DNA from: Candidatus Thiodiazotropha endolucinida
GTDB lineage: Bacteria; Pseudomonadota; Gammaproteobacteria; Chromatiales; Chromatiaceae
DNA: 64,000 bases
Assembly (NCBI RefSeq): GCF_001715975.1
Contig: NZ_MARB01000006.1
Coordinates: 124,001 to 188,000, forward strand
Reading direction: 5' to 3'
The notes beneath the pieces are model-generated. The model searched no databases. It saw only the letters and a program-made list of their open reading frames with translations, and was not told the DNA's origin. The position numbers and the translations under genes are program-made. How positions within the stretch are numbered: the stretch's first letter is position 1; each line of letters starts with the position of its first letter. Positions 1 to 64,000 of this stretch are shown here, one piece after another.

Positions 1-59
1 ATGGAACAGCCGCTCAGCAACAGCGTGACAAGGGTGATGATCGAGAACTTCCGGAGCAT
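1..59 (-). CDS. bamD: Outer-membrane assembly lipoprotein BamD, N-terminal fragment
   Basis: Reading the minus strand from an ATG at 59 gives a short lipoprotein signal peptide, MLRKFSIITLVTLLLSGCS, with a lipobox ending LLSGC. The rest lies outside the window. BamD is the essential lipoprotein of the BAM outer-membrane protein assembly machine, and bamD divergent from rluD is a common gammaproteobacterial arrangement. Only the signal peptide is visible, so the name rests on the lipobox plus the divergent rluD. Another lipoprotein is possible. Confidence 0.6.
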   Translation of the reverse strand, partial: MLRKFSIITLVTLLLSGCS

Positions 60-219
60 GGCTAAATCAATACCTAGGGCTTTTTTGATAAACGCTGAAG
101 TATAACGGAACGCGTAAAGGGGTATAACCCGTCTTTGAAGGCTTCATTGAAGTGCGTAGTGTGGTTGAAACGGCTGATTTTGTAAAACTGGCACCTCAAT
201 GGGACAATACTGATCATCT

Positions 220-1191
220 ATGTCGGACGCCAATTTCATTGATAAAGTTCCTCCCCGCTCAGTGGTGATCCCTGAAGAGTATGCAGGCAGCCGGCTCGAT
301 CAGGTGTTGTCCGATCAATTCCCCGAGTTCTCCCGCAGCCGTCTGCAACACTGGATAAAACTGGGCCTGGTGGAGCTGGATGGGCGTCCCTGCAAGGCCA
401 AGCAGCGGATCCGCGGGGGAGAGCTGATCAATCTTCGGCCGATACCGCAGGATGAGGTGGAGGCAGAAGCGCAAGCGATCGAATTCGACCTTGTTTATGA
501 AGATGAGCATCTGCTGGTGATCAATAAGCCCGCCGGATTGGTGATGCACCCTGCGGCGGGTAATCCTGACGGTACCCTGTTGAATGGTTTGTTGAACCAT
601 TACCGGCCCCTGCAACAGATCCCCAGAGCCGGTATCGTTCACCGCCTTGATAAAGAGACCAGCGGTCTACTGGTGGTTGCAAAAACCCTGCAATCGCAGC
701 ATGCGCTGGTCGGGCAGTTACAGGCGCGGAGCGTTAAGAGAGAGTATCTGGCGATCGTGCAGGGGGAAATGATCGCCGGCGGCACAGTCGATGCGCCGAT
801 CGGCAGGCACCCGGTCAACCGCCTGCGCATGACAGTCCACGAGACGGGAAAGCATGCGGTCACACACTATCGAATCGAGCAGCGTTTCCGTGCCCATACG
901 CTGTTGCGGGTCAGATTGGAGACCGGCCGCACCCATCAGATTCGTGTCCATATGCGCCACATCCGCCATCCGCTTCTGGGTGATCCACTGTATGGAGGGC
1001 GGCTTAAGCTGCCATCGGCTATCAACGATGAGCTGGCGGCTGCGATCAAGGGATTCAGGCGTCAGGCGCTGCATGCCACCCGGCTTGAACTGATCCACCC
1101 GGAGACGGGTGAGCAGGTCGCCTGGGAGGCGCCTGTACCTGCCGATATGCAACAAATGATCGATCTCCTTGCCGAGGATGCCGGATTATGA
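220..1191 (+). CDS. rluD: 23S rRNA pseudouridine synthase RluD
   Basis: 323 residues, the usual RluD length. An N-terminal S4 RNA-binding domain (about residues 18-80, SRLDQVLSDQFPEFSRSRL) is followed by the RluA-family catalytic domain with the signature HRLDKETSGLLVVAK, which carries the catalytic Asp, and a later ETGRTHQIRVHM motif. In this family RluD isomerises U1911, U1915 and U1917 in helix 69 of 23S rRNA, which matters for late 50S assembly. The stop overlaps the next gene (pgeF) by 4 bases (ATGA), so the two are probably translationally coupled. The adjacent divergent bamD supports RluD over other RluA-family members. Confidence 0.95.
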   Translation: MSDANFIDKVPPRSVVIPEEYAGSRLDQVLSDQFPEFSRSRLQHWIKLGLVELDGRPCKAKQRIRGGELINLRPIPQDEVEAEAQAIEFDLVYEDEHLLVINKPAGLVMHPAAGNPDGTLLNGLLNHYRPLQQIPRAGIVHRLDKETSGLLVVAKTLQSQHALVGQLQARSVKREYLAIVQGEMIAGGTVDAPIGRHPVNRLRMTVHETGKHAVTHYRIEQRFRAHTLLRVRLETGRTHQIRVHMRHIRHPLLGDPLYGGRLKLPSAINDELAAAIKGFRRQALHATRLELIHPETGEQVAWEAPVPADMQQMIDLLAEDAGL

Positions 1192-1919
1192 TCGATGTGC
1201 TGCAGCCTGCATGGCCCGCACCGTCGAATGTGAAGGCATTGGTTACCACGCGCCAGGGAGGATGCAGTGTCGCGCCTTATGACAGCCTCAATCTGGCCGA
1301 CCATGTGGGCGATGACCCGGCCAGTGTGGCTCGAAACAGAGCGTTGCTGGCACGGGAATGCCGGTTGCCCGATAAGCCGTTTTGGCTCAGTCAGGTGCAT
1401 GGATGTTCAGTGGTCTCCCCAGACAGCGCCAATCCCGGATGCCAGGCCGATGCCGTCTATACCGACCAACCCGGTGTTGTCTGTGCCGTACTCACGGCCG
1501 ATTGCCTGCCGCTCTTGATCGCCGATCGACAGGGTAATGAGGTGTGTGCCGTGCATGCGGGTTGGCGAGGTTTGGCGGCGGGTGTGATCGAAAACGCATT
1601 GCAGCGCTTCCAGAGCCCCATGGAAGAGCTGGTAGTGTGGCTTGGACCCGCCATTGGAGCGGCAGCATTCGAGGTTGGGGATGAGGTTCGCGACCGTTTC
1701 ATCGCCTATCGGCAAGCGTCAGCCCAGTCATTCACTAACAATCGTCCGGGGCACTGGCTGGCCGATATCTATGCATTGGCCCGCATGCGCCTCACCGATG
1801 CCGGGGTGGAGTTCATCACCGGCGGAGAATATTGTACCTTAACCCAGGACAGGCTCTTCTTCTCCTACCGCCGTGACGGAGTGACTGGTCGAATGGCTGC
1901 GATGATTTGGCGCGATTAG
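1188..1919 (+). CDS. pgeF: Peptidoglycan editing factor PgeF (YfiH, multicopper-oxidase-like fold)
   Basis: 243 residues matching the YfiH/PgeF family. Visible signatures are the metal-site segments VHAGWRGLAAGV and CAVLTADCLPLL, and GPAIGAAAFEVG. The family was long annotated as polyphenol oxidase/laccase. In E. coli it corrects misincorporated residues in peptidoglycan precursors, and purine nucleoside activity is described for homologues. The start codon overlaps the rluD stop by 4 bases, the usual rluD-pgeF operon in Gammaproteobacteria. Confidence 0.92.
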   Translation: MIDVLQPAWPAPSNVKALVTTRQGGCSVAPYDSLNLADHVGDDPASVARNRALLARECRLPDKPFWLSQVHGCSVVSPDSANPGCQADAVYTDQPGVVCAVLTADCLPLLIADRQGNEVCAVHAGWRGLAAGVIENALQRFQSPMEELVVWLGPAIGAAAFEVGDEVRDRFIAYRQASAQSFTNNRPGHWLADIYALARMRLTDAGVEFITGGEYCTLTQDRLFFSYRRDGVTGRMAAMIWRD

Positions 1920-2017
1920 ATTACCTGATTCAAAACGGGATCTGTTTCTGGACCAACAACCGGCACTCATTTATCCTGCATGCGGGAGTGTCTCATCATG
2001 AACTTTGAGGAGTGAAA

Positions 2018-2536
2018 ATGAATTGGCTGATGCTGACCCTGGTGGGTGAAGACCAACCGGGAATAGTTGCCCAGGTTACCGACGCGCTCTATCGTGGCGG
2101 ATGTACTCTGGGGGAGAGTTCGATGATTCGTTTGGGTGGTAACTTCTCCATCATGATGATGGTCGATGGGGGGCACGCTGAACAGACCCTGACAAACCTG
2201 ATTGCACCTGTGGCGGATCGGCTGCAACTCAAATTTCATATCGACCCGATACATGGCGGTCTGCATCGGCACCGGGTACCCAATTTCCAGGTCAGGGTCA
2301 ACGGCGCGGATCGCGCCGGTATCGTGGCAAAAGTGACCGGAGCCCTCGCCGAGTGTGGCTTCAATATCCTTGAGCTGGCATCGGATGTGGTAGGTGATTC
2401 GGAGAAGCCTGTCTACATCATGACCATACAGGGCTATGCGGAGGCCGAAATCGAGACACTCGAATCGGCGTTGCAACCCCTTGCGGTGGAGGACATCGAT
2501 GTTCACATATCTTCCGTAGAGACCTTGATCGGTTGA
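2018..2536 (+). CDS. Double ACT-domain protein, GcvR-like
   Basis: 172 residues made of two ACT domains. The first begins NWLMLTLVGEDQPGIVAQVT and the second about residue 88 with VRVNGADRAGIVAKVTGALA. GcvR in E. coli binds GcvA and represses the glycine cleavage operon in response to glycine. No gcv gene is near here, so the regulatory target is inferred only from the family. I chose the ATG at 2018 rather than the GTG at 2012 because GAGGAG (2007-2012) sits at proper ribosome-binding distance from 2018 and overlaps 2012. The stop is 4 bases before def, suggesting co-transcription. Confidence 0.8.
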   Translation: MNWLMLTLVGEDQPGIVAQVTDALYRGGCTLGESSMIRLGGNFSIMMMVDGGHAEQTLTNLIAPVADRLQLKFHIDPIHGGLHRHRVPNFQVRVNGADRAGIVAKVTGALAECGFNILELASDVVGDSEKPVYIMTIQGYAEAEIETLESALQPLAVEDIDVHISSVETLIG

Positions 2537-2540
2537 CCTC

Positions 2541-3059
2541 ATGGCGATATTGGAAATATTGAAGCTGCCGGACCCGAGACTCAAGCAGCTGGCGGATGAG
2601 GTGGTCCGCTTCGATGATGAGCTGCATGGATTCATTGCCGATCTGGAAGAGACGCGCCAGGCGGGACCGGCCGCCGTCGGTATCGCAGCCCCCCAGGTGG
2701 GAAGGTCTCAACGTATCGTTATTTTGGATTGTTCCACCACCAGAAAACCGGTGCCGAACCATGGTTACCTGATTCTGGTAAACCCGGAAATCACCGAATG
2801 GGACGGCTTCGAGCTCGGTCGTGAAGGTTGTCTTTCAGTCCCCGATTATACCGGGAATGTAATTCGTGCGGAGCGAATAAAAGTGCGCTCGCAGGATCCT
2901 CAGGGAGAGGATCACGAATTCGAGATGGAAGGGTTTGAAGCGCGGGCGCTGCAACATGAGGTGGACCATCTCGATGGCATACTCTTTATCGACCGCCTGG
3001 TGAGCCGCCGCACTGACCTGTTTCAACGCAAGGTCTATCAGAAGGGCGGTAAAAAGTGA
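2541..3059 (+). CDS. def: Peptide deformylase
   Basis: 172 residues. Removes the N-formyl group from nascent proteins in the cytoplasm, using a divalent metal. All three motifs are present: GIAAPQ near 47-52 (the first Gly of the usual GxGxAAPQ is Ala45), EGCLSV with metal-ligand Cys97, and HEVDH with His139, Glu140 and His143. It does not sit beside fmt as the housekeeping def often does. Together with the variant first motif, this could mean it is a second deformylase. Enzyme activity is likely because every metal ligand and the catalytic Glu are intact. Confidence 0.93.
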   Translation: MAILEILKLPDPRLKQLADEVVRFDDELHGFIADLEETRQAGPAAVGIAAPQVGRSQRIVILDCSTTRKPVPNHGYLILVNPEITEWDGFELGREGCLSVPDYTGNVIRAERIKVRSQDPQGEDHEFEMEGFEARALQHEVDHLDGILFIDRLVSRRTDLFQRKVYQKGGKK

Positions 3060-3127
3060 GAGGTGGAAGCTCAGCGAGCGGGTGGGATGATTAAATCCCG
3101 GAGCAATCAACGGATCAAGAATGTATT

Positions 3128-3334
3128 GCCGCAAATAGACGCCAATCACCGCAAACCATCGTAAATGATATAACCATGTGTATGGCGAACATGCGATCCT
3201 TTACCTGGTCATCTATTTCAGTCAACCTCCTCGAGCTTATCGAGCGCTGGTGTATGCAAAGCATTTCATTGGACAACTTTTTCTCACGGCAGATAATTTG
3301 ACTTGATTTGCGGTGATTGGCGTCTATTTGCGGC
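3128..3334. repeat. Inverted-repeat element, 28-bp perfect arms (repeat family A, copy 1)
   Basis: Positions 3128-3155 and 3307-3334 are perfect reverse complements over 28 bases, each containing GCCGCAAATAGACGCC. They enclose 151 bases with no convincing gene. The element fills most of the 347-base gap between def and the acyltransferase gene. A related element lies at 5538-5767 and a single decayed half at 49686-49705. No transposase is inside, so this is a non-autonomous (MITE-like) or REP-like element, or a long hairpin. Nothing else was recognised in the gap. Confidence 0.85.
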
Positions 3335-3406
3335 TTGTTTATTTGTGTTTTATTACCTTGGGCAGGGTAAGCACTAACAAAAAGAGAAAGTGAAGCCACT
3401 TCAACA

Positions 3407-4093
3407 GTGAATACATTCATACTGACAATACTGCTGCTTGCCGTGGTCATGACCATAGCCGGATTGAACAGGCGTTGCCGTGAAGCTCAGCGAGCCGAAT
3501 GGGGCGTCGCCTGGTTGAACTGGCTGGATGGGTTCAACCGCCTGTTTTGCCATGTTTATCATCGACTGCCAGAAACTGAATTGCGGTTGCCGCAAACAGA
3601 CGGTGCGATCGTAGTATCCAATCACATCTCCGGGCTCGACCCACTGTTGATGTTGGCGTCCAGCAACCGGCCCCTGCGCTTTCTCATTGCCAGAGAGCAG
3701 TATGAGCGATTTGGCTTGCAGTGGCTGTTCCGCGCGGTGGGTTGTATTCCCGTGGATCGGGAGAACTCACCGGAGAAAGCGATGCGTCAGGCGATCAAGG
3801 CGTTGCGCGACGGCGAGATAGTGGCGCTCTTTCCCCACGGCAAGATCCATCTTGACAGCGATCCGCCACGTAAGATAAAGGCCGGAGCCGCCCGTCTGGC
3901 AGCGTTGACCGGGCTGCCTCTGGTCCCGTTGCGTATCACTGGCGTGAGTGGCCAGGGTGGTGTGATGATGCCGGTTTTCATGCGCGGACATGCGCAGATA
4001 CATCCGCTTCCCGTGATCGAAGCGACCGGTCAATCGCCAGACAGCCTGAATCAGGCGATCCAATGCGCCTTGGATCAAATACCTCAGTGTTGA
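3407..4093 (+). CDS. 1-acyl-glycerol-3-phosphate acyltransferase-like protein (PlsC family)
   Basis: 228 residues with one N-terminal membrane segment (about 2-19). The PlsC/LPLAT motifs follow in order: the catalytic block NHISGLDPL near residue 74 (HxxxxD), GLQWLFRAVGCIPVDRE (block II/III) and FPHGKIH in place of the usual FPEGTRS. The family transfers acyl chains onto lysophosphatidate or other lipids at the inner membrane. The changed third block makes the acceptor uncertain. The GTG at 3407 is the first usable start after the inverted repeat, and no strong ribosome-binding site is seen, so the start is tentative. It lies in the same orientation as ugd downstream. Confidence 0.8.
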   Translation: MNTFILTILLLAVVMTIAGLNRRCREAQRAEWGVAWLNWLDGFNRLFCHVYHRLPETELRLPQTDGAIVVSNHISGLDPLLMLASSNRPLRFLIAREQYERFGLQWLFRAVGCIPVDRENSPEKAMRQAIKALRDGEIVALFPHGKIHLDSDPPRKIKAGAARLAALTGLPLVPLRITGVSGQGGVMMPVFMRGHAQIHPLPVIEATGQSPDSLNQAIQCALDQIPQC

Positions 4094-4167
4094 ATGTCTG
4101 GCCTCCCGATTACTCAGCAAGTATGATTGTGCGTTATTTTTGAGGTGGGTCCTCCCAAGGGTTAACA

Positions 4168-5493
4168 ATGAAAGTTACAGTTTTTGGTTCAGGGTATGTC
4201 GGTTTGGTTACCGGAGCATGTCTGGCAGAGGTCGGAAACGACGTCGTCTGCATGGATGTGGATGAGCGAAAGATAGCGATGCTCAAGCAGGGTGAGATAC
4301 CGATATATGAACCGGGTCTTGAGGCCATGGTGGAACGCAACGCCAAGGCGGGAAGATTGCATTTCACCACCGACGCCGCCGAGGCGGTGGCGCACGGGTT
4401 GTTCCAGTTTATCGCAGTCGGCACGCCACCTGACGAGGACGGCTCGGCGGATCTCCAGTATGTGTTGGCAGTGGCGGCATCGATTGCGGAACACATGGAT
4501 GACTACCGGATCATCGTGGATAAATCCACTGTTCCCGTGGGCACCGCGGATAAGGTGAGAGAACGCGTCAATGAGGCCCTGCGTGCACAGGGTAAACAGG
4601 TGGAATTCGATGTGGTATCCAATCCTGAGTTTCTCAAGGAAGGCGCCGCCCTTGACGATTTCATGAAGCCTGACCGGATTATCATCGGTACCGACAATCC
4701 GAGAACAACCGAGCCCCTACGTGCCCTGTATACCCCCTTCAACAGGAATCATGACCGCTTGATCGCCATGGATATCCGCTCCGCCGAGCTGACCAAATAC
4801 GCCGCCAATGCCATTCTCGCCACCAAGATCAGTTTTATGAACGAACTCTCCAACCTGGCGGAGAGGCTGGGCGCCGATATCGAACAGGTGCGACATGGTA
4901 TCGGCGCGGATTCCCGTATCGGCTATCACTTCATCTATCCGGGGTGCGGCTACGGCGGTTCCTGTTTCCCAAAGGATGTCAATGCGCTGGAGCGCACTGC
5001 CCGGGAAGTGGATTACGATGCCCAACTGTTGACGGCGGTGGAGGCAGTGAACTATCGCCAGAAACGGGTGTTGTTCGATAAGATCAGCCGTCACTATTCG
5101 GGTGAGCTGAAGGGCAAGACCTTTGCCCTCTGGGGACTCTCGTTCAAACCGAACACCGACGATATGCGTGAGGCATCCAGCCGGGTGCTGATCGAGGCGT
5201 TGTGGGATGCCGGGGCGAAGGTTCAGACATTCGATCCGGAAGCGATGGAGGAGTGTCGCCGAATTTATGGTGAACGCGAGGATCTGGTCTACTGCAGCGA
5301 CCAGGAGAGTACACTCAGAGGTGCTGATGCCCTGATAGTGGTAACAGAGTGGCAGGTCTTTCGCAGTCCCGATTTCGAACAGATCAAACTCGCCCTCAGT
5401 GAGCCCGTCATATTCGATGGCCGCAATATCTATGATCCCAAACGTCTCAAAGAGGCCGGTTTCAGCTACTACGCCATCGGCCGGGGTGATTGA
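4168..5493 (+). CDS. ugd: UDP-glucose 6-dehydrogenase
   Basis: 441 residues. Oxidises UDP-glucose to UDP-glucuronate with two NAD+, supplying precursors for capsule, exopolysaccharide or lipid A modification. The N-terminal Rossmann motif is [19 protein letters not shown], the Pro-rich substrate segment is IPIYEPGLE, and the catalytic Cys266 lies in [12 protein letters not shown]. The UDP-binding C-terminal domain follows ([18 protein letters not shown]). Length and motifs are complete. No glycan operon surrounds it. It pairs only with the upstream acyltransferase, and both are bracketed by two related repeat elements. Confidence 0.95.
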
Positions 5494-5537
5494 TTGCCCC
5501 ACCTGACTCCCTGTTGTCAAGGAAGGTGTTTTTATAA

Positions 5538-5767
5538 GTAAGCCGCAAATAGACGCAAATGATTTAAAAAGACCGCGAATGAGCGCAAATATCTTCTCAT
5601 TTCCACACTTGAGTCATTAAACGGGTTCCCTCACCATCCAGGGGGTGTCGTGAAAGCTGCAGGTTGCTGTCCTATCGATCCATGCAGGGCAGAAAAAACA
5701 CCATAATTGCGCTCATTTGCGTTCATTCGCGGACTTATAATTAAATTTGCGTCTATTCGCGGCTTAC
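5538..5767. repeat. Inverted-repeat element (repeat family A, copy 2)
   Basis: GTAAGCCGCAAATAGACGCAAAT at 5538-5560 pairs with 5745-5767 with one mismatch in 23. A second pair of related units lies inside (5571-5590, ACCGCGAATGAGCGCAAAT type, and about 5707-5733). The outer arms share the CGCAAATAGACGC core with the element at 3128-3334. This occupies the middle of the 474-base gap between ugd and the HD-GYP-like gene, and no gene was seen in that gap. It may act as a long transcript hairpin or be a decayed mobile element. Confidence 0.8.
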
Positions 5768-5967
5768 TTTTTAACGCACGTTACTGCGCTAGAGTGGCAG
5801 GGTGAGGGGAGTAAACAGCTGTGGGTGAGATGAGCGCTGGAGAGGGTTTCATCCGACCTTTCCATGAGGCTCCGTCGCTCTGCTTGAGGTCGCCTGCATG
5901 CAGTAAAGTAAGCGTACTCCCTGTCGCTACTTAATAAGGAACTCCTCACTCCAGGCAAACGGATTCA

Positions 5968-7257
5968 GTGATACATCCCGATCCCTACATCAAGCTGGTC
6001 ACAGAACTTGGCGATCTGCGCCAGGTAACGGCCATTGATGATATACGGAGTGACCGGGGGATTGCTCTGGTGAAGCGGGGTGAATTGGTGGATAGCTCGA
6101 AATATGATCGGTTGGCAGGTCATAAGCTACTGCGACCATTGGACTTTTCGTTGGCTGTGGAGAATAGGGTAACGGCTGAAAAGCTGATGCGCGACGGCAA
6201 GCGGTTACTGCATGATGAACCTGAACTCGAAAAGGCCATAGATCGGCGCTTGATCCAGAGAGATCTGCTGACCCCTCTGGGGACTGTCCCACTGGAGCCA
6301 CAATTGGGATTCAAGTTGACGGTTTGCCGGGAATGCTGCGTTGACCGTTATCATCACATGATGCGTGTCGCATTGATTGCACTGTATGTCGCTTCCCGCT
6401 TGAGATGGCCCGCTGACGACAGGCAGGAGCTGGCGACGGCTGCGCTTTTTCTTGATCTTGGGGAGATGCATCTGGAATCCTCGATCTTTACCAGTCGCCA
6501 GCCTTTGAGCATGGCGCAGCATCAACAGATCTATTCCCATCCCACGATTGCATATCAATTTCTGAAACTGTTCCCAAGCTACCATCCCCGCATCAGCGAG
6601 GCGGTACATCAACATCATGAAAGGCTCGATGGCAGCGGCTATCCCAATGCATTGTCAGGTAATGATGTGACTCCAGCCGCCCGGGTGCTCGGCGCAGCTG
6701 AACTTTTCACGGCGATTCGGCTGGAGCGTCAAAACAGCAGCGGCAGACTCTTCTCCACCGCAGAGGTGTTGAGATTCAATTCCGAACGCTTTGGTAAGGA
6801 TATTATTGTGCCTTTGATCGAAGCGGCAAAACGTATCGATGGGGCAATGGAGAAAGAATCTGCGACAGGTAGCATCAATAAGACAATTCTGCAGGCGAGG
6901 ATGAAGCTCCTGAACGACATATTGCAGGGTGCGGATGCGATCGATGTGAGCGGTAACGACGAAATGGCCATGTTCATCGTACAGCAGTTGAAACGCCTGA
7001 CAGGCATGGCGAAACGATGTGGTTTTGATCTGCGTGCCCCCGCCAAGCTGCTGAACATCATCGGTGACGAAGAGAGGGCGCTCTCGGAACTGGATGCCCT
7101 GGTCAGAGAGATGATCTACCTGGTGCAAAGCACCGCCAGAGAAGCCTTGAGGCGCTGGGTCAAGGATGGAGTGCCCGAACAGGAACAGCAACCACTCACG
7201 AAATGGCTGAGGCATACGGATTTGGCCCTGTATAGTGCAGGTTTACTTTCCCAGTAA
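5968..7257 (+). CDS. Degenerate HD-GYP domain protein
   Basis: 429 residues. The central region (about 125-260) aligns by eye with HD-GYP cyclic-di-GMP phosphodiesterases: HHMMRV at 129, LFLDLGEMH around 162, YSHPTIAYQFL at 189 and HQHHERLDGSGYP at 214-226. Key residues are lost: the HD pair is Leu162-Asp163, the Lys of HDxGK is Glu, and the late metal-binding Asp is Glu in AAELF. The GYP half is intact. Catalysis is therefore doubtful, and a ligand-sensing or scaffold role is more likely (inference). The N-terminal 110 residues and the C-terminal helical region are not recognised. The GTG start at 5968 has no strong ribosome-binding site. Confidence 0.75.
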   Translation: MIHPDPYIKLVTELGDLRQVTAIDDIRSDRGIALVKRGELVDSSKYDRLAGHKLLRPLDFSLAVENRVTAEKLMRDGKRLLHDEPELEKAIDRRLIQRDLLTPLGTVPLEPQLGFKLTVCRECCVDRYHHMMRVALIALYVASRLRWPADDRQELATAALFLDLGEMHLESSIFTSRQPLSMAQHQQIYSHPTIAYQFLKLFPSYHPRISEAVHQHHERLDGSGYPNALSGNDVTPAARVLGAAELFTAIRLERQNSSGRLFSTAEVLRFNSERFGKDIIVPLIEAAKRIDGAMEKESATGSINKTILQARMKLLNDILQGADAIDVSGNDEMAMFIVQQLKRLTGMAKRCGFDLRAPAKLLNIIGDEERALSELDALVREMIYLVQSTAREALRRWVKDGVPEQEQQPLTKWLRHTDLALYSAGLLSQ

Positions 7258-7361
7258 TAGGTCCTGTTCCAATCAGATAATAAGCCGGATTGCTCTCTAT
7301 TTGCTCCCGAACAGCTCAACTATGCTGATGTGAAGTACCGGCTGGTACCCGTTTATAAAGC

Positions 7362-8339
7362 GTGTTTAACTCTGACTTGGATCGTATGGAGTTACAGCGC
7401 GTGTCCCGTATGTCTTTGAAAGATGCATGGTTCCTGTTCCTTGCTCTGATCATCACAGCGGTAATTCTGCTGGGAACCAGACTGCCTGGCGAAAACCGCC
7501 TGATGTACTCACTACAGGACTCCGGCCATTTCCTGATTTTCACACTACTGACGTTGGCAGCGGTCTGGCCATTCAGAAATATGAGCGTTCGGTTTATATG
7601 GCTGGTCATGTTCCTTGTTTTGATGTTTGGTGTCCTGATGGAGGCAGTACAGTCATTCATAGGCCGCGAACCCAGTCTGTATGATCTGTTGATGGATATA
7701 CTGGGTATTGCCGCAGGCGCGATCTTGTACACCGGTTTTGTACGCCACTCTTTCCCGCCCTACCGCGCCGTTGCCATCGTCATAGCGCTTTCTCTGATAG
7801 CGTTATCCCAACCTCTGTATTGGTTCATCGTCTACCAGGTCAGGGCCGATCACTTTCCCCGACTTGTGGAAATGGACAACTATTTCTCGAGGGTTTTGAT
7901 CGAGGGCAGTGGCGGGGGCGATGTGCGCCATGTGGACCTACCTGTGGATTGGCCGCTGCCGACAGAATTAGACATCGACAGTTGCGTGCATGTCTCGCTG
8001 CGTGAGGGTCGCTGGCCTGGTATGGAGATGCAGGAGCCTGCAGCCGATTGGCGTGGTTATGATCACCTTGAATTGCAGATCTATTCCGATCAGTTGGACG
8101 AGCTGCCTCTTACCCTGCGTATCCACGATCAAAGGCACAACAGACAATTTGAGGATCGATACAATCGCAAGCTGTTGATCCAGCCCGGATACAACCATTT
8201 TTTACTGCCGTTGCCTGAAGTCAAGGAAGCGCCCCGCATGCGCATGATGGATATGGCGGCCATCTCGAATGTGATGATATTTGCCACACCAAAACATCTC
8301 GGCAAGGGTTTTTGCCTGTTGTCAGTCGGGCTGCGCTAA
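7362..8339 (+). CDS. VanZ-like membrane protein with a C-terminal extracytoplasmic domain
   Basis: 325 residues. Four membrane segments (about 22-42, 50-68, 74-95, 108-126) form a VanZ-like domain with the typical SGHFLIFTLL and EAVQSFIGREPSLYDLLMDILG features. A fifth segment near 134-155 leads to a roughly 165-residue beta-rich soluble tail (VDLPVDWPLP...HLELQIYSDQ) resembling a carbohydrate-binding-like fold. VanZ itself gives low-level teicoplanin resistance, but most family members have no known role. Starts at 7386 or 7410 are also possible, since the GTG at 7362 lacks a clear ribosome-binding site. Confidence 0.75.
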   Translation: MFNSDLDRMELQRVSRMSLKDAWFLFLALIITAVILLGTRLPGENRLMYSLQDSGHFLIFTLLTLAAVWPFRNMSVRFIWLVMFLVLMFGVLMEAVQSFIGREPSLYDLLMDILGIAAGAILYTGFVRHSFPPYRAVAIVIALSLIALSQPLYWFIVYQVRADHFPRLVEMDNYFSRVLIEGSGGGDVRHVDLPVDWPLPTELDIDSCVHVSLREGRWPGMEMQEPAADWRGYDHLELQIYSDQLDELPLTLRIHDQRHNRQFEDRYNRKLLIQPGYNHFLLPLPEVKEAPRMRMMDMAAISNVMIFATPKHLGKGFCLLSVGLR

Positions 8340-8455
8340 CGGGTGAAGCGCCAGACAATGGGTTTACGCGGTTATATCTTGGCGGTTGAGTTGATACGCG
8401 GATCTCAATGCGACGATTGGCGTGTGCGTCATGGTATAGTGAGAAAATGACCGAT

Positions 8456-8532
8456 TGGTCGGGGTGAGAGGATTTGAACCTCCGGCCCCTGCCTCCCGAA
8501 GACAGTGCTCTACCAGGCTGAGCTACACCCCG
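8456..8532 (-). tRNA. tRNA-Pro (anticodon CGG)
   Basis: The reverse strand folds as a 77-base tRNA starting CGGGGTGTAGCTCAGCCTGG. The anticodon stem-loop is CTGTC-TTCGGGA-GGCAG, giving anticodon CGG. The T-arm is GGAGGTTCAAATCCTC, and a genome-encoded CCA end lies at 8456-8458. The acceptor stem CGGGGTG pairs with CACCCCG. CGG reads the proline codon CCG. The flanking stretch 8340-8718 holds this gene and its promoter and no other gene I can support. Confidence 0.97.
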
Positions 8533-8558
8533 AATGCAAGAACCTCAGCGGAGTCAGG

Positions 8559-8587
8559 AGTCTACAGTAGCTACCTTCAGCAAGCAA
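8559..8587 (-). promoter_or_regulatory. Predicted sigma-70 promoter for tRNA-Pro
   Basis: On the minus strand TTGCTT (8587-8582) and TAGACT (8564-8559) are separated by exactly 17 bases. That places the transcription start about 20 bases before the tRNA 5' end. Both hexamers match the consensus at four of six positions. Confidence 0.5.
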
Positions 8588-8718
8588 CATCAGGACATTC
8601 TCACGATAGGCTGCGCGTCGTGGATTACTGATACGTATTTACCGGAAGTGACGGCTTCGTGCTAACCTTCATGTATGGGGTTAGGCTGTTCTGCACAACA
8701 ATCAGAGGGGGATGTGGT

Positions 8719-9282
8719 ATGAAAGCAACAAAACATACTCTTTTGGCTGGAGGACTCCTGATAGCGATTGGCATGATGCTTCCCCTTGCTGGAACCATGG
8801 CCCAGGGAGGCTATATGCCTTACGGCTATGGGCAGGGATATGCCTCACCCCGTCCGTATTACATGCCGGTTATGCCTCCTCATCCCGCCTACGGTGGATA
8901 CGGCAGTGCACCAGGTTACGGGTACGGCCCATACGGACAACCGTTCGGCGGTTATTATCCTCCACAGTCAGACTACAAAATCGTGCCGCATCCCACTCAG
9001 CAAGGTATGTCCGGAATGCAGGGCATGAGCGATGCGGAGGGTATGTCGGGTATGCAGAGCATGAGCGGCATGCAGGGGATGTCTGGCCAGCAGGGCATGG
9101 GCGATGCGGAGGGTATGTCGGGCATGCAGGGTGCCGAAGCTTTGCTGGCTATACCGCTATTAAGGGGCATGATGGGCACCTACAGGATATCCCCCTCCGG
9201 CGAGATTCTTCTTTACCCCATTGCGTCTGAGCCGGCCGCGGCACCAACAGCTAAGGATTCGACTGAAACGGGAACCCAATAG
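8719..9282 (+). CDS. Exported Gly/Tyr/Pro-rich protein with Met-Ser-Gly-Met-Gln repeats
   Basis: 187 residues from the ATG at 8719, preceded by GAGGGG at 8705-8710. The N-terminus is a Sec signal peptide (MKATKHTLLAGGLLIAIGMM, likely cleaved after AGTMA). Residues about 32-85 are rich in Gly, Tyr and Pro (GYGQGYASPRPYY, APGYGYGPYG). Residues about 95-135 are tandem copies of GMSGMQGMS and GMSDAEGMSGM. The first part resembles the composition of sulfur globule envelope proteins (SgpA/B of purple sulfur bacteria), which are also small, exported and Gly/Tyr-rich. It lies next to a sulfur operon. That link is inference, since low-complexity surface proteins look alike. No domain is recognised. 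Confidence 0.7.
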   Translation: MKATKHTLLAGGLLIAIGMMLPLAGTMAQGGYMPYGYGQGYASPRPYYMPVMPPHPAYGGYGSAPGYGYGPYGQPFGGYYPPQSDYKIVPHPTQQGMSGMQGMSDAEGMSGMQSMSGMQGMSGQQGMGDAEGMSGMQGAEALLAIPLLRGMMGTYRISPSGEILLYPIASEPAAAPTAKDSTETGTQ

Positions 9283-9296
9283 TCCTCACTCGAATT

Positions 9297-9323
9297 CCAA
9301 GGGTAGCCATTCTGCTACCTTGG
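9297..9323. other. Hairpin between convergent genes
   Basis: CCAAGGGTAGC pairs with GCTACCTTGG around a CATTCT loop, with one bulged G. It sits just after the Gly/Tyr-rich gene and before the convergent soxZ stop. There is no T-run, so it is not a textbook terminator. It may still stabilise or end the plus-strand transcript. Confidence 0.45.
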
Positions 9324-9479
9324 GGACCCATGTTTGACTCGAGACAGCGTGAAGCATAGGGGGTTCAAGTTATTTTCCAGGTTCATCGACCGACCCAGAA
9401 CACAGTTATGGGTATGCTCTTCTTGCCATTGCATTTAGTCATTCAGCGGTAGTGGCGAGTATGAGGGGAGGGTTACCCG

Positions 9480-9803
9480 TCAACCCACTTCTATATCCGC
9501 TTCTTTATAGAAGCGTTCGCCATTTTGTCCACTCCAAATGAAACGGAAATGCCCGCTCTGGTTGATCCTGACAAAGAAAGACAGGTAAGGATTGCCGGCG
9601 GTACCCGAGTCGAACTCGGCCTTGAACACTTCCGCTCCATTGAATTGGCAGGAGAACTCCCCAATCAAGTCTTTGGGTACAATTTCACCATTCTGCCGAC
9701 GACGCCAGCCAGACTCCATCGGGTGGTTGAGCTTGGTCATGATCCGGACCACTTCACCCATCTTCGCGGTTCGGGGAACTTTTACATGCGCCTGCTCGTT
9801 CAT
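9480..9803 (-). CDS. soxZ: Sulfur-oxidation carrier subunit SoxZ
   Basis: 107 residues of the SoxZ immunoglobulin-like fold, with typical segments KLNHPMESGWRR, GEFSCQFNGAEVF, GTAGNPYLSFFVR and HFRFIWSGQNG. SoxZ has no signal peptide and forms the periplasmic SoxYZ carrier with SoxY, exported piggyback. I chose the ATG at 9803, which overlaps the soxY stop (TAATG) and follows GGAGG at a 9-base spacing, over the upstream GTG at 9812. It is the last gene of the sulfur operon. Confidence 0.95.
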   Translation of the reverse strand: MNEQAHVKVPRTAKMGEVVRIMTKLNHPMESGWRRRQNGEIVPKDLIGEFSCQFNGAEVFKAEFDSGTAGNPYLSFFVRINQSGHFRFIWSGQNGERFYKEADIEVG

Positions 9804-10261
9804 TATCCGCACCCTCCTGCGCCGCCGGTGATCTTACTTCGTCCTTTACCCAGATAGACACTGCCATCATTCATTTCGGCCGCTACAACCACCACCTGGG
9901 TCTTGAGTAAACGGATGCGTGTTGAGACCTGGGCCTTGCCATTGGCGGGGCTCAGGTGGAACGAGGCTATCTCCGGGCTTGGATTGCGTTCGGCGACTAT
10001 GTGGATTGCCTTGACGTAATCGTTTTCGTTCATGGGGCTATCCACCGAAATCCGGATGGGTACGAAGCGACCCTGGTCTGTCACCTTGGGCAGCGTAATA
10101 CTGATTCGGCCTTTTTGTGATTTAACGCCGCCGGTCAGTTCTGCAAGGCGTTTCTTGGCGTCGCGCGGCCCTGCCTGGGCGGACCCGATCAGGTCGGTGA
10201 CCGGAAATCCCGCAGCCGCCCAAGCGCCGCACAGTATCAATATTTGGCGACGGTTTAACAT
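9803..10261 (-). CDS. soxY: Sulfur-oxidation carrier protein SoxY
   Basis: 152 residues. The twin-arginine-type signal (NRRQILILCGAW...SAQA) fits Tat export. The mature domain has the SoxY pattern (ISITLPKVTDQGRFVPIRISVDSP). The C-terminus is GGAGGCG, the flexible arm whose Cys carries the sulfur substrate as a thioadduct. The usual end is GGCGG, and here the last Gly is missing. SoxYZ carries intermediates between SoxAX, SoxB and SoxCD, but none of those genes is adjacent. Immediately upstream (27-base gap) is the octaheme cytochrome gene. Confidence 0.93.
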   Translation of the reverse strand: MLNRRQILILCGAWAAAGFPVTDLIGSAQAGPRDAKKRLAELTGGVKSQKGRISITLPKVTDQGRFVPIRISVDSPMNENDYVKAIHIVAERNPSPEIASFHLSPANGKAQVSTRIRLLKTQVVVVAAEMNDGSVYLGKGRSKITGGAGGCG

Positions 10262-10288
10262 GCTTGACCTCCGATTACTCTTCTGTGG

Positions 10289-12499
10289 TCAGTCATTGAC
10301 ACTACCCCTCTCTTGTTTTTGCGCAGGTTCCGCTTCAATCTCCTCCCATCCAGTCAACATGGCTTTGATATGAGCCGTTACGGTATGTCCGGTCGTGGTC
10401 AGATAGACATGGCCGATAAAGAACACCGCAAGCAGATAAGCTGCTAGGGTGTGCATGAAGGCGATCAAGCCCAGCTCAAGGCCGCCAAGGCCCCATTGGC
10501 TCCAGTCGTTATAGAACAGATAGAGTAGTCCGGATATCCAGACCGCCGGTGCCAGCACCAGTTTGAACAATAAATAGGCGAGTCGTTGCAGCGGGTTGTG
10601 CTTATGCAGCTTGGTGGCCCGGAAGGGGTGAGGTTGGTTCTTGAAGATGTCCACCGAGTAATATCGGGCCACCGCGAGTACTTTGTTCGTGGTCGGAATG
10701 TACTGGCGCCATTCGCCGGTGGTGAAGTGCCAGAAGATGGCAAACACCCAAAGGCCGATCAATATCCAGGCAGCTAGTGTGTGCAGGTTCATGGCCTGTT
10801 CCATACCAAAAAGCGTGTAGCTCCCGTGTATTTCGAAGCCTGTGATTAACATGAACAGGATCAACAACGCCTGAGCCCAGTGCCAGAAGCGTTCGAACCG
10901 TTTGAAGATATAGATCTTCTTTTGCGGGTGGTCCGTGGTCTGCTTATCCTTGGGGCGTAACAGAAAACGCGCGCTGCCGTGCAGCAGCACACCCGCCAAC
11001 GTCATCAAAAGTATGATCATGGCGATCTTGTCCATCCAGGGATGACTGTGCTGACCGGGGATATAGAGACCTTCGACATTTCCCAGCAGGCCGTTTTCAC
11101 TATGGCACTCGGTGCACCTAAGCGCCTCTTCTGAGGGTGCAACCATGTGGGTGATCGGCCACAGCATTTCTGTCGAGACGAAGTCGTAGCTGCCGCTATA
11201 CGGTCGGTTGATCGCCTGCATGCCGAGTTTGATCGACTGGTCCCAGTTGAAGGTTTTCCAATAGCCTTCCTCGGTGGTCGTAAGCGGCGCAACCAAGGTT
11301 TTATATTCGGCATCGTAAGGTTGTTTGCCGCGCATCACCTTGACTGGCCAAATACGCGTACCGGGTGAATCGGCGTCCCCCAGAAGCTTGTTGATCGGCA
11401 CGATGGCGCCCGGGTCAATTGTGTCTTCGACCAGCGTATAAAGCACGTCACCGTTGAACCAGCGATATTCAGGACGGGTATGCATCTCCCAAGTGAAGTC
11501 ACCTTTTTTTGAGTTATAGATTTCGAATCCAAAGGCATCTTCGGTGCCGAAAGGCTTGCCCTCCTGATTCATCTTGCCCGCTTGGGACCAGTCCCACCAA
11601 AGTTTGGAACCGTAGTCGCCGCGTGAATAGCGTTGTATATGACAGGTTTGACAGGCGATCCTGTCGGTGTGGTCATTAAGTTTCTCGTCCCGTCTGTGGG
11701 GTCTGGGATCATGACAGGCGCGGCAACTTACGCGACTCTTCTCCTCCCTGCCGGGTACGCTGATTTTCTGATTATCGGCAGCGTTGGGCGCATAACGGCT
11801 ACCGGCCAATTCGTGTTGATCACTCCGGTGGCAGGTGGAGCAGGAGAAATTGAGGCCTTCGGCATCCATGTGCACGTCTACGAAGTAGTCAGGTGCTGCA
11901 AGGGTCGGGTCAATATCGCCGTGTTTGACCGCCTTGGCCCCACCGCCGGCAAAATGACAGCTGCCGCAGTTGCGCCGGCTGGTGGGGCCGACGTTCTGGG
12001 CGAACTTCTCGAGCTTTGGTCTTCTTTTGCCCGGATTGCGCAGTTTCTCTCTGGAGTAGAGACCGGTGGTATCGTGACAGACCAGGCAGTCCACCGCCTC
12101 TTCAGAAGAGAAGTCGAAGCTGTCGTCTTTCCAACCGTAACTGATGTGACAGGCGGTGCACGCGGCAATGTTGGGACCGGCTGCGATACAGAAGTTATTC
12201 AAAACATGCTTTTTACCCAATTTCTGCCCAGTTGCCGGATTGTCGTACTCCCATCGCCAGTGCTTCGATTTATGTATCTGTTTTGCGGCGTTAGTGTGGC
12301 ACGCCAGACAGGCCCGGGTAACTTCCGGCCCTGTCAAGAACTTTGTTTGCAGCTGTTCGAATTTGCTGTGATCCGCGGTGGAACCCGGTGTCGGCGTTGC
12401 GTTTACCCGCACAGAGAATGCCAGGGCCAATCCTAGCAACAGCAAGATGGTGGTATTTCTAACCAGAAGTCTGTTATATCGATTCTGTTGCGAATACAT
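10289..12499 (-). CDS. Octaheme c-type cytochrome (tetrathionate reductase family) fused to a cytochrome b561-like domain
   Basis: 736 residues. A signal/anchor segment (17-34) precedes eight CxxCH haem-binding motifs: CLACH, CTACH, CLVCH, CGSCH, CSTCH, CRACH, CQTCH and CTECH, the first three at 64, 114 and 138. The stretch NNFCIAAGPNIAACTACH followed by YGWKD is characteristic of the Otr octaheme family of Shewanella, which can reduce tetrathionate, nitrite and hydroxylamine in vitro. From about 485 on there are about five membrane helices with paired histidines (RFWHWAQ, LHTLAAW, FWHFTTGEW, FMHTLAAY, GHVYLTTTGH), a di-haem cytochrome b561 type. The fusion suggests direct electron exchange between the quinone pool and the periplasmic multihaem domain. 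Direction (oxidising or reducing) cannot be read from sequence. Confidence 0.9.
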   Translation of the reverse strand: MYSQQNRYNRLLVRNTTILLLLGLALAFSVRVNATPTPGSTADHSKFEQLQTKFLTGPEVTRACLACHTNAAKQIHKSKHWRWEYDNPATGQKLGKKHVLNNFCIAAGPNIAACTACHISYGWKDDSFDFSSEEAVDCLVCHDTTGLYSREKLRNPGKRRPKLEKFAQNVGPTSRRNCGSCHFAGGGAKAVKHGDIDPTLAAPDYFVDVHMDAEGLNFSCSTCHRSDQHELAGSRYAPNAADNQKISVPGREEKSRVSCRACHDPRPHRRDEKLNDHTDRIACQTCHIQRYSRGDYGSKLWWDWSQAGKMNQEGKPFGTEDAFGFEIYNSKKGDFTWEMHTRPEYRWFNGDVLYTLVEDTIDPGAIVPINKLLGDADSPGTRIWPVKVMRGKQPYDAEYKTLVAPLTTTEEGYWKTFNWDQSIKLGMQAINRPYSGSYDFVSTEMLWPITHMVAPSEEALRCTECHSENGLLGNVEGLYIPGQHSHPWMDKIAMIILLMTLAGVLLHGSARFLLRPKDKQTTDHPQKKIYIFKRFERFWHWAQALLILFMLITGFEIHGSYTLFGMEQAMNLHTLAAWILIGLWVFAIFWHFTTGEWRQYIPTTNKVLAVARYYSVDIFKNQPHPFRATKLHKHNPLQRLAYLLFKLVLAPAVWISGLLYLFYNDWSQWGLGGLELGLIAFMHTLAAYLLAVFFIGHVYLTTTGHTVTAHIKAMLTGWEEIEAEPAQKQERGSVND

Positions 12500-12583
12500 G
12501 GCGACACCAACAGCTCGTTCATCTGCGGGGGACGTGTCAACGCCCCCCAGTGAATTGCTACAAATGGTTAAGGGTCGCTCAGC

Positions 12584-13711
12584 CTATTCGAGTGGCGTGG
12601 CTTTCGGCACACTGCCATCCGGATTGAAAGCGACGTTGGCGTCGAGGAAGTAGATCTTCAGATCCTCCCGTTTCATCATGACGAGGTCATAGGCCTCGCC
12701 ACTACGCGCGCCAGTGGAGCAGAAGAAGACGATTGGTTTGTCCGTAGGTAGTTTATCGATGTTTTCTTCCACTTCATCCACGGTCATGATGACAGCTTTT
12801 GCAAAGGTGCCGTCCGACTCCACCTCTTCCGGATCGCGAACGTCGTACCAATAGAAGTCTTCGGGGTTGTTGGTTGCCAGCGTATTGAATGAGGCGATAC
12901 TGATGGTCCCCTCGTCTTCTCCCGCTTCGATCTTCGGGGCTGCTGCGGGTTTGGCTTTAGCCGTCTTTTCAATCGCGTCACCATAAGCCTTCTTCCAGGC
13001 GGGATAGCCAGCCTGAAACAGGCGTACTTTGGTGTACCCCATGGCGACGGCCTTCACCGCAGACTTCGGACTCAGCGGACATTTGTAACCGCCGCAGTAG
13101 AAGATCAATGGCGAGTTCTTATCCGTAGGCAACCTGTCCACCAGCTTATCGAACTGCCTCAGGGGAACGTTGATGGCGCCGGGTAGGTGACCCTTTTTGA
13201 ATTTTCTTGCAGGACGCGCGTCGACGATGGTCGCTCCCTTGTTTTTGTCGATCAGCATCTTGACGTGCGCAGCGCTGACGCCCGGAGGCAGACCGCCGTT
13301 TTTGACCCAGTCGGGAAAACCTGCCGCATAGACCTTGACGTTGGTATATCCCAACGCTTCGGCTTTGGCTGCCGACTTGTGGCTCAGCGGGCACTTCAGG
13401 CCGCCGCAATAGAAGATCAACAGGTTGGATTTGTTCTGGGGCAGCAGATGGGTCATCTTGTCGAACTGGCTGTTGGAGATGTTGATGGCCGGAACGATAT
13501 GACCCTTGTTGTATTTTCTGGCTGGCCTGGAATCAACAATCAGCACCTCTTTCTTGGGTGGTACCGTTGCGTACTGGGTGACAAAGCTGGCATCAACGAC
13601 GTCTTTGTACCACCAGCTGGGTTTTTCTTTGGCCTGTTCGGCGGCGAAAACTGGAAGGGTTAGAAATATAACGAGTGCCGTAAAGGCACTTCCTAGTGCG
13701 AGGCGTTTCAT
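12584..13711 (-). CDS. Periplasmic triple-rhodanese protein
   Basis: 375 residues from the ATG at 13711, preceded by GAGAGGAAG. An upstream in-frame start at 13768 lacks a ribosome-binding site. A Sec signal peptide ends near VFAAEQ. Three rhodanese domains follow. The first two are close duplicates with active-site loops YCGGLKCPLSHKSA (Cys102) and YCGGYKCPLSPKSA (Cys206), each with a second Cys. The third has FFCSTGARSGEA (Cys331). Rhodaneses carry sulfane sulfur as a Cys persulfide. As first gene of the operon with the octaheme-b561 fusion and soxYZ, it could hand sulfur to or take it from SoxYZ (inference). Confidence 0.88.
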   Translation of the reverse strand: MKRLALGSAFTALVIFLTLPVFAAEQAKEKPSWWYKDVVDASFVTQYATVPPKKEVLIVDSRPARKYNKGHIVPAINISNSQFDKMTHLLPQNKSNLLIFYCGGLKCPLSHKSAAKAEALGYTNVKVYAAGFPDWVKNGGLPPGVSAAHVKMLIDKNKGATIVDARPARKFKKGHLPGAINVPLRQFDKLVDRLPTDKNSPLIFYCGGYKCPLSPKSAVKAVAMGYTKVRLFQAGYPAWKKAYGDAIEKTAKAKPAAAPKIEAGEDEGTISIASFNTLATNNPEDFYWYDVRDPEEVESDGTFAKAVIMTVDEVEENIDKLPTDKPIVFFCSTGARSGEAYDLVMMKREDLKIYFLDANVAFNPDGSVPKATPLE

Positions 13712-14148
13712 CGTGCTTCCTCTCTTTGGTTTCAATAATAAAAACCTACCCAGTGGGTTGGTTTGCATCGAGAGAAACGCTTCCTATTTAATTATTAAAA
13801 TATGACGTCGAGCGCTTCTCTCGATCGCATGACTAATAAAATACGCAACCTCTGTTTTTTTTTATTGACAACCATCATCTATAGAACCGATCCACTCAGA
13901 TCGATAGGCTTTTTGCAGTACTTCGTTGATTTCGATCAAGTGAGGAACTGGATATGTAGCGGAAGAAGATACGGTGAATCAGTTTCAATAGCGAAGACAG
14001 TAGCTGTGAACAGTAATGACTGGGTACCAGTTAACAAGGACGGGTATGATCGTGCCCTTCGATTCGAGACTGCCGACCGTGGGAACTCCCACTCGTCAGA
14101 ATCCATAATGCAGCGATCGATGGCTCGTCATGTAATTGAGGAGACGAT
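13712..14148. other. Intergenic region upstream of the sulfur operon
   Basis: 437 bases between the divergently placed rhodanese gene start and the ispB stop. It contains a perfect FNR/Anr-type palindrome (13926-13939, listed separately). A 133-codon plus-strand frame crosses it and runs into ispB, but has no ribosome-binding site or recognisable protein features and was not called. The region is otherwise unassigned and probably holds the sulfur operon promoter and leader. Confidence 0.5.
13926..13939. promoter_or_regulatory. FNR/Anr-type operator palindrome
   Basis: TTGATTTCGATCAA matches the FNR/Anr consensus TTGATNNNNATCAA at every defined position. On the minus strand, TATCGA at 13906-13901 could serve as a -10 box. 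Its centre is 29 bases from the palindrome centre, close to the 32 expected of a class II activated promoter. The leader to the rhodanese ATG would then be about 180 bases. This suggests oxygen-responsive control of the sulfur operon (inference). CRP-type sites (TGTGA cores) fit less well. Confidence 0.5.
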
Positions 14149-15126
14149 TCAATTGGTTCTGGCGACCGAGAAGTCCGCCAGGCTTGAGAGTGCCTGCCTG
14201 TAGGGGGTATCAGGCAGGGCTTCGAGAGCGTGTTTGGCCTGTTGCGCCTGCTGATGCGCGAGTTGTTGGGTGTAGCTGATGGCGTCGCTGTCGGCGATGG
14301 CCTGCATGACGAAATCGATCTCTTCCAGGCCGCCGTTTTCGATAATATTCGCCAGGCGTAGGCGCTCTTCTTGACCGGCGCACTTCATGGCCTGGATCAG
14401 CGGCAGGGTCGGTTTGCCTTCCGCCAGGTCGTCGCCGATGTTTTTCCCGATCTCCGTATTCTCGGCGTTGTAGTCCAGGGCATCATCCACCAGCTGGAAG
14501 GCGATACCCAGATGCAGTCCGTAATCCGCCAGCGCCTGTTGCTGATCTTCGGCAACCTCGGAGATGATACCACCAAGACGCGTACCGGCCTCGAACAGAG
14601 TGGCGGTCTTGCGTTTTATCACCTCCATGTATTCCGCTTCGCTGGTGTCGGGATTGTGCACATTCAGCAGCTGCAGCACCTCGCCTTCCGCGATACGGTT
14701 GGTGGCGTGAGAGAGGATATCCATTACCGGCATGCGGCCTACGTCGACCATCATCTCGAAGGAGCGGGAGTAGAGAAAGTCACCTACCAGAACACTCGCC
14801 TCGTTACCCCAAACCGTATTCGCGGTCTCCCGGTTCCGCCGCAGATCTGAGCCATCCACCACATCATCATGCAGCAGGGTAGCGGTATGGATGAACTCGA
14901 TGATGGCGGCCAGGTCGATATGCCTCCCGCCCACATAACCGCAGGCGCGGGCGGCCAACAGCACAATCATCGGCCGCAGGCGTTTACCGCCGCTATGGAC
15001 GATATAGGCGCCAATCCGGTTGATCAGCACCACATCCGATTTCAGCTGCTGGATTATCATTTTGTCGACAGCATCCATATCGTCGCTGATGAGTTCGCGA
15101 ATAGTTGTTATATCCATGGCTGTCAT
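14149..15126 (-). CDS. ispB: Octaprenyl diphosphate synthase (trans-polyprenyl synthase)
   Basis: 325 residues. Makes the long isoprenoid side chain for ubiquinone or menaquinone. Both Asp-rich Mg-binding motifs are present: LLHDDVVDGSDLRR and FQLVDDALDY. The GGKRLRPM motif for isopentenyl diphosphate binding and the ATNTVWGN-like segment (TANTVWGNEASVLVGDFLYS) are also present. Starts at 15126 or 15117 are equally possible (MTAMDITT). IspB is the best match because of length and the single-copy gammaproteobacterial pattern, but other polyprenyl synthases cannot be excluded. Confidence 0.92.
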   Translation of the reverse strand: MTAMDITTIRELISDDMDAVDKMIIQQLKSDVVLINRIGAYIVHSGGKRLRPMIVLLAARACGYVGGRHIDLAAIIEFIHTATLLHDDVVDGSDLRRNRETANTVWGNEASVLVGDFLYSRSFEMMVDVGRMPVMDILSHATNRIAEGEVLQLLNVHNPDTSEAEYMEVIKRKTATLFEAGTRLGGIISEVAEDQQQALADYGLHLGIAFQLVDDALDYNAENTEIGKNIGDDLAEGKPTLPLIQAMKCAGQEERLRLANIIENGGLEEIDFVMQAIADSDAISYTQQLAHQQAQQAKHALEALPDTPYRQALSSLADFSVARTN

Positions 15127-15192
15127 GACTCACACAAAGTCCACGCATGCTAGGAGGGGGTGGCGAGAGTGTCAAGCAGCATCTTTCTCTCA

Positions 15193-16008
15193 TCAGCGCT
15201 GGCAGGCTGGACAGAAGAATGTGGAACGCTGCCCGATGGATTTGCTGCGAATAACCCCGCCGCATCTTGGACAGGGCTTCCCCGACTTGCCGTAGACCTG
15301 AAGCGACAGGGCGAAGTAACCGGGATTGCCGTCCTCTTTGAGAAAATCCCGCAGGGTGGTGCCGCCCTGGGCGATTGCCTCCTCGAGTACGTTGCGGATC
15401 TCCTCTGCCAGTCTCTGATAGCGCCGGCGCGATGTCCGGTTGCTGGGCCGGGTGGGATGGATGGCAGCACGGAAAAGGGATTCGCTGGCATAGATGTTTC
15501 CGATACCGACAACGGTCTTACTGTCCATGATCAACTGTTTTATCGCGGTACGACGCACCTTGCCCCGGGCAAACAGATAGTCGCCGTCAAATGTGTCGCC
15601 AAGGGGTTCCGGACCGAGATCGGCGAGCAGGGGATGGTTGATGGCCGGTTGATCGGTCCAGAGCACCGCGCCGAAGCGTCTGGGATCACGCAGTCTGAGT
15701 CGCAGGCCATTGCCCAGCAGGAGGTCGAAATGATCGTGTTTTTGTATTGCCGCATCGGCGTCGACAATGCGCAGGCTGCCGGACATGCCGAGGTGTATGA
15801 TCAAGGTGCCGTGATGAAAGGCCATCAGCAGGTATTTGCCCCGCCTGTCCACCGATAACAGCTTCCTCCCCTTCAGCGTGCATGGCAGATCCTCGGGAAT
15901 CGACCAACGCAACCTGGGTTGACGGATAGTGACCTGGCGAATGCGTTGACCGGTGATATGGGGGGCTATGCCCCGGCGAGTTGTTTCGACCTCCGGCAGT
16001 TCAGGCAT
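15193..16008 (-). CDS. mutM: Formamidopyrimidine-DNA glycosylase
   Basis: 271 residues. Bifunctional glycosylase/AP lyase that excises 8-oxoguanine and other oxidised purines. It begins MPELPEVETTRRGI, where Pro1 (after Met removal) is the nucleophile and Glu2 is catalytic. The conserved Lys lies in LKGRKLLSVDRRGKYLL. The C-terminal zinc finger CPRCGG...FFCPACQR is intact. It is a complete and typical family member. The gene is in the same direction as ispB downstream, with a 66-base gap. Confidence 0.96.
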   Translation of the reverse strand: MPELPEVETTRRGIAPHITGQRIRQVTIRQPRLRWSIPEDLPCTLKGRKLLSVDRRGKYLLMAFHHGTLIIHLGMSGSLRIVDADAAIQKHDHFDLLLGNGLRLRLRDPRRFGAVLWTDQPAINHPLLADLGPEPLGDTFDGDYLFARGKVRRTAIKQLIMDSKTVVGIGNIYASESLFRAAIHPTRPSNRTSRRRYQRLAEEIRNVLEEAIAQGGTTLRDFLKEDGNPGYFALSLQVYGKSGKPCPRCGGVIRSKSIGQRSTFFCPACQR

Positions 16009-16012
16009 GTGT

Positions 16013-16045
16013 CTAGGTTCTCATATTAGTGTTAACAGGCCCTAA
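16013..16045 (-). repeat. Short palindrome-ended repeat (family B, copy 1)
   Basis: 33 bases starting CTAGG and ending GGCCCTAA. The 20-base core ATTAGTGTTAACAGGCCCTA (16025-16044) is identical to that at 23108-23127. It lies between mutM and the DUF4340-type gene, whose minus-strand stop codon (TAG, 16042-16044) is part of the repeat. Confidence 0.8.
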
Positions 16046-16521
16046 TCTGTGGTTTTAGCCAGCCAGGCTTCAGGCGGTGCGATGAGGTGGTGATAGAAGC
16101 CGTCCGCAATCAGGTGCACCTCCCCCTGATGGTGGACATAACGCCAGCCATTGACCGGATCGCTGTTGCCGAAGCTGAGTGTCGTGTCATCGAGTGCCAT
16201 CATGATAGGGGATGGCGCCAGGCCGTAGGGTTCCAGGTCATCCGGGGCTGTGAATCGGCTCAGGCTGGGGGTGCGGCAGATTTTCAGCAGTTGCCTGACC
16301 CTGGATTGATCGGCGGGTTGGTCGCCGCTCATCCATTGGTTCTGTCGCCGCATCAAACTGATCTCACGCCCCTGAAGATCATTGATCCTTATGCGGGTGA
16401 TCTGTTGCGGATCGAGTTGGGTGAGGGGTGGCAGGGGGGCTGGTTGCGATAGCCATACCAGCAGGCCCAGCAGACCTGCGATAGCAAGCAGGAGCAGATT
16501 GATTTTGGTTCTTGATACCAT
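16042..16521 (-). CDS. DUF4340-like membrane-anchored protein of a Gld-type ABC system
   Basis: 159 residues with one N-terminal membrane helix (about 6-24, INLLLLAIAGLLGLLVWL) and a periplasmic domain (LDPQQITRIRINDLQGREISLMRR...) like the short DUF4340 proteins found after gldG-type genes. No enzyme motif is visible. It follows the GldG-like gene by 2 bases and is surely in the same transcript. The function is unknown. Homologous clusters are linked to surface or gliding-type export systems only by analogy. Confidence 0.7.
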   Translation of the reverse strand: MVSRTKINLLLLAIAGLLGLLVWLSQPAPLPPLTQLDPQQITRIRINDLQGREISLMRRQNQWMSGDQPADQSRVRQLLKICRTPSLSRFTAPDDLEPYGLAPSPIMMALDDTTLSFGNSDPVNGWRYVHHQGEVHLIADGFYHHLIAPPEAWLAKTTD

Positions 16522-16523
16522 CG

Positions 16524-17858
16524 CTATGCACGATTCCGTCGCCAGGCCATTACTGCACCGACAGCCAGGAGCATGAGCGGGAGCACAATCAGAGAACCGA
16601 GGCCGATTGTGCCGATGGCGAGCTTCGATAGATGCAGTTCGCGGTCGCTGGCTTGTGGCGCGGGTATGCCGATCAGCTGATCATCCCCGACCAGCCAGCG
16701 GGAGAGTGAGAGGCCTAGATCGAGGTTGCCGGCATTGTTGAGATAGCTGTTGGCGAGAAAGTCACCATCACCGATCACCAGTATCCGCTGTTCCCTGTCA
16801 TCGTGCCGGCGTTCGAGAGCAATGCCAATCGTGAGTGGACCCGCCTCCTCACCTGCCAATGGATTGCGTTCGATCTCACCGCTCAATGGACCGGTTTCGT
16901 TCCAACTCTTATCCAGGGTTCGCAACAGGGGTGTCGCTTTCCAATCCCGCTGCTCAGAGAGTGTGAGCGCCGCCGACTGTGGAAACAGGGTCAGCAGATT
17001 GAATCCCCGGGTGGCTTCGTGATTGGAATATTCCGGGACCACAGCGATGGCCGGATTATCGATACCCAACGCCTTGACATTGGCATCCACGATCGTGCCC
17101 GGTAACTGTTCGATACCGAAAAGCTGCTGTATCAAATCACCCAGGATCCAGTTGTCCGGGTCGCTCAACAGCAACAGGTTGCCACCCTCCGCAACATATT
17201 CGGAAAGCCGTTCGATCTCACCCGGCAATAGGGCGCGGATAGGGGAGGCGATGATCAGCAATGCGGTATTGTCGGGCGGGCCGGACGAAGTGGCGAGGTC
17301 AAGCCCCGCGATCTGGTATCCCTGCTGTTTGAGTGATTGGCCGAACTCGCCGAGATCGTGATTCGCCTTGCCGGTAAGATCGCGTTCGCCATGGCCGCTG
17401 AGCCCTGCTATCCAGTAGCTGTTGTCACGGCCCAGGCGCAGGATGGCGTTGCTGAACTGCTCCTCATCCACTTTCTGGATACGCTCCTCCCTCTTTTCAT
17501 AGCGCAGTACAATCTCACCGGATAGGCTGATGCCCTGTCGGCGTGCTTCATCAGGGTGGCGCAGGGGATCGATGAAGGTCAACTCGATATTCGGTTTGTG
17601 GTGCTGGTAACGGGCCACAAAGCGTTGAATGCGATCACGCAGCTTGGCCGTTTCTCCCACATATGCGGTTACGCTCAGCTCACCCGGTGTGCGTCGCAGG
17701 ATATCGATGCTGGCTGGATTGAGGCTGTTGCTGCCCTGGCGGGTCCAATCCCACTGCATGTCGTAACGACTGCTGAGCCAGGCCAGCAGCACCAGCAAGA
17801 GGGCCATTACCAGATGGAACAGCAGATCGTTGAGACGTGAGCCTACCCGATTAATCAT
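16524..17858 (-). CDS. GldG-like auxiliary component of an ABC transporter
   Basis: 444 residues. An N-terminal helix (about 11-27, LFHLVMALLLVLLAWLSSRY) is followed by a large periplasmic domain with the ABC-type uncharacterised-transport pattern (GELSVTAYVGETAKLRDRIQRFVARYQ, FIDPLRHPDEARRQGI, NLLLLSDPDNWI). A C-terminal helix lies at about 415-437 (IGLGSLIVLPLMLLAVGAVM). In Bacteroidetes GldG works with GldF and GldA. In Proteobacteria the substrate is unknown. Its start overlaps the permease stop by 4 bases. Confidence 0.82.
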   Translation of the reverse strand: MINRVGSRLNDLLFHLVMALLLVLLAWLSSRYDMQWDWTRQGSNSLNPASIDILRRTPGELSVTAYVGETAKLRDRIQRFVARYQHHKPNIELTFIDPLRHPDEARRQGISLSGEIVLRYEKREERIQKVDEEQFSNAILRLGRDNSYWIAGLSGHGERDLTGKANHDLGEFGQSLKQQGYQIAGLDLATSSGPPDNTALLIIASPIRALLPGEIERLSEYVAEGGNLLLLSDPDNWILGDLIQQLFGIEQLPGTIVDANVKALGIDNPAIAVVPEYSNHEATRGFNLLTLFPQSAALTLSEQRDWKATPLLRTLDKSWNETGPLSGEIERNPLAGEEAGPLTIGIALERRHDDREQRILVIGDGDFLANSYLNNAGNLDLGLSLSRWLVGDDQLIGIPAPQASDRELHLSKLAIGTIGLGSLIVLPLMLLAVGAVMAWRRNRA

Positions 17859-18580
17859 CCACGACGCCTCTTGTCGAGCCGGTATAACGCCAGGCCTAAA
17901 AAGAAGTGTATCAGTAATAGGAAGTATGCCAGATCACCGAAACGTATGAGACCGAGCTGCAGATCGAGATAGTGGGAGGGCCAGGCCAGCCAGTGCATAA
18001 AACTGCCGCCCTCGGTATTTTGATCGAGCAGTGAAATCAACAGCAGCAGGCCATAGCTGCCTGCGGCAGCGATTCCCGGGTTCTCATTGAGTGTCGAGAA
18101 GTAGAGACCGATAGCGGTGAATGCGCCGCTCAACAGAAGTAATCCGAGGGTGGCGGCTAACAGCAGTCCGAAGTCTAGCTGGATGCCAGAGGTGAGGCTT
18201 ACGCAAAGCAGTAGCGGTATCAGGATGAACAATAACTGGAACATCAGGATAGCGAGAAACTTGCCCGCAAGTATGGAGAGGTTTGATAGCGGTGCGCTGC
18301 TCAGGAGGGCATAACTGCCGTCGCGAAACGACTCGCTGAAACTGCGGATGGTAATGATCGGTGTGATGATCAGGATCAGCACCGAGGCAAGACCGTAGAG
18401 CTGCAACCCCAGATGGTGGCTCAGTCCCAGGCTGCGGTTGGACGACTGCATACCGTTGAAGATCTCCAGTGTGGCGAGAAACTGCCAGCTCAGCAGGCTC
18501 AGACTGAGACTGAAGATGACCCAGGGCAGTGGTGTGCGCATCAATCTCCGCCACTCCATCCAGGCCAGATAGAGTGTCAT
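17855..18580 (-). CDS. ABC transporter permease, GldF-like (ABC-2 family)
   Basis: 241 residues with about six membrane helices (for example ASVLILIITPIITIRSFSES and ILMFQLLFILIPLLLCVSL). This is the ABC-2 permease layout of NosY/GldF type proteins. It overlaps the ATPase gene by 4 bases and the GldG-like gene by 4 bases, giving a tight four-gene operon. The transported substrate is not deducible. Confidence 0.85.
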   Translation of the reverse strand: MTLYLAWMEWRRLMRTPLPWVIFSLSLSLLSWQFLATLEIFNGMQSSNRSLGLSHHLGLQLYGLASVLILIITPIITIRSFSESFRDGSYALLSSAPLSNLSILAGKFLAILMFQLLFILIPLLLCVSLTSGIQLDFGLLLAATLGLLLLSGAFTAIGLYFSTLNENPGIAAAGSYGLLLLISLLDQNTEGGSFMHWLAWPSHYLDLQLGLIRFGDLAYFLLLIHFFLGLALYRLDKRRRG

Positions 18581-19489
18581 GAATGCCCTCCGGTAGTGGC
18601 CTGCAGAAACAGCTGTTCGAGACTCATCCGTTCCGGTTTCAGCTCAATCAAGCCCCATCCCCGCGCCACAATCTGTCGTGCCAGTTCACTGGGTTGGCAG
18701 CCCGGCTCCAAGATGATGCGATAGTAGTCGGTGTGCATCTGCTCTGCCTCCGCCACCCCGGTCATCGCCTTGATCGATTGCGGCTCCGGGTTCCGGTCGA
18801 GGCCGATACGATAACAGGTCTGCGCCGGTGGTGTGAGCTCTCCGCTATAGACGCTCTTTCCCTGTTGCAGAATGGTGACCCGGTTACAGGTCGCTTCTAT
18901 CTCCGGCAGGATATGGCTGGACAGGATCACCCCTTTATCCCGGGCAAGTTCCTGGATCAATTCACGAACCTGGCGGATCTGTGCCGGGTCCAGTCCGTCG
19001 GTCGGCTCATCCAGGATGACAACCCGGGGGTCGTGAATGATTGCCTGGGCAAGACCGACCCGTTGTTGAAAACCCTTGGAGAGTTTTCGTATCAGACGTC
19101 TTCCCGCCTGCTCCAGGCCACAGCGCTGCTTGGTGTGTTCCCGTGCCGCCATCGATTGTCTTCTTTTCAGTCCGTGCAGGTGGGCGCAGTCCCACAGATA
19201 CTCATCCACGGTCTGGTCACGATGCAGGGGGGGGGCGTTCCGGGAGGTAGCCGATAAATCGTTTTGCCTGGGTCGGCCGGTTCAACAGGTCCTCTCCACA
19301 GATGGATATGGTGCCTGTGCTGGGTGCAAGGTCACCGCTGAGCATCCGCATGATAGTCGATTTACCCGCACCATTGGGTCCCAGCAAGCCAAGAATGTCA
19401 CCCCGCATCAATTTCAGATCAACAGCAGATACTACCTGGCTGCTTCCGAAGTGACGGCTGAGTTGACTTGTTGTTAACAGTTTGGGCAT
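18577..19489 (-). pseudogene. ABC transporter ATP-binding protein, GldA-like, with a frameshift at a 9-G tract
   Basis: Two reading frames make one ATPase. From the ATG at 19489 the first frame has Walker A ([16 protein letters not shown]) and runs to [10 protein letters not shown] then stop. The second frame continues [13 protein letters not shown] and carries the signature LSKGFQQRVGLAQA and Walker B VVILDEPTDGLD. The join is a run of nine G (19227-19235 on the plus strand). With eight, the protein would read ERPPLHRDQ without interruption. The downstream permease, GldG-like and DUF4340-like genes are intact, so this may be a sequencing indel, a phase-variable tract or a recent mutation. 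Confidence 0.85.
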
Positions 19490-19775
19490 AAGCGTTATAG
19501 TTGGCTGTCTGCACAGTGCGGGAAAGGCTGCCAAGGCAGAGACCTGCCAAACATATCACCCTTTGTACGCTATGCAAGACCTTGTGTTTAAACTGATACG
19601 CAAATCATACCGCCGGCCAGAGGCAATCGCTGCGGTCGATGGAATACCAACCTATGCGGCCGGGCTGAAAAGTGGGATTTGACCTCCAGGCAGTATTCTC
19701 CATACTGCACCGGTGCCGATCGATCTAAACAGAGTATGTTTCCGATATGGGTGTGTTCACTGAGATGGAGGGTTG

Positions 19776-21773
19776 ATGAACGGCTTTGATCGCCAGAATA
19801 AAAAGGGTTATCTGCTGGGTGTCGATACAGGAGGCACATTCACCGATTTCGTTCTGTACCGCGCTGGAGATATGCGGATACACAAGGTGTTGTCGACGCC
19901 TCAGGCACCGGAACAGGCCATCCTGCAAGGAATAGATGAGCTGGGAGTTGGGACGAGCGATCTGATTATTGTGCACGGCTCTACTGTCGCCACCAATGCC
20001 GCCTTGGAGGGTAAGGGTGTGCGTACACTCTACATCGGTAATCGTGGCCTGCAGGATATCCTCACGATCGGGCGTCAGGCACGCAGTGAACTCTATAATC
20101 TGCAGCCGCACGCCAGGGCTGCGCCTGTGGCGGCGAACGACTGTCTGCAAACCGGCGGCCGTCTTGACAGCCAGGGAAAACTGGTCGAGCCATTGAGCGA
20201 TGAGGAGATCGATACGCTGAAGGCCGAGGTTGCCCGCCGAAATCCCGAAGCTGTTGCGATTAACCTATTGTTCAGTTACCTCGATGACCGCTTCGAAAAG
20301 AAGATAGAGGCAGCGATACCTGAAGGTATCTTTTGTTCCCGCTCCTCCAGCGTGCTGCCGGCAAGCGGCGAGTATGAGCGGGGGATAGCCACCTGGCTCA
20401 ACAGCTGGGTGGGACCGTTGGTGGAGGGTTATATCGAGCGCCTGCGGGCACGTCTTGGCGGGGCGAGAATCTCAGTGATGCAGAGCTCCGGCGAAGCGAT
20501 CGCGGCGGATCAGGCTGCACGGCAGGCAGTGCGGATGCTGCTCTCAGGCCCGGCAGGCGGATTGGTCGGTGCCGGTTATGTGGCCGCGGTATCGGGTCGC
20601 AGCCAGCTTTTGACTCTCGATATGGGGGGGACCTCCACCGACGTGGCATTGATTGACGGGAGCCCCAGATTGACCCGGGAGGGGCATATCGGTCCTTGGC
20701 CTGTGGCTGTGCCGATGGTGGATATGCACACCATCGGCGCCGGGGGCGGCTCACTTGCCTGGGTGGATGCGGGGGGCATGTTGCAGGTAGGTCCGGAGTC
20801 TGCAGGAGCCGACCCGGGACCGGCTTGTTATGCCCGTGGCGGCACCAAAGTGACGGTTACGGATGCCAATTTAATCCTCGGCCGCTTGCGAAGCAGCGCT
20901 TTCCTGGGGGGGCGTATGCAACTCGATATGCAGGCGGCAGAGAAGGCGGTGGGGCAATTGGCGCAGCGGCTTGGGCTCTCTCTGCACAGGGCGGCGGAGG
21001 GAGTGATCAGGGTCGCCAACGAGCATATGGCGCGAGCCCTGCGCGTGATTTCAGTCGAACGGGGAGTTGATCCACGCAGTTATACCCTGCTCTCATTCGG
21101 TGGCGCAGGTGGGTTGCATGTGTGTGCCTTGGCCAATGCCCTGGGCATGCGCTCCGCCCTGGTGCCGCTCAACGCGGGTGTCCTGTCCGCCTTGGGAATG
21201 CTGGCAACCCGGCCGGGACGTCAGTTGGTGCATGCCCGTCTTGGACTGTTACAGGGATTGAGCGACAGTGAACTCCGGCAGGCGTTTTCCCGGCTCGCAC
21301 AGGGTGGTGTGGCGGATCTTGTGGAGGAGGGCATAGCCGGGGATCGGATCGAGGCTGAATATGCCTTGGATCTGCGCTATTTGGGGCAATCCTATACCCT
21401 TACCGTCCCCTGGAGCAGCCTGGAGCGGGTGGAAATCGATTTCCATGAGCGACACGAAATCCGTTACGGGCATCGCATGACGGCACCCGTGGAGTTGGTT
21501 AATCTGCGTGTGGCCCTGCGTGGTCCGCAGACAACGATTGCACTGAATGGTACAGCCGGATCCGAGCCAGCCGAGGCTTGTGAGCATTTGACTGTCTGGG
21601 GGGTGGATAGACCAGTGCCGCGTTATGAGAGAGCGCAACTGGCTGTGGGACAGGCGCTTGCGGGGCCAGCGCTGATTACGGAAATGGCGTCAACCACTTG
21701 GTTGGAGCCCGGTTGGCGTTGTACGGCGGATAGCGCCGGTAATCTGCTGCTTGAAAAGATGTCGTCAAGCTAG
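19776..21773 (+). CDS. Hydantoinase/oxoprolinase family protein, HyuA-like
   Basis: 665 residues from the ATG at 19776, with GGAGGG just upstream (the TTG at 19773 is the alternative). The N-terminal Hydant_A_N domain has LLGVDTGGTFTDFVLY. The Hydantoinase_A core has SQLLTLDMGGTSTDVALIDG (ASKHA ATP-binding repeats) and HTIGAGGGSLAWVD. Family members hydrolyse hydantoins or 5-oxoproline with ATP, usually with a HyuB partner. No hyuB is adjacent, so the substrate is unknown. The stop codon TAG forms the first bases of a family-B repeat. Confidence 0.85.
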   Translation: MNGFDRQNKKGYLLGVDTGGTFTDFVLYRAGDMRIHKVLSTPQAPEQAILQGIDELGVGTSDLIIVHGSTVATNAALEGKGVRTLYIGNRGLQDILTIGRQARSELYNLQPHARAAPVAANDCLQTGGRLDSQGKLVEPLSDEEIDTLKAEVARRNPEAVAINLLFSYLDDRFEKKIEAAIPEGIFCSRSSSVLPASGEYERGIATWLNSWVGPLVEGYIERLRARLGGARISVMQSSGEAIAADQAARQAVRMLLSGPAGGLVGAGYVAAVSGRSQLLTLDMGGTSTDVALIDGSPRLTREGHIGPWPVAVPMVDMHTIGAGGGSLAWVDAGGMLQVGPESAGADPGPACYARGGTKVTVTDANLILGRLRSSAFLGGRMQLDMQAAEKAVGQLAQRLGLSLHRAAEGVIRVANEHMARALRVISVERGVDPRSYTLLSFGGAGGLHVCALANALGMRSALVPLNAGVLSALGMLATRPGRQLVHARLGLLQGLSDSELRQAFSRLAQGGVADLVEEGIAGDRIEAEYALDLRYLGQSYTLTVPWSSLERVEIDFHERHEIRYGHRMTAPVELVNLRVALRGPQTTIALNGTAGSEPAEACEHLTVWGVDRPVPRYERAQLAVGQALAGPALITEMASTTWLEPGWRCTADSAGNLLLEKMSSS

Positions 21774-21786
21774 GGCCTGTTTACAC
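21771..21786 (+). repeat. Short repeat, family B (half copy) at a stop codon
   Basis: TAGGGCCTGTTTACAC differs by one base from the reverse complement of the core at 16025 and 23108 (TAGGGCCTGTTAACAC). Its first three bases are the stop codon of the HyuA-like gene. A still shorter match (TAGGGCCT, 26992-26999) overlaps the stop of the DUF2066 gene. Confidence 0.6.
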
Positions 21787-21836
21787 GATTTCGATCAGCC
21801 AGGCTGATCGGAGTCTCTCGGGATATTCGCCCGGAC

Positions 21837-21863
21837 ATAAAAAAACCCGCCGAGGAGGCGGGT
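21837..21863 (-). terminator. Rho-independent terminator of the rpmB-rpmG transcript
   Basis: On the minus strand CCCGCC-TCCTC-GGCGGG forms a 6-bp GC stem with a 5-base loop, followed directly by a run of T (nine A on the plus strand, 21837-21845 with one interruption). It is placed 23 bases after the rpmG stop. Confidence 0.85.
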
Positions 21864-21885
21864 CTCTTCCAGGGAAGGTTCAGAT

Positions 21886-22041
21886 CTATTTGATCTTCGA
21901 TTCCTTGTACATCACATGCTTGCGCACCTTGGGATCGAATTTCTTGATCTCCATCTTTCCCGGTTGGTTGCGCTTGTTCTTGGTCGTGGTGTAGAAGTGT
22001 CCAGTGCCGGCACTGGAGACGAGTTTGATTTTATCACGCAT
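21886..22041 (-). CDS. rpmG: 50S ribosomal protein L33
   Basis: 51 residues, [20 protein letters not shown] at the start and the typical [18 protein letters not shown] end. A structural protein of the large ribosomal subunit near the E site. It lacks the CxxC pairs of zinc-binding L33 paralogues (C-minus form). It lies 17 bases after rpmB, the standard rpmB-rpmG operon. Confidence 0.97.
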
Positions 22042-22058
22042 GACTCTGGGCTCCTGGG

Positions 22059-22295
22059 TTAGACTTTTTCGCCGCGGGCGCGCATTTCGGCGAGTACCGA
22101 ATCGATTCCCTTCTTGTCGATGATGCGCATACCTTTAGAGGATAGACGCAGACGGACCCAGCGTTTTTCACTCTCGACCCAGAATCTGTGGGTATGCAGA
22201 TTGGGGAGAAAACGACGCTTAGTCTTGTTGTGCGCATGGGAGACGTTGTTTCCCGTGACCGGGCGCTTGCCGGTGACTTGGCAGACTTTTGACAT
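22059..22295 (-). CDS. rpmB: 50S ribosomal protein L28
   Basis: 78 residues, [20 protein letters not shown] at the start, the classic L28 opening, with [20 protein letters not shown] following. Structural protein of the 50S subunit. First gene of rpmB-rpmG, downstream of radC in the same direction, as in E. coli (radC-rpmB-rpmG). Confidence 0.98.
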
Positions 22296-22394
22296 GGTCC
22301 AAACCTCGAAATAGTTATCCCTGGATGGGGGGCATTACTTTATCCCCCGGGCGAAAGGCGCGTATTTATATCAGAGTAAGGGTTAGGAGGCAAG

Positions 22395-23069
22395 TTAAAT
22401 CATCCCGCGTTCAGCCAGCGAAACCGCTTCTCCCTCGCCAATCACGATATGGTCGAGAACACGGATATCCACCAACGCCAGGGCATCCTTGAGGCGTTGA
22501 GTAATCTGGCGATCGGCCCGGCTCGGCTCAGCCATCCCAGAGGGATGGTTATGGGCGAAGATGAGTGCGGCAGCATTCAGCTCCAGGGCTCGCCTGACGA
22601 CTTCTCTGGGGTGCACATTGGCCCCGTCTATCGTGCCGCGAAAAAGCTCTTCATAGCGAATCACTCGGTGCCGGTTGTCTAGAAACAGGCAGGAGAATAC
22701 CTCATAGGCATAGTGACGCAGTCTGGCTCGCAAATAGTCTTGGGTCTGTTCTGGAGCGGTCAGACTGCCGGATGTTTCAAGCTGCTCATGCAGGTATCGC
22801 CGAGCCATTTCGAGGACTGCCTGCAGTTGCGTGTATTTTGCCATGCCCAACCCTCTAGACTTGCAGAAACGTCGCTGGTCGGCGCTGAGCAGATGGCGCA
22901 GACCGCCAAATTCGGCCAGTAGACTGCGCGCCAGGTCTACCGCTGTCTGGCCGGCAACACCGGTACGCAGAAAGATGGCCAGCAGCTCTGCATCCGAGAG
23001 TGATTCCGAGCCCCGCTGCAGCAACTTCTCTCTGGGTCGTTCATCGATGGGCCAATCGGTAATCGGCAT
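22395..23069 (-). CDS. radC: RadC family protein (JAB/MPN domain)
   Basis: 224 residues. An N-terminal helix-hairpin-helix region ([27 protein letters not shown]) is followed by the JAMM metalloprotease-like domain with Glu, HNHPSG and a later Asp ([14 protein letters not shown]). Once assigned to DNA repair, RadC's role is unsettled. The metal-binding motif is intact. AAGGAGG sits 8 bases before the ATG. It precedes rpmB in the usual order. Confidence 0.94.
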
Positions 23070-23093
23070 ATAATAGACCTCCTTGTCTTTGAT

Positions 23094-23128
23094 CTAGGGC
23101 CAATTGGATTAGTGTTAACAGGCCCTAG
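23094..23128. repeat. Short palindrome-ended repeat (family B, copy 2)
   Basis: 35 bases with perfect 8-base inverted ends CTAGGGCC (23094-23101) and GGCCCTAG (23121-23128) around a 19-base centre. The centre contains ATTAGTGTTAACA, shared with 16025-16044. It sits between the DUF3108 gene stop and the radC ribosome-binding site. Confidence 0.85.
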
Positions 23129-23144
23129 GTAATCAGGCTCCAGT

Positions 23145-23882
23145 CTAATCTGTACTTTCCTTTTGATCGATAGTTTCCACAACCATCCGGTATAGGCGGC
23201 CGGACCTTTTACGCTCTATTTGTACCGGCAGGTAGCCCAACGTAGGTGCGAACCAGATGGTATAGTCCGGCTTGCGTGACTCTTTGCTTCGCCTCACCCG
23301 CAGGCAGTTTATCTGGCCAAAGGGTGTTTCGATATCTTCCTCACCCTCGACAAGAAATCGATAACGTTTGATTTTTCCGCCGTCGGCCACCTGGTAGGAG
23401 ATATCTTCTTTGCCCTCAGCCAGGTGCAGGCGGACCAGCAGTTGCTGGCTGAGTCTGTCCTGAGTACCGGATGTGATGGGTTGGGACCAGGTGACACCGC
23501 CGCTGGTAGTGCGGACCTTGCCTGCCTGCCAGTCAAATACCAATTCTGTGCGCTCATTCTCATTTCCCATATCCTTATAGGTATAACTGATCGGTTGGAT
23601 TGTGTTCCTGGTCAACCGTCCATGACTCTCTTCGATGATCTCATCGGCACTGAACCAACCCGCAAGCATCCCCGGCAAGGTATGGGCAGTATAGTGGTAC
23701 TCACCCTTCTCATTCAGGCTGAACTCGAGCATCAATTCACCCAGGGGAATGACATTGCGCTTAACGCTGAATGTGGCGGAAAATGGCTTCAGCAGCTCCT
23801 CTGTCTCAGCGTTCAATGGCAAGCAGCAAATCAGCGCCGTAATCCCCAATAGCCAGCCAGTGCGGTATCGGAGCCTGATCAT
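23145..23882 (-). CDS. DUF3108 exported protein
   Basis: 245 residues with a Sec signal peptide (LLGITALICCLPLNAE). The DUF3108 pattern includes LKPFSATFSVKRNVIPLGELML, AGWFSADEIIEESHGRL and PDYTIWFAPTLGYLPVQIERKR. Function is unknown. The fold is thought to resemble lipid-binding or outer-membrane-associated barrels. It lies 7 bases after purN, in the frequent gammaproteobacterial purM-purN-DUF3108 order. Confidence 0.85.
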   Translation of the reverse strand: MIRLRYRTGWLLGITALICCLPLNAETEELLKPFSATFSVKRNVIPLGELMLEFSLNEKGEYHYTAHTLPGMLAGWFSADEIIEESHGRLTRNTIQPISYTYKDMGNENERTELVFDWQAGKVRTTSGGVTWSQPITSGTQDRLSQQLLVRLHLAEGKEDISYQVADGGKIKRYRFLVEGEEDIETPFGQINCLRVRRSKESRKPDYTIWFAPTLGYLPVQIERKRSGRLYRMVVETIDQKESTD

Positions 23883-23889
23883 CGATCAG

Positions 23890-24558
23890 TTATCCGATAG
23901 GTTCCAGCGGGGTGAACACAACGGGGTTTTCAAGCCTCTTTCCATTCAGTATGACCTCGCCATTCTCATCCATCGATAAGCGTTTCTCTGCGAACCAGCG
24001 TATTGCCAGGGCGTAGATCTGATGCTCCTTCCGCAACACCCTGGCCGCAAGGCTCTCTGCATCGTCGTCCTCCATTACAGCTACCTGGGCCTGTACAACC
24101 AGTGGGCCACCATCCAGTTCCTCGGTGACGAAATGGACACTGGCCCCGTGCAGTTGATCCTGTGCATCCAACGCCCGTTGATGAGTGTTCAATCCAGTAT
24201 ATTTTGGCAGCAGTGAGGGATGGATATTCAACATGCGTCCCGCATAGTGCCGAACAAATCCGTTCGTGAGAATGCGCATGAAACCGGCCAGGGCGATCAG
24301 GCCCGGCGAGTAGCGGTCGATTAATTTCATCAGTGCACGGTCGTAGCTTTCCCGGTCTGTGAACTCCTTGTGATTGAGGATAGCTGTTTCGATGCCGGCC
24401 TGCTCGGCCCGTTGCAAGCCGTAGACATCAGGGCGGTTGCTAATAACAGCGCGGATCTCAATGGGGAGATCGACCAGCGTGGCATCGATAATTGCCTGCA
24501 GGTTGGTGCCACCACCGGAAATCAGCACCACGACAGGTAGTTTTGACACTCCACTCAT
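23890..24558 (-). CDS. purN: Phosphoribosylglycinamide formyltransferase
   Basis: 222 residues. Third step of purine synthesis: transfers formyl from 10-formyl-THF to GAR. Motifs include [15 protein letters not shown] at the N-terminus, the catalytic region [22 protein letters not shown] (Asn and His of NIHPSLLP) and [22 protein letters not shown] with the catalytic Asp. It overlaps purM by 4 bases. Confidence 0.96.
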
Positions 24559-25625
24559 CCAAGCGGTCCGCTTATCTCAACCCTGATATCGGTGTTATCT
24601 GCGGATCTTATCGCCCCGACAACCCAGGCGGTTTCACCCATGCCGTTGAGCAGCTTCAGGGTGGTTTCAGTCTCTTTTTGCGCAACACAGACAATCATGC
24701 CGACGCCACTGTTGAAGGTGCGCAACATCTCGCTGTTGGCCAGCTTGCCCTGAGTTCGCAGCCATTCGAAGATAGGCGGAAGCTGCCAGCTGCCGCTGTC
24801 GATCACCGCTTTGCAGCCATCGGGAAGGACTCGAGGAAGGTTTTCGGGCAGTCCGCCGCCGGTGATGTGGGCCAAGGCATGAATCTCCACCTCCTCCATG
24901 AGGGCCAACAGAGGTTTGACATAGATTCGGGTGGGTGCCAGCAGTGCATCACCCAGGGTGCTATCCTGGAAGGGCTGATCCAGGTTCGCACCAGTGACCT
25001 GGAGTATCTTGCGTATCAAAGAGTAGCCATTCGAGTGGGGTCCTGACGAGGCTATGCCAATCAATGTGTCGCCCTCCTGTACCCGCTCCGGGAGTATCAG
25101 GCGGCTCTTTTCGGCAATACCGACACAGAAACCGGCCAGATCGTAGTCGCCTTTCGCGTACATGCCCGGCATCTCGGCGGTCTCACCGCCTGTCAGGGCC
25201 GCCCCGGCCTGCTGACAGCCGGCCGCGATTCCCTGCACCACATCGGTGGCGATCTCCACATCCAGTTTTCCGGTAGCGTAATAATCCAGAAAGAACAGGG
25301 GTTCGGCGCCTGCGACAACGATATCATTGACACACATAGCCACCAGATCGATGCCGATCGAATCATGGCGATTGAGTTCCAATGCCAGTTTCAGTTTAGT
25401 GCCTACCCCGTCCGTGCCTGAAACGAGCACCGGTTCCCGGTATCGATCCAGCGGCAGTTCGAAGAGTGCGCCAAACCCACCGAGTCCTGCGAGTACACCT
25501 GAACGGAAGGTCTGTTTAACGATCGGCTTGATACGTTCGACCAGTTCATTGCCCGCATCGATATCAACACCGGCGTCCCGGTAGCTGAGTGATGAGGGGT
25601 TGCTGGGTTTGGATTCATACTCCAC
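24555..25625 (-). CDS. purM: Phosphoribosylformylglycinamidine cyclo-ligase (AIR synthetase)
   Basis: 356 residues, full length. Converts FGAM to AIR with ATP in purine synthesis. Conserved segments are [36 protein letters not shown] (ATP site), [22 protein letters not shown], and [12 protein letters not shown]. The GTG start at 25625 has GGAG ten bases upstream. A fragment of family-B repeat (CAGGCCCTAGGT, 25644-25655) lies just upstream of the gene. Confidence 0.97.
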
Positions 25626-25875
25626 GGGATGATACTCCGGCTTCAGGCCCTAGGTGATTCAGACCGGGATTCTAACAGAAGAAGTGGGACTCAGTGAGTG
25701 TTGTGCTTGTCCTGATTTTCATCTTTTCCGCAGGCGCGTTAATATTTCCCGTTATGCGAAGATCCGATAAGGCTGTTTCTCAGTACCGACCATGGGGCGA
25801 CTCATGTTTTCCCCACTGGAAATCAAGTAGCCGAATAGTGAATATCAGAGAATCCTTGTGAAGTGTGAAAATTTA

Positions 25876-26994
25876 ATGATTCAAACTCGACTGAAGATGG
25901 CTTTCCGGTGGTTGATGTTTTCGGCTGCTCTGCTGTCGCCGCCGTGGGTATCTGCCGAACGGGTATGGGAGCTCTATGAAGCGGAGGTTCCGGTTCACGG
26001 TCAGAGTGCACAAGCGAGGGCGGATGGAATTCGCTCGGCCTTTGCCAGCGTAATCGTGAAGGTGAGTGGCGATCGCGGCCTTTTGAACCATCCCGAAATC
26101 CACGGCGTCCTTAAAAAAGCGTCCGCATATATCCAGCAATATCGTTATAAGACGCTTGAAACCTCCAATCCTGAGGCTGCACCGGATTCACCGGATCGCC
26201 TGTTGTGGGTGCGTTTCGATGAGCGGGCGGTCAATCGTCTGCTACGCCAGAGCGGTGTGCCGGTGTGGGGTGGTACGCGACCATCCATCCTGGTCTGGTT
26301 GGGCCAGGAACAGGGTGCGCGACGTGACCTGCTGTCACTCGAGCGGGAACGGCGCCTGAGACACTATTTAAACAGAGTGGGGGAGTCACGGGGACTGTCA
26401 TTTCTCTGGCCACTCATGGATATAGAGGACCGAAACGCAATACGGGTAAGCGATCTGTGGGGCGGTTTTGAAGAGAACATCCGCCGGGCCTCTGCGCGAT
26501 ATCAGCCTGATGTGATTCTTGTCGGCCGTATGACCCGGCAGGGCTCACGCAGTTGGCGGGGTGAGTGGTTGCTCTATCTACCCGATAAGGTCAATCGCTG
26601 GCAGACCAGTGCCGAAGGTAAAGTGGCCCTTGCCAGTGAGGGCTTGAATCAAGCCGTTGATGCCCTTGCGTTGCGATTTGCTCCACAACAGGTTACTCAG
26701 GGGGAAACCGATATCAGGATTCGCGTACACGGACTTACAAGGTTGGCAGACTTTGTATTGGTTAAAGAATATCTGCAGTCGTTGGCGATGATCGAACAAC
26801 TTGATCTGCTATCGGCTGATACCGAAAAGGTTAATTTCAAGGTCCGTATTCATGGCAGTAGGGAGGCATTGGAGCGTGGTATTCAGCTTGGTTCCGTGCT
26901 CGAGCCGGTGGAATCCCTCGATTATGCGGCAGCAGTTGAAAATAAGAACCCAGAGGTGGTTGTTGGCGAAAGTCTGGTATATCGCTTGCGTTAG
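25876..26994 (+). CDS. DUF2066 exported protein
   Basis: About 372 residues. Signal peptide FRWLMFSAALLSPPWVSA, then the DUF2066 pattern: LYEAEVPVHGQSAQARADGIRSAFASVIVKVSGDRGLL and PSILVWLGQEQGARRDLLS. Function unknown. The family typically lies between purM and a CDP-alcohol phosphatidyltransferase in Gammaproteobacteria, exactly as here. A GTG at 25858 would add six residues. Neither start has a strong ribosome-binding site. The stop TAG begins a short family-B repeat match. Confidence 0.85.
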   Translation: MIQTRLKMAFRWLMFSAALLSPPWVSAERVWELYEAEVPVHGQSAQARADGIRSAFASVIVKVSGDRGLLNHPEIHGVLKKASAYIQQYRYKTLETSNPEAAPDSPDRLLWVRFDERAVNRLLRQSGVPVWGGTRPSILVWLGQEQGARRDLLSLERERRLRHYLNRVGESRGLSFLWPLMDIEDRNAIRVSDLWGGFEENIRRASARYQPDVILVGRMTRQGSRSWRGEWLLYLPDKVNRWQTSAEGKVALASEGLNQAVDALALRFAPQQVTQGETDIRIRVHGLTRLADFVLVKEYLQSLAMIEQLDLLSADTEKVNFKVRIHGSREALERGIQLGSVLEPVESLDYAAAVENKNPEVVVGESLVYRLR

Positions 26995-27119
26995 GGCCTC
27001 TGAAAGCATCTAACAATATGGGAAACTACACACGATTCACGCCTAGCGGGGTTGTCATTCGTACATCTAGAGTGATTACACATCGCTCATTCAGCCTTGC
27101 TGGACAAACAGTAATCCCG

Positions 27120-27154
27120 CCAGGACCGATTGGATGAGTGTTCACTGGCCCTAG
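27120..27154. repeat. Short palindrome-ended repeat (family B, copy 3)
   Basis: 35 bases aligned without gaps to 23094-23128 with 29 identities (GATTGGATGAGTGTTCACTGG in the centre region). It sits 23 bases upstream of the phosphatidyltransferase start. The left arm has drifted (CCAGGACC) and the right arm GGCCCTAG is intact. Confidence 0.75.
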
Positions 27155-27177
27155 CATGATACGGAGCCGCCATTTCG

Positions 27178-27732
27178 ATGCAGAGTAAGGATATCCCCAA
27201 CCTGATCAGTGTACTGCGCATCTTATTGACTATCCCGATTGTCTGGTTGTTGTTTGAACATGAGTTCTCCTATGCCCTGATACTGTTCGCAGTAGCCGGT
27301 ATTTCCGACGGCATCGATGGCTTCCTCGCAAAACGGTTTGGTTGGCAAAGTCATCTGGGAGGTTTACTCGATCCTTTAGCCGACAAAGCCCTGCTGATGA
27401 GTTCATTTCTGGTGCTCGGAGGTTTGGGGCTGATTCCCGTCTGGCTGGTGATCCTTGTGATCTTCCGCGATCTCACCATTATGGGTGGAGCGCTCTATTA
27501 TAATTTCAGTGTTGAAGAACTGGACGCTAATCCAAGCTTGATCAGTAAGTTGAACACATTGTTACAGATAGTGCTGGTGCTGTTGGTAGTGACAAATGCC
27601 GGCCCCTTTACCCTGCCTTCCCAGCTGTTGACCTGGCTCACCTGGGTTACCGGATTCACCACCCTGGTCAGTGGTATTGCCTATGTCTGGGTATGGACAA
27701 ACAAGGCTCGTGACAAAGGCTGGCACGGGTGA
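27178..27732 (+). CDS. CDP-alcohol phosphatidyltransferase family protein (PgsA-like)
   Basis: 184 residues with four to five membrane helices. The CDP-alcohol motif is complete: SDGIDGFLAKRFGWQSHLGG then LLDPLADK (D..DG..A.R........G...D...D form, with K-R at the Arg position). The family makes phosphatidylglycerol-phosphate or other phospholipids from CDP-diacylglycerol. Because housekeeping pgsA usually sits by uvrC, this DUF2066-linked copy is more likely the second family member often seen in this neighbourhood, with acceptor unknown. Confidence 0.85.
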   Translation: MQSKDIPNLISVLRILLTIPIVWLLFEHEFSYALILFAVAGISDGIDGFLAKRFGWQSHLGGLLDPLADKALLMSSFLVLGGLGLIPVWLVILVIFRDLTIMGGALYYNFSVEELDANPSLISKLNTLLQIVLVLLVVTNAGPFTLPSQLLTWLTWVTGFTTLVSGIAYVWVWTNKARDKGWHG

Positions 27733-27886
27733 CACCGTCGCGGATTGGAGGTTGTAATATCCGCTACCAGCGTATGGCTGGATATATAGCAGATAAGTCT
27801 GTAGTACGGATGGTGTTATTCTTTGGTCATGTTTAGACTTCACGACATATCAACTGAGAGTAGATTGAAATCATGGAGGAGAATAA

Positions 27887-28438
27887 ATGAAATACCTGAC
27901 TGTTATTGTCGTTGGCGGTTGCCTACTGTTGTCTTCTGCAGCCATTTCTGAAGAGTCTGTCAAGGGTGCAGGTATAGACGGGAATCGCTATATCGGGGTT
28001 ATGGTCTCTTCCCCGCAATACAAGGAGGATGATTCCAATACCGATTTTCGCAGTGCCGGCTTGCTGGTGCGAGGGGGCATGGAGTTCAATGAGTTTCTGG
28101 CAGTTGAAGGTCAGTTCGGTCTGTTTGGCGAGGATGTGGTCAATGACCGCAGCTATCAGATCGAGTACCTGTTGAGCGTCTACGCTAGGGGTAATCTCCC
28201 TCTCCTCGACAGCCGGACCCGACTCTATGCCTTAGCTGGAGTGACCCATTTTTCCGCTAATGTCCCCGGATTCAGCAGTGTGGATGAGACTGCGATTGGT
28301 TATGGTATTGGTCTCGAACTCTATGCGGACGAACAGAATGCGCTGACGCTTGAGTGGCTGCGTCATGCTGTCGGTGATATCCATAATGTCGACTACAAGC
28401 TGGAGTCGGCCAGTCTAGGGTTTGTACATCGCTTTTAG
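27887..28438 (+). CDS. Small outer-membrane beta-barrel protein
   Basis: 183 residues. AGGAG lies 6 bases before the ATG. Signal peptide MKYLTVIVVGGCLLLSSAAIS. The mature part alternates polar and hydrophobic residues in strands (RYIGVMVSSPQYKEDD, LLVRGGMEFNEFLAVEGQFGLFGE, ASLGFVHRF) and ends in Phe, typical of OmpA/OmpW-like 8-stranded barrels. No specific function is seen. Confidence 0.75.
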   Translation: MKYLTVIVVGGCLLLSSAAISEESVKGAGIDGNRYIGVMVSSPQYKEDDSNTDFRSAGLLVRGGMEFNEFLAVEGQFGLFGEDVVNDRSYQIEYLLSVYARGNLPLLDSRTRLYALAGVTHFSANVPGFSSVDETAIGYGIGLELYADEQNALTLEWLRHAVGDIHNVDYKLESASLGFVHRF

Positions 28439-28476
28439 GGACTTTGTAACAGCCTGCAGGGTGCCGTGCATTGGTG

Positions 28477-29349
28477 TCAGGCAAACACTGTCTGGGCATC
28501 GAATACCGGCCCATCGACACAGACCCGTTTCATTGCCGGCCCCTGAGGTGTCTGCACCTCCACCACACAGCCAGCGCAACCGCCAACGCCACAGGCCATG
28601 AACTCCTCCAGAGAGACCTGGCAGGGTATATTATGGTTGGCGGCTAGTTGTGCAACCGCTTCCAGCATCGGGTGGGGGCCGCAAGCAAAGATCTCAACCT
28701 CAGACAATGCCTGCATGTTTAGGGAGCTGATCCATTGTTCGGCCAACTCAGTGACATAGCCTTGAAATACACCAGGAAAACCCTGCAGACTGGCAAGCCT
28801 GCAGCCTATCCCCCAATCGTCCAGCAGCGGCATGCTGGCGATCACACCGTCGGCCAGACCGGGAATGATGATTTGAGAAGGGATCGATTGAAAAGGAAAC
28901 GGCACCTCAGAGCCGAGAATCACAAAGGGTTGTTTCTGCGGGTCTTTACGCAAGGAATCCGCCAGAAATACCATCGGAGGCATGCCGACACCACCGCCGA
29001 TCAAAAGGGGTTTATTACGGCCCGGGCTAGGGGAGAAGGGATTACCGATAGGGCCCAAGAGGCTGATCTTCTCCCCGGTCGTGCGTTTTGCCAGTAGTCC
29101 GGTTCCCTTGCCGACACGTTTATACAGCAGCTCAATCCAGCCATGTTTGGCGGAGCAGCGCATGATAGAGATCGGTCGGCGCATTGGAAGCTGCGGATCA
29201 CATGTGAGATGCACAAAACTGCCGGGCATTGCCTTTGCGGCGCAGTGGGGAGCGAGCAGGCGCATGATGAACTGATCACCGGCAAAAGCCTGGTGTGAAA
29301 GGATTTCAGCATCTTCAAGAAAGACGGTGTCACGTTGCATTTTCTTCAT
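28477..29349 (-). CDS. PyrK-like dihydroorotate dehydrogenase electron-transfer subunit
   Basis: 290 residues of the FNR/PyrK flavoprotein class. The FAD motif RRPISIM (RPxS) lies near 55, a NAD-binding GGGVGMPPM motif near 116, and a [2Fe-2S] site near the C-terminus (CGVGGCAGCVVEV...RVC). PyrK pairs with class 1B PyrD and passes electrons to NAD+. No pyrD is adjacent, and Gammaproteobacteria usually use quinone-linked PyrD, so the partner is open. The start overlaps pyrX by 20 bases. An ATG at 29340 is the alternative. Confidence 0.8.
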   Translation of the reverse strand: MKKMQRDTVFLEDAEILSHQAFAGDQFIMRLLAPHCAAKAMPGSFVHLTCDPQLPMRRPISIMRCSAKHGWIELLYKRVGKGTGLLAKRTTGEKISLLGPIGNPFSPSPGRNKPLLIGGGVGMPPMVFLADSLRKDPQKQPFVILGSEVPFPFQSIPSQIIIPGLADGVIASMPLLDDWGIGCRLASLQGFPGVFQGYVTELAEQWISSLNMQALSEVEIFACGPHPMLEAVAQLAANHNIPCQVSLEEFMACGVGGCAGCVVEVQTPQGPAMKRVCVDGPVFDAQTVFA

Positions 29350-30640
29350 GGGTATTCTGAGAATAGACCAATCGGCCTTTCAATAGTGTGTGGGTGACCC
29401 GTGCCGGCATTTCCCAACCCGTGAACGGTGTGTTTTTACCCGCGCTGAGGAGCTTCTCCTTGTCTACAATCCAGCGATGACGGGGATCGAAAATACAGAT
29501 ATCCGCCGGGTGGTTTGGCGTCAATCGCCCCATCCTCAAGCCGAGTATGTCCGCCGGGCCACAGGTCAGGCGGGCAATGGCGTCGCTCAGCTCTAGAACC
29601 CCCTGATCGACCAGTTTCAGGGTCAGTGGTAACAGGGTCTCGAGTCCCGAAATACCCGGTTCCGTATCGGGGAAGGGCGATGCCTTGGCGTCAGCCTCAT
29701 GGGGTTGATGGTCGGAACAGATCGCCTGAATGACGTTCTTTGCGACGGCATCGCGTAGGCCATTACGGTCACTGTCATTTCTCAGGGGGGGTCTGACATG
29801 GTGGTTGCTGTCGAAGCCCTCGATATCCGTTTCGCTCAGATGCAGCTGGTGGATGGCTACATCGGCACTGACCCGTCGCCCTTCACGCTTGGCCCATGCC
29901 ATGGTCCGCGCAGCACTTGCACTGGAAAGGGCGTGAAAGTGGATTACAGCTCCAGTGGTTTCCGCCAATGCAAGATCGCGGGCAACCGCGACTGTCTCAG
30001 CCGCTTCGGGAATGCCCGGCAGACCCAGCCGGTCGGCGACCTTGCCCTCATGTACACAACCGTTGTTACTGAGGTAGTGATCTTCCGGGCGTAAAATGAT
30101 CAGCAGATTGAATGTGGATGCATACTCCATGGCTCGGCGTTGAACCAGGGTATTGGCTAACGGGGTATAGGCATTGGTGACAGCTATGCAGCCAGCCGCC
30201 TTGAGTGCCGCCATCTCGCTCAGTCGATCGCCTTTCAGGGCCTGGGTAAGAGCCCCCTGGGGCAAAAGACGGCAATAGCCCGCTTTACGTGCCTTGTGTC
30301 GGATCTGTCCGACCACCGCGGGGGTGTCGATTACCGGATAGGTGTCAGGGGTGCAGCAGATTGTGGTGATCCCACCGCTGGCGGCGGCCTGGGTTTCACT
30401 GGCTATAGTGGCCTTGTGTTCCGCCCCGGGCTCCCGCAGGTTGGCGTTGAGATCGATCAGGCCGGGACAGACAACCTGTTCCTTGGCATCGATGGTGAGA
30501 GTTGCCTGAAACTCCCTTGGGGGGGAGCCGAGACAGAGGATTTTACCGCCGGCGATGTGCAGGTCAGTGATCTCGTCAATGCCGTTTGCCGGATCTATGA
30601 CCCTGCCACCGAGGATTGAGATGTCTTTCTTCTTTCTCAT
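29330..30640 (-). CDS. pyrX: Dihydroorotase-like protein lacking the metal site (PyrX/PyrC' type)
   Basis: 436 residues of the class I dihydroorotase fold. The metal-binding HxH of PGLIDLHVHLREPG is replaced: here it reads [10 protein letters not shown], with Asn65 and Asn67. Downstream segments are retained ([47 protein letters not shown]). In Pseudomonas the inactive PyrC' is an obligate structural partner of aspartate transcarbamoylase. The overlap with pyrB (4 bases, ATGA) supports that role here. An active pyrC should exist elsewhere in the genome. Confidence 0.9.
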
Positions 30641-31626
30641 CCCGCCACCTCCTGCATGCGCAGGTTCTGGGTGCCTATAACCTTCGAGATCACCGCCATG
30701 CGTATGGCAATGCCATAACTGACCTGCTGCAGGATTACGGATTTTGAACCGTCGGCTACCTGGGAGTCCATTTCGACACCGCGGTTGATGGGCCCTGGAT
30801 GCATTACGATCGCTTCCGAGTCGGCCAGTGCCAAGCGTTTTTCAGTGAGTCCGTAAAGACTGAAATACTCATGCTCAGAGGGGAGCAGTGCACCCTGCAT
30901 GCGCTCTTTTTGCAGACGCAGCATGATGATGACGTCCACATCCCAGATACCCTCTTCCATATTGTGATAGACATGAACACCGAGACTGCGCGCATCCGAC
31001 GGTAGCAGTGTGCGAGGAGCCACAGCTCGAACCTCCGAGACCCCGAGTGTATTCAGGGCGAGTATTTGCGAACGGGCTACCCGGGAGTGGAGTACATCGC
31101 CGACAATGGCTACCCGCAGTCCGGCAAATTCACCTTTATGCCGGCGGATGGTGAACATATCGAGCATCGCCTGGGTCGGATGGGCGTGACGACCGTCACC
31201 GGCATTGATGACGCCGACTCCCCGATCGGCGTGTTGTGCGATGAAATGGGCGGTTCCGCTGCTGGCGTGACGGACGATGAACATATCCACATGCATCGCT
31301 TCCAGATTGCGCAGCGTGTCCAATAGAGTTTCACCCTTGGAAGTGGCGGAAGCGCTGATGTTGAGGTTGAGGACATCCGCCGAAAGACGTTTCGCTGCCA
31401 ATTCGAAGGTGGTTCGTGTCCGGGTGCTGGTTTCAAAAAAGAGATTGGCGACGACCTTACCCCGGCATAGGGGGACTTTCTTAATGGTTCTTTCGGAGAC
31501 GCCGGTGAATCCCTCTGCCGTGTCGAGGATTTCAGTCAGTGTCGCCCTATCAAGTCCATCGATGGTAAGGAAGTGGAGCAGTCTCTGTTCATCGTCCAGT
31601 TGCAGGGTTTTATTGCTGAAACTCAT
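30637..31626 (-). CDS. pyrB: Aspartate carbamoyltransferase catalytic chain
   Basis: 329 residues. First committed step of pyrimidine synthesis. The carbamoyl-phosphate loop [19 protein letters not shown], the motif [12 protein letters not shown], and the aspartate-side segment [18 protein letters not shown] are intact. With pyrX it fits the class A (PyrB-PyrC') holoenzyme of Pseudomonas. No pyrI is present. Confidence 0.97.
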
Positions 31627-31632
31627 AGCCGT

Positions 31633-32187
31633 CTAACCTTGTTCATCACTGCGGGAACGCCGATTTGTCTTGGTGCCGATCACCAACCCGAGCGGCTCGG
31701 GCCCAATCAAGGTGATATGCTGGTTCTGCTCCAGCTCCGGGTGCAAACCGACCACGTCAGGCTGTATCGGCAATTCCCGCCCGCTGCGGTCGACCAGTGT
31801 GGCCAATATGATCGATGCAGGACGTCCATAGTCGAAGATCTCATTCAGTGCCGCCCGGATTGTCCTTCCCGTATGCAGGACATCATCTACCAGGATGATA
31901 TGACGATCATCCACCGGTATAGGGAGATCGGAAGGGTGAACTTCGGGATTCATTCCGATGCGCGTAAAGTCATCCCGATAAAATGAGATATCCAGTGTGC
32001 CGAGAGGATCATCCAATTGGAGCTGGTTGTGCAGTATTTCAGCCAACCAGACACCGCCGGTACGGATACCGATCATCAACGGATCTGTTATCCCCCTCGA
32101 GTTCAACAGAGAATGAACTTTGTCCGCCATTACGTCTACCAGAGGTCTCACCTCATTGGCATCCATATACATTTTTCTATTGTTCAT
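31633..32187 (-). CDS. pyrR: Bifunctional pyrimidine regulator / uracil phosphoribosyltransferase PyrR
   Basis: 184 residues. The PRPP-binding motif is VDDVLHTGRTIRAALNEI. Other typical PyrR segments are IGIRTGGVWLAEIL and LATLVDRSGRELPIQPDVVG. In Bacillus PyrR attenuates pyr mRNA. In Gammaproteobacteria with gshB-yqgE-ruvX-pyrR-pyrB its regulatory role is less clear, and no attenuator was recognised in front of pyrB (6-base gap). The start overlaps the ruvX stop by 11 bases. Confidence 0.94.
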   Translation of the reverse strand: MNNRKMYMDANEVRPLVDVMADKVHSLLNSRGITDPLMIGIRTGGVWLAEILHNQLQLDDPLGTLDISFYRDDFTRIGMNPEVHPSDLPIPVDDRHIILVDDVLHTGRTIRAALNEIFDYGRPASIILATLVDRSGRELPIQPDVVGLHPELEQNQHITLIGPEPLGLVIGTKTNRRSRSDEQG

Positions 32188-32575
32188 TTAACCAGGTTTC
32201 CAGTATGAGTTTGGCTGCTACGGCGTCATAGTCTTCCAATCGCTTGGCATTATGTCCCAGTCTGTCCCTTGCTTCGAAGGAGCTGTAACGCTCATCAGCC
32301 AGATAGACCTTGATATGAAATCGCCCCTCAAGTTGTCGGGAGAAGCGTAATGCCGGTTGTGTGGCATCTGTTTCGCTGTCATCCACATCGAGTGGCAGAC
32401 CGACTACAAGGGCCTGAGGTCTCCACTCTTCAATAAGGCTCGCGATGCGTTGCCAATCGGGTTTATGATTAACCAAATGCAGTGTTTCCAGCGCGGTTGC
32501 CGTACCTGTCACCGTTTGCCCGACAGCTACGCCTATTTTACGGCTGCCGTAATCGAACCCTAGCAGGGTGCCCAT
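32177..32575 (-). CDS. ruvX: Putative pre-16S rRNA nuclease / Holliday junction resolvase YqgF (RuvX)
   Basis: 132 residues with the RNase H-like fold: LLGFDYGSRKIGVAVGQTVTG (first catalytic Asp), VVGLPLDVDDSET and VYLADERYSSFEARDRL with the conserved Glu. In E. coli it processes the 5' end of 16S rRNA. It is essential in many bacteria. It lies 13 bases after yqgE, the usual pairing. Confidence 0.95.
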   Translation of the reverse strand: MGTLLGFDYGSRKIGVAVGQTVTGTATALETLHLVNHKPDWQRIASLIEEWRPQALVVGLPLDVDDSETDATQPALRFSRQLEGRFHIKVYLADERYSSFEARDRLGHNAKRLEDYDAVAAKLILETWLNEQ

Positions 32576-32588
32576 CCGATATCGCTCT

Positions 32589-33152
32589 CTACGCGTGGCC
32601 AGTATCGCCGCTCAACAGGTTCAGGTCCACGCCGAGCAGATCGGCGGCTGCCTGCCAACGCTCATCGCTGGCCCGGTTGAAGATGATGTCGCTCTCAGCC
32701 GGTCCGCTCAGCCAGGCATTCTGAGCCAATTCACTCTCAAGTTGGCCCGCTCCCCAGCCGGCGTATCCAAGGGCAACAAGATTGTGTTCAGGACCCTTGC
32801 CGGTAGCGATGGCCTCAAGGATATCCAGTGAGGTTGTGACACTGATTTCTGCGGTGACCTTCAGTGTCGATGCCCATTCCGTACTGGAATCGTGCAGCAC
32901 AAATCCCCGGTCACTCTGTACAGGACCACCGATGTAGACCGGCTGTTCGGCGATGTCGTTGGTACTGATCTGTATCTCCAGTTGTTCGAATATATCCGCC
33001 AGATGCAGATCCATAGGACGATTGATGACTATACCCATAGCACCGTCAGTGGTGTGTTCACATATATAGGTGACGGTATGGAAGAAATTCGGGTCCTCGA
33101 GGCGCGGCATGGCGATGAGGAAATGGTTGGTTAAATTGGTTTCAGGACGCAT
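32589..33152 (-). CDS. YqgE/AlgH family protein (DUF179)
   Basis: 187 residues. It begins NLTNHFLIAMPRLEDPNFFHTVTYICEH, with GIVINRPMDLHLADIFEQL and the YIGGPVQSDRGFVLH motif characteristic of UPF0301. AlgH affects alginate regulation in Pseudomonas, but the biochemical role is unknown. Conserved partner of ruvX. Confidence 0.94.
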   Translation of the reverse strand: MRPETNLTNHFLIAMPRLEDPNFFHTVTYICEHTTDGAMGIVINRPMDLHLADIFEQLEIQISTNDIAEQPVYIGGPVQSDRGFVLHDSSTEWASTLKVTAEISVTTSLDILEAIATGKGPEHNLVALGYAGWGAGQLESELAQNAWLSGPAESDIIFNRASDERWQAAADLLGVDLNLLSGDTGHA

Positions 33153-33191
33153 GGCCTATAGTATCCAGTTGCAGACGCCCCGCTGCAACAG

Positions 33192-34052
33192 CTATTGCGA
33201 GTTGAGCCGGCCGCTGCGTAAAAACTGCCAGGTGCGGGTGATATCAAGAATATCGGTCTCTTTTCTGATCTCGTTGGGAAAGGGTGAAAAGGGGGCGGCC
33301 AAACGCACGATTCGGACTGCGGCGTCATCAAGGATCTTATGGCCGGAGGAATGGAGCACCTTGATCTGTTCAACGCTGCCATCAGCCTTTACCGCCACAT
33401 GGAGTACCAGATTGCCGTAGAGTCTGCTCCTTTTTGCCTGGTCAGGATAGTTGAGATTACCTATTCGTTCCACTTTTCTCCGCCAGGCATCCAGGTATGC
33501 GGCATATTTATACTCTTTTGTGCTGGCGTTTATCGACTTTCGCTTGGGCATTTTTGCATAGGCCCGGGTCTTTTTTTCCAACTCGGCGGTCACTCTGGCT
33601 ATTTCCAATGCCTTACTGCTCAACAGCTGTTTGGTTGAAGGGGTGGGTGGAGGGGCTTCCCGGGGCGGCGGAGTAGGTGTCTTCAGCTTGGAGGTCGCAG
33701 TGTTGAGTAGTGGCTTTTGGGGTTGTGGTGTCACCGGTTCTGTCGGTGTCGACAATTCGGGTATTGGTAGAGCCAGCGGTGCCGCGGCCTCTGATGTCGG
33801 GGGTTTGGCCGGTTTGCTCTCCTCGCCTCCGCCCTGTTGACTGGATTGGGCAAGAAAATCGGGTTTTTCATCCGTCTTGTTCTCTTCCGTTGGGCGTCGC
33901 AGCACCATCACCTCCAGGCTTTGCTGGCGAAATTCCGGTTTGCTTTTTTCGGTTGGTTTGAAGGTGATGCCCAGAATGACGAAGGCATGGACGCAGGCAG
34001 CGGCGAAGAGACTCACGCCCAATAGATCAGTCTGTTTGCCGATGACCATCAT
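33192..34052 (-). CDS. TonB family energy transducer
   Basis: 286 residues. One N-terminal membrane helix (about 12-30, SLFAAACVHAFVILGITF), a Pro-rich periplasmic spacer (about 95-140, STPTEPVTPQPQKP and TPTPPPREAPPPTPS) and a C-terminal TonB fold (YPDQAKRSRLYGNLVLHVAV, IKVLHSSGHKILDDAAVRIV). TonB links proton motive force to outer-membrane receptors through ExbB/ExbD, which are not in the window. The position between gshB and yqgE is conserved in Pseudomonas-like genomes. It overlaps gshB by 4 bases. Confidence 0.88.
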   Translation of the reverse strand: MMVIGKQTDLLGVSLFAAACVHAFVILGITFKPTEKSKPEFRQQSLEVMVLRRPTEENKTDEKPDFLAQSSQQGGGEESKPAKPPTSEAAAPLALPIPELSTPTEPVTPQPQKPLLNTATSKLKTPTPPPREAPPPTPSTKQLLSSKALEIARVTAELEKKTRAYAKMPKRKSINASTKEYKYAAYLDAWRRKVERIGNLNYPDQAKRSRLYGNLVLHVAVKADGSVEQIKVLHSSGHKILDDAAVRIVRLAAPFSPFPNEIRKETDILDITRTWQFLRSGRLNSQ

Positions 34053-34999
34053 TTGTTTAGCTTATTGCTAATCGCATCCATTAGATCTGCAGCGATATCG
34101 AGTCCATACTGGTTATCCAGTTCTCTGATACAGGTGGGGCTGGTGACGTTTATCTCTGTCAGATAGTCACCGATAACATCGAGCCCTGCAAACAGAATTC
34201 CCTTCGACCTGAGTGCCGGACCCACCTGTTCGGCGATCCATCTGTCACGCTCTGTAAGGGGTACGCCCTTACCCCTGCCGCCAGCCGCCAGATTACCCCT
34301 GGTCTCGCCTTCTGCGGGGATTCTCGCTAGCGCAAAAGGTATAGGTTCTCCATCAATCATGAGTATACGCTTGTCACCGTTTGAAATCTCAGGAATGAAT
34401 CGCTGAGCCATGGCGTAACGGCTGCCATGGCGGGTCAATGTCTCTATGATTACACCCAGATTGGGATCATTCCGGGCTATCCGGAATACAGACTCACCAC
34501 CCATTCCCCCCAAGGGTTTGAGGATCACATCACCCTGTTCCTGATGGAATGTGCGGATCTCATCGGCGTTCCGGGTTACCAGGGTGGGAGGGGTGCACTG
34601 GGGGAAGTGGCTGGTATACAGCTTTTCATTGGCATCGCGCAGACTGTTGGGGCGATTGACCACCAGGCAGCCGTGCATTTCGGCCTGCTCCAAAAGATAA
34701 GTCGAATAGATATACTCCATGTCGAACGGTGGGTCTTTGCGCATCAATACGACATCCAACTGATGCAGGGGCAGTATGTGTCTTTCACCGAACTCAAACC
34801 ATTTCGATCGATCATCCCGGACCTGCAGGTCACAGGTCGATGCCCAGCAGACACCATCCTTTAGTGAGAGGTTTTTCTGTTCCATATAGTGAATTCGCCA
34901 GCCCTTGGCCTGTGCGGCAAGTAACATTGCGAAAGTACTGTCTTTTTGAATTTTGATGGTACCGATGGGGTCCATCACTACGCCGAGTTGTATGGTCAT
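34049..34999 (-). CDS. gshB: Glutathione synthetase
   Basis: 316 residues. Second step of glutathione synthesis (gamma-Glu-Cys + Gly + ATP). Signature segments are LGVVMDPIGTIKIQKDSTFAML, VLMRKDPPFDMEYIYSTYLL, the ATP-grasp loop VILKPLGGMGGESVFRI, and NVTSPTCIRELD near the end. It is the first gene of the minus-strand operon through pyrB/pyrX. Confidence 0.97.
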   Translation of the reverse strand: MTIQLGVVMDPIGTIKIQKDSTFAMLLAAQAKGWRIHYMEQKNLSLKDGVCWASTCDLQVRDDRSKWFEFGERHILPLHQLDVVLMRKDPPFDMEYIYSTYLLEQAEMHGCLVVNRPNSLRDANEKLYTSHFPQCTPPTLVTRNADEIRTFHQEQGDVILKPLGGMGGESVFRIARNDPNLGVIIETLTRHGSRYAMAQRFIPEISNGDKRILMIDGEPIPFALARIPAEGETRGNLAAGGRGKGVPLTERDRWIAEQVGPALRSKGILFAGLDVIGDYLTEINVTSPTCIRELDNQYGLDIAADLMDAISNKLNK

Positions 35000-35272
35000 G
35001 GAGGCATCTTAATGGGCAAAAACAGAGTTAAGTTTTTAAATTCATTGCCGATATGGTGACTTACATATGGCAGTCAGCGACTTATTGCAAGCTTTAAGTT
35101 TCTGAATTGGGAAGTATATTCTTGATGCAGACAGGCTGTCTTGCTATTTTGGGGGTGTTATATATCAGGTTAATGGAACTGACCGGGTGTAGAGTTCCTC
35201 TGATGGTGCACCCCTATATGCTCGAGAGGGTAGTGTCGGAGTTAACTTAGATAATAATTGAGGTGTATTGCG

Positions 35273-35653
35273 ATGGCGACACGGTATGCCCGTATCACCT
35301 GCGAATTTTATATCTTTTTGAAATTCAAGGTATTTGCGCTGTTTGCAATGCTCTTGTTCGCTCAGTTTACTGTTGCTGAGGAGGATCCCTACCTGTCAGC
35401 TATTTCGTCTGAAGCTGAAAAGGTGGAGTCAACTGAAACCACCACTGGCAGTGAAGTTGACGATGAAGATGTGGTTGACGGGCCAAGCCTGAAGGCATTC
35501 GAGGAGGATCTCAAGGCGAGTTACATGGGTAGTTTTACTTTTTATAAAAAATTGCCAAGACGCTCTCGTGAAGAGGTATTCGAAGAGTACAAAGGTGGGG
35601 CCTCGATCGATGAGATACGTAAAAAGATTATGGATCGCTTTCTCAATCAATAG
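35273..35653 (+). CDS. Small exported acidic protein, unknown function
   Basis: 126 residues from the ATG at 35273, with TGAGGTG eight bases upstream. A hydrophobic segment (about 20-36, VFALFAMLLFAQFTVAEE) looks like a signal peptide or anchor. It is followed by an acidic low-complexity stretch (SEVDDEDVVDG) and a conserved-looking helical end (ASYMGSFTFYKKLPRRSREEVFEEY, then DEIRKKIMDRFL). I recognise no domain. It precedes an exported rhodanese by 75 bases in the same direction and may be co-transcribed. Confidence 0.65.
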   Translation: MATRYARITCEFYIFLKFKVFALFAMLLFAQFTVAEEDPYLSAISSEAEKVESTETTTGSEVDDEDVVDGPSLKAFEEDLKASYMGSFTFYKKLPRRSREEVFEEYKGGASIDEIRKKIMDRFLNQ

Positions 35654-35728
35654 GCGTCATGCGGGACCTGAAATCATCAAGTGTTATTTTTCGAGTCTAG
35701 GCCAAGTGGAAGCAGAAGGTTATAGCAT

Positions 35729-36451
35729 ATGAATTTGTTCTATTATGGAACGTTGGTAGCTTTGGTGGGTTTCTTTCCTCTGCAATCAATCGCGGATGAG
35801 TTGCAGGTAGGAAAGGAGATGGACATTAAGCTGACAAGTGATAAGCCCTATCTTCATGTCATCCACGAGGGAAAATCGGTGAAGGTGCAGCGGGTTCAGG
35901 ATCCGGAGTATGTGCTCAAGGGATATTATGCGAAGACGGCGCGTAAATGTCCGCCGTTCTGTCTGCAACCGATGCAAGTGGATTCCAGTGTGGCTACAAT
36001 CGGTGAGGTTGAGCTCTTCGACTTTATGGAGACGAAATTCCGAGATGGCAAAGGCATCCTGATTGACGCTCGCACACTTGAGTGGTTTGAGCGCGGCACC
36101 ATCCCCGGATCGATCAATATCCCGTTCACTGTGCTCAGTAAAGCAGGTACTGCGGAAAATGATGATGCGTTAAAGCTTTTCGGGGGTAAGCTGAGGGGGG
36201 AAGTTGGCTCGATCTCACGTAAGCTCGAGGAAATAGGCATTATCAATAGCGAGGGTAAAACCGATACCTGGGATTTCACCGATGCCAAAGAGCTCGTTCT
36301 CTGGTGTAATGGTCCGGAATGCGGACAATCCCCCAGGGCAATCAAAGGGCTCTTGAGTGTAGGTTACCCTGCGAACAAAATCTTCTATTACAGAGGTGGT
36401 ATGCAAATGTGGCAACTGTGGGGGTTGACGACTGTGGTGCCAGGGGAATGA
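35729..36451 (+). CDS. Exported single-domain rhodanese-like protein
   Basis: 240 residues. Signal peptide MNLFYYGTLVALVGFFPLQSIADE. A short N-terminal beta region with a Cys pair (ARKCPPFCLQPMQVD) precedes a rhodanese domain (ILIDARTLEWFERGTIPGSINIPF). Its active loop is WCNGPECGQSPRAIKGLL, where Cys is followed by a second Cys four residues later. It probably binds sulfane sulfur or takes part in periplasmic redox chemistry. It is distinct from, but chemically similar to, the triple rhodanese at 12.6-13.7 kb. It sits between gshB and pilG, which are often direct neighbours elsewhere, so the pair 35273-36451 looks inserted. Confidence 0.82.
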   Translation: MNLFYYGTLVALVGFFPLQSIADELQVGKEMDIKLTSDKPYLHVIHEGKSVKVQRVQDPEYVLKGYYAKTARKCPPFCLQPMQVDSSVATIGEVELFDFMETKFRDGKGILIDARTLEWFERGTIPGSINIPFTVLSKAGTAENDDALKLFGGKLRGEVGSISRKLEEIGIINSEGKTDTWDFTDAKELVLWCNGPECGQSPRAIKGLLSVGYPANKIFYYRGGMQMWQLWGLTTVVPGE

Positions 36452-36545
36452 ACCACTCTGTATTTGTGAAAATAGGGTTGCTGGGATGTTTTTGGTTTCA
36501 GCATTGATTCAGATTCAACTAGGTCTGTGACATGAGGATTTTGAT

Positions 36546-36950
36546 GTGAGCGGTGATGATAATGAGATGGACATCTCTGGTGTCAAGGTCATGGTCATCG
36601 ATGACAGTAAGACAATCCGAAGGACGGCTGAAAGCCTTTTGAAAAAGGCAGGGTGCGAAGTCACAACGGCTACAGACGGTTTCGAAGCATTGGCAAAGAT
36701 TGCCGATCACCATCCGGATGTGATTTTTGTCGATATTATGATGCCGCGGCTCGATGGCTACCAGACGTGTGCTCTGATCAAGCACAACGATGTCTTCAAG
36801 AAGATTCCTGTGATCATGCTCTCGAGTAAGGATGGACTGTTCGACAGGGCGCGCGGGCGTATCGTTGGATCGGAACAGTATCTGACCAAACCTTTCACAA
36901 AGGATGAGTTACTCGGGGCGATCAAACGCTATGTCAAGCATGCAGCATGA
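36546..36950 (+). CDS. pilG: Twitching-motility response regulator PilG
   Basis: 134 residues, a stand-alone CheY-like receiver: VKVMVIDDSKTIRRTAESLL, phosphoacceptor Asp63 in VIFVDIMMPRLDGYQ, and the switch residues MLSSKDG and LTKPF. In Pseudomonas PilG receives phosphate from ChpA and promotes type IV pilus extension and cAMP signalling. The GTG start at 36546 follows GAGG by 8 bases. The later ATG at 36567 is an alternative. First gene of the chemosensory operon. Confidence 0.94.
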   Translation: MSGDDNEMDISGVKVMVIDDSKTIRRTAESLLKKAGCEVTTATDGFEALAKIADHHPDVIFVDIMMPRLDGYQTCALIKHNDVFKKIPVIMLSSKDGLFDRARGRIVGSEQYLTKPFTKDELLGAIKRYVKHAA

Positions 36951-37011
36951 CTTTTTAAAGACATTCTGACATCAGCCGATAAGGCAGAAAACCACCGGGT
37001 AGAGAAAGACG

Positions 37012-37449
37012 ATGATTAAAAATATATTTCGCAAGGGTCGCGAACAATCCGTCGAAAGCGATGTGCCGGTATCGAGTCAGTCAAAGGCCAGGGTTCTGGT
37101 GGTCGATGATTCACCCACTGAAATACATATCTTCAAGAAAATCCTGGAAAAGCAGGGATATCAAATACTTGTGGCAAAGGATGGCCAAGAAGGCGTCGAC
37201 GTAGCCAAGCAGGAGCTGCCCGACATCATCCTCATGGATGTGGTGATGCCGGTTTTGAACGGATTCCAGGCCACAAGACAGCTTAAGAATGATGAGTCTA
37301 CGGCAAATATACCTGTCATTATGGTCACCACCAAAGGGCAGCAGACAGATAAAAACTGGGGTATGCGCCAAGGTGCCACAGAATATTTGGTAAAACCGGT
37401 GGCTCCTGCCGAATTATTGCATAAGATCAAGGCGTTGATCGATGCCTGA
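37012..37449 (+). CDS. pilH: Twitching-motility response regulator PilH
   Basis: 145 residues. An N-terminal extension (NIFRKGREQSVESDVPVSSQ) precedes a CheY-like receiver: ARVLVVDDSPTEIHIFKKILEKQGY, phosphoacceptor Asp76 in IILMDVVMPVLNGF, Thr/Lys switch VTTKGQ and EYLVKPV. PilH competes with PilG for ChpA phosphate and affects pilus retraction in Pseudomonas. The stop overlaps the pilI start by 8 bases. Confidence 0.93.
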   Translation: MIKNIFRKGREQSVESDVPVSSQSKARVLVVDDSPTEIHIFKKILEKQGYQILVAKDGQEGVDVAKQELPDIILMDVVMPVLNGFQATRQLKNDESTANIPVIMVTTKGQQTDKNWGMRQGATEYLVKPVAPAELLHKIKALIDA

Positions 37450-38014
37450 TACAACCCTTGCGCCTCCCTCCTCTGTAGAAACACCGCAGGCTGTGGTGGG
37501 GCTCCTTGCGGAGCTGGAACAGCGTTGTAGAGACAGGGCCTATGGCCTGCCACAACAGAAGCTGATTCAGAGCTATTGGGAGGGCGTGATGTTCTATGTG
37601 GGGGAGCACCGTTTCGTTGCGCCATTGAGTGGCGTCAAGGAGATCCTCAATCACCCCTCTTCGTTAACGCCCGTACCAGGCTCAAAGACTTGGATGATGG
37701 GAGTGGCGAACGTCCGTGGGACATTGATTCCTGTAGTTGATCTGCAGCTCTATCTGATCGGTATGAAAACCCGACATGGCAGGCGCAGTCGAGTGCTCGT
37801 AATTACCCTGGGAAGCGGTTTGACCGGGGTATTGGTCGGGGAGATGGTGGGTATGCGTCACTTTGCCAGGGAGACCGCGAGAAAGACGCAGTTCGTCAAC
37901 GACAAATTTTCAAAATATGTTCAATTCGAATTTGATCAGGATGGCATGACATGGCCGGTTTTCAGTCTCTCGGCACTCGCGGAAGACCCGGGCTTTCAGA
38001 TTGCCGCGACCTGA
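37442..38014 (+). CDS. pilI: CheW-like adaptor PilI
   Basis: 190 residues with a CheW domain (about 40-175): MFYVGEHRFVAPLSGVKEIL, VANVRGTLIPVVDLQLYL and TGVLVGEMVGMR. It couples the receptor PilJ to the kinase ChpA. The start lies inside the pilH end. The order pilG-pilH-pilI-pilJ is conserved. Confidence 0.92.
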   Translation: MPDTTLAPPSSVETPQAVVGLLAELEQRCRDRAYGLPQQKLIQSYWEGVMFYVGEHRFVAPLSGVKEILNHPSSLTPVPGSKTWMMGVANVRGTLIPVVDLQLYLIGMKTRHGRRSRVLVITLGSGLTGVLVGEMVGMRHFARETARKTQFVNDKFSKYVQFEFDQDGMTWPVFSLSALAEDPGFQIAAT

Positions 38015-38069
38015 TGCAATGGTGAACATCGGATGAGGACATGGGCTTTAGCTTTCGGGAGAATTCAGA

Positions 38070-40109
38070 ATGAAAGGTAGACGCGCGGGTAGTACGTTGC
38101 CCTCCAACAAGGTCATCACCATATTAGCCATACTGGTACTGGTGAGTCTAATCCTTGCACTCGTAACCTTCTTGCACACGACCCAGCGTGAATCCTACGA
38201 CGAGCAGTACCTGATCCGTGCTGCCGAGCAGCAGGTGCTGGCTCAGCGAATCGCAAAATATGCTATATCCGCCGCTCGCGGTGAATTGCAATCGTTTGCG
38301 CCGCTGAAGAAGAGTCGTGACCGCTTCGACAACATCATGTGGGAGCTGAAGAACGGTACAAAAAGCCAGGGGCTTCCGGCTTCGCCCATAGAGGTAATGC
38401 CTACGGTGCGGAATCTGGAGAACAAGTGGCTTGAATTGCAGGGAAATATCGATGAAATACTGAAAGCGCAAGAGAATATTCTTGCGATCGATGAGTTCTC
38501 CGCCGTCGTTTCCGAGTTTGTCCCTCAGTTGCAGGAGTTGTCGGAAGAGTTGGCTGAGGTTCTGATCAACAGTAATGCTCCCAGACGACAGATCTATATC
38601 GCCACCGAGCAGGAGATGTTGATTCAGCGAATCAACTCAAACGTCAATCTGGTGCTTGAAGGTGGTCAGGAGACTGCAGCGGCGATCGACCAGTTCAGTC
38701 GCGATGCCGATTTCTTCGGCCGTATCCTGCAGGGATTGCTGAATGGCGACAAAGAGTTGGGTATCGCCAAGGTCGATGACAAGATCGCCAAGCAGAGATT
38801 GGCGGATGTTTCCACACTGTTCGCTACCATCAACGACAATACCACTGAGATCATCAGCAATATTCCTGATGTGTTGCCAGCCCTTGAAGCGGCTTCCGTG
38901 GTCAACAATTCATCCGACAATGTAAGTAATGCAGCAGAAGAACTGATCGCGGCCTTTGGTGAATCTCCGGGTCGTTTCTCTGTTCTCGGGATAAAGGCAG
39001 GGCCTGTAATGATCGCCGTGTTCGGTGCTGCAGCGGTGCTGTTTCTGGTCTTGTTGGGTGTGCAGTTGATTATGGATGCCCAGCGTCGGGAGCAGGCAAG
39101 TAAGCAACAGAATGAGGCAAATCAGAAAGCTATCCTCCAGCTGCTCGATGAAATGGGTGATCTGGCGGATGGCGACTTGACCGTAACAGCAAGCGTAACC
39201 GAAGACATTACCGGTGCGATTGCCGATTCTATCAACTATGCGATCGAGGCGTTGCGTGAACTGGTAACAACCATCAACAGCACCTCTGAGCAGGTCTCTG
39301 GTGCGACCCAGGAGAGTCGTGCCACGGCCATGCATCTCGCCGAGGCGAGTGAGCATCAGGCAGAGCAGATCACTCAGGCGAACGAGTCGATCAAGACGAT
39401 GACCCAGGCTATCGATCAGATGTCGCAGGATGCGACCGAGTCGGCGGAGGTCGCGAAACGTTCGGTGGAGATCGCGAGTACCGGCGCGGACACCGTGCGC
39501 AATACCATCTCGGGCATGGACAATATTCGTGAGCAGATCCAGGAGACTTCGAAACGTATCAAGCGCTTGGGTGAGAGTTCGCAAGAGATCGGTGATATCG
39601 TCGAACTGATCGACGATATCGCGGATCAGACCAATATCCTGGCATTGAATGCCGCCATGCAGGCGGCCATGGCCGGTGAAGCGGGTCGCGGCTTTGCGGT
39701 GGTTGCGGACGAGGTGCAGCGCCTTGCTGAACGTTCGATCAATGCTACCAAACAGATTGAAGCACTGGTTAAGACCATTCAGGCAGATACCAACGAGGCA
39801 GTCACCTCAATGGAGGCGAGCACCTCAGGTGTGGTCAAGGGAGCGACTCTGGCCGAGGATGCCGGCGAGGCATTGAAAGAGATTGAAAGCGTATCCCAAT
39901 ACATCGCTGACCTTACGGGTAAGATCGCATCATCAGCACAGGATCAGTCAAGTCAGTCGGTGACTGTCAAGGATACGATGAGTGTTATTCAGGAGATCAC
40001 CAATCAGACTTCCGAAGGCACCCATCAAACGGCTAACTCGATTGGCATGTTGGCGGATCTTTCGGATCAGCTGCAGAAATCCGTTGCTGGTTTCCGGTTA
40101 CCTTCTTAG
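38070..40109 (+). CDS. pilJ: Twitching-motility methyl-accepting chemotaxis protein PilJ
   Basis: 679 residues. Two membrane helices (about 13-33, [19 protein letters not shown], and about 312-335, [21 protein letters not shown]) flank a helical periplasmic sensor containing two PilJ-type repeats ([23 protein letters not shown]). A HAMP-like linker and the cytoplasmic signalling domain follow, with the hairpin tip about 525-555 ([20 protein letters not shown]). PilJ senses pilus-surface contact in Pseudomonas. Confidence 0.94.
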
Positions 40110-40193
40110 TGGCCGAGATCATCGATTGATGCGAAAGCAGATGCGAGTTGCCATAGTCATCCCAACAACCATCCTGATTGGAGTGCGCCAAGT

Positions 40194-43100
40194 ATGAGTA
40201 ATGCGCAAGAATTTTGTGCTCTGAATTGGGTAAAGGATGAGTTGGACATCTCCATTCGCCATGCCCGGCAGGCCCTTGAAGCCTATGTGGAGTCACCTGG
40301 AGACGGCAGTTCGCTCGCTGTATGTGGTGATCATCTGCATCAGATTGCCCGTGTCTTGCAGATGGTTCAGGTGTATGGCCCCAGTATGCTCACCGAGGAG
40401 ATGGAACTGGTTGTCAGAGACATGGCAGAGGGTACGGTCAGACAAGAGGAGGATGCGGCCGAAGCCTTGATGCTGGCACTTATTCAACTGCCGGACTATC
40501 TGGAGAAGCTGCAGGGCGGTGATGCCGATATTCCGATGATTATTCTGCCATTGCTGAATGATCTGCGTGCGGTGCGGGATGCTCCACTGCTGTCGGAAGC
40601 GGCACTGTTCAAACCTGAAATCGACACGGCTCGGGCAACGGGTGAAGCGAATGCTGAGTTGCCGATGTACGCCCGGCAGATCAGGCAGAAATACCATTTA
40701 GGCCTGCTCAGCTGGTATCGCAAACGGGATACCATTCACGGCTGGCCGTTGTTGCGGGATGTTTTCACCACGCTTCATCAGCACGCGGGTACAGAGCCGG
40801 TACACCATCTGTTCTGGGTTGCCGAAGGTCTGATGCACGGTCTGATCGAGGGATCGATTGCCCCGGGAATTGCTGTCAAGCAGTTATTCAGCCGTCTCGA
40901 TCGCAAAATGAAGACGATTATCGACATGGGTGAGCAGGCGCTGGTTGAGACTCCGCCGGAAGCTCTCTTGAAGAACCTGCTCTATTATATTGCCCGGGCG
41001 GAATCCGACAATACCCTGATAAAAGAGATCAAGGATGCCTATAACCTCGATTCTGTCATGCCCAGTGAGGCTGAACTGACCGAGGGCAGGTTGGGCTTGA
41101 CCGGCTCCAACGCCGAATTGGCTGAGTCGATCAAGGATGCGGTTGGCAGTGAGCTGACCCGCATCAAAGATATTCTCGATCTGTTCATGAGGGATGAAAA
41201 GCCTGACATGGAAATGCTGGGTCATCTAGAGGCCCCAATTCGGAAACTGGCGGATACACTCGGCATGATCGGCCAGGGTGCATTGCGATCGAGACTCAAT
41301 CGGCAAGCCGACAAAGTTAAGAATTTCGTTGAGCAGGAGGTACTGCCTGAAGAGTTCGAACTCATGGAGATGGCTGGAGACATTTTGTATGTAGAGTCCT
41401 CGCTCAGTACCCTGCATACCTTTCAACCTGTAAAAGGGGATGGGTCGACTGATGATGGTCTGGTGCAGAGTCTACCGGAAGGTGAATACCAGAATCTGAT
41501 CAAACAGACGGTCAGAGAGGCGAAAGTAGAGATTGCCAAGTCTAAGGAGGCGATCATCAGCTTTACCGAGGCGACGGATAACAGCTCGGTTTTAGATAGC
41601 GTCTATGAGAGTTTCAAGCGGGTTCAGGGGGCGTTGAACATGCTCAACCTGGGTGATGCCGCTGAACTGATGTATCAAACGGGAGAGTTTGTACAATCCT
41701 ACCTGATCGATGATGAACACATACCTGTCCGTCAACAACTCAACTCCCTTGCGGATGTGGTCAGCAGTATCGAGTATTATCTGGAGACACTGGTGGATGG
41801 GGCCGGTGATCGCCAGGAGATACTGGCAATCGCCCAGTCAGCATTGAATGATCTGCAGAATCTGGGCGGTGTCGAGATCACGACCTATACCGAACCGTCT
41901 GAAAACATCAATCTCGAAGAGTCGGCTGATCAGACAGAGGGCTATGAACTCGATGAGGAAGAGATCTCTGATCTGGAGCTGGGTGCCAGTAGCCTGCAGA
42001 TAGAGCAGCCGCAGCCTGAGCTGGAAATCATCTCTGAAGAATCCATGGACACGGCATCTGCACAAGAGGCTGAAACTCAGGAACCAGAGCTTGAAATCGA
42101 GCAGGAACCCGAAATCGCATCTGTTGATAAGCCCGTGCTGGAGGACATCGATCCTGAGATCCTTGAAATCTTCACGGAAGAGGCGCGGGAAGAGCTGGAG
42201 ACTATTCAGCAACATCTTCCGCGGTGGCAGCGAGATCATAATGACAGAGAGGCGCTGGCAACATTCCGACGCTCATTTCATACGTTGAAGGGAAGCGGAC
42301 GCCTGGTTGGCGCGAAAGTGATCGGTGAGTTGGCCTGGGCGGTTGAAAACATGTTGAACCGCCTGATCGACGAGACCATCAAGGTCAATCCTGACATGAT
42401 GGATCTATTGAACCGAGTCACCGATTCACTACCGGAGTTGATCAGTTGCCAGGAAAAGGGTGTATATCCGGACCTGGATGTTGAACTTATCCAACGCCAA
42501 GCCTATGCGTTGGCTGATGGCAAGCCCATGCCTGTCGCCAATCCGGAGCAAATGGAGAGCGTTGACGAACAGCCGGCAGAGGAAGAGGCACTCGAAATAG
42601 ATACCCAGCCATCTGAAGTGTCTGAGGATGTCTTGAGTGAAACTGCCACACCGGTGGTTGAGATTGAAGAAGAGATAGAAGAAGCGACAGATGCGGAAGA
42701 AACAGAATCAAAACAGGAATTCGATACCTTTCTCGACGACCTGTCGAGTCTGGAAATTGACACTGATCGATCTGAAATCTCCGACCAGGACTATGAACCA
42801 AGCGCTGAAGCTGCAGTCTCCGGGACAGATACTGCAATAGATGCCGAAGAGATATTACCCGAACAGGCGGCCGAAGAGGGATTGCTTGAGGAATTCACCG
42901 ATTCCGATTTAGAGATCGAGATAGATTCGGAGTTGCTTGATGTCTTCGGTGAAGAGTCCGAGGAACATATACTTGAGATCGAGCAGTTCATCGAAGGGGC
43001 TAGAAAAGCGAAGACGGAGATACTGATACCGGAAGAGGTGGTGCGTGCTTGCCATACCCTGCATGGTAGTGCCCATATGGCGGGTATCTCACCAATCGCC

Positions 43101-46100
43101 ATGCTCAGCGATGCGATGGAGGACTATGCCAGGGCATTGCATGAGCAGCAAATGGTTGTCGATGAGGAGATCCTTGAACTGTTCGGTGGCAGTGTCGGTT
43201 ACATTCGGAAACTGCTCGAGTGGTTACCTGAAGAGAGTCTACCCGAACCTCATATAGACACCTACCTTAACGGTTTGCGCAGTGCACGTGCACAAATTGA
43301 GGGTGAGGAGCGGGTAATCGTCGAAACACAGCCTGAACAGGAAGAGGTCCATTCAATAACTGACGATCTGGAGTCAGTGTCTGAAGTTGATCAGTCTGTT
43401 GAGGAAGCTGGGGAGACGGTTGTAGAGGAGCTGACGTCAGAATCGGAAATCGAGGAACCGGTTGAACCGATCACGGATGACGCCATCGTACCATTCCCTG
43501 CGGATGAAGATTCGCAACCTGGCGAGGTGAAGATTGATCTACCCGAGACAGCCGATATTCCAGCTCAGGATGCGATTGAATCAAACCTAATAGATCTGGC
43601 CAGTTACCAGCTCGATGAGGAACTGTTTGAGATTGAGGGAGATGATGAGCTGGTTGAGATTTTTGTCGAAGAGGGACGGGAGCTGTTGGACAATCTCGAA
43701 CAGCACTACAACGGATGGATTGAGTCTCCTCTGGACACCGCGGTCGTGGACGAGTTCAAACGCTCTCTGCATACCCTCAAAGGGAGTTCCAGGTTGGCAG
43801 GCATCAACCCAATAGGGGATCTGAGCCATGGTCTGGAAAACCTTTTCGAACGCATGTCCCGCGAAGAGATCGAACCGGATGCCACTCTGACGAATATGGT
43901 TCGCCAGGCCCTGGATGTCCTGGCGACACAAATAGATGATGCCGAGTCGGGTGGAAACGTACGCTTCTCATCTCAACTGCTATCCAGCCTGGAGGCGCCT
44001 CTCTCAAGTGCCGGGTTGAATGAGATAGATCGGGTTGAAGTCGAGGATGAGACTATTGGCGGGGATCTGCAGCTGGCCGAGGTTGAGGATGATGACCTTG
44101 AAGAGGAACTCCAGCTAATCGATGTCGAGGATGACGTCGTTGAGGAGGAACTGCCACTGCCCGAGGACAGCGTGCTTGGAGAGGGGGAGCTGGATCTAGC
44201 TGAAATCGATGATGCCGGCCTTGAGGAAGAGTTGCAAAAGGCAAAAGAGTCGGGTTTGGAATCTCCACAGATAGAAGCGGTAGATACCTCCTCATACTAT
44301 GATGAGCCAATGAGCTTTCTGCATGATGGCGACCTGTTCGAGGTGAGCGAGGACCCGGAACTGGTTGAGATCTTCATTGAGGAATCACGGGAGTTGATGG
44401 AAGCCCTGGAGGCCAATTATAACCAGTGGTGTGAGAACCGGGCAGACCATACAGGCCTGGATGGAATGCAGCGGGCGTTGCATACCATCAAGGGAAGTTC
44501 GCGTCTTGCCGGTATCGAGCCTGTGGGTGATCTGAGTCATGCCATGGAGTCCTTGCTGAACGGAGTAGTCAGGGGGCAGGTGGACATATCAGATAGAGTG
44601 TTTGCTGTTGTACGCCAGGCACTGGATTTGATTGCCACACAAACGGATGATGTCGCCAATACCGGCAAGGTCCATCAAGCTGATCCAATGATCGAGCGGA
44701 TCCAGGAAATCATTGATAATGCGTCACTGGAAGAGGATTCCATAGAAGAACTCATAGATCCAAATCTTGAGGAAGAGTTAGAAGAGTTGGAAGAGTCTGA
44801 GAGGGGTGCTGATGCAGTCGCTGAATCGGCTCCTGACGATGAAGATTTGGTGATACCTTTCGAGAGCTTCAATCTTGATGGTGTCAACGAGGAAGCAAGC
44901 AATCTGACAGATGAATCCTTCATGCTTGCGCATGATGAAGTACTGCTCGATGTCGGTGAAGATGATGAGTTGGTGCAGATCTTCATTGAAGAGGCGAAGG
45001 AATTCATTGAGCATATCGAAAGCAGTTATCAGCAGTGGTTTGAAAATGTTGACGACCATACAGCCATTGATGGTGTACAACGCAATCTGCACACATTGAA
45101 AGGCAGTGCACGGTTGGCTGGCACTATGCCGGTTGGCGATCTGAGTCATGCAATAGAATCGGTGATGACAGCCATTGTCGAAAAAGAGATTGATCCGATC
45201 GAGACGGTCACTGATTCAATGAGACACGCAATCGATCACCTGGCCCAGCAAATCGAGACAATCGCGAAATCCGGTAAAGTACCTGCCTCTGATAACGAGG
45301 TTGATCAGCTGCAGAATCTGCTTGGCGGCGAACCCACGCCTTCACATGCGGATTTGGTGGAGCCGATTCAGGAAGTACAGGAGGATGAAAGCAGCGAAGA
45401 GTTGGAGTTGGTTGAAGAAGTCATTGAGTCGGCGACAGTGCTTCCGTTCAACGATGAGATTGCAAAGCTGCTTGAACCGGATAAGAAAGAGGATGAGGAA
45501 AGTTTTAAGCCCACCAAGGAACAGGTACGTGTCAATGCGGATCTCATGGATCGCCTGGTCAATCATGCGGGTGAGGTGAGTATCTACCGGGCACGACTCG
45601 AACAGCAGAATAGCGTGCTTGGGTTCAACCTGTCAGAGTTGGAGCAGACAGTTTCACGTCTGCATAATCAATTGAGAAATCTGGAAATCGAAACCGAGGC
45701 ACAGATCATCTACCGTTGGGAACGGGAGCATGAGGATGACCGTGACAGGACCGAGTTCGATCCACTCGAACTAGACAGATTTTCTACCATGCAACAGCTC
45801 TCCAGGGCCTTGATGGAGACGGTCAACGACCTGGGAAATACCAATGAGTCGCTGAGAGACCTGCAACGCGAAACAGATACATTACTGTTGCAACAGTCGC
45901 GTATCTCCACTGATCTGCAGGACGGTTTGCTGCGCACACGCATGGTGCCGTTCGCTCAACTTGTACCCAGAATGCAACGCCTGGTTCGTCAGACCGCCGG
46001 TCAATTGGGCAAGAAGGCCAATCTTGAGTGTTTTGGAGTTGAAGGGGAATTGGATCGCAGCATCCTCAACCGTATGGTGCCGGTACTGGAACATTTGCTG

Positions 46101-47348
46101 CGCAACTCGGTTTCCCATGGTATTGAGCTTCCCGAAGATCGTCAGAAGGCAAGTAAGCAGGAGCTGGGCAGAATTTCCCTCTATCTCGATCGCGAGGCGA
46201 CCGATGTGCTCATCACACTCTCTGATGATGGGAGAGGATTGGATATCGAGGCGATCCGCAAGCGCGCCCTGGAACAGGGTATGATCGATGCCAATGCCGA
46301 GATCAGTGATGATGACTTGATTCAGTGTGTGTTGTTGCCAGGATTCAGTACTGCCAAAGAGGTTACTCAGATATCAGGACGAGGCGTCGGTCTCGACGTG
46401 GTAACCAGTGAAGTCAAGCAGCTGGGTGGGTCTTTGGAGATCGATTCACAACCCGGCCGCGGTACCAGTTTTATCATTAGACTGCCACTGACCCTTGCAA
46501 TATCCGATGCCCTGTTGGTTCGCGCGGGAGAAGAGATCTATGCGATTCCCCATGGCAGCATATCAGGTGTCGTGAGGATTCGCCGTCAAGAGCTGATGGC
46601 CTGCTATGAGGGGGGGCGCGAAGGCTTTAGCTACGGTGGCAAGAACTACAAGGTCAGTTATCTCGGTCGTATGATGGGGGTCGGGCAGCACGAGATACCG
46701 GAAGCGACGCGCTGGCTGCCCCTGTTGTTGTTGCAGACAGGTGAACATCAGGCTGCATTGCAGGTCGATGAACTGCTTGGCAGCAGGCAGGTTGTGGTGA
46801 AGTCACTTGGTAAGCAGGTCGGCAGTGTACGTTGGATCACCGGCGGTACTATTCTTGCCGATGGAAGGGTGGCATTGATACTCGATCTTGCTGCCCTTGT
46901 GCGTATGGATGCCACTCATGCCGCTTCCCCGCTCAGCATAGCCAAGGAGGCACCGAAAAAACGGGCAGAGGATCAGTTGCGGGTCATGGTGGTGGATGAT
47001 TCCATTACCGTGCGCAAAGTTACCAGCCGCTTGCTGGAACGCCACGATATGGAAGTGGTCACGGCAAAAGACGGAGTCGAAGCAGTTGCACTGTTGCAGG
47101 AACAGGTGCCAGATATCATGTTGCTGGATATCGAGATGCCGCGAATGGATGGATTCGAACTGGCACGGCATATCAATAACTCCGTCGACTACTATGGCTT
47201 ACCGATCATTATGATCTCATCCCGGGTGGGTGATAAGCATCGGCAACGCGCTATGGATTTGGGCGTAAAACGTTGCCTTGGTAAGCCATACCAGGAGAGT
47301 GAATTGCTGGATAATATCAACGAGGTCCTGGCGGAAAGCAGATTATGA
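40194..47348 (+). CDS. chpA: Hybrid CheA-type sensor kinase ChpA (PilL) with five Hpt domains
   Basis: 2,384 residues. The N-terminal part (about 1-560) is FimL-like with a degenerate Hpt (CGDHLHQIARVLQ). Five canonical Hpt domains follow with phosphoryl His at 696 (HTLKGSGRLVG), 954 (HTLHGSAHMAG), 1193 (HTLKGSSRLAG), 1430 (HTIKGSSRLAG) and 1633 (HTLKGSARLAG), joined by acidic linkers. Next come a CheA dimerisation helix (VNADLMDRLVNHAGEV), an HATPase (LEHLLRNSVSHGIE near 1966, DDGRGLD), a CheW domain, and a C-terminal receiver with Asp2312. It phosphorylates PilG and PilH. The last three Hpt units are near duplicates. Confidence 0.95.
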   Translation: MSNAQEFCALNWVKDELDISIRHARQALEAYVESPGDGSSLAVCGDHLHQIARVLQMVQVYGPSMLTEEMELVVRDMAEGTVRQEEDAAEALMLALIQLPDYLEKLQGGDADIPMIILPLLNDLRAVRDAPLLSEAALFKPEIDTARATGEANAELPMYARQIRQKYHLGLLSWYRKRDTIHGWPLLRDVFTTLHQHAGTEPVHHLFWVAEGLMHGLIEGSIAPGIAVKQLFSRLDRKMKTIIDMGEQALVETPPEALLKNLLYYIARAESDNTLIKEIKDAYNLDSVMPSEAELTEGRLGLTGSNAELAESIKDAVGSELTRIKDILDLFMRDEKPDMEMLGHLEAPIRKLADTLGMIGQGALRSRLNRQADKVKNFVEQEVLPEEFELMEMAGDILYVESSLSTLHTFQPVKGDGSTDDGLVQSLPEGEYQNLIKQTVREAKVEIAKSKEAIISFTEATDNSSVLDSVYESFKRVQGALNMLNLGDAAELMYQTGEFVQSYLIDDEHIPVRQQLNSLADVVSSIEYYLETLVDGAGDRQEILAIAQSALNDLQNLGGVEITTYTEPSENINLEESADQTEGYELDEEEISDLELGASSLQIEQPQPELEIISEESMDTASAQEAETQEPELEIEQEPEIASVDKPVLEDIDPEILEIFTEEAREELETIQQHLPRWQRDHNDREALATFRRSFHTLKGSGRLVGAKVIGELAWAVENMLNRLIDETIKVNPDMMDLLNRVTDSLPELISCQEKGVYPDLDVELIQRQAYALADGKPMPVANPEQMESVDEQPAEEEALEIDTQPSEVSEDVLSETATPVVEIEEEIEEATDAEETESKQEFDTFLDDLSSLEIDTDRSEISDQDYEPSAEAAVSGTDTAIDAEEILPEQAAEEGLLEEFTDSDLEIEIDSELLDVFGEESEEHILEIEQFIEGARKAKTEILIPEEVVRACHTLHGSAHMAGISPIAMLSDAMEDYARALHEQQMVVDEEILELFGGSVGYIRKLLEWLPEESLPEPHIDTYLNGLRSARAQIEGEERVIVETQPEQEEVHSITDDLESVSEVDQSVEEAGETVVEELTSESEIEEPVEPITDDAIVPFPADEDSQPGEVKIDLPETADIPAQDAIESNLIDLASYQLDEELFEIEGDDELVEIFVEEGRELLDNLEQHYNGWIESPLDTAVVDEFKRSLHTLKGSSRLAGINPIGDLSHGLENLFERMSREEIEPDATLTNMVRQALDVLATQIDDAESGGNVRFSSQLLSSLEAPLSSAGLNEIDRVEVEDETIGGDLQLAEVEDDDLEEELQLIDVEDDVVEEELPLPEDSVLGEGELDLAEIDDAGLEEELQKAKESGLESPQIEAVDTSSYYDEPMSFLHDGDLFEVSEDPELVEIFIEESRELMEALEANYNQWCENRADHTGLDGMQRALHTIKGSSRLAGIEPVGDLSHAMESLLNGVVRGQVDISDRVFAVVRQALDLIATQTDDVANTGKVHQADPMIERIQEIIDNASLEEDSIEELIDPNLEEELEELEESERGADAVAESAPDDEDLVIPFESFNLDGVNEEASNLTDESFMLAHDEVLLDVGEDDELVQIFIEEAKEFIEHIESSYQQWFENVDDHTAIDGVQRNLHTLKGSARLAGTMPVGDLSHAIESVMTAIVEKEIDPIETVTDSMRHAIDHLAQQIETIAKSGKVPASDNEVDQLQNLLGGEPTPSHADLVEPIQEVQEDESSEELELVEEVIESATVLPFNDEIAKLLEPDKKEDEESFKPTKEQVRVNADLMDRLVNHAGEVSIYRARLEQQNSVLGFNLSELEQTVSRLHNQLRNLEIETEAQIIYRWEREHEDDRDRTEFDPLELDRFSTMQQLSRALMETVNDLGNTNESLRDLQRETDTLLLQQSRISTDLQDGLLRTRMVPFAQLVPRMQRLVRQTAGQLGKKANLECFGVEGELDRSILNRMVPVLEHLLRNSVSHGIELPEDRQKASKQELGRISLYLDREATDVLITLSDDGRGLDIEAIRKRALEQGMIDANAEISDDDLIQCVLLPGFSTAKEVTQISGRGVGLDVVTSEVKQLGGSLEIDSQPGRGTSFIIRLPLTLAISDALLVRAGEEIYAIPHGSISGVVRIRRQELMACYEGGREGFSYGGKNYKVSYLGRMMGVGQHEIPEATRWLPLLLLQTGEHQAALQVDELLGSRQVVVKSLGKQVGSVRWITGGTILADGRVALILDLAALVRMDATHAASPLSIAKEAPKKRAEDQLRVMVVDDSITVRKVTSRLLERHDMEVVTAKDGVEAVALLQEQVPDIMLLDIEMPRMDGFELARHINNSVDYYGLPIIMISSRVGDKHRQRAMDLGVKRCLGKPYQESELLDNINEVLAESRL

Positions 47349-47812
47349 GCCGAATCGTTGTCAAAGAGGTCAGAAGTGTCCTAATTCCACTCCATGAGCT
47401 TCAACTCCTGTTGCCAAATGCAGTCATTGCCGAAGTGATAGGTTATCAGGAACCCGAGTCTGTGGAACAGGGAAAGCCTGATTGGCTAGTGGGGAGCACT
47501 ATCTGGCGCGGTGTGGTTATTCCCATTGTCTCATTCGAGGGTATGCTGGGTGCACGGGTCGTCATACCCGGACACCGTGGCAGAATCATGGTCATGAATA
47601 CTCTGAACCAGCAACAAAAGCTCACCCATATCGGTTTGGTTGTGCAAGCCATTCCGAGCCTTGTCAGAGTAAGTGCCGACAACGTCATTCCGCTAAATTC
47701 GGAAGATGAACTCGATCCACTGATTAAACAGCGGGTGGAGTTGGATATGAACCCGGCAATGATACCTGATCTGGATGAAATCGAACGACAAGTTTTAGAT
47801 GTCGTAAACTGA
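47345..47812 (+). CDS. chpC: CheW-like adaptor ChpC
   Basis: 155 residues with a CheW fold: LIPLHELQLLLPNAVIAEVIGY and WLVGSTIWRGVVIPIVSFEGML. It overlaps chpA by 4 bases (ATGA). In Pseudomonas ChpC links extra receptors to the Chp system. The pilK methyltransferase and chpB methylesterase genes that often accompany this operon are absent here. Confidence 0.9.
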   Translation: MSRIVVKEVRSVLIPLHELQLLLPNAVIAEVIGYQEPESVEQGKPDWLVGSTIWRGVVIPIVSFEGMLGARVVIPGHRGRIMVMNTLNQQQKLTHIGLVVQAIPSLVRVSADNVIPLNSEDELDPLIKQRVELDMNPAMIPDLDEIERQVLDVVN

Positions 47813-47834
47813 CACCCGCCCTCATCCTGCACCC

Positions 47835-48908
47835 TTGTCTCTACATCAGCGCTACATAGAAATACTGCAAAAAAACGGATTTGAGCCTGATCCTCATCAG
47901 GAGATCGTAGTTGCTTCCTTTGAGCGCCTTGCCGGAGAGTTACGACGGAAAACAAGATCCAGTGGCTGGTCTTGGTTTAAGCGGAATGTATCTGTCGAGG
48001 GCATCTACCTTTGGGGTGGGGTTGGCAGGGGTAAAACCTGGTTGATGGATCTTTTTTTTCAATACACCAGGGAAGCCGGTGTCGAACGCCATCACTTTCA
48101 CAGTTTTATGCGTCAAACTCATCAGCGTTTGCAGCATCGCGAGGGTGAAAGTGCACCGATGGAATTGATTGCTGCCGAAATGGCACAACGAATGCAGGTA
48201 TTGTGTCTCGATGAATTCAATGTTATCGATATCGGTGATGCCATGCTGATGCGTGGCCTGCTGGAAGCATTGGAAAAATCTGGAATAATTTTGGTGACAA
48301 CCTCCAATCGACATCCTGATGAACTCTATCCGGGGGGCATACAACGGGACAGTTTTCTCCCTGCCATCGAAATCCTGAAAAGCAACAATCATGTGATTGA
48401 GTTAATGGGGGATGATGATTACAGGTTACGGCTGTTTGAAGCGTCAACCGTTTATCATACGCCTTTGGGAGACAATGCAGCGAAACAGATGAAACAGGAG
48501 TTTGATCGCCTGGTGTGTGGAGATGTGGAGAGCGGCGGGCGATTCTCAGTTCCGGGTAGGGCGATCCGATTTCTAAAGCGTGCAAATGGCGTGATCTGGT
48601 GCGACTTCAATGCCTTGTGTGGTCCACCCCGTTGGCAAAACGACTACCTTGAATTGGCGCGTTGCCACCATACGGTGTTTATCTCAGATATTCCCTATCT
48701 TGACGGCACTTGGGATGATCGCACACGTCGTTTTATCAACCTCGTTGATGTGTTTTATGACCGCAAGGTCAAGCTGGTTATCAGTGCTGAAGGACTGCCT
48801 GAACGACTCTATGCCGGTACGCGTTTGGCATTTGAATTCAATCGAACCGCAAGCCGCCTGAAAGAGATGCAGTCTGCCGCCTACCTTGAGACGCCGCATA
48901 TCGGCTGA
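47835..48908 (+). CDS. zapE: Cell-division ATPase ZapE (AFG1 family)
   Basis: 357 residues. Walker A YLWGGVGRGKTWLMDLFF, Walker B VLCLDEFNVIDIGDAMLM and the sensor segment LVTTSNRHPDELYPGGIQR define the AFG1-like ATPases. In E. coli ZapE acts at the Z-ring during late division. The start is taken as TTG at 47835, because the conserved N-terminus (LHQRYIEILQKNGFEPDPHQ) begins there and no ATG lies upstream in frame. Convergent with rsmE, 4 bases apart. Confidence 0.92.
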   Translation: MSLHQRYIEILQKNGFEPDPHQEIVVASFERLAGELRRKTRSSGWSWFKRNVSVEGIYLWGGVGRGKTWLMDLFFQYTREAGVERHHFHSFMRQTHQRLQHREGESAPMELIAAEMAQRMQVLCLDEFNVIDIGDAMLMRGLLEALEKSGIILVTTSNRHPDELYPGGIQRDSFLPAIEILKSNNHVIELMGDDDYRLRLFEASTVYHTPLGDNAAKQMKQEFDRLVCGDVESGGRFSVPGRAIRFLKRANGVIWCDFNALCGPPRWQNDYLELARCHHTVFISDIPYLDGTWDDRTRRFINLVDVFYDRKVKLVISAEGLPERLYAGTRLAFEFNRTASRLKEMQSAAYLETPHIG

Positions 48909-48912
48909 GGAT

Positions 48913-49647
48913 TCAATCAGAGAAGTCACCCCAAAGCGTTTGTACCGCGGCAATGGTCGCCAGTGGTGCCGTTTCGGTACGCATAATCCGCGGACCCAGC
49001 CGAACACCGACAAAGCCCTTCTTGATGGCGAGTTGGCGTTCATTGCTTGTCAGTCCGCCTTCGGGCCCGATGAGGATTGAGAGGCTGCTTTGGGGAGCAT
49101 CGATCTGATGCAGGGTAAACCGGCTGCGGTGATCCAGTAAAATCGTCGTGGCACCCTCTATACTACTCAATGCGCTTCCATACTCCACCGGTTTGTCGAC
49201 AACCGGTATGCGGCATCGCCCCGACTGCTCACAGGCATTGATAACGATACGCCTCCAATGTGCCTGTCGGCGGGTACTCTTTGTTTCATTCAGTTTGACG
49301 ACACAGCGATCGGTCAAGACAGGTGTAATATGGTTGACACCGAGTTCGGTCGCCTTTTGTATTGCGAAGTCCATGCGTTCGCCTCGGGAGATGCCTAATA
49401 TAAGGTGAATCGCCAAATTGCTTTTCGCTTCATGCTTGATTAGTTCGCCGATTGTGGCGGTTACCTTTTGTTTGCTGACCTGAGTGAGTGTTGCGCCATA
49501 CTCCTCACCGTCGGTGTTAAACAGTGCGACATTGTCTCCGGCACGAAGTCTCAACACCTGGTTGATATGGTGTGACGGTTCTTCCTCGAGGGTAATCTGC
49601 AAACCATTCTGCAGGGGATGAGAAGTGAAGAATCGATGAATACGCAT
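48913..49647 (-). CDS. rsmE: 16S rRNA (uracil-1498-N3)-methyltransferase
   Basis: 244 residues of the RsmE/SPOUT class. N-terminal PUA-like part (HHINQVLRLRAGDNVALFNTDGEEY), then AIQKATELGVNHITPVLTDRCV and the trefoil-knot SAM segments LIGPEGGLTSNE and RLGPRIMRTETAPL. Methylates U1498 in helix 44 of 16S rRNA. Confidence 0.96.
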   Translation of the reverse strand: MRIHRFFTSHPLQNGLQITLEEEPSHHINQVLRLRAGDNVALFNTDGEEYGATLTQVSKQKVTATIGELIKHEAKSNLAIHLILGISRGERMDFAIQKATELGVNHITPVLTDRCVVKLNETKSTRRQAHWRRIVINACEQSGRCRIPVVDKPVEYGSALSSIEGATTILLDHRSRFTLHQIDAPQSSLSILIGPEGGLTSNERQLAIKKGFVGVRLGPRIMRTETAPLATIAAVQTLWGDFSD

Positions 49648-49685
49648 ATTGCGATTGACCTACTTCAAAACAGAGTATGGAAAAT

Positions 49686-49705
49686 GACCGCTAATGAACG
49701 CACAT
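49686..49705 (+). repeat. Isolated half-unit of repeat family A
   Basis: GACCGCTAATGAACGCACAT matches GACCGCGAATGAGCGCAAAT at 5571-5590 with three mismatches in 20. No inverted partner is seen nearby, so it is likely a decayed copy. It lies between rsmE and rnfE. Confidence 0.45.
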
Positions 49706-49822
49706 CAGGGCACATTTAACACCAATGATATGACAGGTGTAGCCAACAATCAGATGTTACTTTCAAAATTATTGATTGCGAAGTTGTATTAGTTACGATC
49801 ATCGGGATTCACTTTGTTGTGG

Positions 49823-50515
49823 CTATCTTGCTATTTCCTCGCTGCCTTCGGGATACTCGGCTTTCTGGATTGCCCGGGCAGCGAGGCGTTGGTCGATAAG
49901 ATTCTTAACCATAATCAAGAGTCCCAGTCCGATGAATGCGCCGGGTGGAAGGATTGCGATCAGCATACCGGGGAAATTATCGATCTTGATGGTGAATCCC
50001 TGTGCGGCCTCGCCAAACATCAGATGCGCCTGATCGAACAGTGTGCCCTGCCCCACCAGTTCGCGCATACCGCCAAGTGTAACCAATACTAAGGTGAATC
50101 CGATACCGATACTTATACCGTCCACCAGTGAATGAGAGAGATTGTTTTTTGAAGCAAAAGCCTCTGCGCGACCGATGATGATGCAGTTGGTTACGATCAA
50201 CGGAATGAAGATGCCGAGTATCTTGTGCAGCTCATGGAAATAGGCATTCATACTCAGTTCAGTGGCGGTGACGAATGAGGCGATTACCAGGACAAATACA
50301 GGTAGGCGTACTTCAGGGCGTACAAAGTTGCGTATCAGAGAAACTGTTGTATTGGAAGCAACCAGGACAGCTGTCGTTGCAAGTCCCAGGCCAAGGCCAT
50401 TGATGGCTGTATTACTCACCGCAAGCAGGGGGCACAGGCCAAGCAGGGCGACGAGTGCCTGGTTGTTGTGCCACAACCCGTCAACGATGAGATTACGGTA
50501 TTTTTGTTCAGCCAT
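49823..50515 (-). CDS. rnfE: Rnf electron-transport complex subunit E
   Basis: 230 residues, six membrane helices, with [22 protein letters not shown] typical of RnfE/RnfA and [10 protein letters not shown]-like [26 protein letters not shown]. Part of the membrane core of Rnf, which moves electrons between NADH and ferredoxin coupled to Na+ or H+ flow. Last gene of rnfABCDGE. No nth follows, unlike in E. coli. Confidence 0.95.
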
Positions 50516-50518
50516 AGC

Positions 50519-51157
50519 TTATCCCTTATGCTCTATTGTTGGGGATCGATCGTAAAGCGCATCCTTGTTATCCCTTACATAAAGCAGTGTCTTCTTCACG
50601 GCCTGGACAATGGCGCGTGGTGTTACGGTAGCACCGGTGAACTGATCGAATACACCACCATCCCGTTTGACGCCCCATTTCTTCAATGGCGGATTGTGTA
50701 ACGATTTACCGTTGAAACTGTATATCCAGTCTGAGCGCGATTCCTCAAGCTTGTCGCCCAGGCCGGGGGTCTCTTTATGGCTGATCACTCTTACGCCACC
50801 CAGCGTACCGTCGTATCGGACCGCCACCAGCAGTTTGATCGGTCCACTGTACCCGTTGGGTACGACAGTGTTCAGTACAACGGCCACCGGTTGTTCCTGT
50901 TTGCGGCCGCGATAGACAGTTGTCTCATCCCAGCCGAGAGAATCTTTTGCGCTGACTGTGATGACATCGGAGATCATATCGTTGTCAATGCTCTCAGACG
51001 GTACAAGTGCATGCAGCGAGCGTAGCAGGGCTTCGCGTTCGTTCAATTCGATGCGTTCTTTGGTAAATGCATGGGTCATGGTCACCAGCGAGGTGCCTAA
51101 AACCGCAAATGATGCAAGGATTGCGGCTGCAATCAGTATTGCATGTCGGTTATTCAC
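50519..51157 (-). CDS. rnfG: Rnf electron-transport complex subunit G
   Basis: 212 residues. One N-terminal membrane helix (about 8-28). The covalent FMN attachment motif lies near the C-terminus (FDQFTGATVTPRAIVQAVK, the Thr before PRA being the flavin site). It overlaps rnfD by 8 bases. Confidence 0.94.
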   Translation of the reverse strand: MNNRHAILIAAAILASFAVLGTSLVTMTHAFTKERIELNEREALLRSLHALVPSESIDNDMISDVITVSAKDSLGWDETTVYRGRKQEQPVAVVLNTVVPNGYSGPIKLLVAVRYDGTLGGVRVISHKETPGLGDKLEESRSDWIYSFNGKSLHNPPLKKWGVKRDGGVFDQFTGATVTPRAIVQAVKKTLLYVRDNKDALYDRSPTIEHKG

Positions 51158-52193
51158 GCCTCACCTCACCATGTCCGTAGGTTCGCGGGCGGGTATAGTA
51201 ATCGATGGTCGGTGCTGCCATATTCATCAGCAGAACAGCAAAGGCCACGGCATCCGGATAGCCTCCCCAGGTGCGGATGACATAGACCAGCACTCCGATT
51301 GATGCGCCATAGATCAACTGACCGGTTCGAGTGGTGCAAGCGGTGACAGGATCAGTTGCGATAAAGAAGGCACCGAGAATGGCTCCGCCGCTGAAGACAT
51401 GAAATAGTGGAAAGGGGAAGCTCTCTGCATCGAACAACCAGAAGATGGCCGCCATGCCGACCAATCCGCTGAGAAATGCCAGAGGTATATGCCAGGTGAT
51501 TGTGCGCTTGTAGACCATCCAGATACCACCCATCAGGAACCAGTTGCCGATCCACTCCCAACCGAGACCGCCAAAATCACCCCACAAGGGATTCTGCCGG
51601 ATCTCGCTGATCATGCGGTTGAGATCGAGATTGGTACGCATCTGGTCCAATGGAGTGGCCATGGTGATGGCATCCAGTGTTATCGTCTGAGGTAGTGCGC
51701 CGGTGAACTTGTATGCCAGGATTTGTGACAGATTGAGCTGCTGCTCCGCCAATATGAAAGGAGGCAGCCAGCTGGTCATCTCCACCGGATAGGAGATCAG
51801 CAACAGGACGTAGGCCGCCATGGCGGGATTGAAAGGGTTATAGCCCAAGCCGCCATACATCTGTTTAACCATAATGATGGCGAAGGCCATGCCAAGAATA
51901 ACCAGCCACCAGGGCAGCAGCGGTGGGATGGCAACTGCAAAGAGCAGGGCGGTGACAACTGCGCTTAGATCCAACAGTACCGGTGTCACAGGGCGCTTGC
52001 GCAGTTTGATCACCAGGGCCTCGAATGCGGTTGCGGCGATGACAGCCAGTATCAAATTGATCAGCACGCCCCAGCCGAAGTAGAAGATCAGGGCAATAAT
52101 CCCGGGTAAGAGCGCCAATACCACCTGCAGCATCACCTTATCTACCCTGTTGATGCGTTTGGTGTGGGGAGAGCTTGTAGTATGAAATTCCAT
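51150..52193 (-). CDS. rnfD: Rnf electron-transport complex subunit D
   Basis: 347 residues, about nine membrane helices. It contains the covalent FMN motif TDPVTACTTRTGQLIYG and conserved LGYNPFNPAMAAYVLLLISYP. It shares one base with the rnfC stop (TAATG). Confidence 0.95.
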   Translation of the reverse strand: MEFHTTSSPHTKRINRVDKVMLQVVLALLPGIIALIFYFGWGVLINLILAVIAATAFEALVIKLRKRPVTPVLLDLSAVVTALLFAVAIPPLLPWWLVILGMAFAIIMVKQMYGGLGYNPFNPAMAAYVLLLISYPVEMTSWLPPFILAEQQLNLSQILAYKFTGALPQTITLDAITMATPLDQMRTNLDLNRMISEIRQNPLWGDFGGLGWEWIGNWFLMGGIWMVYKRTITWHIPLAFLSGLVGMAAIFWLFDAESFPFPLFHVFSGGAILGAFFIATDPVTACTTRTGQLIYGASIGVLVYVIRTWGGYPDAVAFAVLLMNMAAPTIDYYTRPRTYGHGEVRRE

Positions 52194-53896
52194 TATTCGG
52201 AATGCTCCTTCTGTTGCTCCTTCTCCTCTCGGGCAACCAGGCGTCTCTTGTCCACAGCCTCGATCTGCGCCTGTTGGTCGGATGTCAGGTTATCGGTATT
52301 TTTGGGCCTGTGCTGTTGCCTGGCCTTTTTCTCGGCTGCGCGTTTCATGGCTGCTTCGATGGCAGCTTGTTTGGCATCCTTATCGCTGATTTCCTGTTTG
52401 GACGCTTCCCTCTTCTTCGCCGGCGGTTTACTCTTCAGGTCCTGTTTCTTTTTACGCAGCCTTGCTTTACGTTCTGCTTCCAGTCGCTCCAGGCGTGAGA
52501 CCCGGAAATCGTGCCGCTGTTTGGCGTGCTCGGATTCACGGCGTTCCTGCTCCTGTGCCCAGCTCTCCGCCTTGGCATAACGATAGTACTGGACCAGCGG
52601 GATATGGGAAGGGCATACATGTGAGCAACAGCCGCATTCGATGCAGTCGAACAGGTTGTAATCCTGTGCCTGTTCCAGATCTTTGGCCCGGCTGTACCAA
52701 TAGATCTGTTGCGGCAGCAGATTGGCTGGACAAACATCGGCACAGCGTCCGCAGCGGATGCATGCCCTGGCCGGTTGCGGTGGCGGACTCTCCTCTTCGC
52801 TTGGGCAAAGCAGACAGTTGGCGCCCTTGGTGATGGGGACCTGGTCAGTATTCAGATCAAACCCCATCATGGGGCCACCCAGAATCAATTGCTGCGGCTG
52901 TTGTTCGATATAGCCGCCGGCCTGGGCGATAAGATCCCCGGCAAGCATACCCAACGGGACTTCAAAGTTACCCGGCTCACCAATCCCCTCGCCGGTGATC
53001 GTCACGATACGGGAAATCAGCGGCCGGCCATCGAGCACTGCGTCTGCGATAGCTGCGGTAGTGGCGACATTATGGCAGATTACACCCACTTGGGCAGGAA
53101 GGCCGGAAGTGGGGACCTCGCGCCCGGTGAGGATTCGGATCAGCTGTTTCTCGCCGCCACTGGGATAGAGTGTGGGAATACGCACCACTTCGATATTCTC
53201 TTCATCCCGCAGCTCCTGAAACATCGCGAGAATCGCTTCGGGTTTGTTGTCTTCGATGGCGATCAGACACTCTTCGCTCTGCAGCATGTGCTGTAGAATA
53301 CGTGTTCCCTCCATCACGCGACCTGCAAAGTCCCTCATCAGCCTGTCATCGCAGGTGATATAGGGTTCACACTCGGCGCCATTGATGATCAGGGTCTTGA
53401 TGGGCTTACCCGGATTGAGTTTTATCGCGGATGGAAAGGTGGCGCCACCCATGCCCACGATACCCGACTCACGGATGCGTTGGCGTAACTCCCGAACATC
53501 CACAGATTTAAAATCGGTCATCGGTTCAGGTAGATCCACCCAGCTGTCATCGCCGTCGGGTTGGATGACGATACATTGACCGGTCAGCCCTGAAGGATGG
53601 GGGACAGCATGTTCGCCTATCGCAATGATCACACCTGAAGTGGGCGCATGCACCGGCGCGGAGACCGGGGCGTTAGAATTGGCAAGGATCTGTCCTTTGA
53701 GTACCCTCTCTCCGACGGTGACCAGGGATTGCGCCTGGACACCGATATGTTGCTGTAAAGGCAGCACCAATCGGCTGGGCAGTGTGGCCTGCTGCAACGG
53801 CCTATCCAAAGAGATCTCTTTTTTCTCCGGCAGGTGCAGGCCGCCATGAAATTGCCACAGCTTCCGGGTCTTGCCTTTTTTCGACTCAACATACAC
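52193..53896 (-). CDS. rnfC: Rnf electron-transport complex subunit C
   Basis: 567 residues from the GTG at 53896, which lies 5 bases after the rnfB stop with AGGAAGG/GGCAGG upstream. A longer in-frame extension inside rnfB is not needed. NADH-binding (GMGGATFPSAIKLNPGKPI) and flavin regions are followed by two [4Fe-4S] sites, CIRCGRCADVCPANLLP and CIECGCCSHVCPSHIPL. A long charged Lys/Glu/Ala tail (about 440-567, coiled coil-like) follows, as in gammaproteobacterial RsxC. Confidence 0.94.
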   Translation of the reverse strand: MYVESKKGKTRKLWQFHGGLHLPEKKEISLDRPLQQATLPSRLVLPLQQHIGVQAQSLVTVGERVLKGQILANSNAPVSAPVHAPTSGVIIAIGEHAVPHPSGLTGQCIVIQPDGDDSWVDLPEPMTDFKSVDVRELRQRIRESGIVGMGGATFPSAIKLNPGKPIKTLIINGAECEPYITCDDRLMRDFAGRVMEGTRILQHMLQSEECLIAIEDNKPEAILAMFQELRDEENIEVVRIPTLYPSGGEKQLIRILTGREVPTSGLPAQVGVICHNVATTAAIADAVLDGRPLISRIVTITGEGIGEPGNFEVPLGMLAGDLIAQAGGYIEQQPQQLILGGPMMGFDLNTDQVPITKGANCLLCPSEEESPPPQPARACIRCGRCADVCPANLLPQQIYWYSRAKDLEQAQDYNLFDCIECGCCSHVCPSHIPLVQYYRYAKAESWAQEQERRESEHAKQRHDFRVSRLERLEAERKARLRKKKQDLKSKPPAKKREASKQEISDKDAKQAAIEAAMKRAAEKKARQQHRPKNTDNLTSDQQAQIEAVDKRRLVAREEKEQQKEHSE

Positions 53897-53901
53897 GGGA
53901 T

Positions 53902-54480
53902 TCAGCCTGCCTTCCTGAGTAGGTCGGGAGTGGCAATCTCCTCCAGGCCGCTTTGTGGGAAGGGCCAGCGCCAATTACTCGTATTCAATGCGATCGGTTG
54001 CATCACGATGCAGTCGACAGGGCAGGGCGGCAGGCAGCGTTCGCAACCCGTGCACTCGTCAAAGATAACGACATGCATCTGTTTAGCGGCCCCGATAATT
54101 GCGTCTACCGGACAGGCCTGCAGGCAGAGGGTGCAACCGATGCACTCCTCCTCCTTGATCAGTGCGATGGATTTAGGTTTCTCCTGTGCAACAGTTTCAT
54201 CCAGGGGCATGGGATCCCGCCCCAGGAGGTCGGCGAGTGCGACCATGGTGGTTTCTCCACCGGGGGGGCAAAGATTGATCTCCGCTTCGCCGCCGGCAAT
54301 GGCCTCCGCATAGGGGCGGCATCCTGCAAAACCGCATTGACCGCATTGGGTCTGGGGTAACAGTTGTTCTATCTGATCGGTAATCGGATCTCCTTCCACA
54401 TGAAACCGAATACTGGCATAACCAAGCAGAAGGCCGAACAGGGCGGCAAGGGTGGAAACAGTTAAGATGGCAACTAACAT
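53902..54480 (-). CDS. rnfB: Rnf electron-transport complex subunit B (ferredoxin-like)
   Basis: 192 residues. N-terminal membrane helix, a 4Fe-4S site in [19 protein letters not shown]...NLCPPGG, then two ferredoxin clusters [16 protein letters not shown] and [16 protein letters not shown]. The likely entry or exit point for ferredoxin electrons. It follows rnfA by 13 bases. Confidence 0.96.
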
Positions 54481-54493
54481 TGATACGTGATCC

Positions 54494-55075
54494 TTACGAG
54501 GCGACCAGTCCCGCGAAGCCCATAAAGGCCATCGACATCAAACCGGCGGTGATCAATGCGATCGCGTTTCCTTGCAGTGGTTCAGGGACATCCGCAACGG
54601 TAACCCGTTCACGAATACCGGCAAATAGTACCAGGACCAGTGAGAAGCCCACAGCGGCACCGAATCCGTAGAGTGCGGACTCAATAAAACCATGTTGCTC
54701 CTGGGTATTGAGCAGGGCCACACCAAGCACGGCACAGTTTGTGGTAATCAGTGGCAGGAAGATACCCAGCACCTGGTACAGCATGGGACTGGTTTTATGC
54801 ATCACCATCTCGGTGAACTGGACCACAACCGCAATCACCAGGATAAAGGCGATGGTGCGGAGAAACTCCAAACCGAGGGGAATCAACAGATACTCGTTGA
54901 CCAGATAGGAGCAGATAGCGGAGAGGGTGAGTACGAAGGTCGTGGCCAGCCCCATGCCGGTTGCCGTTTCCAGCTTGCGGGAGACTCCCATGAACGGACA
55001 CAACCCCAGAAATTTCACCAGGACGAAGTTGTTCACCAGCACGGTGCTGATCAGGATAAGGGCGTACTCTTGCAT
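54494..55075 (-). CDS. rnfA: Rnf electron-transport complex subunit A
   Basis: 193 residues, six membrane helices, beginning [20 protein letters not shown] with [20 protein letters not shown], the RnfA signature related to RnfE. First gene of the rnfABCDGE operon, divergent from metY. Confidence 0.96.
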
Positions 55076-55394
55076 AAAATAAACTGTCGATACGTGTTGG
55101 CGTAAGGATAAGCGGCTGTTTAATTGGTTACAACTCGTGTCTAATGGGTAATTTCACGATACTATGCGTGTCCCGGCCATTTACCGCATTGATATGCCGC
55201 AAATGGAGCGGTTTATGGCAAAAAAATAGTGTTTCAGGCCATATAGTCAGGCCTGAAACCCTCACGATAGGTGGGTATTTCAATATTTGAGATGTAGTCT
55301 TGGGTCAATATTACCTCGCCTGTCCGGAGTGACCAATAACAGGTGCCTGACAGAAAAACAGGCCATAACGAATAATTGAGGATGAGGAGTGAAT
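55076..55394. other. Divergent intergenic region between rnfA and metY
   Basis: 319 bases holding the promoters of both operons. Contains a perfect 10-bp inverted repeat (55231-55259, listed separately) and a smaller one, GCCTG/CAGGC at 55345-55349 and 55359-55363, close to metY. No riboswitch consensus was recognised. Confidence 0.5.
55231..55259 (-). terminator. Perfect 10-bp hairpin followed by T-run (minus strand), or an operator
   Basis: GTTTCAGGCC and GGCCTGAAAC pair exactly around a 9-base loop. On the minus strand a TATTTTTTTG run follows 3 bases later, the form of a Rho-independent terminator, yet it lies upstream of rnfA with no minus-strand gene before it. It may terminate antisense or leader transcripts, or serve as a palindromic binding site. 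Confidence 0.5.
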
Positions 55395-56672
55395 ATGAAA
55401 TTAGAATCATTGGCGCTACATGCCGGTTATGAATCGGAACCCACTACCAAGGCAGCTGCGGTTCCCATCTATCAAACCACCTCTTATACATTTGACGACA
55501 CCCAGCATGGTGCAGACTTGTTCGATCTTAAGGTGGTTGGCAACATCTACACGCGTATCATGAATCCCACTACGGCGGTGCTGGAGCAGCGTCTGACCGA
55601 GATGGAGGGTGGTATCGGCTCCTTGGCATTGGCGTCGGGAATGGCGGCCATTACCTATGCGATCCAATGTATCGCCAGCAGTGGTGATAATATCGTCAGT
55701 ACCAGTCAGTTGTACGGTGGTACCTACAATCTCTTCGCGCATACCTTCCCACGTCAGGGAATTGAAGTGCGCATGGCCTCATTCGACGATTATGAGAAGC
55801 TCGAACAGCTGATTGACGACAAGACCCGGGCCCTGTTCTGCGAATCCATAGGCAATCCTGCGGGTAACGTGGTGGATCTGGACAGATTGGCCGAGATTGC
55901 CCATCGTCACGGCGTTCCTTTGATCGTGGATAACACGGTGGCCACCCCCTATCTCTGCCGTGCCTTCGATCACGGTGCCGATATCATCGTCCATTCGCTC
56001 ACCAAATATATTGGCGGTCATGGCACCACGGTCGGCGGGGTGATCATCGATTCGGGTAAATTCGACTGGGTGGGAAACAAGGCACGTTTTCCTATGTTGA
56101 ATGAGCCTGACCCCTCATACCACGGCGTCGTCTATACAGAGGCACTTGGCCCGGCTGCCTATATCGGTCGTTGCCGGGTGGTGCCGCTGCGCAATACCGG
56201 TGCCGCGCTCTCCCCGCACAGTGCGTTTCTGATCATGCAAGGCCTGGAAACCCTGGGATTGCGTATGGAACGGCACTGCGAAAACTCCCTCGCCGTGGCG
56301 GAATACCTGAAACAGCAGGCGCAGGTGAAGTGGGTCAACTATGCAGCCTTGCCGGAGAGTCCGCACTACGAACGCTGCCAAAAAGTCACCAAGGGACAGG
56401 CATCCGGCATCCTCAGCTTCGGTATCGAGGGAGGCCGTGAGGCAGGCGCCCGTTTCATCGATGCATTGCAGATGATCCTGCGCCTGGTCAATATCGGTGA
56501 TGCCAAGTCCCTGGCATGCCACCCCGCCACAACCACCCATCGCCAATTGAGCGAAGAGGAGTTGGCAACGGCGGGGGTAAGCGCGGACATGGTACGCCTC
56601 TCCATCGGCATCGAACACGTGGACGACATCATCGCCGACATCAGTCAGGCATTGGAGGCGGCGAAGGGGTGA
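55395..56672 (+). CDS. metY: O-acetylhomoserine sulfhydrylase (PLP-dependent, Cys/Met metabolism family)
   Basis: 425 residues from the ATG at 55395, five bases after GAGGAG (the GTG at 55389 lies in that site). The PLP-binding Lys lies in HSLTKYIGGHGTTVGG. Other features are YTRIMNPTTAVLEQRLTEMEGG, SQLYGGTYNLFAHTFP and DNTVATPYLCRAFDHGADI. The family makes homocysteine from O-acetylhomoserine and sulfide, or methionine from methanethiol. MetY length (about 425-430) fits better than MetZ or MetB (about 380-400). Confidence 0.93.
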   Translation: MKLESLALHAGYESEPTTKAAAVPIYQTTSYTFDDTQHGADLFDLKVVGNIYTRIMNPTTAVLEQRLTEMEGGIGSLALASGMAAITYAIQCIASSGDNIVSTSQLYGGTYNLFAHTFPRQGIEVRMASFDDYEKLEQLIDDKTRALFCESIGNPAGNVVDLDRLAEIAHRHGVPLIVDNTVATPYLCRAFDHGADIIVHSLTKYIGGHGTTVGGVIIDSGKFDWVGNKARFPMLNEPDPSYHGVVYTEALGPAAYIGRCRVVPLRNTGAALSPHSAFLIMQGLETLGLRMERHCENSLAVAEYLKQQAQVKWVNYAALPESPHYERCQKVTKGQASGILSFGIEGGREAGARFIDALQMILRLVNIGDAKSLACHPATTTHRQLSEEELATAGVSADMVRLSIGIEHVDDIIADISQALEAAKG

Positions 56673-56929
56673 ACTGGGGTTAACAGATCTCACTAGACAA
56701 TCTAGCTAACCTCACTCACAACCAACAACCAGCTACAGGATATTAGTTTCTGTGACGTGATCATGTTGCCGCTAGTGGCTGGCAGGGAAGCCGGCTCAGG
56801 TGCCACCGTTCCGAAAGGTCACTTTCATAGCTGCCGTCATTCACGCCTCTTAGGCTTCTACTGCAAACGTCGAGGTTCAAAGTCCATTCCATCTTTCGCA
56901 TTACATAGAATTCATATGAAAAAACCTTC
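56673..56929. other. Intergenic stretch with no gene recognised
   Basis: Between metY and the small gene remnant. Short frames on both strands have no ribosome-binding sites or recognisable protein. No terminator-like hairpin with T-run follows metY. Confidence 0.4.
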
Positions 56930-57079
56930 ATGTTGACCCTGTCACACCTGCTTTTTGCAGCATTAGGTTTTGCCATGGGTATCTACATGCTGCCAATCCT
57001 TACAGCACCTGAGGCACCCAGTGCCGAAGAGGTGGCGGCTGCACTATCGTGGCCATCATCAATCAGACGCTGTTCCTAA
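56930..57079 (+). pseudogene. Remnant of a membrane-anchored protein gene (N-terminal piece)
   Basis: 49 codons from the ATG at 56930: MLTLSHLLFAALGFAMGIYM, then LPILTAPEAPSAEEVAAAL, then an unconvincing tail and stop. The opening resembles the membrane anchor and start of exported DM13-type proteins (HLL.ALGFALGIY.LPIL.AP.AP pattern, from memory). The expected domain is missing and the convergent kinase gene begins 6 bases later, so the rest seems deleted. It may alternatively be a genuine small membrane protein. Confidence 0.4.
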
Positions 57080-57085
57080 TCCTGT

Positions 57086-60000
57086 CTAGTCTGTCAGGCC
57101 GGCGACAAGCTCCAATACCTGTTCCGGGGTAAACGGCTTTTCCAGGCAGGGTCGGGCAGTCTCCTTGAGAAATGGCGATATGTTTGCCGAAAGCGTGTCG
57201 CCGGTAATGAAAGCAGTGTGCGCAGCGAGATCGGAATAATCTTGACGCAAGATACGCCAGAGTGCCGAGCCGTCCATGTCCGGCATACGGATATCGCATA
57301 GCAGGATATCGCACTGGTGATTTTCAAGCCAGTCCAATGCCTCGCGGCCACTGCTGACCCGGGTTGCCATGAGTCCTGCCGATTCCAGAATCTCCTGTAA
57401 AAGCTCAGAAATTTCGCTTTCATCATCGACGATCAGGATGTGCTCCTGCAAGTTGCGGTGAGTTCCATCTGCACCAGGCCGCTCGATGACAGGTTTGTCG
57501 GAGAGCTTCAGGTCCAGCCACAACACAAAGAGTGCACCCTGTTCATTCTCTTCCAGACAGAGTTCACCACCGTGATCGCGGGCAATGCCTTGGCTAACCG
57601 AGAGGCCGATTCCAGTACCTATATCAGCTTCCTTGGTCGTGAAAAAGGGGTCAAAGATGCGCGGTTTGATTTCTTCGGCGATACCCGGACCATTGTCGCC
57701 GATTCGACAGAATAGGCGATCATCACGCTGTCCGGTTGTAATCCATATCCGACGTGGTGGTGAGCACTCTTCCAGTACGTGTTGTGCGTTTACGAGCAGG
57801 TTGATAATAATCTGTCCAATTTGATCGGCATCCATGAGTGATTCGGGCAGATCCTCATCCAGGTCCATCACCAGGGCGATGTCGGCGGTGCGTAACGCAT
57901 AGGCCAGCAGATCAACTGCGCTGGTGACGATCTGGTTAAGGTTGGCATGGGTCATTTCCGGTGGTTTCTGCCGCGCCATGGAGAGGAAGGTACGTACGAT
58001 GCGGCCGCAACGGTCCGCCGCCATGTTTATCTTCTGTACATCGGAACGGATTGCCTCGTCGCTGACCTTGGATTCGAGCAGTGCTGTCCGTCCCATCAGG
58101 ATGGCCAGGGGATTGTTAAGTTCATGTGCCACGCTGGCGAGCAGCTCGCCCATTGCCGACAATTTTTCGCTCTGTCGCAACACTTCGCGTTGGCGTGCCA
58201 GTTCCTCGGCTATCCTTTTTTGCTCGGTGATGTCACGGGTTATCGACAAAAGGTGGGGTTGGCCGCGATAAGGTATTGGAATGCTGCGTGATTCCAGGTC
58301 GATCACCGTACCATCTTTGCGAATCGCGCGGATCTCCATACTAGACGCCTTATTGTCCAGCGCTTTAGTACGGTATCGGTTATAGGCATCCATCGAATCA
58401 GAATGGATGATTTCATGGAACGGTTTAGAGAAAAACTCTTGTTTGCTATAACCGGCCATGTGCCAGGCTGCCGGGTTGGCGTCAACCATTTGGCCAGTGC
58501 TGTCCCACAGGATTAACGCATCACTTGTGGCCTGGAATATGGAACGATATTGTTCTTCACTCGCCTGAAGCGCTGCCTCGGCTTCCTTACGCGCGGTGAT
58601 CTCGCGTGTGAAGGCGAGGATGCGATCCTGTCCGCCGATTGACGCACGGCGCAGGTATACTTCATCCCAATGCAGGCTGCCATCTCTGTTTTTGCGGTGC
58701 CATTCGAAATGCAATTTCTCGCCATCGATCGCGCGCTCGATCAGGCGGGCTGCATCTTTAAGCGTATAGGGAGGCACCCCTGAGCTTAACTGGCCAACAT
58801 CGATATTGCGCAGTTCCGCCTTACTATAACCATAGGTGCTGCAGGCGCGTTTATTGACGTCGAGGATGGCACCGGTTTCGATGTCGTGGACAAAGATGCA
58901 GGCTTCGGATGTCTCGAATATTTCCCGGTAGCTGATTTCGGATTCGCGGAGCTCGTTGTCGGTACGCTCGCGCTCAAGCTCGCTGGCGGCACGGCCTGAA
59001 AAGATCTTCAGCAAGGATTCGGTCAATGCCTGATTGCGCAGCGGTCGGCTGTCGAGAATTGCGAGCAGACCAAGGACCCGATCGGCGGAATCGAACAGAG
59101 GGATCGCGGCGTAACTATCGGCACCGATCTCGACCAGCAGCTCGTCTTCAGGAAACAGTTGCTGTATATCCCGGGAATAAAAACGGAATTTCTGGCCTAT
59201 GACATTGTTGCAGGGACTGCCCTGCAGCGGGTAGGTGATGTTGTCCTGTATTTTTCCCTTAGCGTATAACGCACGCGTGCGGATGTGATCCTTGCCTTCC
59301 AGAACACCGATCAGGGCATAGTCGGTATTTGTTGCCTGTGACAGGTATGAGACCAGGGTATCGAACAAGTCTTTGCCATGCGCCTTGGAAATCCCAAGTG
59401 CGGACTGACGCAACGCTTCCTCAGCTCGCTTGCGCTCGGTGATATCAGTGGAAATACCGCAGACTGCATAAATATCGCCATTACTGTCATACAACGGAAA
59501 CTTGTTGGAGATATAGGTATGCAAGCCGTCATCGAAGGTAACGGTCTCTTCAAATTCGAGTACCGTGTTACGTTCGATGACCTGCAGGTCATTGGCTCGA
59601 AATTCATCAGCTGTCTTTTGTGGAAAAACTTCGTGTAGCTTTTTACCCAAGACCTCTTGGGAGGAGGTGTCCAGTAGTCGCTCGAAGGGCTGGTTGACAA
59701 GGATGAAACGGTCCTCGACATCACGCACATAAACGACTGCAGACGAGTTATTCAAAATTTGTTGCAGGCGTTCTTCGCTTTCCCTGACCATCTGTAGTGC
59801 GCGATGATTTACCTTGAAAGTATTGGAAATGAGATCCGCCCATTTTTGCCACAGGCTGGGTAATGAAGGTTCTTGCGTTGTCGGGTTTGTCGAAGCGTCA
59901 TGTATATATTCCACCAGGCTCAGCGCCGGTGCGATATAGTGCTTGCGTAAAATATTAATTGCAATAAACAGAGTTGCTATCAGGGTGGCGAGTATGACTG

Positions 60001-61126
60001 CATAGGGAAGTAAACGGGGAAACAACAGTGCCAACATTTCGTCATGACTGACCAGATAGATCAGAATCCATGGTGCATGACGGGTTTGCTGTATTACCAG
60101 AATATGGCCGTTAGTATCCCGATATTCTTGATCATCCTGTACATACTTCTGTTTCCATTGTTCGCCGAATACGTTGGGAAACAGCTCTGCTGCCGACATG
60201 ATCGTATCGGGTGGTACACCGTTGGAATCCGCCAGTAACATCTGCTGTTTGTTTAATATCAACAAGCGACCAGCGGTGGGTTTCAAATTCTGCAGAAAAC
60301 GTTCCAGGGTGATAAGTTTTACATCGGTGCCGACAATGCCGTGAAACTCATTATCAAGGTAGACAGGGGCACCCAGGGAGACCATTGCGCCCGTTCCGCC
60401 GGCATCGATATAGGGTGCGGTCCAGTAAGTTTTGCGCTCCGGGTTTTTTTGTGGTGTACCCGCCTGGTAGATTTCATATTCAAACCACTTGTCAATAGAT
60501 TTCCGTAAAGAGGTTATGCCGCTGGCTGCGAGGATCTCTTCAGTACTGAACCAGGGATAAACTGCGACTGAATTCAATTGCGTGGAAAAGAAATAGGACC
60601 ATTGAAAATAATCGGAGACATCATGTGTGAGCCTGGCCAGGGAGAAAAATTCCAATGCCTGGTCGATACTGACATCACCTATGCCTGTCTGACGAGGATC
60701 CTGGCCATTCCACACCAATTGACCGACAAATGCGCGCTTATCGTTTGGTACGCCATCCAAGGTGTAGGCGTCGAGTTGTCCGTTGAGCAATTTGGGCTTG
60801 AAGTGATTACGCAGATCACTGGGATAACTTGGTGGACTGGTAAGATAGTTTTCCGACCAGGCCTTTAATTGCAGTACGTGATCATTGGCCTGCTTGGCGA
60901 TACCATCAAGTGCAAAGGCATAACTCGATGTGGTTTGTCTGAGGTTGGCAACCACCTGTGCTTGCTGGTCATGGTACTGGTTTGCTGCGAGTACGGTGAT
61001 AATGATGAACAGTGGCAGGACAACGATGAACAAAGTCCGACGATAGCGTCCATATAGGCGTTTCACTGGAGCCTTTTCGCTGGATAAACTTGTCGTGTCC
61101 TGAATAGATTTATTTGGCGTATCCAT
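57086..61126 (-). CDS. Hybrid sensor histidine kinase (dCache-PAS-GAF-PAS-PAS-HisKA-HATPase-REC)
   Basis: 1,346 residues. Membrane helix about 28-47, a roughly 330-residue periplasmic dCache-like sensor (TGIGDVSIDQALEFF, YWTAPYIDAGGTGAMVSLGAPVY), second helix about 376-396. Then PAS (VVYVRDVEDRFILVNQPFERLL), GAF (SALGISKAHGKDLFD...SPCNNVIGQKFRFYS), and two more PAS domains (EISYREIFETSEACIFVHD; YRSIFQATSDALILWDSTG). HisKA His1001 lies in SVAHELNNPLA, with HATPase (NLLVNAQHVLEE, GDNGPGIAEE) and a receiver with Asp1278 (ILLCDIRMPDMDG) following. Its start overlaps the regulator stop by one base, so the pair is coupled. Signal unknown. Confidence 0.93.
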   Translation of the reverse strand: MDTPNKSIQDTTSLSSEKAPVKRLYGRYRRTLFIVVLPLFIIITVLAANQYHDQQAQVVANLRQTTSSYAFALDGIAKQANDHVLQLKAWSENYLTSPPSYPSDLRNHFKPKLLNGQLDAYTLDGVPNDKRAFVGQLVWNGQDPRQTGIGDVSIDQALEFFSLARLTHDVSDYFQWSYFFSTQLNSVAVYPWFSTEEILAASGITSLRKSIDKWFEYEIYQAGTPQKNPERKTYWTAPYIDAGGTGAMVSLGAPVYLDNEFHGIVGTDVKLITLERFLQNLKPTAGRLLILNKQQMLLADSNGVPPDTIMSAAELFPNVFGEQWKQKYVQDDQEYRDTNGHILVIQQTRHAPWILIYLVSHDEMLALLFPRLLPYAVILATLIATLFIAINILRKHYIAPALSLVEYIHDASTNPTTQEPSLPSLWQKWADLISNTFKVNHRALQMVRESEERLQQILNNSSAVVYVRDVEDRFILVNQPFERLLDTSSQEVLGKKLHEVFPQKTADEFRANDLQVIERNTVLEFEETVTFDDGLHTYISNKFPLYDSNGDIYAVCGISTDITERKRAEEALRQSALGISKAHGKDLFDTLVSYLSQATNTDYALIGVLEGKDHIRTRALYAKGKIQDNITYPLQGSPCNNVIGQKFRFYSRDIQQLFPEDELLVEIGADSYAAIPLFDSADRVLGLLAILDSRPLRNQALTESLLKIFSGRAASELERERTDNELRESEISYREIFETSEACIFVHDIETGAILDVNKRACSTYGYSKAELRNIDVGQLSSGVPPYTLKDAARLIERAIDGEKLHFEWHRKNRDGSLHWDEVYLRRASIGGQDRILAFTREITARKEAEAALQASEEQYRSIFQATSDALILWDSTGQMVDANPAAWHMAGYSKQEFFSKPFHEIIHSDSMDAYNRYRTKALDNKASSMEIRAIRKDGTVIDLESRSIPIPYRGQPHLLSITRDITEQKRIAEELARQREVLRQSEKLSAMGELLASVAHELNNPLAILMGRTALLESKVSDEAIRSDVQKINMAADRCGRIVRTFLSMARQKPPEMTHANLNQIVTSAVDLLAYALRTADIALVMDLDEDLPESLMDADQIGQIIINLLVNAQHVLEECSPPRRIWITTGQRDDRLFCRIGDNGPGIAEEIKPRIFDPFFTTKEADIGTGIGLSVSQGIARDHGGELCLEENEQGALFVLWLDLKLSDKPVIERPGADGTHRNLQEHILIVDDESEISELLQEILESAGLMATRVSSGREALDWLENHQCDILLCDIRMPDMDGSALWRILRQDYSDLAAHTAFITGDTLSANISPFLKETARPCLEKPFTPEQVLELVAGLTD

Positions 61127-61830
61127 TATTGAACGTACATGTAACCGACACCGCGAACGGTTTTGATCGTATCCGGTTTTTCCGGATTACGTTCGATTTT
61201 ACGTCGTAGGCGCATGATGTGCAGATCTATGGAACGATCATACACATCCCAGTCGCGATGATGTGCGAGTTCCATGATTTGATCCCGGTTCAGGGCACGA
61301 TTGGGATGTTTTGTGAATACACGCAACAGATCGAATTCCATTGCCGTGATAGGTACTTCACGTCCGGAAGCGTCGAACAGTTTGTGCATATCAAGGTCGA
61401 GTTCGCATACTCCAATCCGTATTCTGCCTTCTGCAATCTCGGTTGGGTCTGCTTTATGCCGGCGGCGGATCACACTCTTGACCCGGGCCAGTAGCTCGCG
61501 TAAATCGAAGGGTTTGGCGACATAGTCATCGGCTCCGATTTCGAGGCCAACAACACGGTCAACAACATCGGCGGCGGTCGTCAGCATAATGATGCCTACA
61601 TTTGGGTGGGCGTCACGCAGCCAGCGTGCCAGTGATAACCCGTCCTCTCCAGGCATACGGATATCGAGAATGACAACAACTTCAGGGACTTTTTTTTCGA
61701 ATAGCGGACGGGCCTGTTCGGCGCTGCAGGCACTGACTACCTTAAAGCCCTGCTGTCCGAAATACTCAAGCAGAATTTCGCAAATTTCAGGCTCGTCATC
61801 CACGACGAGCAAGGAGGCGCCTTCAGTCAT
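61126..61830 (-). CDS. OmpR/PhoB-family response regulator
   Basis: 234 residues: receiver (LLVVDDEPEICEILLEYFGQQGF, Asp11/Asp12, phosphoacceptor Asp56 in VILDIRMPGEDG, MLTTAADV, YVAKPFDLRELLARV) and a C-terminal winged-helix DNA-binding domain (MEFDLLRVFTKHPNRALNRDQIMELA and the RRKIERNPEKPDTIKTVRGVGY end). Partner of the downstream hybrid kinase. The divergent exporter gene is a natural candidate target (inference). Confidence 0.95.
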   Translation of the reverse strand: MTEGASLLVVDDEPEICEILLEYFGQQGFKVVSACSAEQARPLFEKKVPEVVVILDIRMPGEDGLSLARWLRDAHPNVGIIMLTTAADVVDRVVGLEIGADDYVAKPFDLRELLARVKSVIRRRHKADPTEIAEGRIRIGVCELDLDMHKLFDASGREVPITAMEFDLLRVFTKHPNRALNRDQIMELAHHRDWDVYDRSIDLHIMRLRRKIERNPEKPDTIKTVRGVGYMYVQ

Positions 61831-62273
61831 GATGAACCCTGGTCATTATCTATTCCCGATTATGCAGAATTCCAACTCGACGGGATACTTGTTTGAAACA
61901 ATTAAAACAAAAATAGCAGAGCGTTGAAGATACTGACAAACTCCGGGCTTTCGTCACCCTGAATCGCCCATAGATTATTTCCTTATATAGGCTGGCTTCC
62001 GATGGGAATAATTAACAGTAAATTATTGAATGCAAGAGAAGTTTTTTAAACATCGGATCTGATGTTGATGAGGCTGTCCCGGGTTGGACCGATCGATAAT
62101 TTCATCATCATTTTTGTCAATCCTCTAACCATGGGGTGCTAGGTGTTTCATTTCTGTTTCTTTAACAGGAAACAATTTCTACAAATTGATTCATACCAAG
62201 AAATTCTTTTGAAACCTGACCCCGTTATTTTTCTATTCAAGTCATTTATCACGCCATTACAGGGAAAGCTCAA
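61831..62273. other. AT-rich divergent intergenic region
   Basis: 443 bases between the response-regulator start and the exporter start, on average richer in AT than the neighbours. It should contain both promoters. A small inverted repeat TGTTTC/GAAACA is present near 62152-62172 and may be a regulator site, but it is too short to claim. No RNA gene was recognised. Confidence 0.45.
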
Positions 62274-64000
62274 ATGCATGGTGTCGGTCAACGTGCAGCC
62301 TTGCTGAATAAATTAAAATGGGTGTCACTGTCGCGCAAGGCGACCGTGCTGGCACTCCGGTATGCAGTATGGATCTTACTGCTATTCGGTGGGATAACCC
62401 TGTGGGCCGCAATGCAGTTGCCATCATTGCAGATTGATGTTTCACCGCGTTCACTGGCAACCGCCAATGACGACTCCATACTGTTATCTGATGAGTTTCA
62501 ACAGGGCACCGAGAATATGGCTCTAGTTGCTATCGAGGATAGAGAGTTATTCACGGAAGAGAGCCTGTATACTGTCAACAGTATCATTCAAGAATTGCAA
62601 GGCCAACCGTTTGTAAAAAGGATAGAAAGTCTCTTCAATACACCTAATCCCCGGGTGGAAGGCGAAACAGTTCACACGGATCCATTCATTCACCGCATTG
62701 ACCCGACTCCCGCGGAGATCGATCGGATTATTGGTGATGCCCGTGCAAACGCATTGGTATATCGAAACCTGCTATCTGACAACGGTGAAATGATGGTTCT
62801 CACTATTGAGTTGGATGCCGATGAGCTGAAACACGATTCTGCCCATCGGATTGCGACCGAGATCGAGAATCTCCTGGAACCTTATCAGGAAACCTTCGAT
62901 AAGCTCTTTCAGCTTGGCATGCACTATATCGGGCAACAGGCGAGCAGGTCGATCCAGCAGGATTTCATATTGTTGATTCCACTTAGCCTGGTGCTGCTGT
63001 TTACGGTTCTGACGTTGATGTTTCGAAGTTCGATAATGGCATTACTGCCGATTTTAACTTCTATCATCAGCATCATCTGGTTCCTCGGTACCATGGCATT
63101 CCTTGGCATCCCGCTTACCATCATGACCTCAATGGTGCCGGTGTTGATTGTAATAATCGGTTCAACTGAGGATATACATCTTATTTATGAGTACCTGAAG
63201 GGACACGGTTCAGGTATTGGCGCAGGTGCTGCGATCCGATACATGGTGCGACGTCTGCGCTTGGCAGTCATGTTGACCTTCATTACCACCTATCTTGGTT
63301 TTGTGGCAATCGGTACGAGCCCCATTACCATGCTGCGTGAATTCGGCTGGTTGGCCTCAACAGGACTATTGGTCAATTTCCTTGTTACAGTCATCCTGCT
63401 TACCGTGATTTTAAAACTTTTTGGAGCCAGGATGACAAGAAACAAACAGGATCGGCACCCTGGGATGGCATTGTTTGAAAAGCTGAGTAATGCCTTATCG
63501 AAGTTGATTCTGAAACACAAGAATAAGCTGTTCGCAATCACATGTGTGGTATTGGCGGTGTCACTTTCGAATGGTTTGAATCTGAATTTCAATCATAACC
63601 TTCTCGACTATTTTTCTGACGGTTCAGAAGTGAAACAACGTATTGAGTCGCTGGAAGGCCACATGAATGGAACAGAAAACTTTATTATTGTCCTGGATGG
63701 ACGCAGCGAGGGTACATTCAGCCAGCGTCGATACCTGGATGAGATTAGTAAAATCCAAACCTACGTTGAAACATCTGCTTTTTTCCACAACTCTGTGTCA
63801 TTGGTCGATTATCTCGTGTTACTGAACCGTGTTATGAACGATGGGCATGGCAATGAACTGCCTCAGGACGATGATATAATCGAAGGCTTAACCAGCCTGG
63901 TCGATATGAAAGACATGCGCTCCGTGGTCGCGGAGGATTTCAGCCGCTCGGCGATTATCGTGCGCCACGGGATTGCGGCATCGGAGGAGGTGCACAGGGC
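62274..64000 (+). CDS. RND superfamily / MMPL-type exporter, partial
   Basis: Open for 575 codons from the ATG at 62274 (GGGAAAG upstream) and cut by the window end. Helix about 31-47, then a periplasmic porter-type loop with ENMALVAIEDRELFTEESLY, followed by helices FILLIPLSLVLLFTVLTLMF, LLPILTSIISIIWFLGTMAF and MVPVLIVIIGSTEDIHLIYEYL. The last is the sterol-sensing-like segment with a conserved Asp typical of MMPL proteins. A second half begins near 420 (LFAITCVVLAVSLSNGLNLNFNHNLLDYF). Such proteins export lipids or hydrophobic compounds using the proton gradient. The substrate is unknown. Divergent from the two-component genes. Confidence 0.85.
   Translation, partial: MHGVGQRAALLNKLKWVSLSRKATVLALRYAVWILLLFGGITLWAAMQLPSLQIDVSPRSLATANDDSILLSDEFQQGTENMALVAIEDRELFTEESLYTVNSIIQELQGQPFVKRIESLFNTPNPRVEGETVHTDPFIHRIDPTPAEIDRIIGDARANALVYRNLLSDNGEMMVLTIELDADELKHDSAHRIATEIENLLEPYQETFDKLFQLGMHYIGQQASRSIQQDFILLIPLSLVLLFTVLTLMFRSSIMALLPILTSIISIIWFLGTMAFLGIPLTIMTSMVPVLIVIIGSTEDIHLIYEYLKGHGSGIGAGAAIRYMVRRLRLAVMLTFITTYLGFVAIGTSPITMLREFGWLASTGLLVNFLVTVILLTVILKLFGARMTRNKQDRHPGMALFEKLSNALSKLILKHKNKLFAITCVVLAVSLSNGLNLNFNHNLLDYFSDGSEVKQRIESLEGHMNGTENFIIVLDGRSEGTFSQRRYLDEISKIQTYVETSAFFHNSVSLVDYLVLLNRVMNDGHGNELPQDDDIIEGLTSLVDMKDMRSVVAEDFSRSAIIVRHGIAASEEVHR

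Follow-up and report, generated by a model that had tools for sequence, protein, structure and literature searches.

What would a SoxYZ sulfur carrier do in an operon whose remaining genes encode a triple rhodanese and an octaheme cytochrome with its own membrane domain, while SoxA and SoxB lie elsewhere? This question is raised by a locus in the window, a 64,000-nucleotide stretch of the Candidatus Thiodiazotropha endolucinida genome. By combining the operon with related loci from other genomes, we arrive at the tentative answer, held at somewhat less than even confidence, that it is a sulfur-carrier module able to work without the Sox enzymes, in which the octaheme-b561 protein would oxidise SoxY-bound sulfur and deliver the electrons to quinone.

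Gene content of the operon and its genomic context

Open reading frames and profile searches place four closely packed genes on the minus strand, running from 13711 to 9480, and thereby bear out the gene content, strand and position given in the initial annotation. The cytochrome belongs to the OTR family, and its parts are listed with the genes:

13711-12584, minus strand: periplasmic triple rhodanese, 375 aa, three PF00581 stretches
12499-10289, minus strand: OTR-b561 fusion, 736 aa, TIGR04315, PF11783 and PF01292
11063..12376, minus strand: OTR domain, residues 42-479, TIGR04315 match with eight CxxCH
11924..11935, minus strand: OTR loop with Lys189 and Lys192, aligned to Asp150 and Lys153 of 1sp3
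10349..10906, minus strand: b561 membrane domain, residues 532-717, PF01292 at 81.5 bits
10261-9803, minus strand: SoxY of the S3 type, PF13501 at 104.5 bits, twin-arginine start (NRR)
9803-9480, minus strand: SoxZ, PF08770 at 78.9 bits, start overlapping the SoxY stop by one base

From the rhodanese through OTR-b561 and SoxY to SoxZ, the intergenic gaps are 84, 27 and -1 bases, and the ATG at 9803 fits best as the SoxZ start, rather than an upstream GTG. Scanning for promoters and terminators yielded one promoter-like site against an expectation of 4.3 and 12 terminator-like sites against an expectation of 6.9, and no site was decisive. A polyprenyl synthetase gene (PF00348) on the same strand ends 437 bases upstream of the operon.

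Each rhodanese domain has an active-loop cysteine, in agreement with its PF00581 assignment: 102/107 (CGGLKC), 206/211 (CGGYKC) and 331 (CSTGAR). The AlphaFold model of the protein has a mean pLDDT of 87.1, and a fold search with it retrieved multidomain sulfurtransferases at low whole-chain TM scores (about 0.26). SoxY scores above the PF13501 gathering cut-off of 28.4 and belongs to this superfamily by its C-terminal cysteine as well. The terminal cysteine that had been claimed for it is present, but as the penultimate residue (Cys151) of the arm, ...ITGGAGGCG. Against the model of true SoxY (TIGR04488) the protein reaches 102.7 bits, below the cut-off of 125, and its arm is not VTIGGCGG. 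Similarly, SoxZ passes PF08770 (cut-off 25) and falls just below the cut-off of 76 for true SoxZ (TIGR04490) with 70.2 bits.

The cytochrome scores 566 bits against TIGR04315 (cut-off 375), and its CxxCH motifs, of which eight had been claimed and eight were counted, start at residues 64, 114, 138, 178, 220, 259, 283 and 462. With phmmer, it matches PDB entry 1sp3 at 387.5 bits over residues 50-469. The fusion is a single open frame of 736 codons, and relatives match it over almost the full length. The best NCBIfam match of the b561 domain is thiosulfate reductase cytochrome b (NF011582, PhsC-like), at 121 bits and below the cut-off of 204. Since the haem domain is poorly modelled by AlphaFold (mean pLDDT 66.8), the model was used for helices only. 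It has a helix at residues 487-514 (pLDDT 54-67) followed by the four b561 helices, an arrangement compatible with an octaheme domain that lies in the periplasm and is anchored to the membrane.

The host genome (4.49 Mb, with the window on contig C6) has one SoxB match (C1) and one SoxA match (C16) in a genome-wide profile search, so that neither gene is adjacent to this soxYZ, as the initial annotation had it, and the operon is not a Sox thiosulfate oxidation system in the sense of SoxXA and SoxB encoded together with SoxYZ. SoxC was not found in this genome at E<=1e-20; dsrA is present. Four genes have a SoxY domain, namely a canonical soxYZ (C13), two longer SoxYZ-like genes (C22 and C1) and that of the window. 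Separate places for SoxB, SoxA and canonical SoxYZ are also described for Ca. Thiodiazotropha in the accessible text of a previous study (PMC11237559). Two further OTR genes of the genome are each accompanied by a separate b561 gene.

Distribution and descent of the gene set

Three aligned OTR sequences and two peptide patterns served to scan GTDB species genomes, a search that misses divergent members, and the neighbours in the 58 resulting loci were typed by phmmer. OTR occurs together with SoxY and SoxZ in 14 of these loci, 13 of which also carry the triple rhodanese. In the remaining one (L069), which is truncated by contig ends, no rhodanese was seen; the OTR frame of this locus begins at base 126, and 1.4 kb after SoxZ the contig ends. 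Another 35 loci combine OTR with a rhodanese matching the triple one and lack SoxYZ; 34 of them have a betaproteobacterial layout and in the other, L087, a contig end cuts the module inside OTR. Neither SoxYZ nor rhodanese accompanies OTR in the last nine. The linked set is present in both alpha- and gammaproteobacteria, and the titles of 12 of the 14 linked loci name no lucinid (clam) host, which speaks against a trait limited to lucinid symbionts. The nearest relatives of the module, with 85% in OTR-b561, are L066 and L067 from symbionts of Ctena orbiculata, and the host genome is likewise taken to be that of a lucinid-clam symbiont.

Rhodanese, octaheme and soxYZ genes thus form a conserved set, as the initial annotation had anticipated, with b561 as a usual companion. 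Each of the 15 rhodaneses of the SoxYZ group retains its five cysteines, and the cysteine of the SoxY arm is kept in all 12 aligned proteins (the alignment takes in 12 of the 15 linked SoxYs, the window included) and is also seen at the end of the SoxY sequence in every one of the 14 linked loci. The order of the genes held in part: rhodanese-OTR-SoxY-SoxZ is the gammaproteobacterial arrangement (window, L066, L067, L068, L078 and L088), but eight alphaproteobacterial loci put the rhodanese last, as OTR-(b561)-SoxY-SoxZ-rhodanese. Some 900 bases separate the rhodanese from the rest of the module in L084. Fusion of OTR and b561 does not define the module, being found in only five of the 15 linked loci (window and L066-L069). 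In five others b561 is unfused but adjacent to OTR, in L082 it follows the rhodanese, and none was seen in the stretches covered for L078, L080, L083 and L088. In six unfused linked OTRs whose termini were inspected, the chain has a hydrophobic tail similar to the helix at 487-514 of the window protein.

In the betaproteobacterial loci, among them those of Sulfuritalea and Rhodoferax, OTR and b561 are followed by a monohaem cytochrome c, in many cases by YeeE-type Sulf_transp genes, and finally by the rhodanese; SoxYZ was not found near these OTR-rhodanese genes. One linked locus, L071, has SoxYZ together with cytochrome c and YeeE genes and therefore links the two versions; no Sulf_transp (YeeE) gene was seen in the stretches covered for the other linked loci. 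Downstream of the module, L085 encodes a regulator resembling BigR (90.6 bits against a cut-off of 155) as well as a dioxygenase domain resembling Blh (398.5 bits against a cut-off of 625).

Closer to the window, 101 of 146 genomes of the family gave an OTR match (two of these genomes, G113 and G037, contain the same sequences as L068 and L087). Of 20 stretches around OTR, which included short contigs, one had SoxYZ and two had the rhodanese. None of five other genus genomes sampled has an OTR with more than 53% identity to that of the window. In the reverse direction, a search with the rhodanese gave matches at E<=1e-50 in four of 398 phylum genomes. Besides that of the window, two of these have OTR, b561, a cytochrome c and YeeE as neighbours; around the third and weaker match (276 bits), 19 kb of sequence contain no OTR and no b561. 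The window SoxY matched 66 of the 398 genomes, the window's included, with the next best at 153 bits against 286. OTR and rhodanese were not found within about 1.5 kb on either side of the 29 other SoxY loci returned, whose arms are canonical (12) or of the type (A/S)AC (17).

In a tree of 78 OTRs, the window sequence falls into a single clade (100/100) with those of the 14 linked loci and of L087; the group named rhd in this tree (42 rows) includes eight loci in which no rhodanese was seen. The linked SoxYs likewise form one clade (100/99), the sister of which is the canonical SoxY of two alphaproteobacterial carriers, G158 and G150 (99/95). On a possible origin of the gammaproteobacterial modules from alphaproteobacteria the two trees disagree: the OTR tree nests the gammaproteobacterial sequences among the alphaproteobacterial ones (99/87), and the SoxY tree has them as sister groups. 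Pairwise distances of the four genes correlate across the window and 13 loci (r 0.85-0.94), as they would under ordinary vertical descent. The dN/dS values against L066/L067 are 0.125/0.111 for the rhodanese, 0.117/0.114 for OTR-b561, 0.075/0.084 for SoxY and 0.107/0.114 for SoxZ, and show that the window genes are under purifying selection relative to their nearest relatives; those against the more distant L068 were not used, because synonymous sites are saturated.

The active site and the direction of electron flow

Lys192, Cys104 and Asn101 of the window OTR align with Lys153, Cys64 and Asn61 of 1sp3 and are kept in all 15 linked OTRs (window and 14 loci). We take Lys153 to be the lysine ligand of the catalytic haem, and Mowat et al. 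are said to have described in 2004 that this lysine, Cys64, Asn61 and Asp150 surround that haem in the 1sp3 protein. At the position of Asp150, 14 of 16 OTRs of the SoxYZ clade (the same 15 and L087) have a lysine, which is Lys189 in the window, beside Lys192; the exceptions are Glu in L070 and Ala in L084. None of the 63 other OTRs has a lysine there (60 Asp, 3 Asn), including the two other OTRs of the host genome, which keep Asp, and the difference persists after thinning at 80% identity (11 of 13 in the SoxYZ clade and 0 of 27 elsewhere). Since the SoxYZ-clade OTRs form one branch, the exchange of Asp for Lys has to be regarded as one evolutionary change, not many. The catalytic haem of OTR is identified as haem II in the available text of an earlier study (PMC4484225).

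In the mechanism that we propose, SoxYZ would carry sulfur in the periplasm on the C-terminal cysteine of SoxY, and the triple rhodanese would load or unload sulfane sulfur via cysteine persulfides. The catalytic haem of the octaheme domain, with its lysine ligand, could then be the site where the S-S bond on the arm of SoxY is made or broken, while the b561 domain would move electrons between the octaheme chain and the membrane quinone. The dedicated module of the initial annotation is substantiated as far as the conserved rhodanese/octaheme/SoxYZ set with its kept cysteines and its usual b561 is concerned; contact between SoxY and OTR, sulfur exchange with the rhodanese and the direction of the electrons are what we infer from this set. 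Our preferred direction is oxidative; OTR-b561 would take the role that SoxXA has in the Sox pathway and pass the electrons to quinone. Oxidation is favoured because a SoxYZ without SoxXA needs a loader and because, judging from redox potentials, the reduction of a persulfide by quinol would be uphill. The reduction of a tetrathionate-type bond would not be uphill, the potentials making a reduction of tetrathionate by ubiquinol possible, and for this reason the opposite direction stays a serious rival.

In that rival, electrons would pass from quinol through b561 to the octaheme domain, which would reduce tetrathionate or a SoxY-bound thiosulfonate or polythionate, and SoxYZ and the rhodanese would collect the products. 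The reported reactions of OTRs favour this direction, as in the text available they are mainly reductive (tetrathionate, nitrite and hydroxylamine). Both tetrathionate and nitrite are substrates for reduction by OTRs from Shewanella and Beggiatoaceae (PMC4484225; PMC6449678), the Beggiatoaceae enzyme attaining up to 93 umol/min/mg with tetrathionate (PMC6449678), and hydroxylamine is reduced by OTR as well (PMC4484225). Activity on sulfur compounds also speaks for the preferred reading, as does a table in a review that lists thiosulfate oxidation as the weaker activity of OTR (PMC5573963). The similarity of the b561 domain to thiosulfate reductase cytochrome b also points towards reduction, and in the sections available Sudo et al. 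propose a link to tetrathionate for soxY-S3 (PMC11237559). However, reduction by itself leaves unexplained why some genomes should retain a Sox carrier as their sole SoxY (see below), and the change from Asp to Lys sets the linked OTRs apart from plain ones. We therefore consider the reductive module possible but rather doubtful.

Within the oxidative reading, a more specific version would make OTR-b561 a SoxYZ:quinone oxidoreductase, that is, a replacement of SoxXA with a charge reversal in the active site, which together with the rhodanese would constitute a periplasmic pathway free of Sox enzymes; the betaproteobacterial loci would then represent a carrier-free sister version. This version is put forward with somewhat more reserve than the general reading.

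Carriers without detectable Sox enzymes and relation to known systems

Among 16 genomes examined (the window's, the 14 linked-locus genomes and that of L087, G159), SoxB exceeds the cut-off in 10, SoxA in 11, and DsrA was found in 11, including G153. The module SoxY is the sole PF13501 match in four genomes, G153, G154, G155 and G157, in which SoxA was not found at E<=1e-5 and neither SoxB nor SoxC was over the cut-off (G154 has a 145-bit match to SoxC). Weak SoxB matches in G155 and G157 score better as 5'-nucleotidases. A search for class I synthetases served as a rough check of completeness. It detected members of the family at four places per genome for G153, G154 and G157 but at a single one for G155, which is thus probably incomplete and was left out of the argument. 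The check has a limit, in that G146 has four synthetase places and SoxA without a SoxB match, and its close relative G147 has SoxB. The three remaining carriers are alphaproteobacterial metagenome drafts, in which the absence of SoxA and SoxB is weak evidence. DsrA was not found in G154 and G157 at E<=1e-20. In G159, where the module is cut by the contig end, the sole SoxY found is canonical.

These genomes bear on the possibility that the operon is an accessory to an ordinary truncated Sox system, in which a second SoxYZ, assisted by the rhodanese and next to a respiratory OTR of unrelated function, would channel sulfane sulfur to Sox/rDsr. The host genome, with its soxA, soxB, canonical soxYZ and dsrA, would suit such a role, and so would the frequency of SoxA and SoxB among the 16 genomes; carriers with no detectable SoxA, SoxB or other SoxY, two of them also without DsrA at the threshold given above, argue against it and render it unlikely. 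The concern of the initial annotation that sox genes elsewhere would make this soxYZ a silent duplicate is borne out nominally by soxA, soxB and soxYZ in the host genome, but not in its consequence, given dN/dS values of 0.075-0.125 and relatives in which this is the only SoxY, without detectable SoxA or SoxB. Less probable still is that OTR reduces nitrite or hydroxylamine, as reported for both substrates in the text available (PMC4484225), and that SoxYZ and the rhodanese detoxify sulfur-nitrogen species; the conserved neighbours handle sulfur (rhodanese and SoxYZ, with Sulf_transp in L071 and many betaproteobacterial loci), and it is the two other OTRs of the host genome that retain the Asp. 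A chance neighbourhood or a decaying, functionless duplicate would be in line with the rarity of the module in the genus (see the five genomes sampled above) and is highly improbable in view of a gene set common to alpha- and gammaproteobacteria and dN/dS of about 0.1.

The preferred Sox-enzyme-independent carrier module can be compared with several known systems. With the Shewanella oneidensis OTR (1sp3) it shares the eight CxxCH motifs and the residues at Lys153, Cys64 and Asn61, whereas the C-terminal helix, the b561 domain, the lysine in place of Asp150 and the linkage to SoxYZ and rhodanese are additions of the module. In a further known system, the proteins are unfused and the neighbours are thiosulfate/polysulfide reductase subunits, not SoxYZ. 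The Sox multienzyme system (SoxXAYZB) has the SoxYZ carrier with a C-terminal SoxY cysteine in common with the module, which differs from it by the lack of SoxA and SoxB and by the arm GGAGGCG instead of VTIGGCGG. YeeE-type transporters, to which the YeeE-like SoxT sulfur importers belong, accompany sox clusters, according to the accessible text of PMC11582611, and OTR-rhodanese loci often carry Sulf_transp genes.

The Sox enzymes are the known partners of the SoxYZ carrier, and a sole SoxY tied to an octaheme cytochrome, in genomes where SoxA and SoxB were not found, makes a different enzyme partner testable. The module also bears on the role of OTR-family cytochromes in sulfur bacteria and on divergent soxY copies that add flexibility to animal symbionts. 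The closest known system is the soxY-S3 island. In the sections available, Sudo et al. (2024) describe soxY-S3 downstream of otr and upstream of soxZ in symbionts of lucinid clams, assign clade-3 SoxY to Ca. Thiodiazotropha endolucinida, CTENA1 and CTENA2, and suggest that it acts outside the customary Sox pathway; the legend of their island figure names rhd, with the particular island unspecified (PMC11237559). The window has otr upstream and soxZ downstream of soxY, and its operon is very probably the same type of locus. Among open-licence PMC papers, we found no second account of this kind of locus and no description of the conserved set outside lucinid symbionts, either in wider distribution or in Sox-less genomes. 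While the otr-soxY-soxZ island itself is already published, what is new, as far as our searches show, is its wider spread, with 12 loci of the same SoxY clade whose titles name no lucinid host, its presence in some carriers without detectable SoxA and SoxB, and its distinct clade of OTRs with a changed active-site loop.

A repeat protein beside the operon

The gene next to the rhodanese-OTR-SoxYZ operon is convergent with it:

8659-9282, + strand, 207-aa protein with GMSGMQ-type repeats

Its sole domain match was to a collagen repeat, and this match was weak and sub-threshold.

CxxCH-motif genes and dsrA matches elsewhere in the host genome

The host genome carries a second pair of OTR (octaheme cytochrome c) and b561 genes near the end of contig C7 (locus L015, 10,641-16,715), which adjoins genes bearing 4, 8 and 5 CxxCH motifs. 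On contig C1, additional genes with 8 and 5 CxxCH motifs (locus L014, 11,103-13,276) lie about 1.4 kb from soxB. Two dsrA matches exceeded the cut-off in this genome: one on C13 (position 57608, L221), adjoined by a weak second match, and one on C15 (position 123032, L220), followed by a 358-codon ORF. Two dsrA matches over the cut-off were likewise found in genomes G146, G147, G148, G152 and G160.

OTR homologues and a related operon in Betaproteobacteria

Compared with the usual eight CxxCH motifs, OTR homologues at loci L056, L057 and L058 have nine and those at L062 and L063 have eleven. A related operon occurs in Betaproteobacteria, for which our literature search of open-licence PMC papers listed no publication, judged by title or passage, on the OTR-b561-cytochrome c-rhodanese arrangement. 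Its order is OTR, b561, a monohaem cytochrome c, often one or more YeeE-type Sulf_transp genes and, last, a triple-type rhodanese, and this betaproteobacterial OTR/b561/cytochrome c/rhodanese layout accounts for 34 of the 58 loci from the OTR-based scan. Examples are:

L072, 9,992-16,334, betaproteobacterial OTR operon
L109, 9,884-15,005, betaproteobacterial OTR operon
L118, 1,090-4,936, betaproteobacterial OTR operon
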